Shown here piece by piece: positions 1 to 64,000 of a stretch of 64,000 nt of DNA (positions within the stretch are counted from its first letter, which is position 1; every line of letters starts with the position of its first letter). The stretch comes from Sandaracinaceae bacterium (GTDB lineage Bacteria > Myxococcota_A > Polyangia > Polyangiales > Sandaracinaceae). The position numbers and the translations under genes were made by a program. The stretch is from contig JAHBWG010000015.1 in NCBI GenBank assembly GCA_019637095.1, positions 1-64,000 of the forward strand, read 5' to 3'. Below the pieces are notes generated by a model that saw only the letters and a program-made list of their open reading frames with translations, ran no database searches and was not told the DNA's origin.

Positions 1-2
1 AT

Positions 3-65
3 TCCTACGCGGCCCCTAACCCGGGTGAAACGCGGCGGCGCGACGCGCATAAGGGAGACGCGTGA
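3..65 (+). CDS. C-terminal end of an unidentified gene, cut by window start
   Basis: The frame open from the left edge ends in TGA at 63-65, and this stop shares the bases GTGA with the GTG start of the next gene. That overlap is the commonest coupling seen elsewhere in the window, so a real gene probably ends here. Only about 20 polar, Arg-rich residues are visible and no domain can be recognised. In other bacteria NrsF-type genes follow an ECF sigma factor gene, so a sigma factor is a guess from context only. Confidence 0.35.
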   Translation, partial: SYAAPNPGETRRRDAHKGDA

Positions 66-793
66 CGGGCGAGCACGATCCGGCCGGGCCTCGCCCGGAC
101 CTCGAGCGGCGGCTCGCGGAGGCCCGCGAGGCCGACGCGCTGCCGGCCGGTGTCGAGCTCGACGCGATGCTCGGCGAGGTCGAGCGCTCGCTGCGCGAGG
201 CCGACGGAAGCTGGCTGTTCCGCGTCCGCTCGCTCGCGACGGGGGCGCGCCGCGCGATCGCGCTCGGCGCCGCCGCCACGGTGGTCGCCCTCGGCGCGAG
301 CGTGGGGCTGCGCGCGGACCTCGCGTCGGCGCCGGTGGGCTACCTCGCGGTCGGCGTCGTCGCCGGAGCCGCGCTGCTCGCGGTGTGCCTCACGCTGGCG
401 CTCCGCCCGCTGTGCGCTCCACCGCTGCCGCGCGGGCTCCGCGGGGCGCTCGCGGCGGTGAGCCTGGCGGCGACGGCGGCGCTCGCGCTGCTCACGCCCG
501 CGGGGGCCGTCGCCGGCCGCGAGGGCCTCGTCGAGCACGCGACGCCGTGCGCGGCGTACGGGCTCCTCCTGGGGCTCCCCGTCTACGCCGTGCTGCGCGT
601 CCTCGACCGCGGCGGCGCCGGCGCCGCGCTCGTCGCCTCGTGCGCCGCCGGCCTCACCGGGCACCTCGTCTTGACGCTGCACTGTCCGCGCACCGACCCC
701 GCCCACCTCATGGCGGGGCACTTCGCGGTCGTGCTCCTCTTCGTCGCCGTCGTCGGAGGGCTCCCCGCGCTCTGGGACCGCCGCGCGCGGTGA
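62..793 (+). CDS. NrsF/DUF1109-like six-helix membrane protein, possible anti-sigma factor
   Basis: A 243-residue protein with a soluble N-terminus of about 60 residues, then roughly six hydrophobic segments (about 62-80, 95-115, 127-147, 163-180, 188-205, 218-236). Near the C-terminus a His/Cys cluster (H-x6-HCP, then two His within about ten residues) resembles the signature of the NrsF (DUF1109) family, membrane proteins that restrain ECF sigma factors. The GTG start is preceded by GGGAG and overlaps the upstream stop as GTGA, so the two genes are probably co-translated. The family call rests on topology and this short motif; an unrelated membrane protein remains possible. Confidence 0.5.
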   Translation: MTGEHDPAGPRPDLERRLAEAREADALPAGVELDAMLGEVERSLREADGSWLFRVRSLATGARRAIALGAAATVVALGASVGLRADLASAPVGYLAVGVVAGAALLAVCLTLALRPLCAPPLPRGLRGALAAVSLAATAALALLTPAGAVAGREGLVEHATPCAAYGLLLGLPVYAVLRVLDRGGAGAALVASCAAGLTGHLVLTLHCPRTDPAHLMAGHFAVVLLFVAVVGGLPALWDRRAR

Positions 794-850
794 GCCCCAA
801 GGTCCCTCTCAGGGGGTGGGTCGCAACGCGCACACGAGGGAGGCGCACCC

Positions 851-2845
851 ATGAGGCGGACCACGTTCATCTTCGCAGTCGCGGCATGCGCCGCCTGCAC
901 CAGCCCGAGCGAAGGACGCTCGTTCAACGCGGCCCCGGTCGAGGCGGTCCCCGGCGATCCGGGCCTCGCAGAAGATCTGCCGGCCGCGGCGGAGCCCATG
1001 GCCGCGAGCGATCGCGAGCAGGAGGTCGCCGAGGTGCCCGCGCCGAGCGTGGTCGCGCCCGGCGACGGCTACGCGGCGCGCGGCGCGCTCGGCTCCGTGC
1101 AGGGCCAGAGCGGCGCGGCCTACGGCGGCGGCGGCGCGCCCGACCACGCGGCCACGCCCCGCCCGATGCGCCTGGGCATGACCAGCCGCGGGCGCACGGA
1201 GCGCTCCGGAGGTCCGCCGAGCCCGACGGCGACTCCCACGCCCCGTCCGGTGTCGCCGCCCGCGACGCGCGCGAGCGCCGCGGCGCCCGCGCGCCGTCCG
1301 GCCTCTCCGGCGGCGCTGCCCGCGCAGCCCGCGGCGCCGCTCCCGACGAGCGGCGTGCTCGCGTCGAACTTCGTCGCCGGCGGCGGCGCGCAGGCGCGCC
1401 TCGAGGACCTGCTCGACCGCGGCGTGATGGTCGACGGACGCAACGTGCGCCTCGAGGCCTTCGACGACCTCGGCCGCCTCCCCTACCCGGTGCCCGCGCG
1501 CGAGGCGGTCGGGCTGCACGCCGAGCTCGAGCGCGGCCGCGTGCTCGCGACGGGCGAGCGCGTCCACCTGCAGATCGCGCTCATGGCGCGCCAGGGCGAG
1601 GCGCCGGTGCGGCCGCGGATGGACGTGCGGCTCGTGCTCGATCGGTCGGGCTCGATGTACGGCGACAAGTGGACGAACGCGATCGCGGCCGCCCACCAGC
1701 TCGTCGATCGGCTCGAGGCGGGCGACACCTTCGGGCTCATCAGCTACTCGGACGACGCGAACGTCGACCTCGCGCCCGCGCGCGTCGGGGATCGGCGCGC
1801 GGCGCACGCGGCGATCGATCGGGTCCGCCTCGGCGGCGGCACGAACATCGAGGCCGCCCTGCGCGCGGCGGCGAGCGTCGCGCCGCGGCGCCGCGCGATG
1901 AACGACGTGCTGCTCGTCGTGCTCGTCTCGGACGGCGTCGCGAACATCGGCCAGACCAACGCGGGCGAGCTCGGCAGCATCGCGCGCGCGATGTTCGACG
2001 AGCACGGCGTCTTGACGACGAGCGTCGGGCTCGGCACGGACTTCGACGAGGAGACGATGCTGTCGATCGCGCGCGAGGGCAGCGGCAGCTACCACTTCGT
2101 CCGGCGCGCGGGCGACATCGGCGACATCCTGCGCGACGAGCTCGAGGAGCGCGCGCAGGCGGTCGCGCAGGCGCTGCGGCTGCGCGTCGAGCTCGGCGAG
2201 GGCGTCGTCGCGACGCGCGTCTACGGCTCGCAGGTGCTCGACGAGCGGCAGGCGCAGGCGGTGCGCGCGACGGAGATCGCGACCGATCGCCGCCTCGCCC
2301 GCGAGCTCGGGATCGCGCGCGACCGGCAGCAGGACAACGACCGCGGCCTGCGCATGCACCTGCCGACCTTCCGCCGCGGCGACCAGCACGTGGTCCTCAT
2401 GGAGCTCGAGGTCCCGCCGGGGACGAGCGCGTCGCGCATCGCCCGCGTCTCGCTCGACTACAAGGACCTCGCGACCCGCGAGAACCGGAGCGCGAGCGTC
2501 GACGTGAGCGCCGAGCGCACGCGCGACGCGGAGGCCGCCGTCGCCTCCACGCGCCGCACGGTGAAGCGCACGGTGCTCGCGTTCGCCGCGGGCGACGCGC
2601 TCGCCGGGGCGTCGAGCGCGCTCGGGCGCGGCGACGTCGCCGGCGCGCAGGCGCTCCTGGCCGAGCGCCGCCGCGTGCTCGAGGCGGGCGCGCAGCTCTG
2701 GAGCGACGCCGCGCTCGCGCGCGACGCGGACCTGCTCTCGCGCTACGAGCGCGTGATCGGCTCGGCCTGGGACGGCTGGGACGGCGGCGCGCGCCGCACG
2801 ATGGTGCTCGCCATGAACTTCTACGGCGAGCGGAGGATGCGGTGA
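851..2845 (+). CDS. VWA-domain lipoprotein
   Basis: A 664-residue secreted protein. The N-terminus is a lipoprotein signal with a cysteine near residue 13-16, followed by a Pro/Ala/Gly-rich linker to about residue 165. A von Willebrand A domain spans about 255-435; its metal-binding MIDAS motif D-x-S-x-S (DRSGS) is near residue 262, and further Asp/Thr positions follow in the SDG and GGGTN segments. The C-terminal 200 residues resemble the region after the VWA domain in YfbK-like proteins. A good ribosome site (GGGAGG) lies before the ATG. The next gene overlaps its stop by four bases, suggesting a shared envelope function; the ligand is unknown. Confidence 0.75.
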   Translation: MRRTTFIFAVAACAACTSPSEGRSFNAAPVEAVPGDPGLAEDLPAAAEPMAASDREQEVAEVPAPSVVAPGDGYAARGALGSVQGQSGAAYGGGGAPDHAATPRPMRLGMTSRGRTERSGGPPSPTATPTPRPVSPPATRASAAAPARRPASPAALPAQPAAPLPTSGVLASNFVAGGGAQARLEDLLDRGVMVDGRNVRLEAFDDLGRLPYPVPAREAVGLHAELERGRVLATGERVHLQIALMARQGEAPVRPRMDVRLVLDRSGSMYGDKWTNAIAAAHQLVDRLEAGDTFGLISYSDDANVDLAPARVGDRRAAHAAIDRVRLGGGTNIEAALRAAASVAPRRRAMNDVLLVVLVSDGVANIGQTNAGELGSIARAMFDEHGVLTTSVGLGTDFDEETMLSIAREGSGSYHFVRRAGDIGDILRDELEERAQAVAQALRLRVELGEGVVATRVYGSQVLDERQAQAVRATEIATDRRLARELGIARDRQQDNDRGLRMHLPTFRRGDQHVVLMELEVPPGTSASRIARVSLDYKDLATRENRSASVDVSAERTRDAEAAVASTRRTVKRTVLAFAAGDALAGASSALGRGDVAGAQALLAERRRVLEAGAQLWSDAALARDADLLSRYERVIGSAWDGWDGGARRTMVLAMNFYGERRMR

Positions 2846-3843
2846 CGCGCGCCGGCCTCGCCTTCGCGCTCGCGGTGGCGCTGCCGCTCGGCGCGGCGGC
2901 CCAGTGGACCGCGACCGAGCGCTTCGCCCTGCCGCTCGACGGCACGCCGATCGCGCTCGACGCGATCGCCGCCCCGCACGAGGCGCGCGCCGTGCGCGTC
3001 CGGCTCTCGGGCACCGTCACGTTCGGCTACGACGGCTCCGAGCTCGACGCGATGGGCCGCACGGTCGCGGGCGTGCGCGACGACACCGCGGGCCCGTTCG
3101 TGGCGTTGCCGCCCGGGAGCGTCTTGGTCGAGGGGGACCCGGAGACCCACCGCTACGTGTTCGACGTGCCCCGAAGCGAGCACATGAGCTTGCGCTTCGA
3201 CGCGCTGCGGCTCGCGACGCGGCACCTCTTGACGCTCTCGGAGGCCCGGGGCCACCTCGTCGGCGCGATCGAGGTCGAGCACCTCGCGCCGCCGGCGCCG
3301 CCGCCGCCGCCGCCGAGCGCCGCGACGCTCGCCCTGCGCGAGGCCGAGGGCGTACCCGCCCTCGCGTGGGCCGGCGGTGGCGCCGGCGTGCTGCTCCTCT
3401 TCGGGCTCGGCGCGGTGGCGGCGCGACGCCGCAGGGACCCGATCCGAGCGCTCGTGCGGCGCGCCGCGACCGCGCGCGCCGCGATCGGCCGCGAGGTGCT
3501 CGCGCTCGGGCCCGCCTTCGATCCGGTCGCCGCGTCGGCGGAGCGGCTCGTCGAGGTCGCGCGGCAGCACGCCGCCCACCACGGCTCGCTCGAGGCCGCG
3601 ATCGCGCGCACCCGCGCGATGGCCTCGTCGGCGGCGGGCGCGCGGCGCGCGACGCTGTCGACCAAGCGCGCCGAGGTGCGCGCGCGCCTCGCCGCGGTGG
3701 TCGCGCGCCTCGAGGAGACCGCGACCGAGCTCGCCGGGCGCAACGCGGACAGCGCCCGCGCGCGCGGCGTCGACGCCCTCGTCGCCGAGCTCGGCGCCGA
3801 CCTCGACGCGGCGGTCGCCGCCGAGGAGGAGCTCGCGCTCTGA
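2842..3843 (+). CDS. signal-peptide protein with proline hinge, one membrane helix and cytoplasmic coiled coil
   Basis: A 333-residue protein starting at a GTG that overlaps the VWA gene stop (GTGA), so it is probably translated with it. It has a cleavable-looking signal peptide (about 1-21), a periplasmic beta-rich part to about 150, a run of prolines near 152-162, one transmembrane segment near 175-195, an Arg cluster, and then an Ala/Glu/Arg-rich helical cytoplasmic region with coiled-coil character. I do not recognise a family. Topology suggests it links an outer partner, possibly the VWA lipoprotein, to the cytoplasm. It ends four bases from the convergent oxidoreductase gene. Confidence 0.6.
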   Translation: MTRAGLAFALAVALPLGAAAQWTATERFALPLDGTPIALDAIAAPHEARAVRVRLSGTVTFGYDGSELDAMGRTVAGVRDDTAGPFVALPPGSVLVEGDPETHRYVFDVPRSEHMSLRFDALRLATRHLLTLSEARGHLVGAIEVEHLAPPAPPPPPPSAATLALREAEGVPALAWAGGGAGVLLLFGLGAVAARRRRDPIRALVRRAATARAAIGREVLALGPAFDPVAASAERLVEVARQHAAHHGSLEAAIARTRAMASSAAGARRATLSTKRAEVRARLAAVVARLEETATELAGRNADSARARGVDALVAELGADLDAAVAAEEELAL

Positions 3844-3847
3844 CGCG

Positions 3848-5818
3848 TCAGCGGCGCGGGAGACCGAGCGAGGCGGCGAGCTGCTCCGCGCAGATCGACG
3901 CGACGGTCATGATCGGCACCTGCGGGTTCACGCCGAGGTTGCTCGGGAACACGCTCGAGTCCGCGACGAAGAGGCCTCGCACGCGGTGGTGCTCGAAGCC
4001 GGGGCCGACGACGCTCGCCGCCGGATCGGAGCCCATGCGCGCGGTCCCGAAGAGGTGCGTCATCGACATCGCGTAGGCGGCCGGCGACAGCGGCCCCTCG
4101 CGCCCGAAGCGCGCCATCGCCGCGCGATCCCGCGCGACCGCGTCGAAGCCGGCGACGCCCGGGTAGACCTCCGTCGCGCCCGCCTCGAGCATGAGCTCGC
4201 CCATCGCCTGCACCGCGCGGCGCGCGCGCGCCGCGTCGGCGCGCTTCAGCCAGTAGAGCACCTGCGCTCGGCCGCCGACGAGGCGCACCTGGCCCTCCCC
4301 CTCGGCGCGCAGCGCCGCGCCCCACACCGCGAAGCGATCGAGCGCCGGGAGCCGCCCCGCGAACGTGCGCCCGTAGCCCGGCACCCGGCTCGCGAGGATC
4401 GAGAGATCGAACCCGAGCGCCTCGATCTTGAGGCCCTCGCCGCGCAGCCCGATCACCTCGTGCCCCTGCGTGGCGCCGAGGTGGTTGTCGACGGCCTCGG
4501 CGAAGCGCCCCGTGACGGAGACGCCGGGGTGCGCGCTGAGGTGGCGCCCCACGGGGCCGTGCGCGACGCCGCTCGCGAGCAGGAGCGCGGGCGTGCCGAT
4601 CGCGCTCGCCGCGAGGACCACCGCGCGCCGCGCGACCACGTCGAAGCGCGCGCCGGCCGCGCTCGTCCCCGCGACGCCGATGGCCCGGCGGCCGTCGTGG
4701 AGCACGCGGTCGACGCGCATGCCCGCGAGGATGCGCGCGCCATCGCGCACTGCGTCGACGAGGAAGCTGCGATCCATCGAGAGCTTCGCGCCGTGCGGGC
4801 AGCCCTGCAGACATCGCCCGCTGCCGACGCAGCCCTCGACGTTGCGCGCGATCGGGCGCGACGCGAGCGAGAGCGCGGCGGCACCCCGCGCGAGCAGGAG
4901 GTTCTTCGGTCCCGCGACGCGATCCTCGGTCGGCGCGATGCCGAGCCGCGCCCAGATCGCGTCCTCGTGCGCCGCGACGCGCGCCGGATCGAGCGCGCGC
5001 GCCAGCCCCGGGTCGCGCGCGATCCACGCGCGCAGCGTCTCCTCGGAGAAGCGCCAGCAGATCGCGCCGTTGATCACGGACGTGCCGCCGAGCGCGACGC
5101 CCTGCAGGTACGGCATCGGCGCGTTGCCGAGCGCCATCGACGTGCCCATCTCGCGGTAGAGGCGCGCCATCGACAGCAAGCCCGAGCGCACGAACTGCTC
5201 GGGGCGCGCGTGCAGCCCCTCCTCGAGCACGACGACGTCGAGGCCGCGCGCCGCGAGCGCGCGCGCGACCGTCGCGCCGGCGGGTCCGCTGCCCACGACG
5301 ACGACGTCGGCGTCGAACGAGCGATGGGAGCGCACCTCGCGTCCGTCGACGTGCACGAGCTCGACGGGCTCGCCGCCCGAGGACGGCGCGCTCGATGGCG
5401 CGAGCGGTCCGGGGCGCGAGCGCGCGCGCACCGCCGGATCCTCGTAGTACGCGAAGGTCGCGAGGATCTTGAGCGTCGAGAGCACCTGCCGCGTGACGAG
5501 GTCGTGGCGCTGCGCCATCGCGTCGACGAACCGCAGCCGCGCGGCGCGATCGAGGGCGTAGAACGGCTTGCCGAAGCGCGGGTCGGCGAGCGGCGCGAAG
5601 GTCGCGAGCCGCACCATCGCGCGCAGACCGGGCGCGAACAGCGGCCCCGGCGCGTGGTCGATCGCGTCGTGGAAGCCAGCCGCGTCGATCTGCGCGAACG
5701 CGGGCAGCCCGTGCTCCTCGACGGGACCGAGGACCGCTTCGAAGAGCGCCTCGGCCCAGCGGCGCTCGCGCGGGCCGAGCGCGGCGCGACGCGGCGGCTC
5801 GCCGAAGCGCGCGCTCAC
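3848..5818 (-). CDS. GMC-family FAD oxidoreductase
   Basis: A 656-residue flavoenzyme that would oxidise an alcohol or sterol-like substrate. An N-terminal region of about 150 residues resembles the all-helical extension seen on long-chain alcohol oxidases. The FAD Rossmann motif GSGPAGATVARAL lies near residue 175, the GGTSVINGA motif follows, and a Cys-rich stretch (CVGSGRCLQGCPHGA) lies near 320-342. The C-terminal GMC domain has the His of HLFGTARMG near 586 and the Asn of GVNPQVP near 633. The GTG start overlaps the stop of the 181-residue unknown gene upstream (GTGA), so the two are probably co-translated. It is longer than typical choline-dehydrogenase-type members (about 550). Substrate cannot be told. 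Confidence 0.85.
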   Translation of the reverse strand: MSARFGEPPRRAALGPRERRWAEALFEAVLGPVEEHGLPAFAQIDAAGFHDAIDHAPGPLFAPGLRAMVRLATFAPLADPRFGKPFYALDRAARLRFVDAMAQRHDLVTRQVLSTLKILATFAYYEDPAVRARSRPGPLAPSSAPSSGGEPVELVHVDGREVRSHRSFDADVVVVGSGPAGATVARALAARGLDVVVLEEGLHARPEQFVRSGLLSMARLYREMGTSMALGNAPMPYLQGVALGGTSVINGAICWRFSEETLRAWIARDPGLARALDPARVAAHEDAIWARLGIAPTEDRVAGPKNLLLARGAAALSLASRPIARNVEGCVGSGRCLQGCPHGAKLSMDRSFLVDAVRDGARILAGMRVDRVLHDGRRAIGVAGTSAAGARFDVVARRAVVLAASAIGTPALLLASGVAHGPVGRHLSAHPGVSVTGRFAEAVDNHLGATQGHEVIGLRGEGLKIEALGFDLSILASRVPGYGRTFAGRLPALDRFAVWGAALRAEGEGQVRLVGGRAQVLYWLKRADAARARRAVQAMGELMLEAGATEVYPGVAGFDAVARDRAAMARFGREGPLSPAAYAMSMTHLFGTARMGSDPAASVVGPGFEHHRVRGLFVADSSVFPSNLGVNPQVPIMTVASICAEQLAASLGLPRR

Positions 5819-6360
5819 TTCACGACCTCGGGCACGTAGTCGATGCGGTGGTCGCGCTCGAGCGTGAAGTACGTCGGCGTCTCGAGACAGCGACCGCCGA
5901 TCACGACGTAGCTCACGCCGAGCAGCTCGTCGGACGAGCCGGGCGCGAGCGCGACGAGGGGGTCCTTCACGAGCCGCTGCTGCGGCGGGTTGGGCGCGCG
6001 GCCGTAGTCGATCACGAGCCCGCGATCGAAGCCCTCGGGCATCGGCACGCCGGCTGGCGCGATCACCTCGTAGGGCCACTCGATCAAAGGCGCGCCGCGG
6101 CGCGTCTTGGGGCGGCTCGGCGCGTCGACGCCGTCCTGGTGCAGGCGCACGTTCCAGCCCATCAGCCGCCCGTCGGGGTGGCGCCAGAACGTCTTCTGGA
6201 ACGTCTTCCAGGTGGCGAGCACGACGAGGCGCGGCAGCCCGAGGCTCGTGCCTCGGAACGCGTAGCCCTCGATGGCGGCGGGATCGACGGGGTGGCCCTC
6301 GACGATGCGCCGCCGCAGCTCCGCGCGGCTCGCGTCGCGTAACGCGCGTGCGATCGACAT
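5815..6360 (-). CDS. conserved-looking protein of unknown function coupled to GMC oxidoreductase
   Basis: A 181-residue protein without signal peptide or membrane segment. It is rich in aromatic residues and contains segments such as YAFRGTSLGLP, TWKTFQKTFWRHP and GWNVRLHQDG, which look like a folded domain, but I cannot name it. Its stop overlaps the GTG start of the oxidoreductase. A TACGCT hexamer six bases before the ATG supports this start and makes this the first gene of the unit. It may be a partner or substrate-handling protein for the oxidoreductase; this is inferred from position alone. Confidence 0.7.
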   Translation of the reverse strand: MSIARALRDASRAELRRRIVEGHPVDPAAIEGYAFRGTSLGLPRLVVLATWKTFQKTFWRHPDGRLMGWNVRLHQDGVDAPSRPKTRRGAPLIEWPYEVIAPAGVPMPEGFDRGLVIDYGRAPNPPQQRLVKDPLVALAPGSSDELLGVSYVVIGGRCLETPTYFTLERDHRIDYVPEVVK

Positions 6361-6366
6361 GCGCCG

Positions 6367-6372
6367 AGCGTA
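6367..6372 (-). promoter_or_regulatory. -10-like hexamer TACGCT, 6 bases before start at 6360
   Basis: The hexamer matches TANNNT and ends six bases before the ATG of the unknown gene. Transcription would begin at or next to the start codon. Confidence 0.55.
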
Positions 6373-6401
6373 CGACGCAGCGCGCCCCGCGCGCGACCGC
6401 G

Positions 6402-8068
6402 CTACAGCTGACAGTCGAAGAAGACGCGGGTCGCGACGCCGTCGGGGCCCGCCGCGCCGCCCTCGACGGGCGCGCCGCCCGCGCCGGCCGTCCCCTCCGC
6501 GATCGCCGGCAGATCGAGCGCCGCCGCCTCGGCTGCACGCAGCGGAAGCGCCCACGCTCTGAGCGTTCGGACCGGCGGCGGCCGCGCCGCCCGCGCCGCC
6601 GCGCTGGCTGGCGCCGCCGACGCCGCCGGAGTGGCCGCCCGCGCCGCCGGCGCCGCCCGGACCGCCGCCGCCCCCTCCGCCGCCGCGCGCCGGCGCCGCC
6701 CGCGCCCGCTGCGCCCGCGGTGAAGCGCGAGCCCGGGACCGGGTGAACGTCGAGTCCACCTCGGGCGAACAGGCCGAACGAGCCCGCTCGGCGCCGCCGC
6801 CTGCGCCGCCGAGGCCGCCGCAGCCGCTCGAGCCGCCGCCGCCGCCCGCGCCGCCGGTCGGGCCCCAGCCGGCGGGCGTTGCAGTTGCTGCCGCCGTGCC
6901 GCTGCCGCCCGAGCCGACGCCGTGCGCCGTCCTCGCCCGGGTCGCCCGCGCGCCCGACCCACACCCCGCCGCTCACCGCGCCGCGCACCGCGCTCGCGGC
7001 CGCCGCGCGACCGTCGCTCGCCGCCTCCGTCGCGCAGACGTTGCCCGTCCCGCCGCCGCTGCCGCTGTTGAAGCACCCGCACGCCACGCCCGCCGTCCCG
7101 CCCGCGCAGGTGGTCAGCGCAGGCGGCGGCGCGCCGACCGTCGACGAGTCCTCGAACGTCCCGCAGCCCATCGCGCCGTCGCCGCCGCCCGTGCCGCCGC
7201 GACCGCCGCGCGTGTGCTCGATCGTCACCGTCGCGCAGATCGACACCGCCCCGAGCGCGCCCGGCGTCGGGTTGCCATGCGCCGTCGTCCCTGGATCCCC
7301 CGCGCCGCCGCGCACGCCGTCGTCGCCGTCGTCGCCCGCGTCGCCGTCCTCGCCCGCCGACGCGGTGTTCGCCTCCACGACGAGCTCGCGCAGGATGAGC
7401 CCGCCGAGCTCGGGCAGCGTCGGCGTCGATCCGGTCACGCGCGCGCCGTACACGTCGACGCCCGGCTCCGCGGGCGCGGACGCGCTCGCGCGGATCGTGA
7501 GCCGCTCGACCACGGTCGGCGCGCCGATCGACGCGGCGACGAGCCCCTCGATGCGTCCGTCGATGACCTCGGTGCTCACCACGACCGTCGTGTTGCCCGC
7601 GGCGCGCGACCAGCCGTCCGCCGCGTCGTAGCCGCCGTAGATCGAGACGCCGTTCACGAGCACGAGCCGCTCGCGGTAGGTGCCGCGCGAGACGGCGACC
7701 GCGTGCACGTTCCCCGTCGCGACCCCGCGCGCGACGGCGACCTCGAGCCCGCGCGCGAGGGTACGGTACGGCGCCTCGGGCGTGCCCTCGCCCGCCTCGT
7801 CGCTCCCGCTCTCGGCGACGTAGACGCAGTAGGCGACGCGCCCGAACTCGTCCATGAAGAACATGTGCTCGGAGCTGCATCGCTCCGGCAGCGTCTCGCC
7901 CGCGTCGCGCAGCGGCGGCGCGCCCGCGTCCGCGCCCGCGTCGAGCGCCGCGTCCGCGCCCGACGCGTCGCCGAGGCCGCCGTCCGCCGGCGCCACGCCG
8001 CCGTCGGCGCACGAGCCGAGCACGAAGAGGAGCGCGGCGGAGCCGCGGTGAGAGCGCCGTCGAAGCAT
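6402..8068 (-). CDS. glycine-rich beta-helix-like lipoprotein, reading frame broken several times
   Basis: The first 380 or so residues read well in one frame: a lipoprotein signal (lipobox VLGSC), an Asp/Ala linker, then a repetitive part (GTYRERLVLVNGVSIYGGY and similar) like a right-handed beta-helix, followed by Gly-rich loops. From about 6,930 down to 6,540 the sensible glycine-rich reading moves between all three minus frames: GAHGVGSGGSG in a second frame, GSFGLFARGGLDVHP back in the first, RGGGGGGGGPGGAGG in the second, and finally EGTAGAGGAPVEGG to a stop at 6,402 in the third. At least four indels are needed to rejoin it. Either the assembly has errors in GGC runs or this is a decaying gene. 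Because stops are rare here, the first frame also runs on by chance into the oxidoreductase. Confidence 0.6.
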
Positions 8069-8077
8069 GCGCCCCGG

Positions 8078-8083
8078 AGTGTA
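8078..8083 (-). promoter_or_regulatory. -10-like hexamer TACACT, 9 bases before start at 8068
   Basis: TANNNT hexamer placed just before the lipoprotein start; preceded by GG, as in several other copies. Confidence 0.5.
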
Positions 8084-8105
8084 CCGCCGCGCGCGCGCGC
8101 CCGCG

Positions 8106-9473
8106 TCAGCCGATCGGCGCTCGGCCCGGCGGATCGGGCCGGTGTCGCTCGAGCTCGAGCGCGAGCGCGAGCACGCGCGCGTCTTCGCCCGGGCGCCCGA
8201 GCAGCTGCACGCCGGCGGGCAGTCCGTCGACGAGCGACCACGGCACCGTCGCGCCCGGCGCGCCGGTGAGGTTGCCCGCGGCGGTGAACGCCCCGAGGTG
8301 CGCCATGCGGCGGAACGCCTCCTCGGGCGGCAGCGCGCGGAACGCGCCGATCCGCGGCGGCGCGATCGGCGTCGTCGGCGTGATCATCACGTCGACGTCA
8401 CCGAAGGTCTCGGCGCAGATCGCGCTGAGGCGCTCGTGCCGCGCGCGCGCGTCTTCGCGCGAGACGCGCCGCCCTTCGGCGCGGAACCACCGCGTCAGCG
8501 GCTGCAGCCGCGACTCGAAGATCACCGGCGCGCGCGAGAGCAGGCGCTGGTAGATCGGCATGAAGTCGTCGAGCCCGGTCGCCGGCGCGGTGCACGCGAC
8601 CACGCGGTGACCGAGCGCGGCGAGCGCGCGGCCGGCCGCCTCGGCGGCCTCGGCGCGCGCGGCGTCCGTCTCGCCGAGCGGCGAGTCGACCAGCACACCG
8701 ACCGTCATCCGCGGCGGCCGCGCGCGCGCGAGCGCGAGGAAGCTCTGCGGCGCGCCCGGCGCGCGGCCGGCGAGCACGTCGAGCAGCGCGGCGCCGTCCT
8801 CGACGCCCTGCGCGAGCGGGCCGATCGCGGTCATGCCGAGCTCGTCCATCGGCGCGTGCGGGTTCGGCACGAGCCCGCGCGAGGGCTTGTGCCCGAAGAG
8901 CCCGCACACCGCGGCCGGGATGCGGATCGATCCGCCGCCGTCGCTGCCCGGCGCGATCGGCAGCATGCCCGCGGCGACCGCGGCCGCCGCGCCGCCGCTC
9001 GAGCCGCCGCTCGTGCGCGACGGATCCCACGGGTTGCGCGTCGGCGGGTGGATGTCGGGCTCGACGACCGGCAAGAGCGCGAGCTCGCTCGTCGAGGTCT
9101 TGCCGACGATGACGAAGCCCGCGCGCTTGAGCGCCCGCACCGTCACGTCGTCGTAGGGGCTGAGCAGCCACTCGTACGCGCGCGAGCCCATGCGCGTGAA
9201 GTCGCCGCGCAGGAAGTGCAGGTCCTTCACGCCGACGGGGACGCCGAAGAAGGGCGGGAGCTCGGCAGCGCGCCGCCGATCCTTCGCGCGCGCGTCGAGG
9301 CGCGCCCGCCGGCGGAACACCTTCGGGAAGGCCGCGTACTGACCGTCGAGCCGATCGATGCGGTCGAGGTAGTGCGCGACGAGCTCCTCGGAGCCGACGC
9401 GGCGCTCGCGGATCGCGCGCGCTTGCTCGAGGGCGGAGCCGAAGACGTCGAGCTCGGAGCGGGCGCGGGTCAT
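8106..9473 (-). CDS. amidase-signature hydrolase
   Basis: A 455-residue amidase of the amidase-signature family, which hydrolyses amide bonds with a Ser-cisSer-Lys triad. The Lys is K83 (GVKDLHF), the cis-Ser lies in SGGSSGG near 158, and the nucleophile is S182 in DGGGSIRIPA. Length is normal for the family. The ATG overlaps the stop of the kinase gene upstream (ATGA), so it is translated as the second gene of that unit. It lacks a GatC/GatB neighbour, so tRNA-dependent amidotransfer is unlikely; a free-standing amidase acting on an unknown amide is more likely. Confidence 0.85.
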   Translation of the reverse strand: MTRARSELDVFGSALEQARAIRERRVGSEELVAHYLDRIDRLDGQYAAFPKVFRRRARLDARAKDRRRAAELPPFFGVPVGVKDLHFLRGDFTRMGSRAYEWLLSPYDDVTVRALKRAGFVIVGKTSTSELALLPVVEPDIHPPTRNPWDPSRTSGGSSGGAAAAVAAGMLPIAPGSDGGGSIRIPAAVCGLFGHKPSRGLVPNPHAPMDELGMTAIGPLAQGVEDGAALLDVLAGRAPGAPQSFLALARARPPRMTVGVLVDSPLGETDAARAEAAEAAGRALAALGHRVVACTAPATGLDDFMPIYQRLLSRAPVIFESRLQPLTRWFRAEGRRVSREDARARHERLSAICAETFGDVDVMITPTTPIAPPRIGAFRALPPEEAFRRMAHLGAFTAAGNLTGAPGATVPWSLVDGLPAGVQLLGRPGEDARVLALALELERHRPDPPGRAPIG

Positions 9474-12400
9474 CGCCCCTGCCTCGTAGCATCGATCCGC
9501 GAGCTCGCGCTCGCGGGATCGTCGGTGGCGGCCATGATCCGCGCGTGCGCGCCGACGACGTGCAGGAACGACGCGCGCGAGGTCTCGTCGTCGATGCGCG
9601 CGGCGACCTCGAGGAGGCGCGCGCGCGCGCCCGCGTAGACCTCGGCGGCGCGCTCGTGCTGCCCGTTGGCGCGCAGCGCCTCCGCGTAGGCGACGTCGAC
9701 GCGACCGTCACCGACCTCGAGCCGGCCGAGCCCGCGCCGCACCTCGAAGGCGAGCTCCGCCTGCTCGAGCGCCTCGGCCGCGCTCCCTGCCCAGAGGAGC
9801 ACCTCGGCCAGGACGGCCCGGCAATGGCCGTGCATGTGCGCGTGGTTCTCCGCCTCGCGCACCGCGCGCCGCGCCTCCGCGACCGCCTCCTCGTCGCGGC
9901 CCTCGAGCGAGAGCGAGCGCGCGAGGAAGGAGCGCGCGTAGGAGCCGGCGCGCGCGTCCCCGCTCGCGGCGAAGCCCTCGGCGGCCTCGCGCGACTGCCG
10001 CGTGGCCTCGCCGAGCTCGCCGCGCTCGAGAGAGATGAACCCCAGGCTCAGCGTCGCATGCAGGATCACGTGCCGCATGCCGAAGCGCGCGGCCTCGTCG
10101 CGAGCGCGGTGGAAGGCGACACGAGCCTCGTCGTACCGTCCGAGCATCACGTACGCGGCGCCGACGTTGGAGAGCTGGCGGCACCGGCCGCGCAGGTCGC
10201 CGGCCGCGGCGAGCGCCTCCACCGAGCGCACGGTCTCGAGGAGGTAGTCACTGGGCCGGCCGTCGAGGTGCGCCTGGTAGGCCTCGAGCGCCGCGCGCCA
10301 GGCCACCGCGAGCGGCTCCGCGCCCACCCGTACGCTCGCGCCGCGCAGCCGATCACGCAGCGCGGCGACCGCCTCCGGCCGCCCCTGGAAGTGCAGGGCG
10401 ATGCACGCGCGGCAGATCGCGATGACGGAGGCGAGCTCGGCGTCCCGCTCCGCGGGCTCGCGCATCCGCTCGACGATCGCGAGCAAGCCGTCGCGATCGC
10501 CGAGGCGGCCGAGCGCCTCGACGAGCTCGCCCGCGCCGCGCCACCAGAGGAGCGAGCCGGGGCGCGCGCGGGAGACGACGGCGGATGCCTCGCGCGTGCC
10601 CTCGGAGATGGCGCCCGTGGCGTTGTGCGCGTGGGCCGCGACGAGGTGGAGTCGGACGCGCTCGTCGGAGCCTCGATCACCGGCGCGCGCGAAGCACCGC
10701 GTCGCGCGCTCGACGAGGACGAGCGCGCCTTCGAGGTCGGCGCGCGCGACCGCCTGTTCCGCGGCCTCGCAGAAGAAGGACGCCGCCTCGCCGGGGCGCT
10801 CGCCCGCCTCGAGGTGGCGCGCGAGGACGAGCGGCGCCGTCTCGCCGACACCGCGCAGCCAAGCCGCGGCGAGGCGGTGGCCGAGCGCGCGATCGCGCGG
10901 CTCGAGCATCTCGCTCGCCGCCTGGCGTACGAGGTCGTGGCGGAACGCGTACTGCGCCTCGCCCGCGTAGCGTGACGACGCGCTCGCGACGACGAGCTCT
11001 TCGCTCGCGAGCCGATCGAGCGCGTGGAGCAGCTCGTCGACGGGCACGCGGCCGCCGAGCAAGTGCGCGACGCCGCCGACCCAGAACGGATCACCGAACA
11101 CCGAGCCCGCTTGCAGCGCGCGGCGCTCCGACGCGGCGAGGCGATCGAGGCGACTGTGGATCATCGCGAGCACGGTCGAGGAGGTGCCGGCCACCTCGCC
11201 CTCGGCGGCCGCGCGGATGAGCTCCTCGAGGTAGAGCGGGTTGCCCGCGCTGGTCTCGACGATGCGCTCGAGGTCCGGCGGCGCGAGGGCGCCGAGCACG
11301 CTGCGCGCGAGCTCCGCCCCCGCGCGCGATCCGAGCGGTCGCAGGGTGATCTCCTGCACGCCGCGCGCGCTCCACAGACCGGGGAAGCGCTCGCGCAGCT
11401 CCGGGCGCGCGCAGGCCAGGACGAAGACGGCGCGGTCGTCGGCGCGCCGCAGCGCGGAGTCGATGAAGCTCACGCTCGCCGCGTCGCTCCACTGCAGGTC
11501 GTCGAGCACGAGCGCGATCGGGCGGCGCTCGGCCTGCGCGATGAGCCACTCCTCGAAGGCCCGGCGGAGCTGGTCGCGCATGATGGAGGCGTCCGCGCGC
11601 GCAGCGCGCAAGCGCGGGTCGTCGACGGCGACGCCGAGGAAGTCGAGCAGGAACACGAGCGACTCGCCCGAGGCGTCGCCGAGCTCGGCGCGGAGCGCCG
11701 CCTCGAGGTCCGCCCCGCTCGCGAGCCGCTCGCTCGTGGCGACCCCGAGCAGCGCCGCGATCGTGCCGAGCGGCGTGCCGACGCTCGCCGGGTCGGCTTG
11801 GACGCGCAGGATCCTCGCGCGCCCCGCGAGGTACGCCTCGAGCTCGAGCCGCAGCCGGGTCTTGCCGATCCCCGGCTCGCCGAGCACCACCACCGGTACC
11901 GCGCCGGGCTCGTCCTCGCAGACGTCGAAGGCAGCCTCGAGCGCCGCGAGCTCGCGCCGCCGCCCGACGAACGGGGTGCGACGCCCGAGCAGGGGTCGCA
12001 CCGCGCCCGCAGCCTCGGCCGCGCCGGTGAGCCAGATCCGATCCGCGCCCGGGTCCGCGCGCGTGTGGAAGCGCGAGCCGAGCAGGCCCGCGGTGATGGG
12101 GTCGACGCGGACGTCGCCGTCGCCGGCGTCGCGCACGAGCGCGGCGGCGAGCTCGAGCACTTCGCCGGACGCGAGCTGTCCGTCGAGCACGCCGGGGCCG
12201 GTGGCGAGCGCGATCGCCGCGCTCGGGAGCGCCTCGCGCAGCCGCAGCGCGTGCGACGCGGCGCGCACCGCCTGATCGACCGCGCCACCCGCGACGCGGA
12301 CGCACGCGACGTACGCGCCGCCGATGACACGGAACGCTTGGACGTCGGGCTCGCCGGCGCCGAAGAGCGCGGTCGGCGCGAACGTGGCGTCGAGCGGAGG

Positions 12401-13330
12401 CACGTCGGCGCCGCCGCGCGGCACCGCGAGCACGACGCTCACGAGGTGGCGCTCGTCGCCGCTGAGCGCGGTCGGCGCGCTGGCGTAGCGGCTCGGAGCG
12501 GGGAGACGCGAGGAGGTGAGCTGCGCGAGACGCACACCGACCTCGCGCAGCGTCGGCGGGCGCGCCGCGGGCTCGCGCGCCATCATCGCCGCCACGAGCG
12601 CGTCGAGGTCCTCGTCGATCTCGGGCCGCCGCTCGCGCACGCGTGGGATCCCCTCGAGGAGGATCTTGCTCAGGAGCGCGTACGGGTCGCTGCCCACGAA
12701 CGGCGGCGCGCCGACGAGGCACTCGTAGAGCACACAGCCGAGCGAGAAGATGTCGGCGCGCGCGTCGACGTCGGTGGCTCCGCGCACCTGCTCGGGGGCC
12801 ATGTAGCCGGGCGTCCCGATCGCCACGCCCGCATACGTCAGCGGCATGTCGAGGCGCGCGTGCGCGATGCCGAAGTCGAGGATCCGGCAGTCTCGGGCGG
12901 CTCCCCCCACGAGCAGCACGTTGCTGGGCTTGATGTCGCGGTGCACGACGCCCCGCTCGTGCGCCGCGCTCAGCCCCGCGGCGACGCGGCGGGCCATCGC
13001 GAGCGCCTCCTCCACGCTCAGACCGCCATCGTGCAGGCGCTCGAAGAGCGTGACGCCCTCGAGCCACTCCATCGCGAGGTAGTGCGTACCGTCCGCGGTA
13101 TGGCCGCTGGCCACGAGGCGGACGATCGCCGGGTGATCGAGCTCGGCGAGCAGCCGGGCCTCGCGCGCGAAGCGACCGAGGCCCGCGTGCTCGTGCATCA
13201 CCTTGAGGGCGACCTCGGCGCCGCTCGCGCGATCGAGCGCGCGATAGACCGTGCCCATCCCGCCGCGGCCCGCGATCGCGCGCAGCTCGAAGCGCTCGTC
13301 GAGGAGCTCCCCCGCAGCGGGCGGTGCCAC
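9470..13330 (-). CDS. Ser/Thr protein kinase fused to AAA ATPase and TPR region
   Basis: A 1,286-residue signalling protein. The N-terminal Hanks-type kinase domain is intact: Gly loop GRGGMG at 21-26, Lys43, HRDIKPSN with catalytic Asp132, DFG at 152-154 and APE at 178-180. A segment after the kinase (SGDERHLVSVVLAV) looks like a degenerate cyclase-homology domain. A STAND-like ATPase follows, with Walker A GEPGIGKT near 480 and Walker B LVLDDLQW near 605. The last 550 residues are helical repeats of TPR type. There is no transmembrane segment, so it is cytoplasmic. I chose the GTG at 13330 because the kinase domain begins 12 residues later and a TACGGT hexamer lies six bases upstream. The amidase gene is coupled to it. 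Confidence 0.85.
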   Translation of the reverse strand: MAPPAAGELLDERFELRAIAGRGGMGTVYRALDRASGAEVALKVMHEHAGLGRFAREARLLAELDHPAIVRLVASGHTADGTHYLAMEWLEGVTLFERLHDGGLSVEEALAMARRVAAGLSAAHERGVVHRDIKPSNVLLVGGAARDCRILDFGIAHARLDMPLTYAGVAIGTPGYMAPEQVRGATDVDARADIFSLGCVLYECLVGAPPFVGSDPYALLSKILLEGIPRVRERRPEIDEDLDALVAAMMAREPAARPPTLREVGVRLAQLTSSRLPAPSRYASAPTALSGDERHLVSVVLAVPRGGADVPPLDATFAPTALFGAGEPDVQAFRVIGGAYVACVRVAGGAVDQAVRAASHALRLREALPSAAIALATGPGVLDGQLASGEVLELAAALVRDAGDGDVRVDPITAGLLGSRFHTRADPGADRIWLTGAAEAAGAVRPLLGRRTPFVGRRRELAALEAAFDVCEDEPGAVPVVVLGEPGIGKTRLRLELEAYLAGRARILRVQADPASVGTPLGTIAALLGVATSERLASGADLEAALRAELGDASGESLVFLLDFLGVAVDDPRLRAARADASIMRDQLRRAFEEWLIAQAERRPIALVLDDLQWSDAASVSFIDSALRRADDRAVFVLACARPELRERFPGLWSARGVQEITLRPLGSRAGAELARSVLGALAPPDLERIVETSAGNPLYLEELIRAAAEGEVAGTSSTVLAMIHSRLDRLAASERRALQAGSVFGDPFWVGGVAHLLGGRVPVDELLHALDRLASEELVVASASSRYAGEAQYAFRHDLVRQAASEMLEPRDRALGHRLAAAWLRGVGETAPLVLARHLEAGERPGEAASFFCEAAEQAVARADLEGALVLVERATRCFARAGDRGSDERVRLHLVAAHAHNATGAISEGTREASAVVSRARPGSLLWWRGAGELVEALGRLGDRDGLLAIVERMREPAERDAELASVIAICRACIALHFQGRPEAVAALRDRLRGASVRVGAEPLAVAWRAALEAYQAHLDGRPSDYLLETVRSVEALAAAGDLRGRCRQLSNVGAAYVMLGRYDEARVAFHRARDEAARFGMRHVILHATLSLGFISLERGELGEATRQSREAAEGFAASGDARAGSYARSFLARSLSLEGRDEEAVAEARRAVREAENHAHMHGHCRAVLAEVLLWAGSAAEALEQAELAFEVRRGLGRLEVGDGRVDVAYAEALRANGQHERAAEVYAGARARLLEVAARIDDETSRASFLHVVGAHARIMAATDDPASASSRIDATRQGR

Positions 13331-13336
13331 GCGCGC

Positions 13337-13342
13337 ACCGTA
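13337..13342 (-). promoter_or_regulatory. -10-like hexamer TACGGT, 6 bases before start at 13330
   Basis: TANNNT hexamer six bases from the GTG of the kinase-ATPase gene; decides the start codon. Confidence 0.5.
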
Positions 13343-13444
13343 GCGCAGCTCGCCAGCGGCCGTCGAAGTCCGCTCGAAGGCCCTGCGAGCGCGCCATCGA
13401 GACCGCCGCAGCGAGGCACGGGTGCGAAGCACCCCTGCCTCGGC

Positions 13445-14299
13445 TCATCCCTCTTCGAAGAGCTCGTCGAGGCGGCTCGCGGTGAGCGCGCGCTCGAAGA
13501 CGCGCTCGAGCTCCGGGAGCCCGCAGGCGTCGAGCCGGGCGCGCACGGAGTCGCTCGGCGTCAGCCCGCGTCGCGTGAGGACGCCCTCGAGGAGGCGACG
13601 CGTCTGCGCGAGCGCGCCATCCTCGCGACCCTCCTCGCGACCCTCCTCGCGACCCTCCTCGCGACCCTCCTCGCGACCCTCCTCGCGCCCCTCCTCGCGA
13701 CCTTCGTCGCGGACCTCGTCGAGGCTCGCGTAGCCGGCGCGCGCGAGGAGGTTCGAGAGCACGCGCTCGTGCGCCACCCGCCGATCCCAGAGCGCCTCGA
13801 CGGGCACGGGCCGGGAGAGCACCCCCGGTGCTTCGAGCGCCTGACCGGGACCGGCGGTGCGCACCGCTTGGCCCGGCTCGTAGACCTCGACGCGGCGCGG
13901 ACCGATGAGCCGCACGACCCACACCCATCGCGTCCCCGCGTCGAGGAGCTGCACGATCTTCGTCTGGAGCTCGCCCTCGTCCTGACCGACCCCCGCGTAC
14001 TCGACGGCGAGCGGCGGCGCGCCGGCGACCCAGCCCGGGCGATCGGGCACGCGCCCGACCGCGACGTCCGGCGCGCGCAGCGTCCCGGGCTCGATCGCGT
14101 AGCCGACGTCGACGCCCGCCTCCTCGACGAGCGGATCGCTGTCGAGGACCTCGAACCCGTAGCCGGTCCCGCGCGCGCCGTCCGCGCCGGTCGGCGCGAC
14201 CCACACCGCGTGTCCGTCCGACAGCTCGTACGGATCTCCGGCGCGCACCTGATCGACCCGGAACGGGCCGCGGCCGGTTCGCTTCGGCTCGCTGGACAC
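13445..14299 (-). CDS. Uma2/DUF820-family protein with GREE repeat tail
   Basis: A 284-residue protein. The N-terminal part has the core of the Uma2 (DUF820) family, a PD-(D/E)XK nuclease-like fold: PDVAV with an Asp, LAVEYA with a Glu, and a downstream KIVQLLDAGTRWVWVV helix-strand pair. Whether it cuts DNA is unproven; most family members have no tested role. Near residues 200-225 lies a perfect (G-R-E-E)n repeat encoded by a 12-base tandem repeat, then a helical tail. The GTG start has TATCCT six bases upstream. A second Uma2 protein at 21.7 kb also carries a charged tandem repeat in its C-terminal half. Confidence 0.75.
   Translation of the reverse strand: MSSEPKRTGRGPFRVDQVRAGDPYELSDGHAVWVAPTGADGARGTGYGFEVLDSDPLVEEAGVDVGYAIEPGTLRAPDVAVGRVPDRPGWVAGAPPLAVEYAGVGQDEGELQTKIVQLLDAGTRWVWVVRLIGPRRVEVYEPGQAVRTAGPGQALEAPGVLSRPVPVEALWDRRVAHERVLSNLLARAGYASLDEVRDEGREEGREEGREEGREEGREEGREEGREDGALAQTRRLLEGVLTRRGLTPSDSVRARLDACGLPELERVFERALTASRLDELFEEG
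13620..13707. repeat. 12-base in-frame tandem repeat, about 7 copies
   Basis: The unit reads CCTCGCGACCCT on the plus strand and encodes Gly-Arg-Glu-Glu on the minus strand. Copies are nearly identical, with changes only at the ends. Twelve-base steps keep the frame, so copy number could vary by slippage without breaking the gene. Confidence 0.85.
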
Positions 14300-14305
14300 G
14301 GGCCC

Positions 14306-14311
14306 AGGATA
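14306..14311 (-). promoter_or_regulatory. -10-like hexamer TATCCT, 6 bases before start at 14299
   Basis: TANNNT hexamer before the GTG of the Uma2 gene. Confidence 0.5.
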
Positions 14312-14340
14312 GCATGGGCGCGCGCGCTCGAGGCGCGGGC

Positions 14341-15732
<1,392 letters not shown>

Positions 15733-15808
15733 CCTCGCACGCGGCCTGCGCGCAACCCGTGAAAACGCACCGGCGCGAGGGCAGCGCCGGGGACGATCCT
15801 GTCGGGCG

Positions 15809-17254
15809 TCATTCTCCCGTCAGCTCGACGCGCACGATCGTGCCGCCGCCCTCGCGCGGGAGCGCGGCGATCGCGCCGCCGTGCGCGCGCACGATCACGC
15901 GGCACACCGCGAGCCCGAGGCCCGTCCCGCCCGGGCGGCTCGTGCGGAACGGCTCGAAGATCGCCTCGCGATCCGCTTCGGCGACCCCGGTGCCGCGGTC
16001 GCGCACCTCGACGCGATAGCCGCCGTCGGAGCGCGCGCCCGAGAGCTCGATCGCCGCGCCGGGCTCGGAGTGCTGCGCCGCGTTCGCGAGGAGGTTGTCG
16101 AGCACTTGGCGCAGGCGCACCGGGTCGGCCTCGAGCCACCCCTCGTCGGCCTCGCACGTGAGCGCGACGCGCTCGCCCATCTCGGTGGCCGCGAAGCGCG
16201 CGGCGGTCTCACGGAGTAGCAGGCGGAGCTCGACGCGCTCGAGCGCGAGCGTGGGGTCGCGGCCCGCCGTCAACAAGTCTTCCACGATCCGTTGGCACGC
16301 GGCCGCCTCCTGGTCGAGGATGCGCAGCTCCTCGGCCTGCGCCGCGTCCTTGGCCTCCGGGATCATCGTCCCGAGGTAGCCGCGGATCACCGCGATGGGG
16401 TTGTTGATCTCGTGCGCCACGCCCGCGGCGAGCTGCCCGACCGCGGCGAGCCGCTCGTGCCGGACGAGCGCGCGCTCGCGCTCCCGGAGCTGCTCGACCA
16501 TGGCGTCGAACGCGCGGCCGACGATGCGCAGCTCACCGACCCCGACCTCGCCGACCGGTGGGCTCGGCTCGCCCGCGCCGAGCCGCCGCGCCGCCTCGGT
16601 GAGGCGCGAGAGCGGCGTGAGGATCGCGCGACGCAGTCGCAGGCTGAACGCGATCGCGAGCGCGAACAGCGCCGCGACGCCCGCGCTGCCGGCGACCATC
16701 GCGAGGCGGGTGTCCGCCTCGGCGCGCGCGCGCCGCGCCTCCATGCGGCGCTCGAGCGACGCGACGACGGCGTCGGCAGCGCGCACCGCGCGGTGCGTGT
16801 GCGCCTGCGCCCCCGCGTGCGCGGCGCGCAGCCGCTCCGGCTCACCGCCCATCGCCGCGGGCATGACCTCCTCGCGGAACGCGCGATCGAGCGCTTCGCT
16901 CTCGCGCACCAGCTCGTCGAGCCGGGCCTGCTCCTCGGGCGGCACGCTCGGCCGCAGCCGCCGCGCGCGCTCCTGCAAGCGCACGAGCCAGCTCGCGTGC
17001 GAGTGCATCTCGTGATCGTCGCCCGCGATCACCGTGTGCGCCTCGTGCTGGTAGTGCTCGCGCACCGAGAGCGCGATCGAGAGCGCCTCGCGCGCCGCCT
17101 GCGCGTCCGCGCGCACGTCGTCGAGCGAGCCGCCGACCCGCGCGAGCAAGAGCATCAGCGCCACGCACGAGCACACCCCGAGCGCGGCGATCGCGCCGAA
17201 GCCGATCACGAGCTGCGCGCCGATCGCGTCGTCGCGGCGACCGAGCGACCTCAT
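15809..17254 (-). CDS. membrane histidine kinase, probable copper/silver sensor
   Basis: A 481-residue sensor kinase. Transmembrane helices lie near 13-37 and 186-206, enclosing a periplasmic helical sensor. That sensor has a dense metal-ligand-like cluster (H67, H70, H73, H81, M83, H84, H86), with further His at 146, 152 and 154. A HAMP region follows, then the HisKA box GVAHEINNP with phospho-acceptor His281, and an HATPase domain with N, G1 (DRGTGV) and G2 (GGTGLGL) boxes. The neighbouring regulator is its obvious partner. The order cusA, cupredoxin, kinase, regulator with short gaps suggests one transcript. Metal identity is inferred from the locus and the His/Met cluster. Confidence 0.88.
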   Translation of the reverse strand: MRSLGRRDDAIGAQLVIGFGAIAALGVCSCVALMLLLARVGGSLDDVRADAQAAREALSIALSVREHYQHEAHTVIAGDDHEMHSHASWLVRLQERARRLRPSVPPEEQARLDELVRESEALDRAFREEVMPAAMGGEPERLRAAHAGAQAHTHRAVRAADAVVASLERRMEARRARAEADTRLAMVAGSAGVAALFALAIAFSLRLRRAILTPLSRLTEAARRLGAGEPSPPVGEVGVGELRIVGRAFDAMVEQLRERERALVRHERLAAVGQLAAGVAHEINNPIAVIRGYLGTMIPEAKDAAQAEELRILDQEAAACQRIVEDLLTAGRDPTLALERVELRLLLRETAARFAATEMGERVALTCEADEGWLEADPVRLRQVLDNLLANAAQHSEPGAAIELSGARSDGGYRVEVRDRGTGVAEADREAIFEPFRTSRPGGTGLGLAVCRVIVRAHGGAIAALPREGGGTIVRVELTGE

Positions 17255-17301
17255 CGCGACGCCTCCATCAGCACCCCCCGGTCACGCCGTGGCTCACGCC
17301 A

Positions 17302-17649
17302 TCACTCGACCACGATCGCGCCGTCGTACATGTCCATCCCGCACGTGAAGCGCAGCGAGCCCGCCGCGCTCGGGGTGAGCGCGATCTCGACCGGCTGGTT
17401 CAAGGGCAGATCGCGGCGGATGTCGTGCGACGGGATCGCGAGGACCTCGCCGCAGCCCTCCTCGCTGGTGCGCGTGAACACGAGCAGGAGCGGCTCACCC
17501 GCGCGCGCGCGCACTTCGCTCGGGGTGTAGCCGCTGGCGCTCACCTCGATCGCGACGCGACGGGCGGCGGGCGCGCTCGCCTCTCCACCGCCGCAGGCGG
17601 TGAGCGCGAGCAGCGCGGACAGGCTCAGGGCACGGAGGGCTCGGGGCAT
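17302..17649 (-). CDS. cupredoxin-like lipoprotein
   Basis: A 115-residue lipoprotein (lipobox LTAC, Cys near residue 19) with a small beta-barrel domain of the cupredoxin type. Candidate copper ligands are the Cys of EEGCGE, His of PSHD, and the Cys and Met residues of FTCGMDMYDG near the C-terminus. It would bind copper in the periplasm or at the membrane and could deliver it to, or buffer it for, the Cus pump. Its ATG lies inside the end of cusA (25-base overlap), so translation is probably coupled. Confidence 0.8.
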   Translation of the reverse strand: MPRALRALSLSALLALTACGGGEASAPAARRVAIEVSASGYTPSEVRARAGEPLLLVFTRTSEEGCGEVLAIPSHDIRRDLPLNQPVEIALTPSAAGSLRFTCGMDMYDGAIVVE

Positions 17650-20600
17650 CGGTCGTCGTCTCCTTCTTCGTCGTTCGGTTCGTCGGACTCGTCGGACTCG
17701 TCGGGCTCGTCAGGCTCGTCGGCTTCGCGCGCCGGTGCGTCGTCGCGAGGATCGTGGCCGGCGCGCTTCACCCGGCGCTCTTCGACCCACGCGTAGAGCA
17801 CGGGCACGACGAACAGGGTCATGAGCTCGATCACCATCCCACCGACCGACGGGAGCGCCATCGGCACCATCACGTCCGCGCCGCGGCCCGGTGAGGTGAC
17901 CACGGGGGCGAGCGCGAGGATCGTCGTCGCGGTCGTCATCAGGCACGGGCGCAGCCGCCGCGTCCCGGCCTCGAGCACCCGCGCGCGCACGTCGGCGATC
18001 GAGGCCGCCGGCCCGTCGCGGAAGCGCTGCGCGAGGTAGGTGCTGATCACCACGCCGTCGTCGGTCGCGACGCCGATCAGGGCGATGACGCCGACCCAGA
18101 CCGCGACCGAGAGGTTCACCGGGCCGACGCGGAAGAGCTCGCGCATCGACGTCTCGAAGACCGTGAGGTCGAGGAACCACGGCTGGGCGTAGAGCCAGAG
18201 CAGCAGGAAGGCGCCGCTCACCGCGACGGCGACGCCGCTGCCGATGATCACGGTCGTCGAGATGCGCCGGAACTGGAGGTAGAGGAGCAGGAACACCAGC
18301 GCGAGCGCGAGCGGGATGAGGACACGCAGGCGCGCCTCGCTCCGCAGCTGCGCCTCGTAGGTGCCGGCGAACGTGAAGCGCACGCCCGCGGGCACCTCGA
18401 GCGCGCCCGACGCGATCTGTGCCTCGAGGAAGCGCTGCGCCGCCTCGACCGCGTTGGCGTCGGGCACGTCGGCGCGCCGATCGAAGAGCACGTAGCTCGT
18501 CAAGAAGGTGTCCTCGCTGCGGATCATCTCCGGCCCGCGCACGTAGCGCAGGTGCGCGAGCTGTCCGAGCGGGACCGCCTCGCCCGAGGGCGCCGGCACC
18601 ATCACGCGCTCGAGCGCCTCGACGCCGTCGCGTTCCTCGCGCATGTACCGGACGCGGACGGGGTAGCGCTCGCGGCCCTCGACCGTGCTCGTCAGCGGCG
18701 CGCCGCCGAGCGCAATCGACAGCACGTCTTGCACGGCGACGATCGTCAGCCCGTAGCGGGCGATCGCCTCGCGGTCGAGGACGATCTCGAGGTAGGGCTT
18801 GCCGACGACGCGCTCCGCGAAGACCGTCTCGGGCCGGACCTCGGGGACCTCGCGGAGCAGCTCCTCGACGCGGCGGGCGAAGCGCTCGATCGTCTCGAGG
18901 TCGGGGCCCTGCACCTTCACCCCCATGGCGGCGCGCATCCCGCTCTGGAGCATCACGACGCGCGCGGCGATCGGCATGAGCATCGGCGCGCCGGTGAGGC
19001 CGGGCGCGCCGGCGGCGCGGCTCACCTCGTCCCAGATGTCGCGCGGGCTGCGGATGTGCTCGCGCCATTGTCGCACCCGGGTTCCGTCGGAGAGGACGCG
19101 GTACTCCGGGCGATAGGTGACGATCGTCTCGATCATCGAGGTCGGCGCCGGATCGAGCGCGCTCGCCGCGCGGCCCCACTTGCCGACGACGCGATCGACC
19201 TCCGGGACCTCTGCGATCGCCGCGTCCATCCGGGCGAGCGCGTCGCGCACCTCGCCGGCCGAGGCGTGCGGCATCGTGGTCGGCATGTAGAGGTAGGCGC
19301 CCTCGTCGAAGGGCGGCATGTACTCGCGGCCCAGGCCCGGCAACGCGCGGGCGAGCTTCTGCGCCGCCGCGCTGTCTCGCGCGCCCTCGGGCAGCGCGTC
19401 GAGGACACGCCCCGCGCCGAGCCACACGAGCAGCCCGAGCACGACGAGCGCGGCGGGGAACGCGAGGAAGGCGGCCTTGTGGCGCAGGAACAGCCGCAAG
19501 AGGTGCGGGTACGCGAGCGTGAAGAGCTTGAACGGCCCGAGCACGAGCGCGACGAGCCCGCCGACGAATACGGCGTTGAGCAGCGCGCCGCGCGCCGGCC
19601 CGAGCGGCGACCAGTCCGTCGCGAGCGCGAGCGTGACGCCGATCGCGGCGAGGGCGAGCTCCGCGCGCTCGATCCACGTCGCGACGCGCGGCGGCAGCAG
19701 CGGGCGCGCGAGCCGGCTGACCCCGAGCGCCACCACGAACGCGCCCGCCGCGAGGCTCCACGTCGCGAGCGCCGCGCCCGCCGCGACCAAGAGCCAGTCG
19801 CGCGCGTGCGCGACGCGGAAGATCGAGCGGATCACCCGCGCGAGCCCGCCCGCCGGCGACGCCTCGGGCGCGGCCGGCCGCCGGCGCAAGACGACGTGCG
19901 CGAGCGCGGGCAGCACGAGCACCCCGATGAGGAACGCCCCGCCCATCGCGAAGGTCTTGGCGTACGCGAGCGGCGCGAAGAGGCGCGCCTCCGCCGCCGT
20001 CAGCCCGAACACCGGCAGGAAGCTCACCACCGTCGTCGCCACGCTGGTGAGCACCGCCGGCGCCACCTCGGCCGCCGCGGCCGTCACGACGGCGCCGCGG
20101 TCCGCGTCGGGCGCCGCCTCGTCGAGGTGCTGGACCACGTTCTCCGCGAGCACGATCCCGATGTCGACCATCGTCCCGATCGCGATCGCGATCCCGCCCA
20201 GGGCCATGAGGTTCGCGTCGACGCCCGCGTAGCGCATCACCACGAGCGCGAAGAGCACGCCGAGCGGCAGCAGCGAGCCGACGACCACCGACGTGCGCAG
20301 GTTCCCGAGCAGGACGAGCACCACGATCACCGTGATGAGCAGCTGCTGCCAGAGCGCCGTCGAGAGCGTGTCGACCGTCTCGTCGATGAGCTCTGCGCGA
20401 TCGTAGAACGGCACGATCGTCACCTGGCTGACGGTTCCGTCCTCGAGCGTGCGGCGGGGCAAGCCGGGCGCGATCTCCGCGATGCGCGCGTTCACGCCGT
20501 CGATCACCGCGCGCGGGTTGCCGCGGAAGCGCGCGACCACCACGCCGCCCACGGCCTCGGCGCCCGCGTCGTCGAGCCCGCCGGCGCGCAGCGCCGGCCC

Positions 20601-21506
20601 GAGGTGCACGTGGGCCACGTCGCGCACGCGGATCGGCGTGTTGTCGCGCTCTCGGACCACCACCGCCTCGAGGTCGGCGAGCGCGCGCACGAACCCCACG
20701 CCGCGCAGCACGTACTCGACGCGGTTGATCTCCATCGTGCGCGCGCCGACGTCGAGGTTCGACTCGCGCACCGCGCGCGCGACGTCCGGGAGCGCGACGC
20801 CGTGCGCGCGCAGCGCGTCCGGGTCCACGTCGACCTGGTACTCGCGCACGTGCCCGCCGATCGAGGCCACCTCGCTCACGCCCGCGACCGACGAGAGCGC
20901 GTAGCGCACCGTCCAGTCCTGGATGCTCCGCAGCTCGTGCAGGTCCCACCCGCCGACGGTGCGCCCCTCGGGATCGCGCCCCTCGAGCGTGTACCAGAAC
21001 ACCTGGCCGAGCGCGGTCGCGTCGGGCCCGAGCGTCGGCGACACGCCTTCGGGCAGCGTCCCCGGCGCGAGCGACGCGAGCTTCTCGAGCAAGCGCGAGC
21101 GCGAGAAGTAGAAGTCGACGCCGTCCTCGAAGACCACGTAGATCATCGAGACCCCGAGCGCGCTCGAGCTGCGCACCGTGCGCACGCCCGCGACGCCGAG
21201 GAGCGCCGTCGTCAGCGGGTAGGTGACCTGATCCTCGACGTCGCGCGGGGAGCGACCGGGCCACTCCGTGAACACGATCTGCTGGTTCTCTCCGACGTCC
21301 GGGATCGCGTCGACGGGGATCGGGTCGCGCTCGAGCCAGTCGAACGAGAGCGCGTCGAACGGCGCGACGCGCAGCCCCGCGAGCAGCAGGAGCCCGACGA
21401 GGACCGCGACGACGACCTTCGCGTCGACGAAGAAGCCGAGCACGCGCGCCCACGCCCCGCTCGGCGGGGGAGCGACCCCGGGGGCATCGTCGTCGGCGCG
21501 GCGCAC
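17625..21506 (-). CDS. cusA: CusA-type heavy-metal RND efflux pump
   Basis: An inner-membrane RND pump of about 1,293 residues that would export Cu(I)/Ag(I) with CusB and CusC. Family marks include DAIPDVGENQQIVFTEW, GTMVDIGIVLAEN, MPPFDEGAYLYMP, DPAPTSMIET and the Met-rich QSGMRAAMGVKVQGP, which fit the Cu/Ag branch better than the Co/Zn/Cd branch. It is well over 1,047 residues (E. coli CusA). About 110 extra residues with three to four hydrophobic segments sit near 545-655, and an acidic Asp/Glu/Ser tail with one Cys ends the protein. I place the start at GTG 21506 because the sigma-54 promoter lies just upstream; the open frame continues to a GTG at 21569, but that would be upstream of the promoter. 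Another possible start is GTG 21443. Confidence 0.88.
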   Translation of the reverse strand: MRRADDDAPGVAPPPSGAWARVLGFFVDAKVVVAVLVGLLLLAGLRVAPFDALSFDWLERDPIPVDAIPDVGENQQIVFTEWPGRSPRDVEDQVTYPLTTALLGVAGVRTVRSSSALGVSMIYVVFEDGVDFYFSRSRLLEKLASLAPGTLPEGVSPTLGPDATALGQVFWYTLEGRDPEGRTVGGWDLHELRSIQDWTVRYALSSVAGVSEVASIGGHVREYQVDVDPDALRAHGVALPDVARAVRESNLDVGARTMEINRVEYVLRGVGFVRALADLEAVVVRERDNTPIRVRDVAHVHLGPALRAGGLDDAGAEAVGGVVVARFRGNPRAVIDGVNARIAEIAPGLPRRTLEDGTVSQVTIVPFYDRAELIDETVDTLSTALWQQLLITVIVVLVLLGNLRTSVVVGSLLPLGVLFALVVMRYAGVDANLMALGGIAIAIGTMVDIGIVLAENVVQHLDEAAPDADRGAVVTAAAAEVAPAVLTSVATTVVSFLPVFGLTAAEARLFAPLAYAKTFAMGGAFLIGVLVLPALAHVVLRRRPAAPEASPAGGLARVIRSIFRVAHARDWLLVAAGAALATWSLAAGAFVVALGVSRLARPLLPPRVATWIERAELALAAIGVTLALATDWSPLGPARGALLNAVFVGGLVALVLGPFKLFTLAYPHLLRLFLRHKAAFLAFPAALVVLGLLVWLGAGRVLDALPEGARDSAAAQKLARALPGLGREYMPPFDEGAYLYMPTTMPHASAGEVRDALARMDAAIAEVPEVDRVVGKWGRAASALDPAPTSMIETIVTYRPEYRVLSDGTRVRQWREHIRSPRDIWDEVSRAAGAPGLTGAPMLMPIAARVVMLQSGMRAAMGVKVQGPDLETIERFARRVEELLREVPEVRPETVFAERVVGKPYLEIVLDREAIARYGLTIVAVQDVLSIALGGAPLTSTVEGRERYPVRVRYMREERDGVEALERVMVPAPSGEAVPLGQLAHLRYVRGPEMIRSEDTFLTSYVLFDRRADVPDANAVEAAQRFLEAQIASGALEVPAGVRFTFAGTYEAQLRSEARLRVLIPLALALVFLLLYLQFRRISTTVIIGSGVAVAVSGAFLLLWLYAQPWFLDLTVFETSMRELFRVGPVNLSVAVWVGVIALIGVATDDGVVISTYLAQRFRDGPAASIADVRARVLEAGTRRLRPCLMTTATTILALAPVVTSPGRGADVMVPMALPSVGGMVIELMTLFVVPVLYAWVEERRVKRAGHDPRDDAPAREADEPDEPDESDESDEPNDEEGDDDRCPEPSVP

Positions 21507-21519
21507 GCCCGCGCGCACG

Positions 21520-21535
21520 AGCGAGCCCCGTGCCA
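21520..21535 (-). promoter_or_regulatory. sigma-54 promoter of cusA (-24/-12)
   Basis: The minus strand reads TGGCACGGGGCTCGCT. GG at -24 and GC at -12 have the exact sigma-54 spacing (consensus TGGCACG-N4-TTGCW, one mismatch). The predicted transcription start is near 21509, three bases before the chosen GTG. Identical elements precede cusB and cusC. Confidence 0.8.
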
Positions 21536-21560
21536 GCCTCGCGCGCGCCCGCGAAGCGCC

Positions 21561-21585
21561 TGCGGCCACCGTCCGTGTGGCCGCA
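21561..21585. promoter_or_regulatory. inverted repeat between activator site and cusA promoter
   Basis: TGCGGCCAC, seven bases, GTGGCCGCA: a perfect nine-base-arm hairpin. Hairpins of different sequence occupy the same place in the other two cassettes. It has no T-tract, so a simple intrinsic terminator is unlikely. Confidence 0.55.
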
Positions 21586-21598
21586 CCAACCGGGCGCT

Positions 21599-21615
21599 GT
21601 GACCCCCGAGGTCAC
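21599..21615. promoter_or_regulatory. candidate activator site GTGACC-N5-GGTCAC upstream of cusA
   Basis: A perfect six-base-arm palindrome with a five-base spacer, 63 bases upstream of the -24 element. The same arms, spacer and flanking GCGC-type bases occur before cusB and cusC. It is the probable enhancer site for the adjacent NtrC-type regulator. Confidence 0.75.
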
Positions 21616-21699
21616 TGGCTCCCCAACCCGAACGCGAAGCCGATCACGCGGTCCTCGTGATGAGCGACGCACGCTCCGAGGTGCTCGGGTTGGTGTCGC

Positions 21700-22704
21700 T
21701 CAGTCGGTCGCGAACAGCTCGTCGGCTCGCGCGACGTCGAACACCCGCGACGCCCAGTCGCTCAGGACGGCGACGTCGGCTTCGGCTTCGACGCGCGCAC
21801 GCTGCGCGTCGGTGAGCGCGAGGCCCCGCGCGCGGCACGCCTCGACGACCGTGCGGGCGAGCGCGGCACGCAGCCGCGCCTCGCGCTCGAGCGCGTGGTC
21901 TCTCGCGCGCGCTGCCGCTTCGCGCTCCCGCTCCGCCGCTTCGCGCTCCCGCTCCGCCGCTTCGCGCTCCCGCTCCGCCGCTTCGCGCTCCCGCTCCGCC
22001 GCTTCGAGGGCGCTCTGGCGGTCGTCGGCGATCCCCTGCAGGCGCGCGACGAGCTCCGCGGCGTCCGGGACCATGGAGGCGTTCGCGAAGAAGCGCAGCC
22101 GCTTGCCCACCGTGGCGAGCTCGAGCCCGAGGACCACCGAGCGCAGATAGCCCCCCTGCGGCACGATCGGCTGGTACCCCCCGCCCGCCGCGCCGAGGCG
22201 CCATCCGCGCAGGTGCCCGTGCACGCAGTCGAAGCTGAAGTACTCCGGGATCCCGAGCCGCGCGTAGTCGCGCACGTTCTCGACGAGGTCTTTGTGCTTG
22301 CGGCCGAGGTTGCGCACCTCGATGACCAGATCGATCCCCCGCCCCTGGTCGAGCACCACCCAGGTGTCGGGCTCGATGTCCGGGTCGCAGTCCACCACGG
22401 CGAGCACGTCCGGCACGATCATCGGCTCGCCTGGATAGAGCACGGCGAGCTCGGTCGCGAGGAACACGGGCCGGCCTGCGCGCCGGAAGTGTCCGTCGAG
22501 GTCGGCGCCGATCCCCGTCTTGTTCTTGGAGTGCCGCACCCCCTCGGCCATCGCCTCCAGGTACTCGTGCTCCACGAGGAGGATCTCCTCGATCACCCGC
22601 TCGCGCTCCTCCGGCGAGAGCCGCGCCCACGTGGCCTCGTCCGGGAAGACGATGCGCGGATCGTCCCAGAGGCGCTTGGGGGCCGACGGGATGGGGCTCC
22701 GCAT
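21700..22704 (-). CDS. Uma2/DUF820-family protein with AEREREA heptad repeats
   Basis: A 334-residue protein. The Uma2 nuclease-like core covers about 50-190, with PDVLAVVD (Asp), DLVIEVRN (Glu) and a following Lys/His-rich helix. After it comes a region of four to five near-perfect AEREREA heptads (about 230-265), which would form a long charged helix, then a helical tail. It lies between cusB and cusA on the same strand but has its own TACACT hexamer seven bases before the ATG, so it need not share their control. No metal-related feature is visible. Function unknown; DNA cleavage is only a family-level possibility. Confidence 0.75.
   Translation of the reverse strand: MRSPIPSAPKRLWDDPRIVFPDEATWARLSPEERERVIEEILLVEHEYLEAMAEGVRHSKNKTGIGADLDGHFRRAGRPVFLATELAVLYPGEPMIVPDVLAVVDCDPDIEPDTWVVLDQGRGIDLVIEVRNLGRKHKDLVENVRDYARLGIPEYFSFDCVHGHLRGWRLGAAGGGYQPIVPQGGYLRSVVLGLELATVGKRLRFFANASMVPDAAELVARLQGIADDRQSALEAAEREREAAEREREAAEREREAAEREREAAARARDHALEREARLRAALARTVVEACRARGLALTDAQRARVEAEADVAVLSDWASRVFDVARADELFATD
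21914..22005. repeat. 21-base in-frame tandem repeat, about 4 copies
   Basis: The unit GCCGCTTCGCGCTCCCGCTCC encodes one AEREREA heptad on the minus strand. Copies are identical, which points to recent expansion or ongoing homogenisation. Confidence 0.85.
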
Positions 22705-22711
22705 CCAGGAG

Positions 22712-22717
22712 AGTGTA
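22712..22717 (-). promoter_or_regulatory. -10-like hexamer TACACT, 7 bases before start at 22704
   Basis: TANNNT hexamer in front of the Uma2 gene inside the copper locus. Confidence 0.5.
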
Positions 22718-22761
22718 CGCCGTCGTGCGCGGGCGAGCGATGCGTCGGGACTCCCGGCTCG

Positions 22762-24042
22762 TCACGGGGCGAGCGTGAAGGGAGGCGGCGTGTGGACGAG
22801 CTCGCGGAGCCTCGAGGGCGTGTATGCGCACGCGTCGTCGGCGTCGCCGAACAGACCTCCGCCTTCGAGCGCCCGGGTCTCGTCGTGCCAGCGGCGCTCG
22901 ATCGTCTCGGCGTCGGTGGCGTACAGGCGCGCGCAGGCGACGCGGAGCAGCGTCTGGCTCGAGAACAGCGGAGGGCCGTCGTCGCGCGACAGCAGGCGCG
23001 TGGGGCGACACGGGCACATGCGGCGGGCGTGCGCCCTCGCCACCTCGTCGTCGACCGAGAAGCCGAGGCCCGGGCCCGCGTGCACGATCAGCTCGGGCAC
23101 CCACGCGTCGCGCACGTGGCACTCGGGAACGCGGAGCGGAGCGTGCGTCACGATGTCCGGTCGCCCATCGGCGTCGGCGTCGATCCACCCGTCGATCGTG
23201 ACGCCCTCGGGCAGCGGCACGGGCCGCACGCCCTCGACGCTCGCGGTGAAGAGGGCCTGCGTGCTCGCGCCGTTCGTGTCGTGCGTGCTCAGGGAGGCCT
23301 CGACGCGCCCATCCCCGTCGTAGTCGTGGATCGGGTGAACGCGGCCCGGGCCCCGCTCGCGCTCGCCGAGCGGGTCGAGCTCGTAGTCGAGCCCCTCGCC
23401 GGCCCGCGTCGTCCCGTCTGCGCCGACGTAGGTCAGCCGGCCGCGGACGCGCAGCGGCTGCTCGCGCGCCTCGCGATCGACGGACGCCGACTCGACCGCG
23501 ACGACCCAGGCGCCCTCGCCCGCGCCCACGCATCGGCCGAAGGCGCTCGCGAACACGCGCAGCCGCGCGCTCGGCGGATCACCGAGCACGCCGTCCTCTT
23601 CGTCTGCGATCTGCGCCTCGCGCGCACGCCACGCCTCGGGGATGTCGCGCGGCAACCGCGCGCGCGCCTCGCGCTCGATGCGTGCACACGTCCGCGCGAC
23701 GGCGCCCGTGACCGGCACCTCGAGCGAGGCGATGGTGGGGGCGCACTGGGTCTCGCCCGGGCGCCTCACGCACGCCGTGAGGCTCGGCGGGAGATCGAGC
23801 ACGCACGCGTCGTCGAGGTCCGGGTCGGTGGCCTGCGGCGCGTCCGCGAGCTGCGCGGGGTGCGAGGGCGCTTCGTCCGCGGCGACCACGCGCGGCGCCC
23901 GATCCGCGGCCTCGGGGCCCCCGCAGCCGAGGATCGACAGCACGAGCGCACACGCGAGGCGCGCCCAAGAACGGACCTTCGCCCGCTCGGCGCAGCGGCG
24001 GATGGAACGCGACACCGAGCGCGCTGCCTCGCGAGCGGTCAC
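22762..24042 (-). CDS. lipoprotein with Asp-rich calcium-type (FG-GAP/VCBS-like) repeats
   Basis: A 426-residue protein beginning with a lipoprotein signal (lipobox ILGC). The middle carries two DxDxDG loops, DYDGDGR and DADADGR, as in FG-GAP/VCBS calcium-binding repeats, in a Cys-containing extracytoplasmic domain. I do not recognise a family. The frame is open from GTG 24051, but a TAGAGT hexamer ends seven bases before a second GTG at 24042, which I prefer. It sits between cusB and cusA without obvious metal ligands beyond the Asp loops and Cys residues, so a role in copper handling is uncertain. Confidence 0.65.
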   Translation of the reverse strand: MTAREAARSVSRSIRRCAERAKVRSWARLACALVLSILGCGGPEAADRAPRVVAADEAPSHPAQLADAPQATDPDLDDACVLDLPPSLTACVRRPGETQCAPTIASLEVPVTGAVARTCARIEREARARLPRDIPEAWRAREAQIADEEDGVLGDPPSARLRVFASAFGRCVGAGEGAWVVAVESASVDREAREQPLRVRGRLTYVGADGTTRAGEGLDYELDPLGERERGPGRVHPIHDYDGDGRVEASLSTHDTNGASTQALFTASVEGVRPVPLPEGVTIDGWIDADADGRPDIVTHAPLRVPECHVRDAWVPELIVHAGPGLGFSVDDEVARAHARRMCPCRPTRLLSRDDGPPLFSSQTLLRVACARLYATDAETIERRWHDETRALEGGGLFGDADDACAYTPSRLRELVHTPPPFTLAP

Positions 24043-24049
24043 CGCCAGC

Positions 24050-24055
24050 ACTCTA
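24050..24055 (-). promoter_or_regulatory. -10-like hexamer TAGAGT, 7 bases before start at 24042
   Basis: TANNNT hexamer that favours GTG 24042 over GTG 24051, which it overlaps. Confidence 0.45.
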
Positions 24056-24096
24056 GCAGGTGGGTCGCGACGCCGTGGGCGTCGGCGAAGACTCGG

Positions 24097-25959
24097 TCAA
24101 TGCCGGTGCTCGGCGGTGCGGCCCGGCGGCGCGGCGAGCGCTTCGGTCGCGAGGTGGGCGCCCGGGGCGACGGTCGCGCGGATGCTTCCGCAGGTGCGCA
24201 TCGCGCTGCCGAAGTAGGCGTTGTCGACGACCTCCCGCGCCTGCACCCACTCGGCGCCGCGGTTGTCGAACGCCATCGGGCAGAAGGCGAGCGCGAGCGG
24301 CCGCGCGGTCGGGTTGCCGAAGGTGCGCAGCAGCAACGCGATCTGCTCCGAGACGTGCTCGAACTGCGCGCGCATCGCCTCGATGGAGGCCGCGTCGCGC
24401 GCGAGCCGCGCGTGCATCGCGAGGTGACGCGCGATCGGCTCCCACGCGCGCAGGGCGTCGGCCGGCGCGTCGGGGCGGAACGCGGCGAGCGCGTCGAGGA
24501 GCGCGCCCGTCGCCTCGCGCGCGCCGGCCTCGTCGTCCGCCGCGAGGCGCTCCTGCATGGCGAGGTACGCGTCGACGATCGGGGCGAGCCCCGCGTCCCA
24601 GCCCGCCGGCGTGCGGATGGCGTCGTCGAGCGGTCCGCGCTCGCGGTCGTCGGCGCGCGTCATCATGCTCGGCCCGCCGCGGATCTGGAGGTCCGCGTCG
24701 AGCGTGAACGCGCCCTCGGACACGACGCGCTCGCCCTCGGAGAGGCCGGCGACGACGGGGTAGACGTCGCCCGCGCGCGGGCCGAGCCGCACGACGCGCG
24801 GCTCGTACGTGGGGCGCTCGGCGCCCGGCACCTCGACGTAGACGATCGAGCGGCGCCCGGTGAAGAGCGGCGCCGACGCGGGCACGACGAGCGGCTGCGC
24901 CCCGCCGCCCTCGGGGCCGCGCACGCTCGCCTCGACGAACATGCCCGGCCGCAGCCGCCGGTCCGGGTTCGAAAGCGCGATGCGCACCCGCGCGGTGCGC
25001 CGCCGCGCGTCGATCACCGGGTCGACGAACGCGACGCGCCCCTCGAGCGTCTCGCCCGGGAGCGCCTCGACGCCGAGCTCGACCGTCTGCCCGACCTCGA
25101 GGTGCGCGAGATCGCTCTCGTACGCGTCGAGCTGCGCCCAGAGGCGCGTGAGGTCGGCGACGCGGTAGAGCGTCGCGCCCGTCTCGACGTACGCGCCCTC
25201 CGTCGCGACGCGCTCGATCACCGTGCCGGCGAACGGCGAGCGGATCGACACCTGCCGGTCCGGTCGCTCGGCGCGCTCCATCCGCGCGAGCTCGCCGTCG
25301 GGGATGCCGAGCAGGCGTAGCCGCTGGCGCGCCGCCTCGAGGCCGGCGCTCGCCGCGGTGCGCGACAGCTCGCTCCCGCCGGCGAGGCGCTCGAGCTGGC
25401 GCCGCGCAGTGAGCAGGTCCTGATGGGCCGCGAGCACCTCGGGGCTGTAGAGCGTCGCGACGACCTGCCCGCGCCGCACCTCGACACCGGTCGCGTCGAC
25501 GTGCAGCCGATCGATGCGCCCGCCGATCCACGCGGTGACCGCCGCGAAGGTCGTCTCGTCGTAGTCGACGCGGCCGAGCAGGCGCACCGTCGCGCCGGAC
25601 GCGCTCAGGCGCCGCACGCGCGTCGTGCGCACGCCGGCGATCGCGCGCGCGCGCTCGTCGAGCACCACGCGCGCCTCGCTCGCCTCACCGGCGCCCTCGC
25701 CGACCGGCACGAGGTCCATCCCGCAGAGCGGGCACGTCCCCGGCTCGGTCTGCCGCACCTGCGGGTGCATCGAGCACGTGTAGTTGCGCGCCGGGGCCGC
25801 CTCGCCGTGCGCCTCGTGCGCGCTCGGCTCGCCGGCCGTGCAGCGCCCGAGCCCGAAGCCCGCCGCGACGAGCGCGAGCACGCCGAGCCCGACGCCGAGC
25901 GCGCGCAGCGCCCGCGGCGTCTCGGGCTCGATCGAGGGCTCCGTGTGCGCGCGATCCAT
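24097..25959 (-). CDS. cusB: CusB-type efflux adaptor with heavy-metal-binding and DUF3347 domains
   Basis: A 620-residue periplasmic adaptor linking CusA and CusC. A membrane anchor lies near 17-38. A heavy-metal-binding domain follows (about 59-85; YTCSMHP and CPLCGMDL, the usual Cys/Met/His pattern). The HlyD/CusB beta-barrel, lipoyl and hairpin core covers about 110-370. The C-terminus carries a DUF3347-like helical domain ending with CPMAF, DNAYFGSAM and TCG, which adds more Cys/Met ligands, and the last residues are HRH. E. coli CusB is about 400 residues, so both ends are extended. The ATG is five bases from the predicted start of the sigma-54 transcript. Confidence 0.9.
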   Translation of the reverse strand: MDRAHTEPSIEPETPRALRALGVGLGVLALVAAGFGLGRCTAGEPSAHEAHGEAAPARNYTCSMHPQVRQTEPGTCPLCGMDLVPVGEGAGEASEARVVLDERARAIAGVRTTRVRRLSASGATVRLLGRVDYDETTFAAVTAWIGGRIDRLHVDATGVEVRRGQVVATLYSPEVLAAHQDLLTARRQLERLAGGSELSRTAASAGLEAARQRLRLLGIPDGELARMERAERPDRQVSIRSPFAGTVIERVATEGAYVETGATLYRVADLTRLWAQLDAYESDLAHLEVGQTVELGVEALPGETLEGRVAFVDPVIDARRRTARVRIALSNPDRRLRPGMFVEASVRGPEGGGAQPLVVPASAPLFTGRRSIVYVEVPGAERPTYEPRVVRLGPRAGDVYPVVAGLSEGERVVSEGAFTLDADLQIRGGPSMMTRADDRERGPLDDAIRTPAGWDAGLAPIVDAYLAMQERLAADDEAGAREATGALLDALAAFRPDAPADALRAWEPIARHLAMHARLARDAASIEAMRAQFEHVSEQIALLLRTFGNPTARPLALAFCPMAFDNRGAEWVQAREVVDNAYFGSAMRTCGSIRATVAPGAHLATEALAAPPGRTAEHRH

Positions 25960-25974
25960 CGGCGCGCGCAGAGG

Positions 25975-25990
25975 AGCGAGCCCCGTGCCA
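25975..25990 (-). promoter_or_regulatory. sigma-54 promoter of cusB (-24/-12)
   Basis: The minus strand reads TGGCACGGGGCTCGCT, identical to the cusA and cusC elements. The predicted start is near 25964, about five bases before the cusB ATG. Confidence 0.8.
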
Positions 25991-26026
25991 GCGCCTCGGG
26001 CGCGCGTGAGCGAGCGCCCGAGGCGC
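25991..26026. promoter_or_regulatory. inverted repeat next to cusB promoter
   Basis: GCGCCTCGGGCG and CGCCCGAGGCGC, twelve-base arms around a twelve-base loop, directly upstream of the -24 element. Confidence 0.55.
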
Positions 26027-26054
26027 TCCCTTGTGTCCGCCGAGTGCGGGCGCT

Positions 26055-26071
26055 GTGACCTCGCCGGTCAC
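26055..26071. promoter_or_regulatory. candidate activator site GTGACC-N5-GGTCAC upstream of cusB
   Basis: Perfect palindrome, 64 bases upstream of the -24 element, in the gap between cusC and cusB; same geometry as the other two cassettes. Confidence 0.75.
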
Positions 26072-26158
26072 TCGGCCCGGCGGAGGAGACGGCGGCGGCG
26101 GCAGGTGAGGTCGGGCCTGTCGGGCTCGGGCATCGAGCGCGGAGCGCCGAGCCCACGG

Positions 26159-27484
26159 CTACTCGGCGCGCGCGACGCGGCGGCCGACCACGCGCTCGAG
26201 CCGCGCCCACGCCCGGCCGTGCTCGGCCCGCGCGCGCTCGAGCTCGACGGCGAGCTCGAGCAGCTCGCGCTGCGCGAGCTGGAGGTCCGCGACGCTCGCG
26301 CGGCCGACGGTGTAGGCGCCGATCACCGACTCGAACGCGCTCTGGGCCTGCGGCAGCAGCGTGCGCTCGGTGACGCGGGCGCGCCGGTCGGCGTCCCGCA
26401 CCTCGGAGAGCGCCGCGGCGAGCTCGGCGAGCGCGTCGAGCTCCGCGCTCGCCCCGGCGGCGCGCTCGGCCTCGGCGTCGGCCTCCGCGGCGCGCTGGGC
26501 GTCGTCGTAGGCCTCCTGCCAGAGCGGGATCGTCAACGCGACTTGCAATCCGAGCATGGGATCGGTGTTGCCCGGCATCGGCATCCCGTCGGTCCACTCG
26601 ACGCCGACGGTGAAGGAGGGGAAGCGCGCTCCCTCGGCGGCGCGCGCGGCGTCGTCGCCGGCCTCGGCGAGCCGCTCGAACGAGCGCAGGAACGGGTGCG
26701 CGCGGACCGCGTCCGCCAGCGCCGCGGCGGACTCGGCGGGGAGGCCCAGGGCGGGCTCGCCCTCGGCGCGCGCGTCCTCGGGCAGCTCGCCGCCGACGGC
26801 GGCGCGCAGCGCGGCGCGCGCCGCCTGCGCCTGCTCGTCGAGCCCGTCGATCGCGTCGGCGAGGCGCGCGCGGGACAGCTCCACGCGAGCGAGCTCGGCG
26901 AGCGTCGCCTCGCTCGCCTCGAGCCGCGCGCGCAGCGACTCGGCGAGCCCGCCGAGCAGCTCGAGCTGCTCGCGCCACACGCGCGCGACCCGCTCCACGA
27001 GCCAGAGGCGCCACCACGCGTCGGCGACGCGGGCGGCGACGTCGAGCGCGCGCGCCTCGAAGCGCAGCTGCGCCGCCGCCGCGCGCGCGGACTGTGCGTC
27101 CGCCGCCGCGGTGAGCCGCGTCGGCCAGGGGAAGCTCTGGCTCGCCATCAGGCGGTGGCGCTGGACGTCGAGAGGCAGCGCGAAGAAGGCGTAGCCGATC
27201 ATCGGATCGGGCAGCGCGCGGGCGGGCGCGATGCGCAGCGTCTCGGCGCGCCAGCGCGCGTAACGCTCCCTCAGCTCGGGGCTCGCGGCGAGCGCGAGGG
27301 TCACGTAGCTCTCGAGCCGGCCGTCGCGCGGGGCGGGCGCGGCCTCCGCTCCGCGCGATCGCGGCGCGGCGCGGGCGAGGTCGTGCCGGACCGAGGTCTC
27401 GTAGCGCGCGGCGCACCCGGCGAAGAGGCCGATCGCCAGGAGCGCGGCCCCGAGCGAGCCGGGCCGGAGGTTCGCGCGCGTCAC
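26159..27484 (-). CDS. cusC: CusC/TolC-type outer-membrane efflux lipoprotein
   Basis: A 441-residue outer-membrane factor for the Cus pump: lipoprotein signal (lipobox LFAGC), then two long helical repeats typical of the outer-membrane efflux protein family (LALAASPELRERYARW; later the matching FERLAEAG region), with beta-strand segments such as GVEWTDGMP and LGLQVALTIPLW. It has several Met residues (DPMIGYAFF, GMPMPGNTDPM). The start is placed at GTG 27484, four bases after the predicted sigma-54 transcript start; a GTG at 27514 is in frame but lies within the promoter. It is the first of the efflux genes on this strand. Confidence 0.88.
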   Translation of the reverse strand: MTRANLRPGSLGAALLAIGLFAGCAARYETSVRHDLARAAPRSRGAEAAPAPRDGRLESYVTLALAASPELRERYARWRAETLRIAPARALPDPMIGYAFFALPLDVQRHRLMASQSFPWPTRLTAAADAQSARAAAAQLRFEARALDVAARVADAWWRLWLVERVARVWREQLELLGGLAESLRARLEASEATLAELARVELSRARLADAIDGLDEQAQAARAALRAAVGGELPEDARAEGEPALGLPAESAAALADAVRAHPFLRSFERLAEAGDDAARAAEGARFPSFTVGVEWTDGMPMPGNTDPMLGLQVALTIPLWQEAYDDAQRAAEADAEAERAAGASAELDALAELAAALSEVRDADRRARVTERTLLPQAQSAFESVIGAYTVGRASVADLQLAQRELLELAVELERARAEHGRAWARLERVVGRRVARAE

Positions 27485-27497
27485 GCGGAGGCGCGAG

Positions 27498-27513
27498 AGC
27501 GAGCCCCGTGCCA
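27498..27513 (-). promoter_or_regulatory. sigma-54 promoter of cusC (-24/-12)
   Basis: The minus strand reads TGGCACGGGGCTCGCT, the third identical copy. The predicted start is near 27487. Confidence 0.8.
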
Positions 27514-27516
27514 CGC

Positions 27517-27536
27517 GCCCGCGCCGGCGCGCGGGC
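27517..27536. promoter_or_regulatory. inverted repeat next to cusC promoter
   Basis: GCCCGCGC, four bases, GCGCGGGC. It occupies the same position as the hairpins in the other two cassettes but has an unrelated sequence. Confidence 0.5.
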
Positions 27537-27577
27537 CGCCTCGTGGCGCCGCGCTGTGGCCGAGCCGGACGGGCGGC

Positions 27578-27594
27578 GTGACCGCCTCGGTCAC
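27578..27594. promoter_or_regulatory. candidate activator site GTGACC-N5-GGTCAC upstream of cusC
   Basis: Perfect palindrome 64 bases upstream of the -24 element. It overlaps the stop codon of the TerB-like gene. Confidence 0.75.
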
Positions 27595-27947
27595 GCGCCG
27601 ACGGCGGCCTCGAGGCGCGCGCGGATCGCGCCCTCGTCGACGCCCGCGACCCGGCCGACCGCGACGAGGTAGGCGACCTCCTCCTCGACGATCACCCCAT
27701 CCGCCGCCGCCGCCTGCACCAGCCGCTCGATCACCTCTTCGTGCACCGCCGCGGGCATGCGCGCGAGCGCCTCCGCCGCCTCGTCCCCGTCGAGGATCGG
27801 GAAGATCACCGCGCGCTCGTCCGACGCGATGCCGAGCTCGTCGAGCATCTTGTCGACGAACCGCTCCTCGGCCGGATCGAGCACGTCGTCGGTGACGACG
27901 ATGCCCGCCACCAACTGCGCGACCTTGCGCCGCTCGTCCGGGGTCAT
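27591..27947 (-). CDS. TerB-like small acidic helical protein
   Basis: A 118-residue soluble protein with the helical pattern of the TerB/DjlA N-terminal family: a first half with VAGIVVTDDVLDPAEERFVDKML and a second with VQAAAADGVIVEEEVAYLVAV, both acidic D/E-x-loops of the kind that bind metal in TerB. Family members are linked to tellurite and stress responses, but the biochemical role is not established. A TACGCT hexamer lies seven bases before the ATG. It is upstream of the cusC cassette on the same strand. Confidence 0.75.
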   Translation of the reverse strand: MTPDERRKVAQLVAGIVVTDDVLDPAEERFVDKMLDELGIASDERAVIFPILDGDEAAEALARMPAAVHEEVIERLVQAAAADGVIVEEEVAYLVAVGRVAGVDEGAIRARLEAAVGA

Positions 27948-27954
27948 ACATGCG

Positions 27955-27960
27955 AGCGTA
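27955..27960 (-). promoter_or_regulatory. -10-like hexamer TACGCT, 7 bases before start at 27947
   Basis: TANNNT hexamer preceded by GG; the ATG would be almost at the transcript end. Confidence 0.55.
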
Positions 27961-28124
27961 CCGCACGCGCTGCCGCGGCACCCCAGATTTGATCTCGACA
28001 GCGGGGCCCCCGTTCATCACAATCCGCCGCGCGATTGGCCTGTGATGCGGGTCGTCGCGCAGCCACCACGGCCCGTCGCTCCCCGACGGCGGGTCTCGAG
28101 GAACCACCGAGGAGTATCCCGCGC

Positions 28125-29411
<1,287 letters not shown>

Positions 29412-29447
29412 GCGTCGAGCCGGCTCGCCCGGTGAGCGAAAGCGCGG

Positions 29448-29453
29448 TACGCG
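29448..29453 (+). promoter_or_regulatory. -10-like hexamer TACGCG, 7 bases before start at 29461
   Basis: TANNNT-like (last base G) and preceded by GG. Confidence 0.35.
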
Positions 29454-29460
29454 TGAGTCG

Positions 29461-30141
29461 GTGCGCACGCAGGTCACGAGGCGAGCGTCCCGATCGCGCC
29501 ACGGCGTGCTCGTCGCGCTCGCGCTGAGCGGGTGCATCCCCATCCCCGCCGCGCTCCCCCCGGCGAAGGCCGCGCTCGCGTTCGGCGCGGCGATCGGCAA
29601 CCCGGTGCCCTCGCCGTTCGACGGCACGCCGCTGTCCGAGGTCGAGCCGGTGATGGTCGGGCGCATCGGCGTGACGCCGCAGGCGATGTGGCCAGAGCAG
29701 CACCGCCGCCCGATCGAGCTCGACGGGGGCTACCTGTTCCACGTCTTCACGAACGAGCGGCGCCACAACCGCAACCGCCACGGCGCCTACCTGGGCCTGA
29801 GCGTGCTCGCCGGGGACTTCTGGCTCGGCGGCAACTGGCGCGCGCGCATCGTGCTGCGCGGGAGCGCCGACTACTTCGTGATGCAGAGCTACCCGGGCGA
29901 TGGCGGCGGCGCGTCGTGGTCGATCGGCTTCGAGGCGGCCGACTACGTCGAGCACGCGAGCGACGCGGCGAACCCCCCGCTGCTCGGCCTCGCCGCCGGC
30001 GAGCTCGGCATCGGCGTCGAGCTGTTCGGCGGCTTCCACACGGTCGGCGGCGCGGACTACGGCACGGTCGGCCTCGCGCTGACCGGGCGCTGGCCAGGCA
30101 CGCTCGGCGTCGTGCTGATCCCGCTCACCGGCTCGCTGTGA
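29461..30141 (+). CDS. lipoprotein of unknown function
   Basis: A 226-residue protein with a lipoprotein signal (lipobox LSGC, Cys near residue 25). The mature part alternates short beta-like segments with Gly and aromatic residues (YLGLSVLAGDFWLGGNW, GELGIGVELFGGF), suggesting a beta-rich, perhaps outer-membrane-associated, domain. No known family recognised. GTG start with a TACGCG hexamer seven bases upstream. Confidence 0.65.
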   Translation: MRTQVTRRASRSRHGVLVALALSGCIPIPAALPPAKAALAFGAAIGNPVPSPFDGTPLSEVEPVMVGRIGVTPQAMWPEQHRRPIELDGGYLFHVFTNERRHNRNRHGAYLGLSVLAGDFWLGGNWRARIVLRGSADYFVMQSYPGDGGGASWSIGFEAADYVEHASDAANPPLLGLAAGELGIGVELFGGFHTVGGADYGTVGLALTGRWPGTLGVVLIPLTGSL

Positions 30142-30201
30142 GTTGGCTTCGAGGCGTGTGACATTTGTGACGGGCCCGTGGAGGCGGCGTCACCCAGGTG
30201 C

Positions 30202-30207
30202 TAAGAG
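30202..30207 (+). promoter_or_regulatory. -10-like hexamer TAAGAG, 7 bases before start at 30215
   Basis: Weak match to TANNNT (last base G) at the usual distance from the GTG. Confidence 0.35.
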
Positions 30208-30214
30208 CCGCCGC

Positions 30215-31663
30215 GTGAGGGATTCGTTGCTCGACGTCTCGGCGCATGAAGGGGCGCGCCGGGTGGCGCTCGGTTACCTCGACCTCGCGCAGGTCGCGGC
30301 GACACGGCTCGCCGAGAGCGACGCCGACAACGCGCTGCACGACTTCCGCGTGGGGATGCGGCGCCTGCGGGCCTGCGCGCGCGCGTACGACGACGTCCTC
30401 GGCGCGGAGGTCGGCAAGCGCCTGCGGCGCCGGCTCAAGCGCGTCGCCGCTGCGACCAACCCCGGGCGCGATGCGGAGGTGCAGCTCGACTGGGTGCTCA
30501 CCGTCGGTGACACGGAGGGCGAGCTCGAGAGACACGGCGTGCTCTGGCTCGCGGAGCGCCTGCGCGCCGAGAAGGACGCGGCGTACGCGCTGGTGCGCGC
30601 GGAGCTGCTCGACGAGTTCGGTAAGCTCGAGGGTCGCCTGCGCGAGGCGCTCTCGTCGTACGTGGTGCACCACGTCGTCGGTGAAGAGTCGGAGGGCCCG
30701 CGCTTCGGCGTGATCGCGGGCCGCGCGCTCGAGCGCACGCTCGTCGAGCTGCGCGCCGACCTCGCCGGCGTGAAGACGATCGAGGACGAGGCGCTCGCGC
30801 ACCGCGCCCGCATCCACGGCAAGCGCCTGCGCTACCTCCTCGAGCCGTTCCGCAACGAGGTCGGGCACGCGAAGGTCGTGGTGCGCAAGTGCAAGGCGCT
30901 GCAGGACCTGCTCGGCGACCTCAACGACCTGCACAACCTCGCGACGACGGTCGGCGAGGCGCTCGAGCAGGCGTCGGTCGAGCGCGCGCGGCGCCTGCGC
31001 GAGCTCGCGAGCCGCGTCGACGACGCGCTCGGCGTCGAGCTCGCGACCGACCACGAGCCCGGCCTCATCGCGATGCTCCAGCGCGTGCAACGCGACCGCG
31101 CGTCGATGTTCGCCTCCCTCACCGGCGAGTGGCTCGCGCCCGGCGGCAAGCTCGACGATCTCGACGCGGAGGTGCGCCGCCTCGCCTCGCGGCTGGCGCG
31201 GCGACCGGGCGTCGAGGTGGAGCGCAAGTACCTGCTCTCGGGCAAGCCGCCTCGGTGCGAGGGCGTGACCCCGGTCGCGATCGAGCAAGGGTACTTGCCC
31301 GGTGAGCGCCTCCTCGAGCGGGTGCGCCGCACGCACGGGCCGCGCGGGGTGACGCACGTGCGAACGGTGAAGCTCGGCGCGGGGATCGAGCGCGTCGAGG
31401 TCGAGGAGCCGTGCGACGAGGGCGTGTTCGCCACGCTCTACGCGCTGACCGAGGGCCGGCGCGTCCACAAGGAGCGCTTCCGCGTCGCGGACGGCGCGCT
31501 CGAGTGGGAGATCGACGGCTTCCTCGACCGCGACCTCTGGCTCGCCGAGGTCGAGCTCGCGAGCCCGGACGCCGAGGTGATCGTGCCCGACTGGCTCGCG
31601 CCCTACGTGGTGCGCGAGGTCACCGACGAGGCGGAGTACGTCAACGCGCGCCTCGCGCGGTAG
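30215..31663 (+). CDS. CHAD-CYTH domain protein
   Basis: A 482-residue cytoplasmic protein with two phosphate-related domains. An N-terminal CHAD domain (about 5-290; HDFRVGMRRLRA and HGKRLRYLLEPF carry the conserved His/Arg/Lys that bind polyphosphate) is followed by a C-terminal CYTH domain with the E-x-E-x-K motif (EVERKYLL) near 333, typical of triphosphate-tunnel enzymes. The usual fused order is CYTH then CHAD, so this is reversed. Likely role: binding and hydrolysis of polyphosphate or triphosphate. The frame is open further upstream, but GTG 30215 fits the domain start. Confidence 0.85.
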   Translation: MRDSLLDVSAHEGARRVALGYLDLAQVAATRLAESDADNALHDFRVGMRRLRACARAYDDVLGAEVGKRLRRRLKRVAAATNPGRDAEVQLDWVLTVGDTEGELERHGVLWLAERLRAEKDAAYALVRAELLDEFGKLEGRLREALSSYVVHHVVGEESEGPRFGVIAGRALERTLVELRADLAGVKTIEDEALAHRARIHGKRLRYLLEPFRNEVGHAKVVVRKCKALQDLLGDLNDLHNLATTVGEALEQASVERARRLRELASRVDDALGVELATDHEPGLIAMLQRVQRDRASMFASLTGEWLAPGGKLDDLDAEVRRLASRLARRPGVEVERKYLLSGKPPRCEGVTPVAIEQGYLPGERLLERVRRTHGPRGVTHVRTVKLGAGIERVEVEEPCDEGVFATLYALTEGRRVHKERFRVADGALEWEIDGFLDRDLWLAEVELASPDAEVIVPDWLAPYVVREVTDEAEYVNARLAR

Positions 31664-31684
31664 CCCCTCGGGCGCGCGCGGCCC

Positions 31685-32845
31685 TCAGGTGCAGACGCCG
31701 AAGGTGCAGACCTGCCCGCCGGCGCACCGGATGCCGCAGCCGCCGCAGTGCTCCACCGAGTCGAAGAACATGCACTCGCCCGCGCAGCACTGCCTCGCGT
31801 CGCTGCACTCCGACGACGTCGTGCACGCGCGGCAGCGGTTTGCGTCGCAGATGGGCTGGGCGCGCGGGCAGTTCCGGCCCTCGACGCACTCGACGCAGTG
31901 GTAGCGCCGCGGCTCCCTGATCGTGCAGTAGGAGAGCGCGCCGCCGCACCCGACGTGCGTCGCCGGATCGCACACGGAGCAGTTGTAGTCGCAGTAGGGA
32001 AGCGTCGGGTCGCACGACTCGGGCGTGCACGGGCGACAGTTCCCATCTCTGCAGGCACCGGTCACGCAGTCGCGCCCCGTCGTGCAGCTCTGCCCCTCCG
32101 GGCACGGGACGGTCCCCGGGCCCGAGCACGTCGCGTTGCACGTCCCACACGCGTCCGTGTTCCCGTCGTCGCAGGTCTCGGCGCCGACCACGAGCCCATC
32201 GCCACAGACGGGCCGACAGGTCGTCCCGCTGCACGCCCAACCGAGCTCGAGGCGACAGAACGCGTCGCAGCCGTCGCCCGCGCGGTTGTTCCCGTCGTCG
32301 CACAGCTCGGAGCCATCGAGCGCGCCGTTGCCGCACGTGTTCGTGCAGACCGACGGCGTCCCGGCGCAGGACCAGCCCGGCTCGATCGCGCACGTCGCGT
32401 CGCAGCCGTCGCCGCCGACGCCGTTGCCGTCGTCGCACACCTCGACGTCGGGGCAGATCACCCGATCGCCACACGTCGCGCCGGTCCCCGGACCCGTGCA
32501 AGTCGCGTTGCAGGGGCCGCACGCGGTGGTGAAGCCGTCGTCGCACGCCTCGCCGGGCTCGACCACGCGGTCGCCGCAGATCGTCGTCGGCCCCCCGTCG
32601 CGCGGCGGGCCGGCGTCCGGGGAGACGGCGCCGTCGGGCCGCGCCGCGTCCGGGCCCGCGTCGACGATCGGCGCCGGCTCCGCGTCCGGGCCGGCGTCCA
32701 GGCCAGGCCCCGCGTCCATGCCGGGCGCCGCGCCCCCGTCGTCGAAGCGCACGCGCCCAGGGTTGGTCAGGAGCGTGCAGCCCGCGAGCGCCCAGAGGGG
32801 CACGGCGAGCGCGAAGGCTCGCGCGCACCACGAGCTCAGAAGCAC
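31685..32845 (-). CDS. cysteine-rich (DUF4215) lipoprotein
   Basis: A 386-residue lipoprotein (lipobox LAGC) with an Asp/Ala/Gly/Pro linker and then Myxococcus cysteine-rich (DUF4215) repeats of the CGDGxxxxxExCDDGN type, about four in number, followed by a second Cys-rich region (CPEGQSC, CVECVEGRNC, CCAGECMFF) and a C-terminal GGCGIRCAGGQVC motif. It should be exported and heavily disulfide-bonded. The GTG start lies ten bases inside the end of the upstream gene. Its N-terminus (CTLLTNPGRVRF) and first repeat closely match that gene, so the pair arose by duplication. Confidence 0.8.
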   Translation of the reverse strand: MLLSSWCARAFALAVPLWALAGCTLLTNPGRVRFDDGGAAPGMDAGPGLDAGPDAEPAPIVDAGPDAARPDGAVSPDAGPPRDGGPTTICGDRVVEPGEACDDGFTTACGPCNATCTGPGTGATCGDRVICPDVEVCDDGNGVGGDGCDATCAIEPGWSCAGTPSVCTNTCGNGALDGSELCDDGNNRAGDGCDAFCRLELGWACSGTTCRPVCGDGLVVGAETCDDGNTDACGTCNATCSGPGTVPCPEGQSCTTGRDCVTGACRDGNCRPCTPESCDPTLPYCDYNCSVCDPATHVGCGGALSYCTIREPRRYHCVECVEGRNCPRAQPICDANRCRACTTSSECSDARQCCAGECMFFDSVEHCGGCGIRCAGGQVCTFGVCT

Positions 32846-34500
32846 GTCAGCACCTGCGAGTAGACCATCCCACCTCTCCCGAACACGCCGACGTAGCGGT
32901 TCGCCGTCCCGCCGAGGCCCGCGAGGTGGTACCACGCGTCCGCGAGCGCCGGCACCGGCGGGTAGGCGACGCCGTCGCTCACGCGGACCCGGAGCCCGGG
33001 GATGCTCGCCTGCGGCAGCGCGAGCACCGTGCCGTCGTCGGCCGCGGCGAGGAAGACGAGCCCGCCGTAGTAGGGGTGCGACGCGAAGCGCGAACCGGAC
33101 GGCTCGAGGAGCAAGACCTCCGCGGCTCCGCTGCTCAGGTCGTAGTGGGTCACTACCACCCGGCCGCTGCTGCGCTCGCCGATCGCGTCCGACACGATCT
33201 CCTGCGCGCCGCCAGTGAACAAGCGCACCGACGACCCGACGAGCCCGCTCGCGTCGAACCGTTGGTAACGCAGGCCCGACTCCCCGCGCTCATCGAAGAT
33301 CGCCGCGTAGACGCCGCCGCCGACGTGGGCGACCTCCGGACTCGCGCTGAGGCCCGAGGTCGTGGTGTGGAGCAGCGTGTTGCTCACGAGCGTTCCGCCC
33401 CGCAGGATGAGACCGCGCGTCTCGAACGCCGAGGCCTGCACGACGACGCCGATCTCGCCGTCGCCCTGCGCGACGTCGGAGTAGAAGCCAGGGACGTGGC
33501 CGACGCCCGGCAGGGGCTCGGCAGCTGTGATGACGTCCCCGGCGTCGCTCACGCGCACGTGCCGGGCGGGGCCTTCGCCGACGTAGACGATGGCCCACGC
33601 GGTCCCGTCCCACGCCACGTCCATGCGCAGCGGCTCGTGCGTGGTCGTCGCCACCCCGCGATCCGCGATGACCGCAGCTCCCGACGCGTCGATGCGGGTG
33701 AAACGCAGCTCGTAGGAGCCCGGGCCGCGCTCCGAGGCCCACACCACCGCGCCCATCCCCCGCGCGGGGATCCACGTGACGGCCAGCGAGTAGGCCTGGA
33801 GCGCGTAGGTCCCGACGGCGCGCGGCGCGAGCCCGACCAGGTCGTCGTCGGCGAAGCCGTCGCAGTCGTCGTCCCTCCCGTTGCACACCTCGCGCGCGCC
33901 GGGGTGGACGGTCGGGTCGGTGTCGTCGCAGTCCGCGGGCGCGGCGTGGCCGTCGTCGTCGGCGTCGTAGCCACAGACCGAGGGCGCGCCCACGCAGATC
34001 CAGCTCGGCTCGACCGCGCACGACGCGCTGCACCCATCGCCGCTCGCGCCGTTCCCGTCGTCGCACGCCTCGACGTCGGCGCACAGGCTGCCGTCGCCGC
34101 AGGTCGCGCCGGTCCCCGGCCCGGTGCAAGTCGCGTTGCACGGTCCGCACGCCGTCGTGAATCCGTCGTCGCACGCTTCACCTGGCTCGACGACGCCGTC
34201 TCCGCACGTCGTCACCGGGCCCGCGTCACGCGGCGGCCCGGCGTCGAACGACGGGCCCGCGTCGAACGACGGGCCCGCGTCGAACGACGGGCCCGCGTCG
34301 AGCGACGGGCCCGCGTCGAACGACGGGCCCGCGTCGAGCGACGGACCCGCATCGAACGACGGGCCCGCGTCGAACGACGGGCCCGCGTCGAGCGACGGGC
34401 CCGCGTCCGCGGGATCGCCGAAGCGCACGCGCCCCGGGTCGGTCAGGAGCGTGCAGCCCGCGAGCGCCGAGAGCGGCAGCAGGAGCGCGACGTGGCGCAT
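32836..34500 (-). CDS. DUF4215 lipoprotein with AGPSFD repeat linker and MopE-like motif
   Basis: A 554-residue lipoprotein (lipobox LAGC). A linker of nine AGPS(F/L)D units leads into a DUF4215-type Cys repeat pair nearly identical to that of the next gene, then a DxDxDG calcium-type stretch (DADDDGHAAPADCDDTDP, VCNGRDDDCDG) of the kind found in MopE-like myxobacterial proteins. A C-terminal beta-propeller-like domain of about 300 residues has repeated VVWASE/IVYVGE/AAIFDE strands. The ATG overlaps the stop of the TPR gene by one base, so translation is coupled. Confidence 0.8.
   Translation of the reverse strand: MRHVALLLPLSALAGCTLLTDPGRVRFGDPADAGPSLDAGPSFDAGPSFDAGPSLDAGPSFDAGPSLDAGPSFDAGPSFDAGPSFDAGPPRDAGPVTTCGDGVVEPGEACDDGFTTACGPCNATCTGPGTGATCGDGSLCADVEACDDGNGASGDGCSASCAVEPSWICVGAPSVCGYDADDDGHAAPADCDDTDPTVHPGAREVCNGRDDDCDGFADDDLVGLAPRAVGTYALQAYSLAVTWIPARGMGAVVWASERGPGSYELRFTRIDASGAAVIADRGVATTTHEPLRMDVAWDGTAWAIVYVGEGPARHVRVSDAGDVITAAEPLPGVGHVPGFYSDVAQGDGEIGVVVQASAFETRGLILRGGTLVSNTLLHTTTSGLSASPEVAHVGGGVYAAIFDERGESGLRYQRFDASGLVGSSVRLFTGGAQEIVSDAIGERSSGRVVVTHYDLSSGAAEVLLLEPSGSRFASHPYYGGLVFLAAADDGTVLALPQASIPGLRVRVSDGVAYPPVPALADAWYHLAGLGGTANRYVGVFGRGGMVYSQVLTCF
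34242..34407. repeat. 18-base in-frame tandem repeat, 9 copies
   Basis: The unit GTCGAACGACGGGCCCGC (variant GTCGAGCGAC...) encodes AGPSFD/AGPSLD on the minus strand, in the linker behind the lipid anchor. Two alternating variants suggest expansion by multi-unit duplication. Confidence 0.85.
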
Positions 34501-35282
34501 CAGAACGCGCCCCTCGCGGTCAGGCCGCAGCCGGTCGGGCCGCACGAGAAGTCGACCGAGGCGCGGTCGGCGCTCGCCCCCGAGGCCAGCGCGACGACGA
34601 GCCACACGAGCCCCGCCCCGGCGGCGACCGCGCCGACCGGCCAGAGCACGTCGGTCACGACGGAGAGCGTCTCGACGTCGGACTGCAGGCCGCGCGCGCT
34701 CTCGTCGGCGCACACGTCGCCCGGGCAGGCCGCCGACAGCGCCGCGTTGCGGTCGAGCGCGAGCGCGCCCGTGATCACCGACGCGACGAGCGCGGCCGCG
34801 CCGATCGCGGTGACGACGACGGGACCGGTCACGTCGAGGCCGGCGCTCGGCGCCGCGGCCGCGCGCACGCTCGCGCGCACCGTCGGGCTCGGCGGGCCCG
34901 GGTCCGCCGCGGGCGGCTCGCCGGCGAGCTCGGCCTCGAGCTGCGCGAGCACCACCTCGAGCCGCGCGCGGTTCGGGATCTCGCCCGCGTCGCGCAGGTA
35001 GGCGCGCAGCGCCTCCGCGGCCTGCGGCCGCATCTGCGCGTCCCGCAAGGCGACGTACCGGTTGTAGAGGAGCGGCGGCCGCCCCGAGAGGCGGTAGGCG
35101 ATCTCGAACTCCTCCGCCGCGGTGACGAACTCGCCGCGGTCGTAGGCACGCTGCCCGAGCTCGAAGTGCAGGCGGGCGTCCTCGTCGATGTCACCCGGCG
35201 GTTGCTGCGCCCGCGCCGTGGCGCCGGCGAGCAGGGCGAAGAGGAGCGCGAGCGGGGTGAGCCCCCATCCGAAGCGTCGCAT
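34500..35282 (-). CDS. TPR-containing membrane protein
   Basis: A 260-residue protein with a cleavable signal peptide (ends near ARAQ, residue 25), a TPR-type helical region (LHFELGQRAYDRGEFVTAAEEFEIAYRL and the next pair, about 37-120), a Pro/Ala linker, and two hydrophobic segments near 150-170 and 210-230. This layout is common among myxobacterial envelope proteins. TAGAGT lies eight bases before the ATG, making it the first gene of a three-gene unit with the two cysteine-rich lipoproteins. Role unknown; TPRs suggest protein binding in the periplasm. Confidence 0.7.
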   Translation of the reverse strand: MRRFGWGLTPLALLFALLAGATARAQQPPGDIDEDARLHFELGQRAYDRGEFVTAAEEFEIAYRLSGRPPLLYNRYVALRDAQMRPQAAEALRAYLRDAGEIPNRARLEVVLAQLEAELAGEPPAADPGPPSPTVRASVRAAAAPSAGLDVTGPVVVTAIGAAALVASVITGALALDRNAALSAACPGDVCADESARGLQSDVETLSVVTDVLWPVGAVAAGAGLVWLVVALASGASADRASVDFSCGPTGCGLTARGAF

Positions 35283-35290
35283 GGCGGGCC

Positions 35291-35296
35291 ACTCTA
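35291..35296 (-). promoter_or_regulatory. -10-like hexamer TAGAGT, 8 bases before start at 35282
   Basis: TANNNT hexamer before the first gene of the cysteine-rich lipoprotein unit. Confidence 0.5.
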
Positions 35297-35442
35297 GCTC
35301 CGGCGCGCCGCCGAGGCCCGTGCCCTCGCGCGCCCGCGGGCGCCGGGCGCGCGCGCGAGCGGGGGAACGCCCGAGAACGCCGGGCTCGCGCGCGCGCCGG
35401 CGCCGATGACCGCGCGGTTTCAGTCGCCGCGAAGCGCCCGCG

Positions 35443-37041
35443 TCACGGCGGCGCGAGCCCGAGCTCCCACCGGCGGCGGCCCTCGTCGCGGCGGAGCACG
35501 CGGACGGCGACCTCGGCGCCGAGGGTCGCGATCGGATCGCCTCCGCGCGCGCGGAGCACGACTCCGTCCTCGCTCTCGAGCCACGGCGGCGGCCCCTTGC
35601 GCGCGAGGCTCCGCGCGAGCTCGCGCAGGTAGAGCTTCACCTCGATCGGCGGCGCGTCGAGCCGCACGTGGAGCTTGCTCGAGGTCATCCCCATCACCGT
35701 GCCCGCGAAGCGCGTGCGCTCCCTCGGCGGGCGCGCGAGCTCGGGCGTGAACACCCGATCGATGACGCGCTCGTTCGCGAGGTCCTGCACGCGGCGCTGC
35801 GTCGCCTTGGCCCGGTTCGCGATCTCGACCACCTCGGCGCGCAGCCGCTCGTCCTCGGCGACGTCGGGGTGCGCGCCCGTGATCATCTCGACCGCCTCCT
35901 TGTGCAGGAACACGCCGATCATCTCGCGCATCGGAGCGGAGAAGCGCGCGTACGGCTCGGCGCCGACGCCCGCGTGCGGCCCCGGCTGCATCGAGTACTC
36001 GCTGCGGAGGTTGACCATGATCGCCTGCCGCGTGACGGCGCGCGCGAGGCGGCCTTCGCGCGAGGTCGGCGGCGCATCCGGCAAGCCCGCGAGGAACTCC
36101 GCCAGCGAGCGCGCCTCCGGGCGCCAGCGCCACGTCGCCTCGTCGAGCCCGTGCACCTCCGCGAGGCGGGCGGTGGTCCGCGCGAGCGCCTCGAGCCGCT
36201 CGGGCGGAGGCCCCGCGTGGACGCGATAGATCGGCTGCACCGCGGGCTCCGGGTGCTCGCGCAGGAGCCGACCCCCCTCGGCGTTGCACAGCAAGGACAG
36301 CTGCTCGTTCCAGAGCTCCACCTCGTCGCGCACCGCGTCGATCACCGCGAACGAGGCGCCGCCGTCGGCGAGGTGCACCTCGACCTCGTCGCGGCGGTAG
36401 CGCACGAGCCCTCGCTCGGCGGCGAGGCGCATCCGCGCGCGGCCGACCTCGCGCAGGAGGAACAGGCTCGGGGCGAAGGGCGCGGCCGCGAGCGCGGCGT
36501 CGCGCCCGTCGACGAGCGCCTGCACCGCGGCGAACGAGAGCTTGGCGCGCGAACGGACGCGCGCGCGCGCGAGCCGCGTCGAGCGCACCTCGCCGCGCGC
36601 GTCGAGCCGATGCAGGAACACGAGGGCGCGCCGCGGCCCGTCGGGGTTGAGCGAGACGATCCCCTCCGAGAGCGCGCGCGGGAGCATCGGCACCGACGCG
36701 CCGGGCAGGTAGTACGTCGCGCCGCGGCGCAACGCCTCCGCGAAGAGCGCGGAGCCCGGGCGCACGAAGTAGGATGCGTCGGCGATCGCGTAGGCGACCG
36801 CGTATCCGTCGCCGTCGCGCGCGACGTAGAGGGCTTGGTCGAGGTCACGCGAGCTCGCCGCGTCGATCGTGACGAAGGGCAGCGCCTCGAGGTCCTCGAG
36901 GGCGGGGTCGTCGAACCCGGGCGCCGCCTCGAGCGCCTCGACCTCGCGCCACACCGCCTCCGGGAACTCGGTGGCGAGCCCGACGCGCGCCACGATCTCG
37001 GCGAGCGGCGGCGGCAGCGCCTCACGCGTGCGCACGACCAT
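35443..37041 (-). CDS. RNB-domain exoribonuclease (RNase II/R family)
   Basis: A 532-residue 3'-to-5' exoribonuclease-like protein. The RNB catalytic segment begins near residue 57 (FVTIDAASSRDLDQAL), with Asp60, Asp66 and Asp68; the fourth Asp of the E. coli RNase II site is replaced by Gln69. Other RNB blocks follow (RGATYYLPG, MLPRALSEGIVSLNP, YSMQPGPHAGVGAEPYARFSAP). The last 80 residues look like an S1-type beta-barrel. N-terminal cold-shock domains are missing, so it is shorter than RNase II (about 644). The ATG has TATGCT eight bases upstream. Confidence 0.85.
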   Translation of the reverse strand: MVVRTREALPPPLAEIVARVGLATEFPEAVWREVEALEAAPGFDDPALEDLEALPFVTIDAASSRDLDQALYVARDGDGYAVAYAIADASYFVRPGSALFAEALRRGATYYLPGASVPMLPRALSEGIVSLNPDGPRRALVFLHRLDARGEVRSTRLARARVRSRAKLSFAAVQALVDGRDAALAAAPFAPSLFLLREVGRARMRLAAERGLVRYRRDEVEVHLADGGASFAVIDAVRDEVELWNEQLSLLCNAEGGRLLREHPEPAVQPIYRVHAGPPPERLEALARTTARLAEVHGLDEATWRWRPEARSLAEFLAGLPDAPPTSREGRLARAVTRQAIMVNLRSEYSMQPGPHAGVGAEPYARFSAPMREMIGVFLHKEAVEMITGAHPDVAEDERLRAEVVEIANRAKATQRRVQDLANERVIDRVFTPELARPPRERTRFAGTVMGMTSSKLHVRLDAPPIEVKLYLRELARSLARKGPPPWLESEDGVVLRARGGDPIATLGAEVAVRVLRRDEGRRRWELGLAPP

Positions 37042-37049
37042 GGGCAGAG

Positions 37050-37055
37050 AGCATA
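37050..37055 (-). promoter_or_regulatory. -10-like hexamer TATGCT, 8 bases before start at 37041
   Basis: TANNNT hexamer before the RNB ribonuclease gene. Confidence 0.5.
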
Positions 37056-37074
37056 GCGGCCCGCGCCGCGGAGC

Positions 37075-39126
37075 TCACGCGCCGGCGACGGCGCGCTCGG
37101 CGCGCGCCGCGAGCGCGACCTCGACCGGGACGCCCGTCATCACGCACATGCCGCCGAGCGGTTCGACGTGCGCAGCCCCGGCGGGCAGGACCGCGTTCAC
37201 GTTCACCTCGCCGGCGCCGTGCGGGACGACCACGGTGCCCTCCGCGACGCCCGCCTTCGCGCGGGCGGGCAGGCGCAACGAACCTTCCTCCGTCGAGAGC
37301 TCGACGAGCGCGCCGTCCTCGATCCCGCGCGCGAGCATGTCGGCGCGCGCCATCCACGCCTCACCCTCGGCCGGCCCCTCCCGCGTGCCGCCGTGCAGCC
37401 AGCTGTTGTGGCCGAGGCGGCGGCGGCGCCCGACGAGCACGAGCCCCTCGTCGCGGCCGGCCCACGCGGCGAGGCGCGCGCGCTCCGGCTCGAGCGCCGG
37501 GTGCCAGAAGCGCACGCGGCGGCCCGGCGTCATCGGCCCACGGCCGAGGTAGGTGCCGGGCGCCGGCGCGGGGATCGGGACCCCGTGGCCGCGGCGCGCC
37601 GGGTCGCGGTCGAGCGCGCGCCACGCGAGCTCGCTCAGGGCCGGGAGCACGCGCTCGCCGAGCCCCTCGGCCGCGACGAGCCGCGCCGCGAGCCGCGAGC
37701 CGAAGAGCGGCCGGCCGAGCGCGAGCGAGAGCGCGGCGAGCACCTCGTGGTCCGGCCGCGACGCGCCGACGCGCGCCATCACCGCCGGCGTCGTCTGCAG
37801 CAGCGTGCCGGTCTGGAGCGGCAGGCTCGGCAGCGCGAAGTCGGCGCGCTCGAGCCAGCTCGCGGCGGGCAAGAGCACGTCCGCGAGCCGCCCCGTGCGG
37901 CTCTCGAACAGGTCGAGACAGACCAGCGCGTCGAGCGAGGCGAACGCGCGCTCGAGCCGCGCCGCGCCGGGCACCGACGAGAGCGGATCGCCCGCGATCA
38001 CGATCATCGCGCGCACGCGCTCGGGGCCGTCGGTGAGGATCTCGTCGGCGAGCACGCCGGCGGGCAGCGCGTCGAACACGGTGGGGAAGCCGCCGATCCG
38101 GCTCTTGTCCTCGCGGGTGAAGATCCCGACCCGCCGCAGCGCGCGCGCGCCGTGGACGGCGACCGGCGAGAAGAGCGAGCCGCCGCGCGCGTCGTAGTTG
38201 CCGGTGACGTACGCCAGCGCCTGCAGCGCGACGTACGCGAGCGTGCCGAACGGGCCCTGGTTGACGCCGACCGAGGCGTGGAACGCCGTGCGGGGCGAGC
38301 GCTCGATGGCGCGCGCGAGCGCCTCGATCGCGTCCTCGCGCAGGCCGGTGAGCGCCGCCGCACGCGCGGGCGTGACCTCGCGCGCGAGCGAGAGCAGCGC
38401 CTCGAGCCCCTCCACGCGAGGGTCGTCCCGGCGCTCGCCCGCGAGCCGCGCGAGGAGCGCGAGCACGAGCCACACGTCGGTCCCCGGCCGCACGCGCACG
38501 AGCTCGCCCCAGCGCTTGGCGCTCTCGGTCTCGCGGACGTCGACCCACACCATCCGCGCGCCGCGCGCCTTCATCCGGTCGAAGATCGACGCGCCGCCCT
38601 CGAGGTGCACGAAGCTCGACTGGCTCACCGCCGGGTTGGTCCCGAACAGCACCGCGAGCTGGGCGTGCTCGAAGTCCGGGATCGGCTGGATCACCGGGCT
38701 GCCGTGCATCAGCGCCGCCGCGGCGAACTTGTTGCTGCAGTCCTGGCTGCCCGCCGTGTAGACGTTGCGCGTCCCGAGCGCGCGGCCGAAGAACACCGCC
38801 GCGAGCTGACCGAGCGCCGCGAACGCCAGCGGGTTGCCCACGTAGAGCCCGACGGCGTGGGGCCCGTAGCGCTCGAGGATCGGGCGCACGAGCGCGGCCG
38901 TCGTCGCGATGGCCTCGTCCCAGCCCGCGGCGCGCGCGACGCCGCGGCGCCGGATCCGAGGCGCGGTGAGCCGCGACGGATGCTGCGCGACCTCGACGAA
39001 GCGCGTGCCCTTCGCGCAGACGAAGCCGCGGCTGACCGGGTGATCGCGATCCGGGCGCAGCTTCCCGTCTTCGTAGACGAGCCCGCACGCGGCCTCGCAG
39101 ATCCGGCAGAACGTCGCGGTCGCCAT
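37075..39126 (-). CDS. molybdopterin oxidoreductase (formate-dehydrogenase-like)
   Basis: A 683-residue member of the DMSO-reductase family. The N-terminal [4Fe-4S] motif is present (Cys7, Cys10, Cys14 and Cys37). Molybdopterin-binding blocks include NVYTAGSQDCSNK (Cys130 near the usual metal-ligand position), FGTNPAVSQSS, SVGVNQGPFGT and GNYDARGGSLFSP; the C-terminal pterin domain runs from about 565. There is no Tat or Sec signal, so it is cytoplasmic. No small subunit or electron-transfer partner is adjacent. The physiological substrate cannot be read from the sequence. The start is supported by TACGCT nine bases upstream and by the Cys motif at residue 7. Confidence 0.85.
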   Translation of the reverse strand: MATATFCRICEAACGLVYEDGKLRPDRDHPVSRGFVCAKGTRFVEVAQHPSRLTAPRIRRRGVARAAGWDEAIATTAALVRPILERYGPHAVGLYVGNPLAFAALGQLAAVFFGRALGTRNVYTAGSQDCSNKFAAAALMHGSPVIQPIPDFEHAQLAVLFGTNPAVSQSSFVHLEGGASIFDRMKARGARMVWVDVRETESAKRWGELVRVRPGTDVWLVLALLARLAGERRDDPRVEGLEALLSLAREVTPARAAALTGLREDAIEALARAIERSPRTAFHASVGVNQGPFGTLAYVALQALAYVTGNYDARGGSLFSPVAVHGARALRRVGIFTREDKSRIGGFPTVFDALPAGVLADEILTDGPERVRAMIVIAGDPLSSVPGAARLERAFASLDALVCLDLFESRTGRLADVLLPAASWLERADFALPSLPLQTGTLLQTTPAVMARVGASRPDHEVLAALSLALGRPLFGSRLAARLVAAEGLGERVLPALSELAWRALDRDPARRGHGVPIPAPAPGTYLGRGPMTPGRRVRFWHPALEPERARLAAWAGRDEGLVLVGRRRRLGHNSWLHGGTREGPAEGEAWMARADMLARGIEDGALVELSTEEGSLRLPARAKAGVAEGTVVVPHGAGEVNVNAVLPAGAAHVEPLGGMCVMTGVPVEVALAARAERAVAGA

Positions 39127-39135
39127 CGCGCTCGT

Positions 39136-39141
39136 AGCGTA
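39136..39141 (-). promoter_or_regulatory. -10-like hexamer TACGCT, 9 bases before start at 39126
   Basis: TANNNT hexamer before the molybdopterin oxidoreductase gene. Confidence 0.5.
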
Positions 39142-39218
39142 CACGCGCCGCCTCCCGCCGAGGAGGGCCGCGGGCACGACGCCTTGCGGGCGCGACGGCC
39201 AGCGAGGACGATGGCGGG

Positions 39219-39767
39219 ATGCGATGGCTGGCGATGTGGGCGGCGCTGAGCGCGCTCGTGGGCTGCGGCGGCGGGTCGGACATCGACGCGGGCGTGACCG
39301 ACGCCGGCGCGAGCGCGACGGACGCGGAGACGAGCGACGCGGGCAGCGACGCAGGTGCGGATGACGCGGGCGCGAGCGACGCGGGCGCGACGGACGGCAG
39401 CACACCGGACTCGGGTGCGAGCGACGCCGGCGCGAGCGACGCCGGCGCGACGGACGCCGGCGCGCCGGATTGTCGGCCCGAGCGCGTCCGCTTCGCGTAC
39501 CTCGCGAGCGGCCCGTTCGAGGTCGGGGTCCTGTGCGACGACCTCGTCGTCTGCGTCGCCGACGACGCGGAGGCGGCGCGCGTGCGCGGGGCCTCCTCGG
39601 TGTTCGAGTGCGAGGCCACCCCGACGGGGCCGTGCGCGGGGATGACGTGCCGCTACGCCGATCCCGGCGGCCCGAGCGTCGTCGACGAGGCGGAGCTCGC
39701 CGAGATCTGCGCGGTCACCCGGATCGAGCCCGCGCCGGACGTCGTCTGCGTCGTCTACGGCCCGTGA
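39219..39767 (+). CDS. small lipoprotein with DAGA-type linker
   Basis: A 182-residue lipoprotein (lipobox LVGC, Cys16). Residues 20-83 are an acidic linker of imperfect DAGASDAGATDAG units. The remaining 100 residues form a small domain with six Cys, likely disulfide-bonded outside the cytoplasm. Family unknown. Two other ATGs (39211, 39224) are near; the chosen one gives the best signal peptide. Confidence 0.65.
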   Translation: MRWLAMWAALSALVGCGGGSDIDAGVTDAGASATDAETSDAGSDAGADDAGASDAGATDGSTPDSGASDAGASDAGATDAGAPDCRPERVRFAYLASGPFEVGVLCDDLVVCVADDAEAARVRGASSVFECEATPTGPCAGMTCRYADPGGPSVVDEAELAEICAVTRIEPAPDVVCVVYGP

Positions 39768-39774
39768 CGCGCGG

Positions 39775-40293
39775 CTACGCGAGCCGCACGAAGAGCCACA
39801 CGTCCATCAGGACGCCCGCCTTGATCGCGGCGCGGCGCTGGACCGACTCGCGCTCGAAGCCCGCCTTCTCGAGCACGCGCGCCGAGGCGGGGTTGATCGC
39901 GAAGACGGGCGCCTCGAGGCGCAAGAAGCCGCGCTCGAACAGGAGGTGCTCGGAGTACGCGCGCACCGCGTCGGTCATGATCCCGCGACCCCAGTACGCG
40001 TGGCCGAGCCAGTAGCCGATCTCCGCGCGCACGCGGTGCACGTCCTCGCCAGCGATCATCCCGACGCCGCCGACCGCGGCGCCGTCGACCTCGATCGCGA
40101 GGCTCGTGTCGAGCCCGAGCCCGGCCGCGTGTGCGAGCCAGCGACGTCCGTCCTCGCGCGTGTACGGGCTCGGGAAGTGATCGCGCACCGTCGCGGCGAC
40201 GCGCGGGTCGTCGGCGTGGCGCACGAGCGAGGCGAGGTCGGTCTCGCGCCACGCCCGCAGCCTGCAGGTCGGGAGCTGGAACGTGCGGTCCAC
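39775..40293 (-). CDS. GNAT N-acetyltransferase (RimJ/RimL-like)
   Basis: A 172-residue acetyltransferase. It starts with the typical T-x-R-L-x-L-R-like strand (LPTCRLRAWRETDLASLV), has GGVGMI in the central sheet, the acetyl-CoA pyrophosphate loop YWGRGIMTDAV (Q/R-x-x-G-x-G/A variant), and the late motif NPASARVLEKAGFERE. Substrate may be a ribosomal protein N-terminus or a small molecule. GTG 40293 is chosen because TATCGT lies six bases upstream and the domain begins at once; the frame remains open further upstream. Confidence 0.85.
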   Translation of the reverse strand: MDRTFQLPTCRLRAWRETDLASLVRHADDPRVAATVRDHFPSPYTREDGRRWLAHAAGLGLDTSLAIEVDGAAVGGVGMIAGEDVHRVRAEIGYWLGHAYWGRGIMTDAVRAYSEHLLFERGFLRLEAPVFAINPASARVLEKAGFERESVQRRAAIKAGVLMDVWLFVRLA

Positions 40294-40299
40294 GCGCGC

Positions 40300-40305
40300 A
40301 CGATA
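40300..40305 (-). promoter_or_regulatory. -10-like hexamer TATCGT, 6 bases before start at 40293
   Basis: TANNNT hexamer preceded by GG; sets the acetyltransferase start. Confidence 0.5.
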
Positions 40306-40360
40306 CCAAGCCCGCTTACGGAGGGGTTCCGCGGCCATTCTCGCGCCCACGCGCGCGCGG

Positions 40361-40366
40361 TAAGCT
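40361..40366 (+). promoter_or_regulatory. -10-like hexamer TAAGCT, 10 bases before start at 40377
   Basis: TANNNT hexamer preceded by GG; its ten-base spacing is at the long end. Confidence 0.45.
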
Positions 40367-40376
40367 GCTCCTCGCG

Positions 40377-42434
40377 ATGAACACCGAAGTGAGGCTCGTG
40401 CTCGTGGTCACCCTGCTCGCGGGCCTCGGCTGTGACGGCGGCGCGCCCCCGCCGCCGCCACCACGGCGCGACGCGGGCCCGGGCGCGCTCGATGGCAGCG
40501 TCGAGGCCGACGGCAGCGTCGAGGCCGACGGAGGCGTACCGGTACCCGCGGGCCCCCGCGTCCGCTGCGTCTCGCCCACGCCGAACACGGAGATCACGGC
40601 GAGCGCCGGCGACCGGCTCGAGGTGCACCTGCTCGTCGCCGACGACGCGCTCGCGAGCGTGACGGTGAACGGCGAGCGCGTGACGCCGGACGACCTCGGC
40701 CTCGTGCGCGTCGAGCGCGCCGCGCGCTTCGGGATCGACGCGGTGGTGGTCGAGGCCACGAACGCCGAGGGCGGCACGACGACGGAGGTGTGCAGCTACC
40801 TCGTCGCACCCGCGTGGCACGACCCGACGCGCCGCCTCGACGGATCGCTCTCGATGTTCCTCACGCCCGAGGCGATCGACGACGGCGACCCCAACGACGG
40901 CCTCGACAGCCTCAACGACGTGTTCTCCACCGCGCTCGCGCGCGGGCTGATCTCGGAGCTGCTCGAGGCGCGCTTCACCACGGGCGGCGCGGACATCAAG
41001 ACGATGAGCTGCGACGCGCGCGCGACGCCGCTCAGCAGCGACTGCATGATCGAGACCGAGATCGAGTACGTCTCGAACGACACGCCGGGCCCCTACGCGA
41101 GCTCGCTGACACCGATCGCGGAGGGGCTGCGCTTCGACGGCCGCTTCGACAACATCCGCTTCGACGTGCGCGTGTCGGGCCGCGAGCGGCTGACCACGAC
41201 GACGTTCTCGTTCCCGTTCTCGCCGGGCGCGTGGGTGCCGATCGCCTCGGACGGCACGATCGACCTCGAGTTCGTGCGCGTGAACATCGACCTTCGCATC
41301 TTCACGAGCCCGACCGGCGAGCTCGCCGCCGAGGTGCTGCGCGTCAACTCGGTGAGCATCGGCGAGGTCACGAGCTCGTTCCCGATGCTCAGCGACGCAC
41401 CGATCGGGCCGCCCGTGAACGACGACCTCCGGAACATGGTCGAGACGGGCGTCGCCACGCACATCACCGGCCCCGACGGCGCGTCGCTCCGCGCGAGCAT
41501 CAGCGAGTTCATCGGCGAGAACCTCGGCGAGCTGCTCGACACCCTGCTGCGCACGATCGCGGTGCGCAGCCTGCCGCCGGCGTTCGACGTGCCCACGCTC
41601 GACGGGCGGACCGTCGGCTTCACGTTCGCCGCGCGCTACGAGGCGGTCGCGCCCTCGACGAGCGGCCTCACCTTCGTGCTCGGGTCGGCCTACGGCGCCG
41701 CGCCGAGGGCCGGCGCGCCGGCCACGCGCGGCGTCGCGCTCGACGGCGCCACGCTCCGCGCCTCGACGGCGACCGCAGGCGTCGGCAACCTCGTCCACGC
41801 CGGCGTGATCAACACCGTGCTGCACCGCGAGTGGCAGGCCGGCGGCCTGCGCGGGATCGTGGCGCCGAACATGATCGTCGCGCCCACCATGATCGTCGCG
41901 CCCACGATGATCGTCGCGCCCACCATGATCGTCGCGCCCACCATGCTCGAGCTCGACACCGCGCTGCCGCCCGTCGCGCTCACCCGGGCGGACGGAACGG
42001 TGGACGTGCAGCTCGGCGGCGTCTCGGTCGACATCGCGCCGTTCCCCGGCGCGCCCGTCTACGAGCGGGGCCTGCGCGGGCGCTTCGCCGCCACGGTCTC
42101 CGGCCGCGTGACGGACAGCGCCGGCGGCGGCGCGACGTTCGGCGACGTGTCGATCACGCAGCTCGCCGTCGCGACCGACGCCCCGCTCAGCGGGCCGGAT
42201 CGCGAGCAGGTGACCGCGCTGTTCGTCCTGCTCGCCTACCACCTCGGGACGTTCGCGATGAACGAGGGCGGCCCCGCGCTGCCCGTCGCGTCGGTCGAGA
42301 CGACGGCGGAGTTCGTGCCCTACGGGCTCACCGCGGGCACGGTGCTCGGCACCGTCGCGCCGGTCGCGACCGCGATCGACGGGGCGCTCCGTCTCGACGG
42401 TCGCTTCGGTGAGATCGTCGCGCCGACGATGTGA
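40377..42434 (+). CDS. large lipoprotein with internal IVAPTM repeats
   Basis: A 685-residue lipoprotein (lipobox LGC, Cys near residue 19) with a Pro run and an Asp/Gly linker, then an Ig-like beta domain (about 60-145; LEVHLLVADDALASVTVNGERV). The long C-terminal part is Ala/Val/Thr-rich with beta-strand pattern. Near residues 498-524 the hexapeptide IVAPTM is repeated four to five times, and the protein also ends with IVAPTM. No enzyme motif seen. It resembles uncharacterised myxobacterial surface lipoproteins. Confidence 0.7.
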   Translation: MNTEVRLVLVVTLLAGLGCDGGAPPPPPPRRDAGPGALDGSVEADGSVEADGGVPVPAGPRVRCVSPTPNTEITASAGDRLEVHLLVADDALASVTVNGERVTPDDLGLVRVERAARFGIDAVVVEATNAEGGTTTEVCSYLVAPAWHDPTRRLDGSLSMFLTPEAIDDGDPNDGLDSLNDVFSTALARGLISELLEARFTTGGADIKTMSCDARATPLSSDCMIETEIEYVSNDTPGPYASSLTPIAEGLRFDGRFDNIRFDVRVSGRERLTTTTFSFPFSPGAWVPIASDGTIDLEFVRVNIDLRIFTSPTGELAAEVLRVNSVSIGEVTSSFPMLSDAPIGPPVNDDLRNMVETGVATHITGPDGASLRASISEFIGENLGELLDTLLRTIAVRSLPPAFDVPTLDGRTVGFTFAARYEAVAPSTSGLTFVLGSAYGAAPRAGAPATRGVALDGATLRASTATAGVGNLVHAGVINTVLHREWQAGGLRGIVAPNMIVAPTMIVAPTMIVAPTMIVAPTMLELDTALPPVALTRADGTVDVQLGGVSVDIAPFPGAPVYERGLRGRFAATVSGRVTDSAGGGATFGDVSITQLAVATDAPLSGPDREQVTALFVLLAYHLGTFAMNEGGPALPVASVETTAEFVPYGLTAGTVLGTVAPVATAIDGALRLDGRFGEIVAPTM
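41869..41945. repeat. 18-base in-frame tandem repeat, about 4 copies
   Basis: The unit ATGATCGTCGCGCCCACC encodes MIVAPT. Copies differ only at a synonymous position (ACC/ACG). A further partial copy lies at the very end of the gene, near 42414-42434. Confidence 0.85.
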
Positions 42435-42495
42435 CACGACGCGCCAGCTGCCAGCGCGCAGCACGTCTTGCTCCGTCCAGGGCCAGCCTCTCGAG

Positions 42496-43209
42496 TCAGC
42501 GGGACCACGCGCTGCACCGGCGTCGCGATCCGAGCGCCGCGAACGCCAGCGCGGCGAGCGCGAGGCCCCCGCGTCCCCCGTCGCCGGCGGCGCGGCACCC
42601 GCAGTCCGCGGGCGCGGCCGCGGCGGGCGGCGACGCGGGCACCGCCGGCGCGGGCGCGGCGTTCGGAGCGCGCACCTCGGCCGGAGGCGCCTCGACAGAC
42701 GCCGGCGGCGCCTCCTCGGGCGGGGGCTCGACCGGCGGCGGCTCGACGGGCGGCGTGGTCCCGAGCGGATCGCCGAGCCGGCGCGGCGCGCAGACCTGGA
42801 TGCGCTGGCAGCCACCGCCCACGCTCACGTCGCCGAGCAGCCCCGCGAGGCCGCGATCCGGCGGCGGGACGACCACGCCCGGCGCAGGGTCGGCGCAGGT
42901 CCCCGTGACCTCGGTGACCTCGCGCCGGGGGCGAGGCGGGCCGCCGCGGCCGCCGCCGACCGTGTAGGATCGCAACTGGGTTTGCAGGGTGAGCTCGCGG
43001 CACTCGAGCCCCGGCGGACAGGCGCCCGCGGCGGCGCAGAGGCGCGGCGCGCAGTAGGAGAAGGCGCCGTGGAAGAGACCGGTCCCCGTCGTCGCGGAGA
43101 CGCTGCCGGCGGGGCACCGGTCGACCGGCGGCGGCGTCCGCACCGCGTCCGCCGCGACCGGGCTCGGCCCAAGAAAGACGACGACGAGGGTGAAGCCGGC
43201 GAGCCGCAT
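42496..43209 (-). CDS. secreted protein with MYXO-CTERM-like sorting tail
   Basis: A 237-residue exported protein: signal peptide (about 1-20), a Cys-containing domain to about 140 (RCPAGSVSATTG, CAPRLCAAAGACPPGLEC), a Pro/Glu-rich stalk of about 50 residues, and a C-terminal sorting signal consisting of a CGCR motif, a hydrophobic helix and an Arg cluster (GSRRR). This is the MYXO-CTERM arrangement, in which the cysteine is processed and the protein retained at the surface. TATCGT lies six bases before the ATG. Confidence 0.75.
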   Translation of the reverse strand: MRLAGFTLVVVFLGPSPVAADAVRTPPPVDRCPAGSVSATTGTGLFHGAFSYCAPRLCAAAGACPPGLECRELTLQTQLRSYTVGGGRGGPPRPRREVTEVTGTCADPAPGVVVPPPDRGLAGLLGDVSVGGGCQRIQVCAPRRLGDPLGTTPPVEPPPVEPPPEEAPPASVEAPPAEVRAPNAAPAPAVPASPPAAAAPADCGCRAAGDGGRGGLALAALAFAALGSRRRCSAWSR

Positions 43210-43215
43210 GGCGCG

Positions 43216-43221
43216 ACGATA
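43216..43221 (-). promoter_or_regulatory. -10-like hexamer TATCGT, 6 bases before start at 43209
   Basis: TANNNT hexamer preceded by GG, same sequence and spacing as at 40300. Confidence 0.5.
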
Positions 43222-43244
43222 CCGCGGGTCCGACGCCGCGGCGC

Positions 43245-43772
43245 TCAGGGTCCGTCGATCGCCGCGCGGCGCGCGCGGTGGCGCAACCCGAGCCGGAACA
43301 GGAGCGCGCCGACCGAGACGCCGACGACGCCGCCGATCGCCGACTGGCTCCAGCCCGCGAGCGCGCCGACCGCGACGAGCCCGGCGCCGCCGAGCACCCC
43401 GAGCGAGAGCGTCAGCGGCAGCTCGTGCGCGCGCATCAGCCAACGGCTCGCGCGCAGGCGCGTGAGCCCCAACACGAGGCCGGGCGCGAGCACCGGCGCC
43501 GCGAGCAGCGTGAGCGCCCACTCGAGCCAGAGCTCGCGCCCGACCGCCTCCGGGCGCGGCGCGACGAACGCGAGCGGACCGCTCGTCACCGCGAGGTCGA
43601 GGGCGTCCGCGTCGCGGCGCTCGATCCGCGCGGCGCTCGAGGCGCCGTCGTCGGGGGAGCCCTCGCTCGGCGCGGGCGGGTCCCACCGATCCTCGCGCCG
43701 CGCCCCGCAGTGCGGGCACAGGAGCGCGTGCTCGCTCATGTTCTGGCGGCACGCGAGGCAGGGGATCGGCAT
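43245..43772 (-). CDS. zinc-ribbon membrane protein
   Basis: A 175-residue protein opening with a zinc ribbon (CLACRQNM...LLCPHCG), then an acidic linker, and about three to four hydrophobic segments in the second half (LWLEWALTLLAAPVLAPGLVLGL, LTLSLGVLGGAGLVAVGALAG, AIGGVVGVSVGALLFRLGL). An ATG nine bases further upstream (43781) is in frame, but TACCAT overlaps it and ends seven bases before ATG 43772, so I prefer the latter. Function unknown. Confidence 0.65.
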   Translation of the reverse strand: MPIPCLACRQNMSEHALLCPHCGARREDRWDPPAPSEGSPDDGASSAARIERRDADALDLAVTSGPLAFVAPRPEAVGRELWLEWALTLLAAPVLAPGLVLGLTRLRASRWLMRAHELPLTLSLGVLGGAGLVAVGALAGWSQSAIGGVVGVSVGALLFRLGLRHRARRAAIDGP

Positions 43773-43779
43773 CGGCCTC

Positions 43780-43785
43780 ATGGTA
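43780..43785 (-). promoter_or_regulatory. -10-like hexamer TACCAT, 7 bases before start at 43772
   Basis: TANNNT hexamer that decides between two possible ATG starts. Confidence 0.45.
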
Positions 43786-43815
43786 CGTCCGCGCCCCCGC
43801 GCTCGCTCCCCGCGG

Positions 43816-43821
43816 TATGCT
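43816..43821 (+). promoter_or_regulatory. -10-like hexamer TATGCT, 8 bases before start at 43830
   Basis: TANNNT hexamer preceded by GG, before the cyclase gene. Confidence 0.55.
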
Positions 43822-43829
43822 CGCGGGTG

Positions 43830-45392
43830 ATGGATCGCGTCGCCGCGCTCGAGGCCGAGGTGGACCGGCTGCGCCGCGAGCGCGCCCTGAGCGACGCGCT
43901 CGACGAGCGCCTCGAGCTCGCGCTGCGCGACAAAGAGCCGCTCGAGTGGGTGATGCCGTCGCTCCTCGACCTGCTCGCGCACCACACGGGCGCGCGCGGC
44001 GCCTGCGTCGCCACGCTCGACGAGTCGCTGAGCGAGCGCGTGTTCACCCAGGGCGCGGCCGCGTTCGAGCCCTCGCTCCTGAGCACGGAGGGCCGGGTCG
44101 AGCTCGGGCCGGCCTCGTTCGCGCTCGTCCACCCGCTCGACGTCGCGGGCGAACCGTTCGGCCGCGCGATCGCGTTCTTCGACGCCGCTCCGGCCGACGA
44201 CGCGGCGTCCCTCCTCGAGCGCTTCGCCGAGATCCTCGACAACCACCTCGCCGCCATCGCGCTCTCCCGGCGCAAGTACGAGGTCGTCCGCACGTTGAGC
44301 GACGCGCTCAAGGACCCCGTCCTCGCGCGCGGCCTCAGCCGCGCGTGCGAGCTCTTGCAGCGCCAGATCGACTTCGACGACCTCGTGCTCGTCTTCCGGC
44401 ACGAGGAGAGCCTCGAGGGCTCGGTGCTGCGCTACCGCATCTACCGGGACGGAAAGCTCGCGCACCGCGGCGGCGACGTGACCGACCCGGGGCTCGACCA
44501 CTTCGTGCGCGAGCACGCGGCGGCGTTCCTCGACGGTGACGACCGCCCGTTCCGCGAGCGCTTCGGGCTGCGCCGCTATCGCGAGGAGGTGCTGATCACC
44601 GGCGTGCGCAGCGCGCGCGTGATCGGCCGCATGCTCGTGACCAGCCGGCGCGGCGAGTTCCACACCGCGGACCGCGAGCTGCTCGACCGCTTCGCCGACT
44701 ACCTGCGCCAGCGCATCGTCGACTTCAACCGCGAGTGGCGCCGTCTCTCGACGATCTTCAACGCGCAGACGTGCTCGCGCCTGCTGCTCGAGGAGGAATA
44801 CGTCGAGCGGTGGCTGCGCCCGCGCGAGCACGAGATCGCGATCCTCTACGCGGACCTCGCCGGCTTCACGCGCGTCTGCGAGCAGGTGCTGCGCACGCCC
44901 GAGGCGATCGGCCGGCTGGTGAACACCTGGTCGTCACGCGCGGTGAGCGCGCTGTGGCGGCACGGCGGCGTGTTCGACAAGATGGTCGGCGACTGCGTGA
45001 TCGGCCTCTTCGGCCCGCCGTTCTTCGACCGCCCGCGCGAGGCGCGGTGCCGCGACGCGCTCGCCGCGGCGCTCGACATCCGCGCGCTGACCCGCGCCCT
45101 CGCCGACGAGCCGGACCTCGGCCTCGATCCGCGCGCGCCGCTCGACCTCGCGGTCGGCCTGCACCTCGCGCCCGCGTCGGTCGGCTTCTTCGGCCCCAAC
45201 GACGACTACACCGCGTTCAGCTCGGGCATGAACAACACCGCGCGGCTGCAGGGCCTCGCGACCGGCGGCGAGATCTTGTGCATGCAGCCCTTCGTCGACG
45301 CGCTCGGCGCGCCCGCGCGCTTCGGCGAGCGGCGCACGGCGGTGGTGAAGAACGTGGAGGACGCGCTCGTCTTCCGCGCGCTCACCGAGTGA
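43830..45392 (+). CDS. class III adenylate/guanylate cyclase with GAF-like sensor
   Basis: A 520-residue cytoplasmic nucleotide cyclase. A short N-terminal coiled coil is followed by one or two GAF-like sensor regions (about 35-170 and 175-300) and a C-terminal class III catalytic domain (about 335-500). Both metal-binding aspartates are visible, in ILYADLAGFTRVCEQ and KMVGDCVIGLFGPP, and the later NNTARLQGLATGGEI block matches the family. No transmembrane helix. It likely makes cAMP or cGMP in response to a ligand bound by the GAF part. A small coiled-coil gene follows after 41 bases. Confidence 0.85.
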   Translation: MDRVAALEAEVDRLRRERALSDALDERLELALRDKEPLEWVMPSLLDLLAHHTGARGACVATLDESLSERVFTQGAAAFEPSLLSTEGRVELGPASFALVHPLDVAGEPFGRAIAFFDAAPADDAASLLERFAEILDNHLAAIALSRRKYEVVRTLSDALKDPVLARGLSRACELLQRQIDFDDLVLVFRHEESLEGSVLRYRIYRDGKLAHRGGDVTDPGLDHFVREHAAAFLDGDDRPFRERFGLRRYREEVLITGVRSARVIGRMLVTSRRGEFHTADRELLDRFADYLRQRIVDFNREWRRLSTIFNAQTCSRLLLEEEYVERWLRPREHEIAILYADLAGFTRVCEQVLRTPEAIGRLVNTWSSRAVSALWRHGGVFDKMVGDCVIGLFGPPFFDRPREARCRDALAAALDIRALTRALADEPDLGLDPRAPLDLAVGLHLAPASVGFFGPNDDYTAFSSGMNNTARLQGLATGGEILCMQPFVDALGAPARFGERRTAVVKNVEDALVFRALTE

Positions 45393-45418
45393 ACGTCGCC
45401 GCCGCGCGCCGCGCGCGG

Positions 45419-45424
45419 TACGCT
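45419..45424 (+). promoter_or_regulatory. -10-like hexamer TACGCT, 9 bases before start at 45434
   Basis: TANNNT hexamer preceded by GG; supports reality of the short gene. Confidence 0.5.
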
Positions 45425-45433
45425 CGACGTCGG

Positions 45434-45667
45434 ATGCCGTACCGCGACCCGGACGACGCGCTCCGTGCCCGCGCCGCGCAGCTCGAGGAGGCGCTCGCGG
45501 CCGCCCTCGAGGACAACGCGCGCCTGCGCGACGAGCTGACGAAGGCGCGCGCCGCGCTGCGCGTGATCGCGCACGCGAAGAAGGTCCGCGAGGCGCTGAG
45601 CACCGCGCGCGAGGCGCTCGAGCGGCCGAGCGAGCCGCCGCGTCGCGCCGAGCGCGACGCCGGTTAG
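45434..45667 (+). CDS. small coiled-coil protein of unknown function
   Basis: A 77-residue protein that is almost wholly a predicted helix with heptad pattern (LRARAAQLEEALAAALEDNARL and onward), ending in a Pro/Arg tail. Its ATG has its own TACGCT hexamer. It lies between the cyclase and SDR genes on the same strand. It may be an adaptor or dimerisation peptide; there is no direct clue to a partner. Confidence 0.6.
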   Translation: MPYRDPDDALRARAAQLEEALAAALEDNARLRDELTKARAALRVIAHAKKVREALSTAREALERPSEPPRRAERDAG

Positions 45668-45710
45668 GGGCGGCCCGGCGCGAGCACCTGCGCGACGGCG
45701 GGTCACGCGC

Positions 45711-45716
45711 TATCAC
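45711..45716 (+). promoter_or_regulatory. -10-like hexamer TATCAC, 6 bases before start at 45723
   Basis: Near match to TANNNT (last base C) at the usual distance. Confidence 0.35.
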
Positions 45717-45722
45717 GGCGAG

Positions 45723-46544
45723 ATGAGCTTCTCTGGACGGGTCTCGGTGGTCACGGGCGCGGCGTCGGGCATCGGGCGAGCGCTCGCGCTCGAGCTCGCC
45801 GAGCGCGGGAGCGACCTCGCCGTCTGCGACATCGACGAGGCGGCCCTCGCCGAGACGGCGAGCCTGATCGAGCGACGCGGCCGGCGCGTGACCTGCGCGC
45901 GCGTCGACGTGGCGAGCCGCGAGGAGGTCGAGGCCTTCCGCGATCGCGTGCTCGCCGAGCGAGGCCGCGTCGACGCGATCGTCAACAACGCGGGCGTCGC
46001 CGTCAGCGAGACCGTCGCGGACCTCACCTACGAGGACCTCGAGTGGATCATGGGTATCAACTTCTGGGGCGTGGTCTACGGGACCAAGGCGTACCTGCCC
46101 CACCTGCTCGCGCAGGGCGACGGCTGGGTCGTCAACGTCTCGAGCGTGTTCGGGCTGATCGGCGTGGCCTACCAGGGCGCGTACAACGCGACGAAGTTCG
46201 CCGTGCGCGGCTTCACCGAGGCGCTGCGCCAGGAGCTGCGCGGGACCGGCGTCACCTCGCTCTCTGTCCACCCGGGCGGGATCAAGACGAACATCGCGCG
46301 CTCCGCGCGGATGCGCGCGAACGCCGACGGCGTCGACGCGCAGACGGCCGCGGCGCGCTTCGATCGGATCGCGCGCACGACGCCGGAGCAGGCCGCGAAG
46401 GTCATCACGGACGCGATGGCCGCGCGCAAGGACCGCGTGCTCGTCGGCCCGGACGCCTACTTGATCGACGCCGTGCAACGCACGCTGCCCGTCGGCTACG
46501 GCAAGCTCTTCGGGTTCCTCGAGGAGCGCCTGCGAAAGCCGTGA
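45723..46544 (+). CDS. short-chain dehydrogenase/reductase
   Basis: A 273-residue NAD(P)-dependent oxidoreductase of the classical SDR family. The cofactor motif is VTGAASGIGRALA (about 10-22), with NNAGVAV near 88; the catalytic Ser is in VNVSSVFG near 140 and the Y-x3-K pair in YNATK near 157. The C-terminal part (VHPGGIKTNIARSARM) matches acetoin-reductase-like or fatty-acyl SDRs, but the substrate is uncertain. It ends three bases from the convergent HAD gene. Confidence 0.88.
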   Translation: MSFSGRVSVVTGAASGIGRALALELAERGSDLAVCDIDEAALAETASLIERRGRRVTCARVDVASREEVEAFRDRVLAERGRVDAIVNNAGVAVSETVADLTYEDLEWIMGINFWGVVYGTKAYLPHLLAQGDGWVVNVSSVFGLIGVAYQGAYNATKFAVRGFTEALRQELRGTGVTSLSVHPGGIKTNIARSARMRANADGVDAQTAAARFDRIARTTPEQAAKVITDAMAARKDRVLVGPDAYLIDAVQRTLPVGYGKLFGFLEERLRKP

Positions 46545-46547
46545 GCG

Positions 46548-47378
46548 TCAGCGCAGGCGGTCGAGGAGCCCGGCGAGGGCCGTGCTGAACGCGCCGCGCG
46601 CGCTCGTCGCGGCGTCGCGCTCCCACGCCGGCGTGGTCGGCCGGCCGACGAGGTGCACGGCCGCGCCGAGCGCGGCGGGCAGCGCGAGGTCGAGCTCGTA
46701 GATGTCGCCGCACACGAGCGTGCGCGCCGGCTGCGCGCCCGTCGCGTCCCAGATCGCGCGGAGCGCGTCGAAGTAGCGACCGCGCCGCAGGTAGAGCGGG
46801 CGCGCGAGCCCCTCGACCGCGCGCGCCTCCGGCACCGCATCGAAGCGCGCGTCGCCGCCCTCGGGCTCGACGAGGTGGAACTTGCGCGCGTCGCCCCGCA
46901 CCTCGAGGCGCTCGAGCAGCGCGGGGTCGAGCGAGGCGAGCTTCGCGCGCACGTTGTCCGTCCGCGAGTTGCTCACGACGTAGACGGGCACCCCGAGCGC
47001 GAGCACCGCCTCGATCACGTCGCGCGCGTCGGGTCGGAAGACCGTGCCCGCGTGCCGATACGAGGCGTGGAACAGGGTCTCCAGCGCGCTCGGGCCCACC
47101 TCGAGGCCGAGCTGCTCGAGCACCAGCTGCGAGACGCAGCTCGAGAGGATGTACGGGTCCGCGTGCGACGGCGCGACGATGCGCCCCTCGAACCGGAACC
47201 CGTGCGCGTCCGGCGCCTCGCGCACCACCTCGACCGCGGCCTCCCACGCCTCGTCGATCCCGGCGCCGGCGAGCTCCGCGAGCCCGCGCCGGTAGTGCGC
47301 GAGGAACGGGACCGCCTCCGCGTCGACGTCGGTGAACGTCCCGTCGAAGTCGAGCAGGATCAGGTCGTACGCGCGCAT
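46548..47378 (-). CDS. HAD-family hydrolase
   Basis: A 276-residue haloacid-dehalogenase-fold hydrolase, probably a phosphatase. Motif I is LLDFDGTFTD with nucleophile Asp near residue 9, motif II is VVSNSRTDN, a Lys follows in ARKFHLV, and motif IV is CGDIYELDLALP. The cap between motifs I and II is helical. I chose ATG 47378 because motif I starts at once; an ATG at 47393 would add five residues. Divergent from the lipoprotein gene across about 60 bases. Confidence 0.82.
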   Translation of the reverse strand: MRAYDLILLDFDGTFTDVDAEAVPFLAHYRRGLAELAGAGIDEAWEAAVEVVREAPDAHGFRFEGRIVAPSHADPYILSSCVSQLVLEQLGLEVGPSALETLFHASYRHAGTVFRPDARDVIEAVLALGVPVYVVSNSRTDNVRAKLASLDPALLERLEVRGDARKFHLVEPEGGDARFDAVPEARAVEGLARPLYLRRGRYFDALRAIWDATGAQPARTLVCGDIYELDLALPAALGAAVHLVGRPTTPAWERDAATSARGAFSTALAGLLDRLR

Positions 47379-47439
47379 CGGGCCGGCTCGCATAGCATGC
47401 GCGGCGCAGATCACGTACTCTCGTTCCGAGGAGGTGAGG

Positions 47440-48261
47440 ATGCGCACGGTGCACACCATCGGGCTCCTGGCCGCGACGATGGCCCTCGCGACGGGGTGCC
47501 TCCGCGAGCAGCGCTACGTGACCCCGGAGGGCGGTGGCCCCTGGGTGATCGCGATGCAGCCGGACACGCCGCCGTTCTTCGAGTCGGAGGACGGCAACGT
47601 CTACCTCGTCGAGCAGCGCGTGGAGCTCGACTTCCGCATGCCGACCGACGAGGAGCTCGCGGGCATGGGCGCGGTCGACGGCCAGAACGTCCCGTGGGGG
47701 AGCCTGCCCTTCGTGCGGCGCGACGACGTCCGGCTGCAGCTCGACTGGACGCTCTCGAACCTCGCCGACGCGACCGTGCAGGTCGACGTGACGGTGAACG
47801 GGTTCAACGAGTTCCACGAGTACGACCCTGGCGTGCAGATCGTCGACGACGAGGTCGTCGCGGACTTCTCGCAGTGGGAGCGCAGCATCCGGCTCGGGCC
47901 GGGCGAGCGCCGCCAGGGCACGGTGCGCGAGGAGGAGCTCGACGAGGTCGCGGTCGATCTCTCGACCGTCGTCAACGGCGCGCCCAACCCGAACCAGATC
48001 GTCTACTTCGAGAACCAGCACACGCACGACCGGCGCTCGATGCTCTACATGCCGGACGTGATCGCGGGGCTGACCGGGGTGCGCGTCGGGCTCAGGACGC
48101 AAGGCACCGACGCGGACGGAAACCCGCACCCCGTCGTGCTCGAGTTCACGGTGCGCGCGACCGACCATCGCCGCGTGCTGGTGCAGGGCGAGGACGAGCC
48201 GTGGCCCCTGCCCGCGCCCGCGCTCTTCGGCCCCGCGGACGTGGCGCCGCCGGCCCCGTAG
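47440..48261 (+). CDS. lipoprotein of unknown function
   Basis: A 273-residue lipoprotein (lipobox ATGC, Cys near 20). The mature protein looks like two beta-sandwich domains (YLVEQRVELDFRMP; VRLQLDWTLSNLADATVQVDVTVNGFNEF) with few Cys and no repeats. The ATG has a strong ribosome site (GAGGAGG) and a TACTCT hexamer 18 bases upstream, so this gene has a short normal leader. No family recognised. Confidence 0.7.
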   Translation: MRTVHTIGLLAATMALATGCLREQRYVTPEGGGPWVIAMQPDTPPFFESEDGNVYLVEQRVELDFRMPTDEELAGMGAVDGQNVPWGSLPFVRRDDVRLQLDWTLSNLADATVQVDVTVNGFNEFHEYDPGVQIVDDEVVADFSQWERSIRLGPGERRQGTVREEELDEVAVDLSTVVNGAPNPNQIVYFENQHTHDRRSMLYMPDVIAGLTGVRVGLRTQGTDADGNPHPVVLEFTVRATDHRRVLVQGEDEPWPLPAPALFGPADVAPPAP

Positions 48262-48268
48262 CCGCCGC

Positions 48269-48739
48269 TCAAGGGGTCGGCGTCACGTGCAGCCGCGTGG
48301 CGAGGACTTGGTCCGCGCGCCAGCCGCCGACCCACACGTCGTACTGCCCGGCGAGCGGAGCCGTGACCTCGAGCCGCGGGTTGGTCCCGCCCGCGCCGTC
48401 GTCGTCGCAGAGCCAGCGCCCGTCCGGCGTGTGCACGACGAGCGTCACGTCGCCCGTCGTCGCGCGCACGTAGAACGTGAGGCGCCGCCCCGGCGCGGCG
48501 AGGCGCACGATCGCGTCCGGGCGCTCGGTCGCGAAGCCGCGGCACTCGGGACCGAGGCGCATCGCCGCGACGTCGAGGTTGCCGCCCGACTGCACGCGCA
48601 GCTCGCGCGCCGCGCCGTCGCCGAGCAGCTCGACGACGCCCGCGTGCGCGCGGCTCCCGCCCGGGATCAGCGCGCGCGTCTGCGCGAGCGCCGCGCTCGC
48701 CGCGAGCCAGGCGACCCCGAGGACGAGCGCGCGGCGCAT
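48269..48739 (-). CDS. small secreted beta-sandwich protein
   Basis: A 156-residue protein with a cleavable signal peptide (ends ALAQ, about residue 20) and one beta-rich domain resembling bacterial pre-peptidase C-terminal-type folds (FYVRATTGDVTLVVHTPDGRWLCDDD, then LAGQYDVWVGGW). Two Cys could form a disulfide. Family assignment is by pattern only. TACGAT lies six bases before the ATG. Confidence 0.65.
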   Translation of the reverse strand: MRRALVLGVAWLAASAALAQTRALIPGGSRAHAGVVELLGDGAARELRVQSGGNLDVAAMRLGPECRGFATERPDAIVRLAAPGRRLTFYVRATTGDVTLVVHTPDGRWLCDDDGAGGTNPRLEVTAPLAGQYDVWVGGWRADQVLATRLHVTPTP

Positions 48740-48745
48740 GACCGT

Positions 48746-48751
48746 ATCGTA
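48746..48751 (-). promoter_or_regulatory. -10-like hexamer TACGAT, 6 bases before start at 48739
   Basis: TANNNT hexamer before the small secreted protein gene. Confidence 0.5.
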
Positions 48752-48830
48752 GAGCGCCGAGCCGCGCCGAGCGCCGAGAAAAGCGCGACGAGGCGCGCCC
48801 GGCCCGCCGGACGGCGGCGCCGCCCGTGCT

Positions 48831-48836
48831 AAGCCC
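48831..48836 (+). promoter_or_regulatory. -10-like hexamer TAAGCC, 6 bases before start at 48843
   Basis: Near match (last base C) at the usual distance. Confidence 0.35.
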
Positions 48837-48842
48837 GAGCGC

Positions 48843-50048
48843 GTGTGGATCGGTCTCGAGCTGGACGGCGAAGGCGCCGAGGTCGACGCGATCGCCGACG
48901 CGATCGCGGCGCGCGCCGACGACCCCGCGCCGCTCGTCGAGCGGCTCGACGAGCGCACGCGCGTGGTGACGCTGCACCCCGGCGCGGAGCCGCTCGAGCT
49001 CACCGCCGAGGACCGAGGGGTGCGCCTGCGCGCGAGCACCGGCGCGGCCGGGCCCGGCTACCACCGCCACGTGCTCGCCCTCGCGGAGGCGCTCGACGTC
49101 GCGTGGGCGCCCGGCGGCGACTCGACCGGCTGGCGCGAGGCGCGCGACCCCGAGGCGCTCGAGGAGGTCTACCTCGATTGGCTCGGCGCGACCGCCGCGC
49201 AGATCCTCGAGCTCGCCTCCGGCGGCGCGAGCGGCTTCTCGCTCGCGATGCCCGCGGGCGTCGCGTACGAGCACGACGAGGTGGTCGCGACGCAGCTCGG
49301 GCCGCGCTCCTTCGCGTGGCTCGAGGCCACGCGCGCCGACGCGCGCGCGGGCATCGACGTGTTCCCGTGGTGGGGCGAGGCGCGCGACGCCGCCTACTAC
49401 CGCGGGCTCGCGCTCGTGGAGCTCTGGCGCACGATCCGCTGGCGTCCGCCGATCACCGAGGAGGAGCGCGCGGTCATGGATCGCGTCGCGACCTGGATCG
49501 AGCGGGCGCACGGGCTCGACCCGGCGCTGTCGTTGCCGTGGGCCGAGCAGTCCGAGCTGCTGACGCTCCTCGACGAGGCGTCGCTGCGCGCGACGCGCGC
49601 GCACCTCAAGGCGCAGTCCATCGGGCCCGCGCGCATCGGGTACCGGCGGCGCGCCGTGCACGTCGAGCTGAGCGGCGGCTGGTCGCTCACGATCGGCGGC
49701 GAGCTCGCGGAGCGCTGGGACGAGCGCGGCACGTGGGTCGCGTGGGACGAGGGGCGCTCGGTCTTCTTCAACTCGTTCAGCGCGCGCGGCGACGGGCCCC
49801 CACCGAGCTCGGAAGAGACCCTCCACGGCATGCCGCCGCTCGACGGCGACGAGCTGTTCGAGCTCGAGCGCGGCGCGCTCCGCGGCATCGCCGCGCTCTC
49901 GGAGACCGAAGAGGACGGCGCCCCCCTCTACCGGCTCGAGGCGCACGCCGCCCACGGCCCGCACGCCGCCGTCGGCACGCTCGTGTTCCGCGACGCCGGC
50001 GACCGCGAGTGGGCGCTCGCGACGTGGGGCTCGCTCCGCCGGCGGTGA
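48843..50048 (+). CDS. cytoplasmic protein of unknown function
   Basis: A 401-residue soluble protein without signal or membrane segment. It is rich in Trp, Glu and Ala, with a helical middle (ALVELWRTIRWRPPITEEERAVMDRVATWIERAHG) and a beta-rich C-terminus (VHVELSGGWSLTIGGELAERWDERGTWVAW, STRUCTURE-like repeated strands). No catalytic motif recognised. GTG start at the usual distance from a TAAGCC hexamer. Its reality is supported by smooth amino-acid composition along the full length. Confidence 0.65.
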   Translation: MWIGLELDGEGAEVDAIADAIAARADDPAPLVERLDERTRVVTLHPGAEPLELTAEDRGVRLRASTGAAGPGYHRHVLALAEALDVAWAPGGDSTGWREARDPEALEEVYLDWLGATAAQILELASGGASGFSLAMPAGVAYEHDEVVATQLGPRSFAWLEATRADARAGIDVFPWWGEARDAAYYRGLALVELWRTIRWRPPITEEERAVMDRVATWIERAHGLDPALSLPWAEQSELLTLLDEASLRATRAHLKAQSIGPARIGYRRRAVHVELSGGWSLTIGGELAERWDERGTWVAWDEGRSVFFNSFSARGDGPPPSSEETLHGMPPLDGDELFELERGALRGIAALSETEEDGAPLYRLEAHAAHGPHAAVGTLVFRDAGDREWALATWGSLRRR

Positions 50049-50087
50049 GTTGGCGGAGGAGCACGTTCCAACGTCCCCGCGCGAGCC

Positions 50088-50450
50088 TCAGCGGCGTCGG
50101 GCGGAGGCGCAGTCCTCGGGGACCTCGAGATCCGCGTGGCGCTCGAGCGCGGCGCGCCACCCGATCACCATGCGCTCGCAGCGCGCGGCGCCGTCGGCGA
50201 GATCGGCGACCTCCGCGGGCTCGGCGCACGCGACCTCGACGCGCACGTGCGGCGTGACGGCGGCGAACGCGGCGCAGCAGCGCTCGGCGCGCCCGCAGGG
50301 TGAGTCTGGATCGAGCGGCGCCCGCGGGGCCTCCGCGCGCTCGCTCGGCTCGGGCGGCCGGGGCGCGACCACCTCGGCCCGCGCCCCACGCTCGCTCGGC
50401 TCCGGCGGCATCGAGCACGCGATCGCGAACGCCACCCAGAGCCCCCTCAA
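50088..50450 (-). CDS. small lipoprotein translationally coupled to Ser/Thr kinase
   Basis: A 120-residue lipoprotein. The start is a TTG that overlaps the kinase stop as TTGA, and it gives a very short signal (LRGLWVAFAIAC, lipobox FAIAC). The mature part has a Pro/Glu linker and a small domain with five Cys (SPCGRAERCCAAF, VACAEP, RCERM, PEDCAS). I infer that it is exported and disulfide-bonded. Pairing of an envelope lipoprotein with a cytoplasmic kinase suggests a linked sensing function, which is speculative. Confidence 0.55.
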   Translation of the reverse strand: MRGLWVAFAIACSMPPEPSERGARAEVVAPRPPEPSERAEAPRAPLDPDSPCGRAERCCAAFAAVTPHVRVEVACAEPAEVADLADGAARCERMVIGWRAALERHADLEVPEDCASARRR

Positions 50451-51457
50451 GGCTCGACGATCTCCTCGAGACCCTCGAGGATCTCCGTCGTCGCGCTCGG
50501 CTCCGGTGCGCGCACGCCGAGCCGGGCGCGGGCGCCGCGCACGAGCTCGGCGATGCGGCGGCTGTCCGTCGGCTCGTCGGTCCGGCGCAGCAGCTCCGCG
50601 AGCTTGCGCGCCATCAGGTGCGCGCTCCCGTAGCGACGCTCCGGCTCCTTCGCGAGCGCGATCGTCAGCACGTCGAACAGCCCGTCCGGCACGTCGGGCC
50701 GGATCGCGCGGATGTCGGGGATGCGCGCCTCGGCGACCATGAACATCACCTGCACGTCGCTCGGCGCCTCGTAGAGCTGGCGCGCGGCGAGCGCCTCCCA
50801 CAGGCACACGCCGACGCCGAACAGATCGGAGGCCGCGCTCGCGTGCGCGTTGCGCAGCCGCTCGGGAGCGACGTAGCTCAGCTTGCCCTTGATCGCGTTC
50901 GGCCGCGTCATCGAGTCGCGGTCCATCGCGCGCGCGATCCCGAAGTCAGTGAGCTTCACGAAGCCGTCCGTGCTGAGCAAGATGTTCTGCGGGGTGACGT
51001 CGCGGTGGATCACCGGGACGGGCACGCCGTCCGCGCCGATGCGCCGGTGCGCGGCGCCGAGCGCGCCGAGGACCTCGATGCCGATCGCCGCCACGATCGG
51101 CCACGGGACGACGCCTCCGTCCGCGGCGAAGCCCTCGACGAGCCGCCCGAGATCGAGCCCCTCTACCCACTCCATCACGAGGAAGTACGAGCCCTGATCG
51201 TCGACGCCGAAGTCGTGGATCTGCGTGATGAGCGGGTGCTGCAGCTCCGAGACGACGCGCGCCTCCTCGACGAACATCGCGACGAACGCCGGGTCGCGCG
51301 ACAGGTGGTGGATGATCCGCTTGACGGCGACCGGCCGCGTGAAGCCCGCCGCGCCGATCGTCCGGGCGCGCCAGACGACCGCCATCCCGCCGCTGCCAGC
51401 CTTCTCGATCAGCTCGTACTTCCCGGCGAGGATCGTCCCGGGCTCGTCGCCGCGCAT
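50447..51457 (-). CDS. Ser/Thr protein kinase
   Basis: A 336-residue soluble Hanks-type kinase. It has Gly loop GSGGMAVVWRA near 22, Lys near 45 (VAVKRII), catalytic loop HRDVTPQN (Asp near 150), DFG near 168 and the APE-like APERL near 194. The domain ends near 285, leaving a short tail without transmembrane helix or extra domain. The RDV-TPQN loop (Thr-Pro for Lys-Pro) is typical of myxobacterial kinases. ATG 51457 lies 12 residues before the Gly loop region. Confidence 0.85.
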   Translation of the reverse strand: MRGDEPGTILAGKYELIEKAGSGGMAVVWRARTIGAAGFTRPVAVKRIIHHLSRDPAFVAMFVEEARVVSELQHPLITQIHDFGVDDQGSYFLVMEWVEGLDLGRLVEGFAADGGVVPWPIVAAIGIEVLGALGAAHRRIGADGVPVPVIHRDVTPQNILLSTDGFVKLTDFGIARAMDRDSMTRPNAIKGKLSYVAPERLRNAHASAASDLFGVGVCLWEALAARQLYEAPSDVQVMFMVAEARIPDIRAIRPDVPDGLFDVLTIALAKEPERRYGSAHLMARKLAELLRRTDEPTDSRRIAELVRGARARLGVRAPEPSATTEILEGLEEIVEP

Positions 51458-51534
51458 CCCCCGAGGTTCGGGGCTCGGCGCGCCCGAGACAAGCCCCAAG
51501 ACGCGTTCCGGTGGTTTCGAGTGGATCGGTGCTC

Positions 51535-51540
51535 TAGGCT
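51535..51540 (+). promoter_or_regulatory. -10-like hexamer TAGGCT, 8 bases before start at 51549
   Basis: TANNNT hexamer before the FKBP gene. Confidence 0.5.
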
Positions 51541-51548
51541 CCGCCGCG

Positions 51549-52082
51549 ATGAGCGACGCAGCAGAAGTGGTCGGGGACGGCAAGGTCGTCTCCATCGAGT
51601 ACGTGCTGACCGATCCGTCGGGCGAGGAGCTCGACCGCTCGGGCGAGACGCCGATGGCGTACCTCCACGGCAGCCACAACATCGTGCCCGGCCTCGAGGA
51701 GGCCCTGCACGGCAAGACCGTCGGCGACTCGCTGCGCGTCGAGGTGCCGCCGGGCAAGGGCTACGGCGAGAAGGGCAAGACCAAGCCGCAACGCGTCTTG
51801 CGATCGCACTTTCCGCCGGACGCGCCGGTCGAGAAGGGCGCGCAGTTCCTCATGCGCGGCCAGGACGGCCAGCCGTTCCCGATCTGGATCACCAAGGTGA
51901 TGGGGCGCGAGGTCTACGTGAGCGCCGAGCACCCGCTCGCGGGCGTGACGCTCTGCTTCGACGTGACGGTGCGGGCCGTCCGGGACGCGACGGACGAGGA
52001 GCGCTCGCACGGCCACGTCCACGGCCCGGGCGGGCACCACCACCACGGTGACGACGACGACGACGACGGCGAAGAGGAGTGA
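51549..52082 (+). CDS. slyD: SlyD-like FKBP peptidyl-prolyl isomerase
   Basis: A 177-residue cytoplasmic peptidyl-prolyl cis-trans isomerase and chaperone. The FKBP half-domain lies at about 12-75 with the family phrase GLEEALHGKTVGDSLRVEVPPGKGYGE, interrupted by the insert-in-flap chaperone domain (about 80-130), and the strand VTLCFDVTVRAVR closes the fold. The tail HGHVHGPGGHHHHG followed by an Asp run is the metal-binding tail known in SlyD, which handles nickel in hydrogenase maturation in E. coli. No nickel gene is adjacent. Confidence 0.85.
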   Translation: MSDAAEVVGDGKVVSIEYVLTDPSGEELDRSGETPMAYLHGSHNIVPGLEEALHGKTVGDSLRVEVPPGKGYGEKGKTKPQRVLRSHFPPDAPVEKGAQFLMRGQDGQPFPIWITKVMGREVYVSAEHPLAGVTLCFDVTVRAVRDATDEERSHGHVHGPGGHHHHGDDDDDDGEEE

Positions 52083-52143
52083 CGCGCACGATCGGCGCAA
52101 GAACCGGGTGGGCGCGCCGCCGCCCGCGCGCCAGCGTGGAGGC

Positions 52144-52965
52144 ATGAACAGCGACGCCGCCCGCATCGCCCGCGCGATCGAGATCTTGTCCCACCACTGG
52201 GAGGCGCCGCCGCCGCTCGGCGCGCTCGCCGCCGAGCTCGCGCTGAGCCCCGGGCACTTCCAGCGCATCTTCCGCCGGATGACCGGGGTGAGCCCGAAGC
52301 GCTTCACGCAGGCGCTCCGGGCGGAGCGAGCCGAGCGCCTGCTCGAGGACGCGGCGCCGCTGCTCGGTGCCGCGCACGGCGTGGGGCTGTCCGGGCCCGG
52401 GCGCCTGCACGACCTGATCGTCGAGGCGCGCGCGATGACCCCGGGCGAGCTGCGCCGCGCCGGAGGTGGGACCGCGATCGCGTGGGCGGTGCACCCGAGC
52501 CCGCTCGGGCCGTGCTTCGTCGCGACGACGCCGCGCGGGGTGTGCGAGCTCGCCTTCGCCGACACTCCGTCCGAGCCCCTCGCCGCGCTCCGCGCGCGCT
52601 GGCCCGAGGCGACGATCGAGCGCGATCCCAGCGCCGGCCGCGCGGTGGTCGACGCGCTCGCGCAGGCGCCCCGCGACCGCGGCCCGGTCACGCTCCACCT
52701 GCGCGGCACGAACTTCCAGCTCCGCGTGTGGACGGCGCTGCTCGCCATCCCGCCCGAGCGGGTCACGAGCTACGGCGCGCTCGCCCGCGCGCTGGGCCGA
52801 CCCGGCGCGGCGCGCGCCGTCGGTCAGGCGGTCGGCGACAACCCCGTCGCGTGGCTCGTCCCGTGTCACCGCGTCTTGCGATCGCACGGCGCGCTCGGCG
52901 GCTACCGGTGGGGCCTCGAGCGCAAGCGCGCCCTGCTCGCGCTCGAGCACGCCGCGCCCGCGTAG
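52144..52965 (+). CDS. Ada-like protein: AraC-type HTH fused to methylguanine-DNA methyltransferase
   Basis: A 273-residue DNA-repair protein. The N-terminal 100 residues are an AraC-type double helix-turn-helix (LGALAAELALSPGHFQRIFRRMTGVSPKRF). The C-terminal domain is O6-alkylguanine-DNA alkyltransferase with the acceptor Cys in VPCHRV near 240, preceded by the DNA-binding RVTSYGALARALGRPGAARAVGQAVGDNP. The N-terminal metal-binding Ada domain of E. coli is missing, as in many Ada/Ogt hybrids. The ATG has a TGGAGG site. Confidence 0.9.
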   Translation: MNSDAARIARAIEILSHHWEAPPPLGALAAELALSPGHFQRIFRRMTGVSPKRFTQALRAERAERLLEDAAPLLGAAHGVGLSGPGRLHDLIVEARAMTPGELRRAGGGTAIAWAVHPSPLGPCFVATTPRGVCELAFADTPSEPLAALRARWPEATIERDPSAGRAVVDALAQAPRDRGPVTLHLRGTNFQLRVWTALLAIPPERVTSYGALARALGRPGAARAVGQAVGDNPVAWLVPCHRVLRSHGALGGYRWGLERKRALLALEHAAPA

Positions 52966-52997
52966 TCGACGGCGAGCTCGACGCCCCGTCCAGCAGC

Positions 52998-54371
52998 TCA
53001 CCCGCCGGTGCCGAAGATGAACGGGAAGTTGACGTCGACCTCGCCGCCGTCCGGCTCGTCGAACCGCCAGCGCCGCACCTGACGCACGATGCAGCCCTCG
53101 ACGTGGCCGTTGCCCATCGTGGAGCTCGCCAGGCTCGCGCTCGACACCGTTCCGTTGCGCGCGATGCGCCAGCGGATCTCGATCCGGCCGCGGAGGTTCG
53201 GGTTGCGCTGGAACTCCGTCTCGTAGCAGTAGCGGACCGCGCTCTGGTTGCGGCGCACGACGCGCATGATCTGCTCGGGCGACAGGTAGCCGCTCACGCG
53301 CGGCGCCGCCGTGGTCATCTGCACGCGGACCTCCTGCGCCGGGCGACCCCGCGCCCCGGGCCCGCCGCTGCCGCGGCCGCCCCCCGCGCCGCGCCCCGCG
53401 CCGACGCCCGTGCCCATGGCGCCTGCTCCGAAGAGCGTCCCGCGCCCGGTCCCGCCGCCGCCCGAGCCGGTGCCGCGCAGGCCGAGGCCCCCGCTGCCGC
53501 GCCCCATCACCGTCTGCGACGAGCCGAGCCCGCCGAGCAGGTCCGCGATGCTCGGGCCCTGCAGCGCCTCCGTCAGCGCGTTCGACTGCCCCTCGCCGCC
53601 GCGGATCGCGCCGAGCAGCCCGAGGTGCGAGACGCGCTCGGCCGCGCCGCCGCCGGTGATCGGGCCCTCCATCTCGGTCTGTTCCTGCGTCGCGTCCTCG
53701 CGGCCGACGCGGCCCTCCTCTTCGGCCGCCGCCTCGCCGCCCGCCTCCTCGCGGTCCTGCAGGCCGGGATCCTCCGTGTTCGTGCCGCCCGCGTCCTCCG
53801 GCTCGTCGAGCAGGTCGTCGGGCGGCGGCGTGACCATGAACCGCCGGATCAGATCGGTCGGCAGCTCGAGCTCGTCGCGCGCCGGCGCGTCCCGCAGCGC
53901 CAGGAACAAGAGCGCCAGGAAGGCGGCGTGCAAGAAGATCGAGAGCATCAGCGCGAGCAGGCGCGCCGGCTCGGCGAGGAACTGCGGCGCGCCCATCCCG
54001 ATGCGGGGCGCGCGCTTGACCATCTGGAAGAAGACGGCGGCGCCGCCCATCGTCACGACGCCGTAGTCGTCGGGCCCGAGCGTCACCGGCTGCCCGAGCG
54101 CGCGGAGCGCGGCGACCTCGCGCCGCTGCCCGCCCACCCAGACCGCCCCGCTCAGCGAGGGCGCGAGGCGCACCGTGTAGGCCGTCCCATCCCACGAGAG
54201 CAGCGTGAGCTCGGCGTCCTCGGTGACGCCCTCGGGCAGCGGCAAGATGTGTTGATCGGTGTAGCCGAGCGTCACGTCGCGCGGCTTGTCGAGCGTCTCC
54301 TCGCGCTGGATCGTACCGCCGAAGACGAGCGCGACGCGCAGACGGCGCTCCGGAGCGCGGACCTTCGCCAT
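52998..54371 (-). CDS. AgmX-like gliding-motility envelope protein
   Basis: A 457-residue protein of the AgmX/PglI type known from myxobacterial gliding motility. The N-terminal 130 residues form an FHA-like or small beta domain, a transmembrane helix lies near 146-166, then a long Glu/Gly-rich periplasmic linker, and the C-terminal 100 residues are a TonB-like domain (LSPEQIMRVVRRNQSAVRYCYE and VEGCIVRQVRRWRFDEPDGG). It probably spans from cytoplasm to outer periplasm and transmits force or binds envelope partners. A companion gene follows the same strand upstream. Confidence 0.8.
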   Translation of the reverse strand: MAKVRAPERRLRVALVFGGTIQREETLDKPRDVTLGYTDQHILPLPEGVTEDAELTLLSWDGTAYTVRLAPSLSGAVWVGGQRREVAALRALGQPVTLGPDDYGVVTMGGAAVFFQMVKRAPRIGMGAPQFLAEPARLLALMLSIFLHAAFLALLFLALRDAPARDELELPTDLIRRFMVTPPPDDLLDEPEDAGGTNTEDPGLQDREEAGGEAAAEEEGRVGREDATQEQTEMEGPITGGGAAERVSHLGLLGAIRGGEGQSNALTEALQGPSIADLLGGLGSSQTVMGRGSGGLGLRGTGSGGGGTGRGTLFGAGAMGTGVGAGRGAGGGRGSGGPGARGRPAQEVRVQMTTAAPRVSGYLSPEQIMRVVRRNQSAVRYCYETEFQRNPNLRGRIEIRWRIARNGTVSSASLASSTMGNGHVEGCIVRQVRRWRFDEPDGGEVDVNFPFIFGTGG

Positions 54372-54383
54372 GTCAGCACGACC

Positions 54384-54791
54384 TCATCGCAGCGCCTTGC
54401 CTTGGGCCGAGCGCGACAGCTCGGGGATGAACGAACGATGCGGCAGGCGCGGCCGGTCGAACTCGGCGCGCATGCGGTTCAGGAAGTAGAGGAGCTGCGG
54501 GGACTTCAGGCGACCCTCGAGGTCGAGCCCGCTGAACCGGTAGACCTTGACCTTCTCGCCGCCCTCCGTGCGCAGCTGCGAGTCGACGTTCTGGTCGCCC
54601 TCGCCCTCGCCCTCGACGTCATCGAAGAGCGCGGCCTCGTCGCGGCCGGACGGAGGCGCGCCGCGGTCCTGCCCCATCGCGGTCGAGAACGCGCCCGACA
54701 AGAGCGCGGAGAGCACCGCGAGCGAGGCGAGGCGTCGAGGCCGGCTCACCGTCCTGGCGCTCGGTTCGGCTCCCTGTCGTCGGTCCGCCAT
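54384..54791 (-). CDS. small exported partner of AgmX-like protein, unknown function
   Basis: A 135-residue protein with an N-terminal hydrophobic signal (about 22-40), then a charged segment and a C-terminal helical part (LKSPQLLYFLNRMRAEFDRPRLPHRSFIP). It lies 12 bases before the AgmX-like gene on the same strand, and the ATG has a GGAGGAG site. The conserved-looking tail suggests a binding segment, but I cannot name a family; a link to the motility machinery is inferred from position. Confidence 0.6.
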   Translation of the reverse strand: MADRRQGAEPSARTVSRPRRLASLAVLSALLSGAFSTAMGQDRGAPPSGRDEAALFDDVEGEGEGDQNVDSQLRTEGGEKVKVYRFSGLDLEGRLKSPQLLYFLNRMRAEFDRPRLPHRSFIPELSRSAQGKALR

Positions 54792-54878
54792 CGCGCGCTC
54801 CTCCGATTCTCGACGGAGGATGCCACAACCCGGGACGGACCGAACAGGCCTCGCGTGTCCGCGTCGATGCTCGGTGTC

Positions 54879-55493
54879 CTACGCGGCGCCGAGGCCGCGG
54901 GTGACGAGCGCGCCGACGTACGCCGCGAGCTCGTCCGCGTCGATCCCCGCGGGCTCGCCCGGGTAGAGGATCGTCTGCTCGATCATCGCGAGCCCCACCG
55001 CGTTGATCGTGGCGTGCACGACGAGCCGCGCGTCGGTCTCGCGGATCTCGCCGCGCGCGATGAAGGGCCCCATGAGCTCCGAGACGACGCGGCCGGTGCG
55101 CTCGACGAACAGCCGGCGCAGCTGCGGCGCGAAGCGCGGCTCGCTCAACGACAGCGACAAGACGAAGCGCACGAACAGCCGCCAGTCGGTCTCGCGGTAG
55201 AGGTAGAGGACGAGCTGCGACAGCAGCGGCGGGACCGCGCCGAGCGTCGGCGGTGGGGGGATCTCGGCGCTCGTCTCGATCAGGGTGGGGATGTGCTCGA
55301 TGAGCTGCTCGACCAGCTCGTCCTTGGACGTGAAGTAGTGGTAGAGGCTCGGCTGCTTCACCCCGACGCGGCGGGCGAGCTCGCGCAGCGACGCGCCCGC
55401 GTAGCCGCGCTCCGCGAAGAGGCGCAGCGCCTCGCGGAGCACCGCCGCGTGCCGCTCGCCGATCGGCGCCTCACGCGCCCGCTCGTTGGCCAT
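54879..55493 (-). CDS. TetR-family transcriptional regulator
   Basis: A 204-residue repressor. The N-terminal helix-turn-helix (about 15-62: ALRLFAERGYAGASLRELARRVGVKQPSLYHYFTSKDEL) is typical of the family, and the remaining helices would form the ligand and dimer domain. It begins 23 bases inside the end of the zinc-ribbon gene, and a TACACC hexamer lies six bases before the ATG. Two palindromes in the gap at 55,820-55,859 are its likely operators, so it probably represses its own unit and perhaps the divergent AsmA-like gene. Ligand unknown. Confidence 0.85.
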   Translation of the reverse strand: MANERAREAPIGERHAAVLREALRLFAERGYAGASLRELARRVGVKQPSLYHYFTSKDELVEQLIEHIPTLIETSAEIPPPPTLGAVPPLLSQLVLYLYRETDWRLFVRFVLSLSLSEPRFAPQLRRLFVERTGRVVSELMGPFIARGEIRETDARLVVHATINAVGLAMIEQTILYPGEPAGIDADELAAYVGALVTRGLGAA

Positions 55494-55794
55494 GGCTCGG
55501 GTGTAGCAGATGCTCCGCGCGCGCCGGCGCGGGCGCCGCGACGACGTCCGCCAGGGTGCGGCCGCACCGCGCACAGGTCGGCTCCTCGCGGAGGATCGAC
55601 ACCAGCGGTCCGAACGCGAAGCCGACGAGGGCCAGGAACGGGATCGCGAACAGGATGAACGGGCCGATCATCCCCGCCCCGAGCACGAGCGTCACGAAGC
55701 CCAGCGCGGTGAGCGCCAGCGCGACCCACCAGAGGCGGGAGCGGCGGGTCACGGGGGCGGTGTGCGAGCAACGCGGGCAGGTGGTCTCGGGCAT
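55471..55794 (-). CDS. zinc-ribbon membrane protein upstream of TetR
   Basis: A 107-residue protein with one CxxC at the start (TTCPRCSH) and another in the second half (PTCARCG), together a split zinc ribbon. Between them are two hydrophobic segments (ALALTALGFVTLVLGAGMIG, FILFAIPFLALVGFAFG). It is the first gene of a unit with tetR, which overlaps its 3' end by 23 bases, and has a GAGGAG ribosome site. Function unknown. Confidence 0.6.
   Translation of the reverse strand: MPETTCPRCSHTAPVTRRSRLWWVALALTALGFVTLVLGAGMIGPFILFAIPFLALVGFAFGPLVSILREEPTCARCGRTLADVVAAPAPARAEHLLHPSHGQRAGA
55500..55505 (-). promoter_or_regulatory. -10-like hexamer TACACC, 6 bases before start at 55493
   Basis: Near match (last base C) inside the zinc-ribbon gene; could be an internal promoter for tetR. 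Confidence 0.3.
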
Positions 55795-55819
55795 GGGAGG
55801 CTCCTCGTGGTTCAGATCG

Positions 55820-55835
55820 CCTATCGGGTGATAGG
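55820..55835. promoter_or_regulatory. TetR operator candidate 1
   Basis: The palindrome CCTATC-GGGT-GATAGG lies in an unusually AT-rich gap, 26 bases before the zinc-ribbon ATG on the minus strand. Confidence 0.7.
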
Positions 55836-55836
55836 C

Positions 55837-55864
55837 AACATGGATCTATCACTCGATAGGTCAA
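55837..55864 (-). promoter_or_regulatory. promoter of zinc-ribbon/tetR unit
   Basis: The minus strand has TTGACC at 55864-55859 and CATGTT at 55842-55837 with a 16-base spacer that contains the second operator; the first operator lies just downstream of the -10. Confidence 0.45.
55846..55859. promoter_or_regulatory. TetR operator candidate 2
   Basis: The palindrome CTATC-ACTC-GATAG has the same arms as operator 1 and is centred 25 bases from it. Confidence 0.7.
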
Positions 55865-55941
55865 GGCCCTCGGTGGGTTTTTCTTCGCGGCGTCGCTTGT
55901 TAGGCTCGGTGGACGAGGACCGCGCGGTCCTCCACGGCGCG

Positions 55942-58900
55942 ATGAGTGAACGAGCGGAAGCCGACGGGGAGGAGGTGACCGGCCCCGCGGTCCGCGAGCG
56001 CCCGGTCGCGCGTCGTCGCTGGCTCCGCTGGCTCGCGCGCGGAGCGCTCGCCGGGCTGGGCGGGCTCGCGCTGCTGCTCGTCGGCGCCGTCTGGTTCGTC
56101 GAGACGGACGCCGCGCGCGGCCTCGCCGTCGACCTCGCGCGCGACGCGGGCGTCGAGCTCGACTACGACCGGCTCACGTTCGAGCCGATCGGTGGCCGGC
56201 TCGCGCTCGATGGGCTGCGGCTCGCGATGCCGGCGCGGTTCGCCGCGATCGCGCCGAGCTGGCTGACGGTCGCGCGGGTGGAGCTCTCGTGGTCGCCGTC
56301 GGCGCTCGCGGCGGGGCGCCTCCACGTCGAGCGCGCGCACGTCGAGGGGGTCGCGCTGCTGCTCGTCGCCGACGAAGAGACGGACGCGCTCTCGCTCTGG
56401 CTCGAGGGCCTGGGCCTCGACGACGCCGAGGCGGAGCCCGCGGCGCCGCTCTCCCACGCGCTCGCCGAGCTCGCGCTCCCGATGGCGCTGCGCGTCGACT
56501 CCCTCAGCGTGCGCGAGGTCCGCGTGGAGCACGTGGCGCTCGGCGCCGACGGCGCCGAGGAGCGCGCGAGCCTCGAGGGCCTCGAGCTGAGCGGCGCGCT
56601 CCGCGACGAGGGCGGCCGGCTCGCCGCGGAGCTGCGGCTGCGCTCGCCCGCGCGCGCGGAGGGCACGCGCGTGCGCTTCACCGCCGGCGAGACCGCGCTC
56701 GAGGCGGACCTCGACGTGTCGATCGACGCGGCGGTGCGCGAGGCGCGCGAGGTCGAGCTGTCCGCGGCCGTCGCGCTCACGCGCCAGACGTTCGAGGAGG
56801 CGCTGCCGCTCGCCGGCCCGATCGCGCGGCTCGGCGCCACCGCGCGCTTCGTGCCCGAGCGCGGCGAGGTCGAGCTCGCGCTGACGGAGCTCGACCTCTT
56901 CGACGGGATCGGCGCGGCGCACCTCGCGCTCGCGCTCCCGGACGGCGCGGCGCTCCCCCGCCTCGAGGGCGGCGGCGCGAGCGTGCGGATCGACGCGCTC
57001 GCGGCGCGCCTTCCGTCGGTGCTCGGGATCGCCGCGCGCGACGCGCACCTCGACCTCGAGATCGCGCCGCTGCCCGCCGGCGCGCCCGAGGGCGCGTCGC
57101 GGCTCGCCCTGCGCGTTCGCGCGGGTGAGCTCCGCCGCGACACGGGCGCCGAGGCGATCGAGCTGACGGGGCTCGCGCTCGCGCTCGACGCCGAGCTCGA
57201 CCCCGAGCGCGTGACGGCGCGCCTGCGGGCGCCGGTCGAGCGCGTGCGCGCGCGCGCCGAGGCCGGCGCGGTGGTGCTCGAGGGCGTCGCGCTCGCGCTC
57301 GACGTACGCGACGTCGGGCTCGCGGATGCGCTGGCGGGGCGGCCGTGGTGGCGCGCGACCGGCGCGATCGAGGCGGCGCTCGACGTCCGGCGGATCCAGG
57401 CCGACGACGGCGACGCGATGGCGGTCGAGGTCCTGGGCGCCCGCGCCGCGCTCGCCGCGAGCTTGGAGGGCCGCGCGCGCTGGACGCCGAGCGCGACGCT
57501 CACGACCGGGGCCGTCCACGCCGCGCTCGACGCGACCACGCGCGTGACGCTCGCCCCGCTCGCGCTCAGCGCGCGCGCGCGCGACGCGACCCTCGACCTC
57601 GCGCAGCCGATGCGCGTCGAGGCGGAGCTCGGCGCCCCGCGGCTGGAGGTGCAGACGACGGCGCGCGAGCGGCTCGCGCTCGACGCGCCGCGCGTGACGG
57701 TGCGCGCCACCGTGCGCAGCCCCGAGCGCTTCGACGTGCGCGCCGACGTCCGCGCGCGCGCGTTCGACGCGAGCGCGCCGGGGCGCTCGCTGACGCTGCG
57801 CGAGCTCGCGCTCGAGCTCGGGCTCGATGAGGTCGAGCTCGACCTCGACGATCCCCTCGCGAGCCGCGCGCGCATCGCGCTGCGCGCCGGCGGCCGGAGG
57901 CTCGACGCGCACGAGGGGCCGCGGCACCTCGCGACCGACTCGCTCGGCGCCACGGTGCGCGGGCGCTGGCGCGGAGGCGAGCCGTCGTCGTTCACCGCGT
58001 CGGTCCCGCTCGGCGCCGTGCGCATCGCCGAGGACCGCGGCGCGCCGCGGACCCTGCTCGCGCCCGGCACCCTCGAGCTGACGGTGAGCGAGCTCGCGCT
58101 CGACGCGCGCGCCCTCGCGCGCTCGCGCGTCGCGCTGAGCGCGCGAGGGCGCTTCGCGCCGCTCACGCTCGAAGCGTCGGCGCGGCTGGCCGGCGGCGCG
58201 GGCGAGGTCTCGGTCCACGCGAGCGCCACGCCGCTCCACGCGCTGCTCGCCGCGCTGCTCGGCCCGAGCGGCGTGCCCGGCGGCGTCGATCTGCACCGGA
58301 GCGGCCTCGAGCTCACCCTGCGCGGGACCTACCGCGGCCTCGACACCGACGCGCCGGTGCTCGACCACCAGCTGCGAGGTGACCTGCGAGCGCTGGAGCT
58401 CCGTCACCCCGGCGTCGAGGTCGCCCTCCCGCACGCCGGGCTCACCGTCACGCACCACGGCGCGGGCGACGCGCACCGGCTCGAGCTGCGCGCGAGCTTC
58501 GATCGGCTCGCGATCGACGGCGAGACGCTGTCGCGCCCGATCACGATCGAGGCCACGGCGCGCGGCGACCTCGCCGCGCACGACGCCCACGTCGAGGCCA
58601 CGCTCGGCGGGCCCGGCGCGCTGCGAGGGCAGCTCGTGCTCGACGCGCGCGCGCCCGCGGGCGGTGACCTCCAGATCTCGGAGCGGGTGACGCTCTCGGG
58701 CCTCGGCGCCGTCGCCGGCCTGATCCCGACGCGGATCCGCGACGCCCACCCGGTCGACCACGACGCGCTCGCGCTCGAGGTCACCGGCGAGGGCACCCTC
58801 GTCGGCTTCCTCGCGCCGGACCGGAGCGGCCCGTCACAGGCGTGGGACGGCGCGTTCCGGCATCGCGGCGAGGCGACCCTGCGCGGCGTCCGCTACCACC

Positions 58901-60237
58901 CCGAGGGGCTCACCATCGCGGCCCCCGAGGTGCGGCTGACGCTCGACTCGAGCGGGGACGACGACCACCTCTTCGCCGAGGCGACCCTGCGCGTCCCGCG
59001 CCTCGACTACGAGGACGCGACGCACCACGTCGTCGTCCACGACGGGCTCCAGCGCCTGCACGTGCGCACCGAGGGCGAGCTGACGCACGGCGGGCGCGTC
59101 GTCGTCGAGACGGACGGGCGCCTCGCGCGTGTAGAGCAAGACTTCTTGCCTGCGTACCCCATGGAGGACGTCTCGCTCGAGGCGCGCCTCTGTGTCGACG
59201 CGCTCGACTCGCTCGAGCTCGAGCGCCTCGTGCTCGACAACCCGCGCGGCGGCACGCGCCTCGAGCTGTCGAAGCGGCTCGCGCGCTCGCGCGCGGTCGA
59301 TACCGAGAGCGCATCGGGCGAGCGTCGGCGCGTGCGCGGCGGCCAGTACGTCTCGCTGCGCGGCCAGCTCGTCCAGGACCTCGCGCGCATCGACGGCTCG
59401 CCCGAGACGCTCCGCGCGCGCGGGCGCCTCGTCGCGCCGTTCTCCGCGGACTCCGGCGACGGATCGCTCTTCCGGGTCCACGCGACGGTGCGCCTCGAGG
59501 ACGTGGACGTCGCGCTCCCGGAGCTCGGCCTCGCGGTCGAGGGCGTGCGCGCGAGCGTCCCCGTCGAGGAGGCGCTCGAGTGGACGGCGGAGGGCGGCTT
59601 CGCCGTCGTGCCGAACACCGAGCGCAACCCGTTCGCGCGCGTCCGCTTCCAGGACGTGCAGGCGTTCATGCGCGAGGACAGCCACGTCGAGGTCCGCCGC
59701 GTGCGCTGGCGCGACCTCGAGCTCGGCCCGATCGCCGGCAGCCTCGAGGTCGACCGCAACGTCTTCATCGTGCGCAGCGTCCGCGTCGAGCGCGGGCCCG
59801 CGCTGATCACCGGGCAGCTCGTGGTCGACTACCTGCCCGGCGCCGAGCGCCTCCAGTTCCGTGGCAACGTCACCGGCCTGCGCACCGAGGGCTCGGACGA
59901 TCCGCTCGACGCGAACGCGGCGATCGTCTTCGACCCCGCGCGGCTCGAGGTCGACGGGCGCGTGCAGATCGTCCGCATCGGCGGCGCGCACCTGCGCGAG
60001 CTGCTCGACATGCTCGACCCGTTCCGCGAGAACCCCTCGCTCAACACGTTGCGGACCACGCTCGACTTCGGCTACCCCGAGCGCGTGCGCCTCGGGCTCT
60101 CGCGCGGGCTGATGTCCATGCACGTCGAGCTCGGCGGACCGCTCGGCTCGCTCCTTCAGATCGGCGAGATCCGTGGGATCGCGCTCGGTCCGTTCATGAC
60201 GCGGCACGTCGCGCCGTACCTGCCTTGGGAGGACTGA
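55942..60237 (+). CDS. AsmA/YdbH-like intermembrane lipid-transfer protein
   Basis: A 1,431-residue inner-membrane-anchored periplasmic protein. One transmembrane helix lies near 33-55, then over 1,300 residues of repeating beta-strand pattern (LSL/VEL blocks with D/E alternation), as in AsmA-superfamily proteins that form a groove carrying phospholipids to the outer membrane. The C-terminal region (ITGQLVVDYLPG, LDANAAIVFDP, GGAHLRELLDML, LGGPLGSLLQIG) is closest to YdbH. The next gene encodes a DUF1318/YdbL-like lipoprotein, as in the E. coli ydbH-ynbE-ydbL operon. The start ATG 55942 follows a TAGGCT hexamer by 35 bases. Function is inferred from these two features. Confidence 0.75.
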   Translation: MSERAEADGEEVTGPAVRERPVARRRWLRWLARGALAGLGGLALLLVGAVWFVETDAARGLAVDLARDAGVELDYDRLTFEPIGGRLALDGLRLAMPARFAAIAPSWLTVARVELSWSPSALAAGRLHVERAHVEGVALLLVADEETDALSLWLEGLGLDDAEAEPAAPLSHALAELALPMALRVDSLSVREVRVEHVALGADGAEERASLEGLELSGALRDEGGRLAAELRLRSPARAEGTRVRFTAGETALEADLDVSIDAAVREAREVELSAAVALTRQTFEEALPLAGPIARLGATARFVPERGEVELALTELDLFDGIGAAHLALALPDGAALPRLEGGGASVRIDALAARLPSVLGIAARDAHLDLEIAPLPAGAPEGASRLALRVRAGELRRDTGAEAIELTGLALALDAELDPERVTARLRAPVERVRARAEAGAVVLEGVALALDVRDVGLADALAGRPWWRATGAIEAALDVRRIQADDGDAMAVEVLGARAALAASLEGRARWTPSATLTTGAVHAALDATTRVTLAPLALSARARDATLDLAQPMRVEAELGAPRLEVQTTARERLALDAPRVTVRATVRSPERFDVRADVRARAFDASAPGRSLTLRELALELGLDEVELDLDDPLASRARIALRAGGRRLDAHEGPRHLATDSLGATVRGRWRGGEPSSFTASVPLGAVRIAEDRGAPRTLLAPGTLELTVSELALDARALARSRVALSARGRFAPLTLEASARLAGGAGEVSVHASATPLHALLAALLGPSGVPGGVDLHRSGLELTLRGTYRGLDTDAPVLDHQLRGDLRALELRHPGVEVALPHAGLTVTHHGAGDAHRLELRASFDRLAIDGETLSRPITIEATARGDLAAHDAHVEATLGGPGALRGQLVLDARAPAGGDLQISERVTLSGLGAVAGLIPTRIRDAHPVDHDALALEVTGEGTLVGFLAPDRSGPSQAWDGAFRHRGEATLRGVRYHPEGLTIAAPEVRLTLDSSGDDDHLFAEATLRVPRLDYEDATHHVVVHDGLQRLHVRTEGELTHGGRVVVETDGRLARVEQDFLPAYPMEDVSLEARLCVDALDSLELERLVLDNPRGGTRLELSKRLARSRAVDTESASGERRRVRGGQYVSLRGQLVQDLARIDGSPETLRARGRLVAPFSADSGDGSLFRVHATVRLEDVDVALPELGLAVEGVRASVPVEEALEWTAEGGFAVVPNTERNPFARVRFQDVQAFMREDSHVEVRRVRWRDLELGPIAGSLEVDRNVFIVRSVRVERGPALITGQLVVDYLPGAERLQFRGNVTGLRTEGSDDPLDANAAIVFDPARLEVDGRVQIVRIGGAHLRELLDMLDPFRENPSLNTLRTTLDFGYPERVRLGLSRGLMSMHVELGGPLGSLLQIGEIRGIALGPFMTRHVAPYLPWED

Positions 60238-60240
60238 TCG

Positions 60241-60807
60241 ATGCCGGCCGACCTGCGCGCGCTCTCAGTCGCGCTCGCGCTCACCGCGACCGCCTGTATC
60301 CGGCCGCCCGACGTCGTGCTGCTCGACGGCAAGACCGTGCTCGAGGAGCAGGCGAGCGGGGAGCTCCACCCGCTCGAGAACGATCTGCGCGAACAGGCGA
60401 TCGTGCCGCGCGGCGTCGCGCTCACTCGCGCGCAGCTCGACGAGGCGGGGACGGATCTGTCGCGCGGGACGCTGAGCAGCATCGTGCGCATCCACGGGCT
60501 CTTGCGCGCGGAGGCCGACGCGGTCGACGACCTGCTCGTGCGGCGCTGCGTCGGCGAGGCGCTGAGCGGGCTGCTCGTCGAGACCCCGCGCACCTGCGCG
60601 GGGCGCCGGCAAGAGGGCCGCGTCACCGCGATCATCCAGCGGGTGAACCGCGGGCGGCGGCAGCTCTGGCGCTACCTCCACGAGCAGCGGCCGGCGGCGA
60701 GCGAGGCCGACGTGCGGGCGACGTGGCGGCGCCATCACCTGCGCGTCGTCGTGTGCGGCGGCCAGGTGCAGGCCGACGACGGCCGCTGGGAGGTCCGCGG
60801 TTGCTGA
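60241..60807 (+). CDS. DUF1318/YdbL-like lipoprotein
   Basis: A 188-residue lipoprotein (lipobox TAC, Cys19) with the phrase LLDGKTVLEEQASGELHPLENDLREQAIVP, which resembles the start of DUF1318 proteins of myxobacteria, and helices that match the YdbL type. In E. coli YdbL assists the YdbH-YnbE lipid bridge. It begins three bases after the AsmA-like gene and ends seven bases inside the next gene. Confidence 0.65.
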   Translation: MPADLRALSVALALTATACIRPPDVVLLDGKTVLEEQASGELHPLENDLREQAIVPRGVALTRAQLDEAGTDLSRGTLSSIVRIHGLLRAEADAVDDLLVRRCVGEALSGLLVETPRTCAGRRQEGRVTAIIQRVNRGRRQLWRYLHEQRPAASEADVRATWRRHHLRVVVCGGQVQADDGRWEVRGC

Positions 60808-63800
60808 GCTCGCCGCCGCGCGCGCTCGCGCTCACGCTCGCGCTCCTCGGGGCGGGGTCGCACGCGCGCGCGGACGCGGGGCCGGTGCCTTCGGCGCTGC
60901 TCGCGCGGCGCGAGCTCACCGCCGGCGGCTACGATCACTTCCAGGGCCAGCTCACCCCGGACGGCTCGTCGGTCGTGTTCGCCGGCAACGCCGACAGCAC
61001 GATCGAGATCTTCACGCAGCGCATCGACCGCGGCCTGCCGCGCCGGCTCGTCGACGAGAGCGCGGACGTGCACCAGCCGCGCGTCAGCCCCGACGGCGAG
61101 CGCGTCCTCTACGTCTCGTACCGCGAGGACGCGGCCGGCGACGCGTGCATCGTGAACCGCGACGGCGGCGGCCGCCGCTGCGTCACCGGCTCGGACACCG
61201 CGACGCTCCACGTCTTCTGGTTCCCCGACTCCCGCCACGTCGGCGTGCTCACGCGCCGAGGGATCGACGGAATCCATCAGCTCCGGCGCCACCGGGTCGA
61301 CGCGCGGGGCGAGGGCGAGCTGCTCGTCGAGCGCAACATGGCCGCGCCCGCCGTCTCGCCCGACGGACGCTGGCTGGCGTACGTGCCGCTCGAGGGGGCG
61401 GCGGCCGGCGCGCGCGGCGCGCTGCGGCGCGCGTCGCGCGGGCTCGTGCTGCACCCGCTCGACGGCGGCGCGCCCGTCGCGTTCGAACCGAACCTGCCGG
61501 GCACGAGCGCCCTGCCCGCGTTCGGGCTCGACGGCGCGCACCTCTACTTCACCCAGCACCTCAACGACACGAACTTCGACGGCGCGCTCGACGGAGACGA
61601 CCACGGCGTCCTCTTCCGCGTCCCCTTCGCGACGCGCGACGCGCGCCCCGCGCGCCCCGAGACGTACGAGCAGCTCACCAGCGGTCGCACCAACTGCCAG
61701 TACCCCGCGCCCGCGCGCGACCGGCTCGTCGCCACCTGCGTGCGCGCCGGCTACCTCCAGATCTACGCGATGCCGCTCACCGGCCTCGTCCCCGCGGACT
61801 GGTCGGACGCCCGCCTCGAGGCCGAGATCGAGGCGAGCCGCGACCCGTGGGAGCAGCTCTTCCTGCTCCAGCGCCGGGTCGCGCGCGCGCGCGGCGGCGC
61901 GCAGCGCGCCGAGCTCTATCGACGCCTCGTCATGGGGCACCTCGCCCTGCGCGAGTACGACTCCGCCGAGGCGTACCTCGCGCCGCTCGCGCGGCTCGCC
62001 GAGGCGGGCTCGACGCTCGAGGGGTGGGTCGCGGTGCAGCGCGAGATCACCGACCACCGCCGCGAAGAGCAGCGCCTGCGCCACGGCAACCTCACCGAGG
62101 AGTTCGTCGACGCGCAGCGCGCGCGCCTGGGTCGGCTCGATGCGCTCTTCTCCTCGGAGCACGGCTCGGTCCGCCGGCTCGCGCGCCTCGCCGAGGCCGA
62201 GATCTACCTCGTGCTCGGCGACCGCGAGGCAGCGCACACGATGTTCGACGCGATCGACGTGAGCGAGGAGCGCGACGTCTCCGTGCTGCAGGCGTGGGCG
62301 GCGCTCGCGGAGGGTCTCCTGCGCGAGGAGAACGACCGCGGCGGCTGGGGCGCGGTGCACCGCCGGCTGAGCCTGCACCCCGCCCTCTCGGAGCGCGACC
62401 GGCTCTATCACGCCCGCGCCTTCGTCGAGGCGCTGCGCGCCGGCCGCTCCGCGGAGCAGGAGCTGCCCCGGCTCGCGCGCGCCCGCGCCGACGCGCCCGA
62501 CGGCTCGGAGCTCGCGCTCATGCTCGACCTCGAGGTGATCTTCGCGCGCGTCGCCGCGATCGGTGAGGACGCCGCGCTCGCCGAGCTCCATCGCCTGCGG
62601 CGCGCCGCGTCGAGCTTGCCGCGCCACCGCGCGGTGGCGATGGCCGCGATCGAGCGCGCGGCCCACCACGACTGGGGCCGCGTCCTCGACGACATCGGCC
62701 GCCGCTGGCTCGAGGCGGTTCCGTCCGCGCACCCCGAGCGCCGCTACGCCGAGGCGCTCTTCGCCGAGGTCATGCTCGAGCGCGCCTACGTCGAGCTCCG
62801 CCGCGGCGGCGACGCGCGCCGCCACTTCCTCGAGATCACCGAGCGCACCGCCTCGCTCGAGGCGCACGTCGGCTACCTCGAGGCGTCGCTGCGCGCCGGC
62901 GTCACGCGCGACGCGCTGCGCGCCGAGTACCGCCAGCGCTTCGCCGAGGACGATCCGGTCGAGCGCTTCGCCGAGGCGTACCTCACCGGACGCGGCCTGC
63001 CGGAGATCGACGACGCCGACCGCCACGCCAGCGAGATCGAGCGCGCGCGCGCGCTGTTGCGCCCGGTCGCCGAGGCGTTGCCGCGCAGCCCCGAGGTGCA
63101 CCACCTCTACGCCTACCTCGCGCACCGCCACTACCACCGCACGGGCGACGGTGAGGCCGCCCGCGCCGCGCACCACCGCTACCACCTCGCCCTCGACCTC
63201 GCGCCCTACAACCCACGGCAGCGCGCGAACCTCCTCGTCGAGCTCGGCCTCTTGCAGGCCGCGCTCGGCAACCACCGCATCGCCCTGCGCCACTTCACCG
63301 AGCGCGACCGGCTCCCGTTCCTCGAGCCGGCGAGCGAGCTCTCGTTCCGCCTCGCGCGCGCGCGCAGCCTCTTCCACGTCGCCTCGTACGAGAGCGCGCG
63401 CGCGGAGATGGCGCGCGCCCGCGTGCTCGTCGACGAGGCGCCCTCGCTCGCGCGCTACCGCCCCGTCGTGCTCGATCGCGCCGCCCTCTACCACCACGCC
63501 TCGGGCGAGCACGAGCGCGCCGTCGAGCTCTACCGCGAGCTGATCGAAGCGACCGAAGGCGCCGCCCTCGCGGTGCGCATGAAGGCCCGCCTCGGCCTCG
63601 GCGCCGCGGCGCTCGGCGCGGGCCAGCTCGAGCTCGCCGAGCGGACCCTCGTCGAGGTCCGCGCGATGCTCGACGCCGACGAGCCCTTCCGCACCGAGGA
63701 GCGCGAGCGGCGCGCGGCCTCGCACTTCGATCGCGACGACTACCGCCCGCTGGTCGCCGGCCTGCTCGCCGAGACCCGCCGCGCCGCCGGCGACCTCGCG

Positions 63801-64000
63801 GGCCGCGCCGAGGCGCTCACCGAGCGCCGCGCGCTCTACCGCGAGCGACACCGCCGCTTCGGACGCGACGCCTACTTGCTCGAGGTCGCGCGCACCTCGC
63901 AGCAGCTCGCCGAGGTCGCCTACCGCCGCCGCGCGATGGCCGACGCGCGCCGCGCCATCGAGGAGGGCCTCGCCGCGTGGGACGCCTGGAGCGCCTCGAC
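60801..64000 (+). CDS. TolB-like beta-propeller with long TPR region, cut by window end
   Basis: The frame starts at TTG 60801, supported by GGGAGG eight bases upstream, overlaps the previous stop (TGA 60805-60807) and stays open past the window end, giving over 1,060 residues. A signal peptide (about 1-26) is followed by six-to-seven PD40/TolB-like propeller blades (QLTPDGSSVVFAGN, RVSPDGERVLYVSY, AVSPDGRWLAYVP and so on, to about 330). The rest is many TPR-like helical repeats (LLRPVAEALPRSPEVHHLYAYLAHRHY, LVELGLLQAALGNHRIALRHF). It should be periplasmic. Co-transcribed with the AsmA-like and DUF1318-like genes, it may be a scaffold for the same lipid-transport system. Confidence 0.7.
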   Translation, partial: MLSSPPRALALTLALLGAGSHARADAGPVPSALLARRELTAGGYDHFQGQLTPDGSSVVFAGNADSTIEIFTQRIDRGLPRRLVDESADVHQPRVSPDGERVLYVSYREDAAGDACIVNRDGGGRRCVTGSDTATLHVFWFPDSRHVGVLTRRGIDGIHQLRRHRVDARGEGELLVERNMAAPAVSPDGRWLAYVPLEGAAAGARGALRRASRGLVLHPLDGGAPVAFEPNLPGTSALPAFGLDGAHLYFTQHLNDTNFDGALDGDDHGVLFRVPFATRDARPARPETYEQLTSGRTNCQYPAPARDRLVATCVRAGYLQIYAMPLTGLVPADWSDARLEAEIEASRDPWEQLFLLQRRVARARGGAQRAELYRRLVMGHLALREYDSAEAYLAPLARLAEAGSTLEGWVAVQREITDHRREEQRLRHGNLTEEFVDAQRARLGRLDALFSSEHGSVRRLARLAEAEIYLVLGDREAAHTMFDAIDVSEERDVSVLQAWAALAEGLLREENDRGGWGAVHRRLSLHPALSERDRLYHARAFVEALRAGRSAEQELPRLARARADAPDGSELALMLDLEVIFARVAAIGEDAALAELHRLRRAASSLPRHRAVAMAAIERAAHHDWGRVLDDIGRRWLEAVPSAHPERRYAEALFAEVMLERAYVELRRGGDARRHFLEITERTASLEAHVGYLEASLRAGVTRDALRAEYRQRFAEDDPVERFAEAYLTGRGLPEIDDADRHASEIERARALLRPVAEALPRSPEVHHLYAYLAHRHYHRTGDGEAARAAHHRYHLALDLAPYNPRQRANLLVELGLLQAALGNHRIALRHFTERDRLPFLEPASELSFRLARARSLFHVASYESARAEMARARVLVDEAPSLARYRPVVLDRAALYHHASGEHERAVELYRELIEATEGAALAVRMKARLGLGAAALGAGQLELAERTLVEVRAMLDADEPFRTEERERRAASHFDRDDYRPLVAGLLAETRRAAGDLAGRAEALTERRALYRERHRRFGRDAYLLEVARTSQQLAEVAYRRRAMADARRAIEEGLAAWDAWSAS

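Follow-up and report, generated by a model that had tools for sequence, protein, structure and literature searches.

Three repeated cassettes of a palindrome and a sigma-54-type promoter element in a predicted copper/silver efflux locus of a Sandaracinaceae bacterium

A predicted copper/silver efflux locus of a Sandaracinaceae bacterium carries the same palindrome and the same sigma-54-type promoter element in front of each of its three pump genes, which raises the question of whether one regulator governs all three copies and which regulator that would be. We analysed the locus within a stretch of 64,000 nucleotides (the window) and compared it with related loci. We consider it very probable that a sigma-54 two-component system dedicated to copper/silver efflux operates here, with the three cassettes under the control of its regulator, which is encoded beside the pump genes.

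Cassettes and genes of the locus

On the minus strand, GTGACC-N5-GGTCAC is followed after 64, 64 and 63 bases by the identical element TGGCACGGGGCTCGCT upstream of cusC, cusB and cusA, respectively; reading the coordinates reproduced exactly the triple cassette and the spacer lengths given in a preliminary description of this DNA. The sigma-54 -24/-12 match claimed there also held, with GG at positions 2-3 and GC at positions 14-15, the exact spacing, in all three elements. Sigma-54-like elements were scored with weights made for this analysis from the consensus TGGCACGNNNNTTGCW, to which a form given in a legend of PMC3707914 is nearly identical. A gene for RpoN (sigma-54) is present in the genome. 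The features of the locus are as follows.

27591-27947, minus strand: small TerB-like gene upstream of cusC (PF05099, 4.5e-9)
27578-27594, no strand assigned: candidate operator palindrome of cusC, GTGACC-N5-GGTCAC, centred near -99 relative to the predicted transcript start
27498-27513, minus strand: sigma-54 -24/-12 element of cusC, TGGCACGGGGCTCGCT (read from the sequence)
26159-27484, minus strand: cusC, outer membrane factor with a lipoprotein-type start, GTG at 27484 (PF02321, 9.5e-29, for 26159-27487)
26055-26071, no strand assigned: candidate operator palindrome of cusB, centred near -99 relative to the predicted start
25975-25990, minus strand: sigma-54 element of cusB (motif search)
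24097-25959, minus strand: cusB, periplasmic adaptor with a heavy-metal-binding domain and DUF3347 (PF16576, PF19335, PF11827)
22762-24051, minus strand: predicted lipoprotein between cusB and cusA, without a match in the Pfam search
21700-22704, minus strand: Uma2-type endonuclease-like gene between cusB and cusA (PF05685, 1.2e-15)
21599-21615, no strand assigned: candidate operator palindrome of cusA, centred near -98 relative to the predicted start
21520-21535, minus strand: sigma-54 element of cusA (motif search)
17625-21506, minus strand: cusA, heavy-metal RND transporter, GTG at 21506 (TIGR00914)
17302-17649, minus strand: small cupredoxin lipoprotein overlapping the end of cusA (PF13473, 1.5e-14)
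15809-17254, minus strand: sensor kinase with an N-terminal sensor with conserved His/Met, HAMP, HisKA and HATPase_c (Pfam, alignment)
14341-15732, minus strand: sigma-54-dependent response regulator, REC-AAA+(GAFSGA)-probable HTH (PF00072, PF00158, C-terminal alignment)

The order on the minus strand is TerB-like gene, cusC, cusB, lipoprotein gene, Uma2-like gene, cusA, cupredoxin gene, kinase and regulator. Pfam domains and this order bore out the GAFSGA regulator and the kinase previously placed downstream of cusA; the cupredoxin gene between cusA and the kinase had not been mentioned. The starts of cusC at 27484, chosen by position and a look at the signal peptide, and of cusA at 21506 are presumptive. 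As minor observations, the Uma2-like gene (21700-22704) contains AEREREA repeats, and a gene beyond the regulator (13445-14300), with EGREEGRE repeats near its end, resembles it by eye.

CusA scored above the cut-off of TIGR00914, a mixed CusA/CzcA model (753.1 bits against 701.45), and CusC matched only general outer-membrane-factor models, all below their cut-offs. CusB fell short of the cut-off of the CusB-specific NF007303 (104 bits against 390), and the cus names are therefore used here by analogy. The protein families point to copper/silver as substrate and signal. It is unlikely that the cassettes, though genuine, answer to a different signal, such as zinc, cobalt or envelope stress, the pump being a general heavy-metal exporter. 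The CusA and CusB scores would agree with such a role, as would the response of ZraR-type regulators to zinc and heavy metals described in the accessible part of PMC12316311, but the adjacent cupredoxin gene, the heavy-metal-binding domain on CusB, the cupredoxin genes that adjoin several regulator orthologs and the precedent of CorSR (see below) argue for copper or silver.

The regulator contains a receiver domain (PF00072, 3.3e-26) and a Sigma54_activat domain (PF00158, 7.6e-67). Its GAFTGA loop reads GAFSGA, and 19 of 20 aligned orthologs have GAFTGA, GSFTGA or GSFSGA there, L120 being the exception. The C-terminus gave no Pfam HTH match at 0.001 and has a conserved segment in the ortholog alignment; a VERESFYRL segment is present in most of the 20. 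The regulator did not reach the NCBIfam equivalog cut-offs for ZraR, AtoC, NtrC and GlrR, and plasmid records held only regulator relatives of <60% identity. In the kinase sensor, H70, H73 and H146 occur in 21 of 23 aligned kinases and M171 in 20 of 23.

The host genome (9,253,515 bases in 197 contigs, 96% complete) was searched for both motifs. Throughout these 9.25 Mb, the exact GTGACC-N5-GGTCAC and TGGCACGGGGCTCGCT with at most one mismatch were each found at three places, all in this locus, and GTRACC-N5-GGTYAC was found at the same three sites; from the base composition of the window, 0.85 exact palindromes and 0.03 16-mers would be expected genome-wide. When two mismatches were allowed, the palindrome had 1151 matches per strand, and therefore only close matches are meaningful. 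A combined search for palindrome and promoter found the pattern (GTGACC-N5-GGTYAC, 38-68 bases, TGGCRC-N5-YYGC) three times in this genome.

A recent duplication without selective meaning, with only one cassette in use, is very unlikely to account for the three copies. The spacers are more alike than shuffled sequences, as duplicates would be (10, 3 and 0 of 500 shuffles reached the observed score for the C-B, C-A and B-A pairs), but they differ at many positions while the palindrome halves and the 16-mers are identical, which points to selection on palindromes and promoters. A second half-site, GGMCACA, noticed after the fact, lies 22 bp downstream of the GGTCAC half in 3/3 copies. By eye, possible inverted repeats rich in GC can be made out in the spacers (27514-27577, 25991-26054 and 21536-21598), close to the upstream side of the sigma-54 elements, and a GCCCG block common to the spacers follows the palindromes; we claim no role for either. 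The TGA stop of the TerB-like gene (27591-27594) is embedded in the cusC palindrome.

The palindrome at related loci

Forty loci were selected by regulator or cusB after a search of 144 genomes for relatives of the regulator. Of the 29 that matched the regulator, 28 (48-68% identity) made up the enumeration set; L115 was left out, its kinase being cut by a contig end, and L103 had only 220 bases available. An open enumeration of palindromes (half length 4-6, spacer 0-14) in ~500 bp upstream of the kinase match gave GTGAC-N7-GTCAC as the top palindrome at half length 5, in 11/28 loci; when random segments of these loci were drawn 50 times, this palindrome reached 0-4 and the leading one, whatever its sequence, 3-7. 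GTRACC-N5-GGTYAC, which was chosen after seeing the same 28 loci in which it was then counted, occurred upstream of the kinase exactly in 15/28 and with at most one mismatch in 21/28, compared with 7.5% of random windows of the same loci. In a held-out set of 19 further loci, one of which (L300) shows the kinase only, it was found with at most one mismatch in 7/19 versus 5.2% of random segments (p=3e-5), and exact matches showed no excess (1/19 versus 1.8%). At the same tolerance the palindrome was absent upstream of the kinase in the other 12 held-out loci, two of which (L298 and L299) carry it between the regulator and the cupredoxin gene instead. Palindromes come in pairs 20-23 bp apart in nine loci, the second site having up to two mismatches. 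From these comparisons, we predict that the consensus GTRACC-N5-GGTYAC, new in this analysis, is the operator of the regulator. A tandem pair of such sites, 22 bp apart, was also seen downstream of the cusA homolog of L261 (13525-13563).

Cus loci with CusB of >45% identity were then divided into those with and those without a linked regulator. Loci without both cusB and cusA, or with CusB of ≤45% identity, were dropped from this contrast; examples are L100, L261 and L117, the last of which carries the operator. With a linked regulator, the operator (at most one mismatch) preceded cusC, the cupredoxin gene or the kinase in 7/8 loci (L098, L101, L102, L104, L105, L109 and L296), one site of L101 lying far from a promoter, whereas it was found in 0/10 loci without a linked regulator (L126-L132 and L134-L136; Fisher p=2.5e-4). 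A further cus locus of this second kind, split over two contigs of G002 in the same family, showed no operator either. The ten loci are partly dependent, as L126 and L127 are from a single genus, and L128 and L130 likewise; several lie near a contig end, and the genome of L132 (G017) has the regulator on another contig. When the upstream region of the kinase, which exists in the first group only, was left out, the counts were 5/8 versus 0/10 (p=0.0065). The comparison thus favors the earlier suggestion that the regulator uses the palindromes, which are enriched at the loci of its orthologs and were not found at the ten cus loci without it.

It is very unlikely that the palindromes are sites of some other regulator, such as a repressor, with the NtrC-type regulator working at a different place. 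In favor of this reading, the operator is missing upstream of the kinase in the 12 held-out loci and is absent from the closest relative, L097 (regulator 67%), which has a similar sigma-54 element before cusC and no recognizable palindrome. Against this, the palindromes track the regulator gene and not the pump genes, they lie at the usual upstream distance from sigma-54 elements, and they are paired in the nine loci mentioned above.

Relatives that have the regulator linked have cusC, cusB and cusA side by side, and an operator before cusB or cusA alone was seen in none of the 18 relatives' loci. The arrangement of one cassette per pump gene, unique in this sample, is therefore probably derived: the operon was probably split between cusB and cusA, with each of the resulting units retaining or acquiring a cassette.

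Proposed regulation and predicted transcripts

In the mechanism that we propose for control by the adjacent regulator, the kinase (15809-17254) would sense periplasmic metal and phosphorylate the NtrC-type regulator (14341-15732). Regulator dimers would bind the three palindromes, ~98-99 bp upstream of the predicted starts, oligomerisation would be aided by the half-site two helical turns (22 bp) closer to the promoter, a weaker site, and the regulator would act on sigma-54 polymerase, remodeling it at all three promoters, which are identical. This would give three units with the same wiring: cusC; cusB, possibly together with the two genes that follow it; and cusA-cupredoxin-kinase-regulator, which would provide positive feedback. 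The kinase gene carries an operator in many relatives. At this locus, a search of the 350 bp that precede the cupredoxin gene and of those that precede the kinase gave no operator, so both are probably transcribed from the cusA promoter. The positive feedback put forward in the preliminary description is plausible, as the cupredoxin, kinase and regulator genes closely follow cusA on the same strand, and the cusA promoter may thus drive its own kinase and regulator.

Counting 12 nt from the -12 C gave predicted transcript starts at 27487, 25964 and 21509. With start codons GTG at 27484, ATG at 25959 and GTG at 21506, the predicted leaders of cusC, cusB and cusA are 3, 5 and 3 nt, respectively. 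No Shine-Dalgarno-like stretch was found before these three genes, and one is present before the cupredoxin gene and the kinase; this absence is weak evidence because the regulator, lipoprotein, Uma2-like and TerB-like genes also lack such a stretch. We tentatively propose, as a possibility that we consider rather less than even, that the three predicted sigma-54 transcripts have leaders of just 3-5 nt and yield the pump proteins from almost leaderless messages in fixed proportion, that the three sites make up the whole regulon of the regulator, and that operator, promoter and start codon form a portable module copied gene by gene as an operon breaks up.

Known systems and wider occurrence

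In ZraSR and other NtrC-type systems, palindromic sites lie ~100 bp upstream of a -24/-12 promoter, and the systems are autoregulated. The locus shares with them a REC-AAA+ regulator with a GAFTGA-type loop and differs in its gene neighborhood and in a regulator that scores below the equivalog cut-offs. E. coli CusRS-CusCFBA likewise joins an RND copper/silver exporter to a two-component system; CusR is OmpR-type and is not known to work with sigma-54, and its pump operon has one promoter. In Myxococcus xanthus, according to the accessible part of PMC3707914, the sigma-54 regulator and kinase CorSR control the copper-induced curA operon that contains both; among the products of its nine genes are a cupredoxin, a multicopper oxidase and a P-type ATPase and no RND pump, and a putative sigma-54 promoter precedes each of four genes of the cluster (A, B, C and G). 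Compared by described features, the two loci have in common a sigma-54 regulator with its kinase, a cupredoxin gene, several sigma-54-like promoters and a regulator that controls its own operon (predicted here). They differ in that the curA operon has the P-type ATPase and the multicopper oxidase, whereas the locus here has an RND pump.

As far as the accessible text goes, the main text of PMC3707914 does not mention 'binding site', 'palindrom' or 'NtrC', the survey of sigma-54 regulons in PMC12316311 does not mention copper, and PMC8836040 does not mention cusA. PMC3333781 makes no mention of metal or copper, and PMC10141476 none of NtrC, sigma54 or CorSR. A literature search joining the NtrC family, copper resistance and RpoN found no paper, and one on enhancer binding proteins, copper, operators and Myxococcota gave nothing relevant among the matches listed. 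We regard the locus as a previously undescribed variant of the known sigma-54 copper two-component systems, with three operators in the whole genome and one cassette per pump gene. New here are the operator consensus, the 22-bp half-site, the predicted leaders of 3-5 nt and the finding of no operator before cusB or cusA alone in 18 relatives' loci. As the proposed operator of a sigma-54 metal two-component family in this order and, more patchily, in the phylum, GTRACC-N5-GGTYAC would let the regulons of that family be read from sequence. With three promoters under one switch and with different spacers, the locus offers a natural replicate for seeing which parts of a sigma-54 promoter are under selection, and it bears on how regulation survives when a pump operon falls apart.

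In the phylum, the regulator found relatives in 16/282 genomes at E 1e-120 and the kinase in 33/377 genomes at E 1e-48. A looser cassette pattern matched 34 of the 144 relatives' genomes. In a collection of 84,980 species, a loose cassette pattern matched at least 115 stretches, with many actinobacteria among the 80 named; among the 115 matches listed, six loci had regulator, cupredoxin or cus homologs and two more had a weak kinase match only. Most of the matches listed lack such neighbors, so the loose pattern is of little use outside the class. Within the class, the cassette pattern alone matched 12/317 genomes, the host genome three times and 11 others once each. A regulator ortholog lies beside the match in 6 of these 11 (G016, G076, G133, G143, G567 and G583), the first four of which were known before this search. 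In G033, the match lies upstream of a cusB homolog (32% identity), and in G562 it lies ~3 kb from a cupredoxin gene. Three others (G508, G015 and G083) showed no regulator, cus or cupredoxin neighbor close by; in G015 and G083, palindromes of the operator type are scattered more widely in the genome.

Four operators fall in a 4-kb stretch of the G562 cluster (L323:7900-12000), and three of these are accompanied by sigma-54-like elements. Nearby lie a cupredoxin gene and genes that, from a reading of their translations, look TolC-like, TonB-receptor-like and Rieske-like. Copper-type clusters with more than one cassette thus seem not to be confined to this genome. The preliminary description had called the repeated arrangement unusual; given the several putative sigma-54 promoters of the curA cluster and of L323, this does not hold for several promoters as such, and the word fits the presence of one cassette per pump gene.
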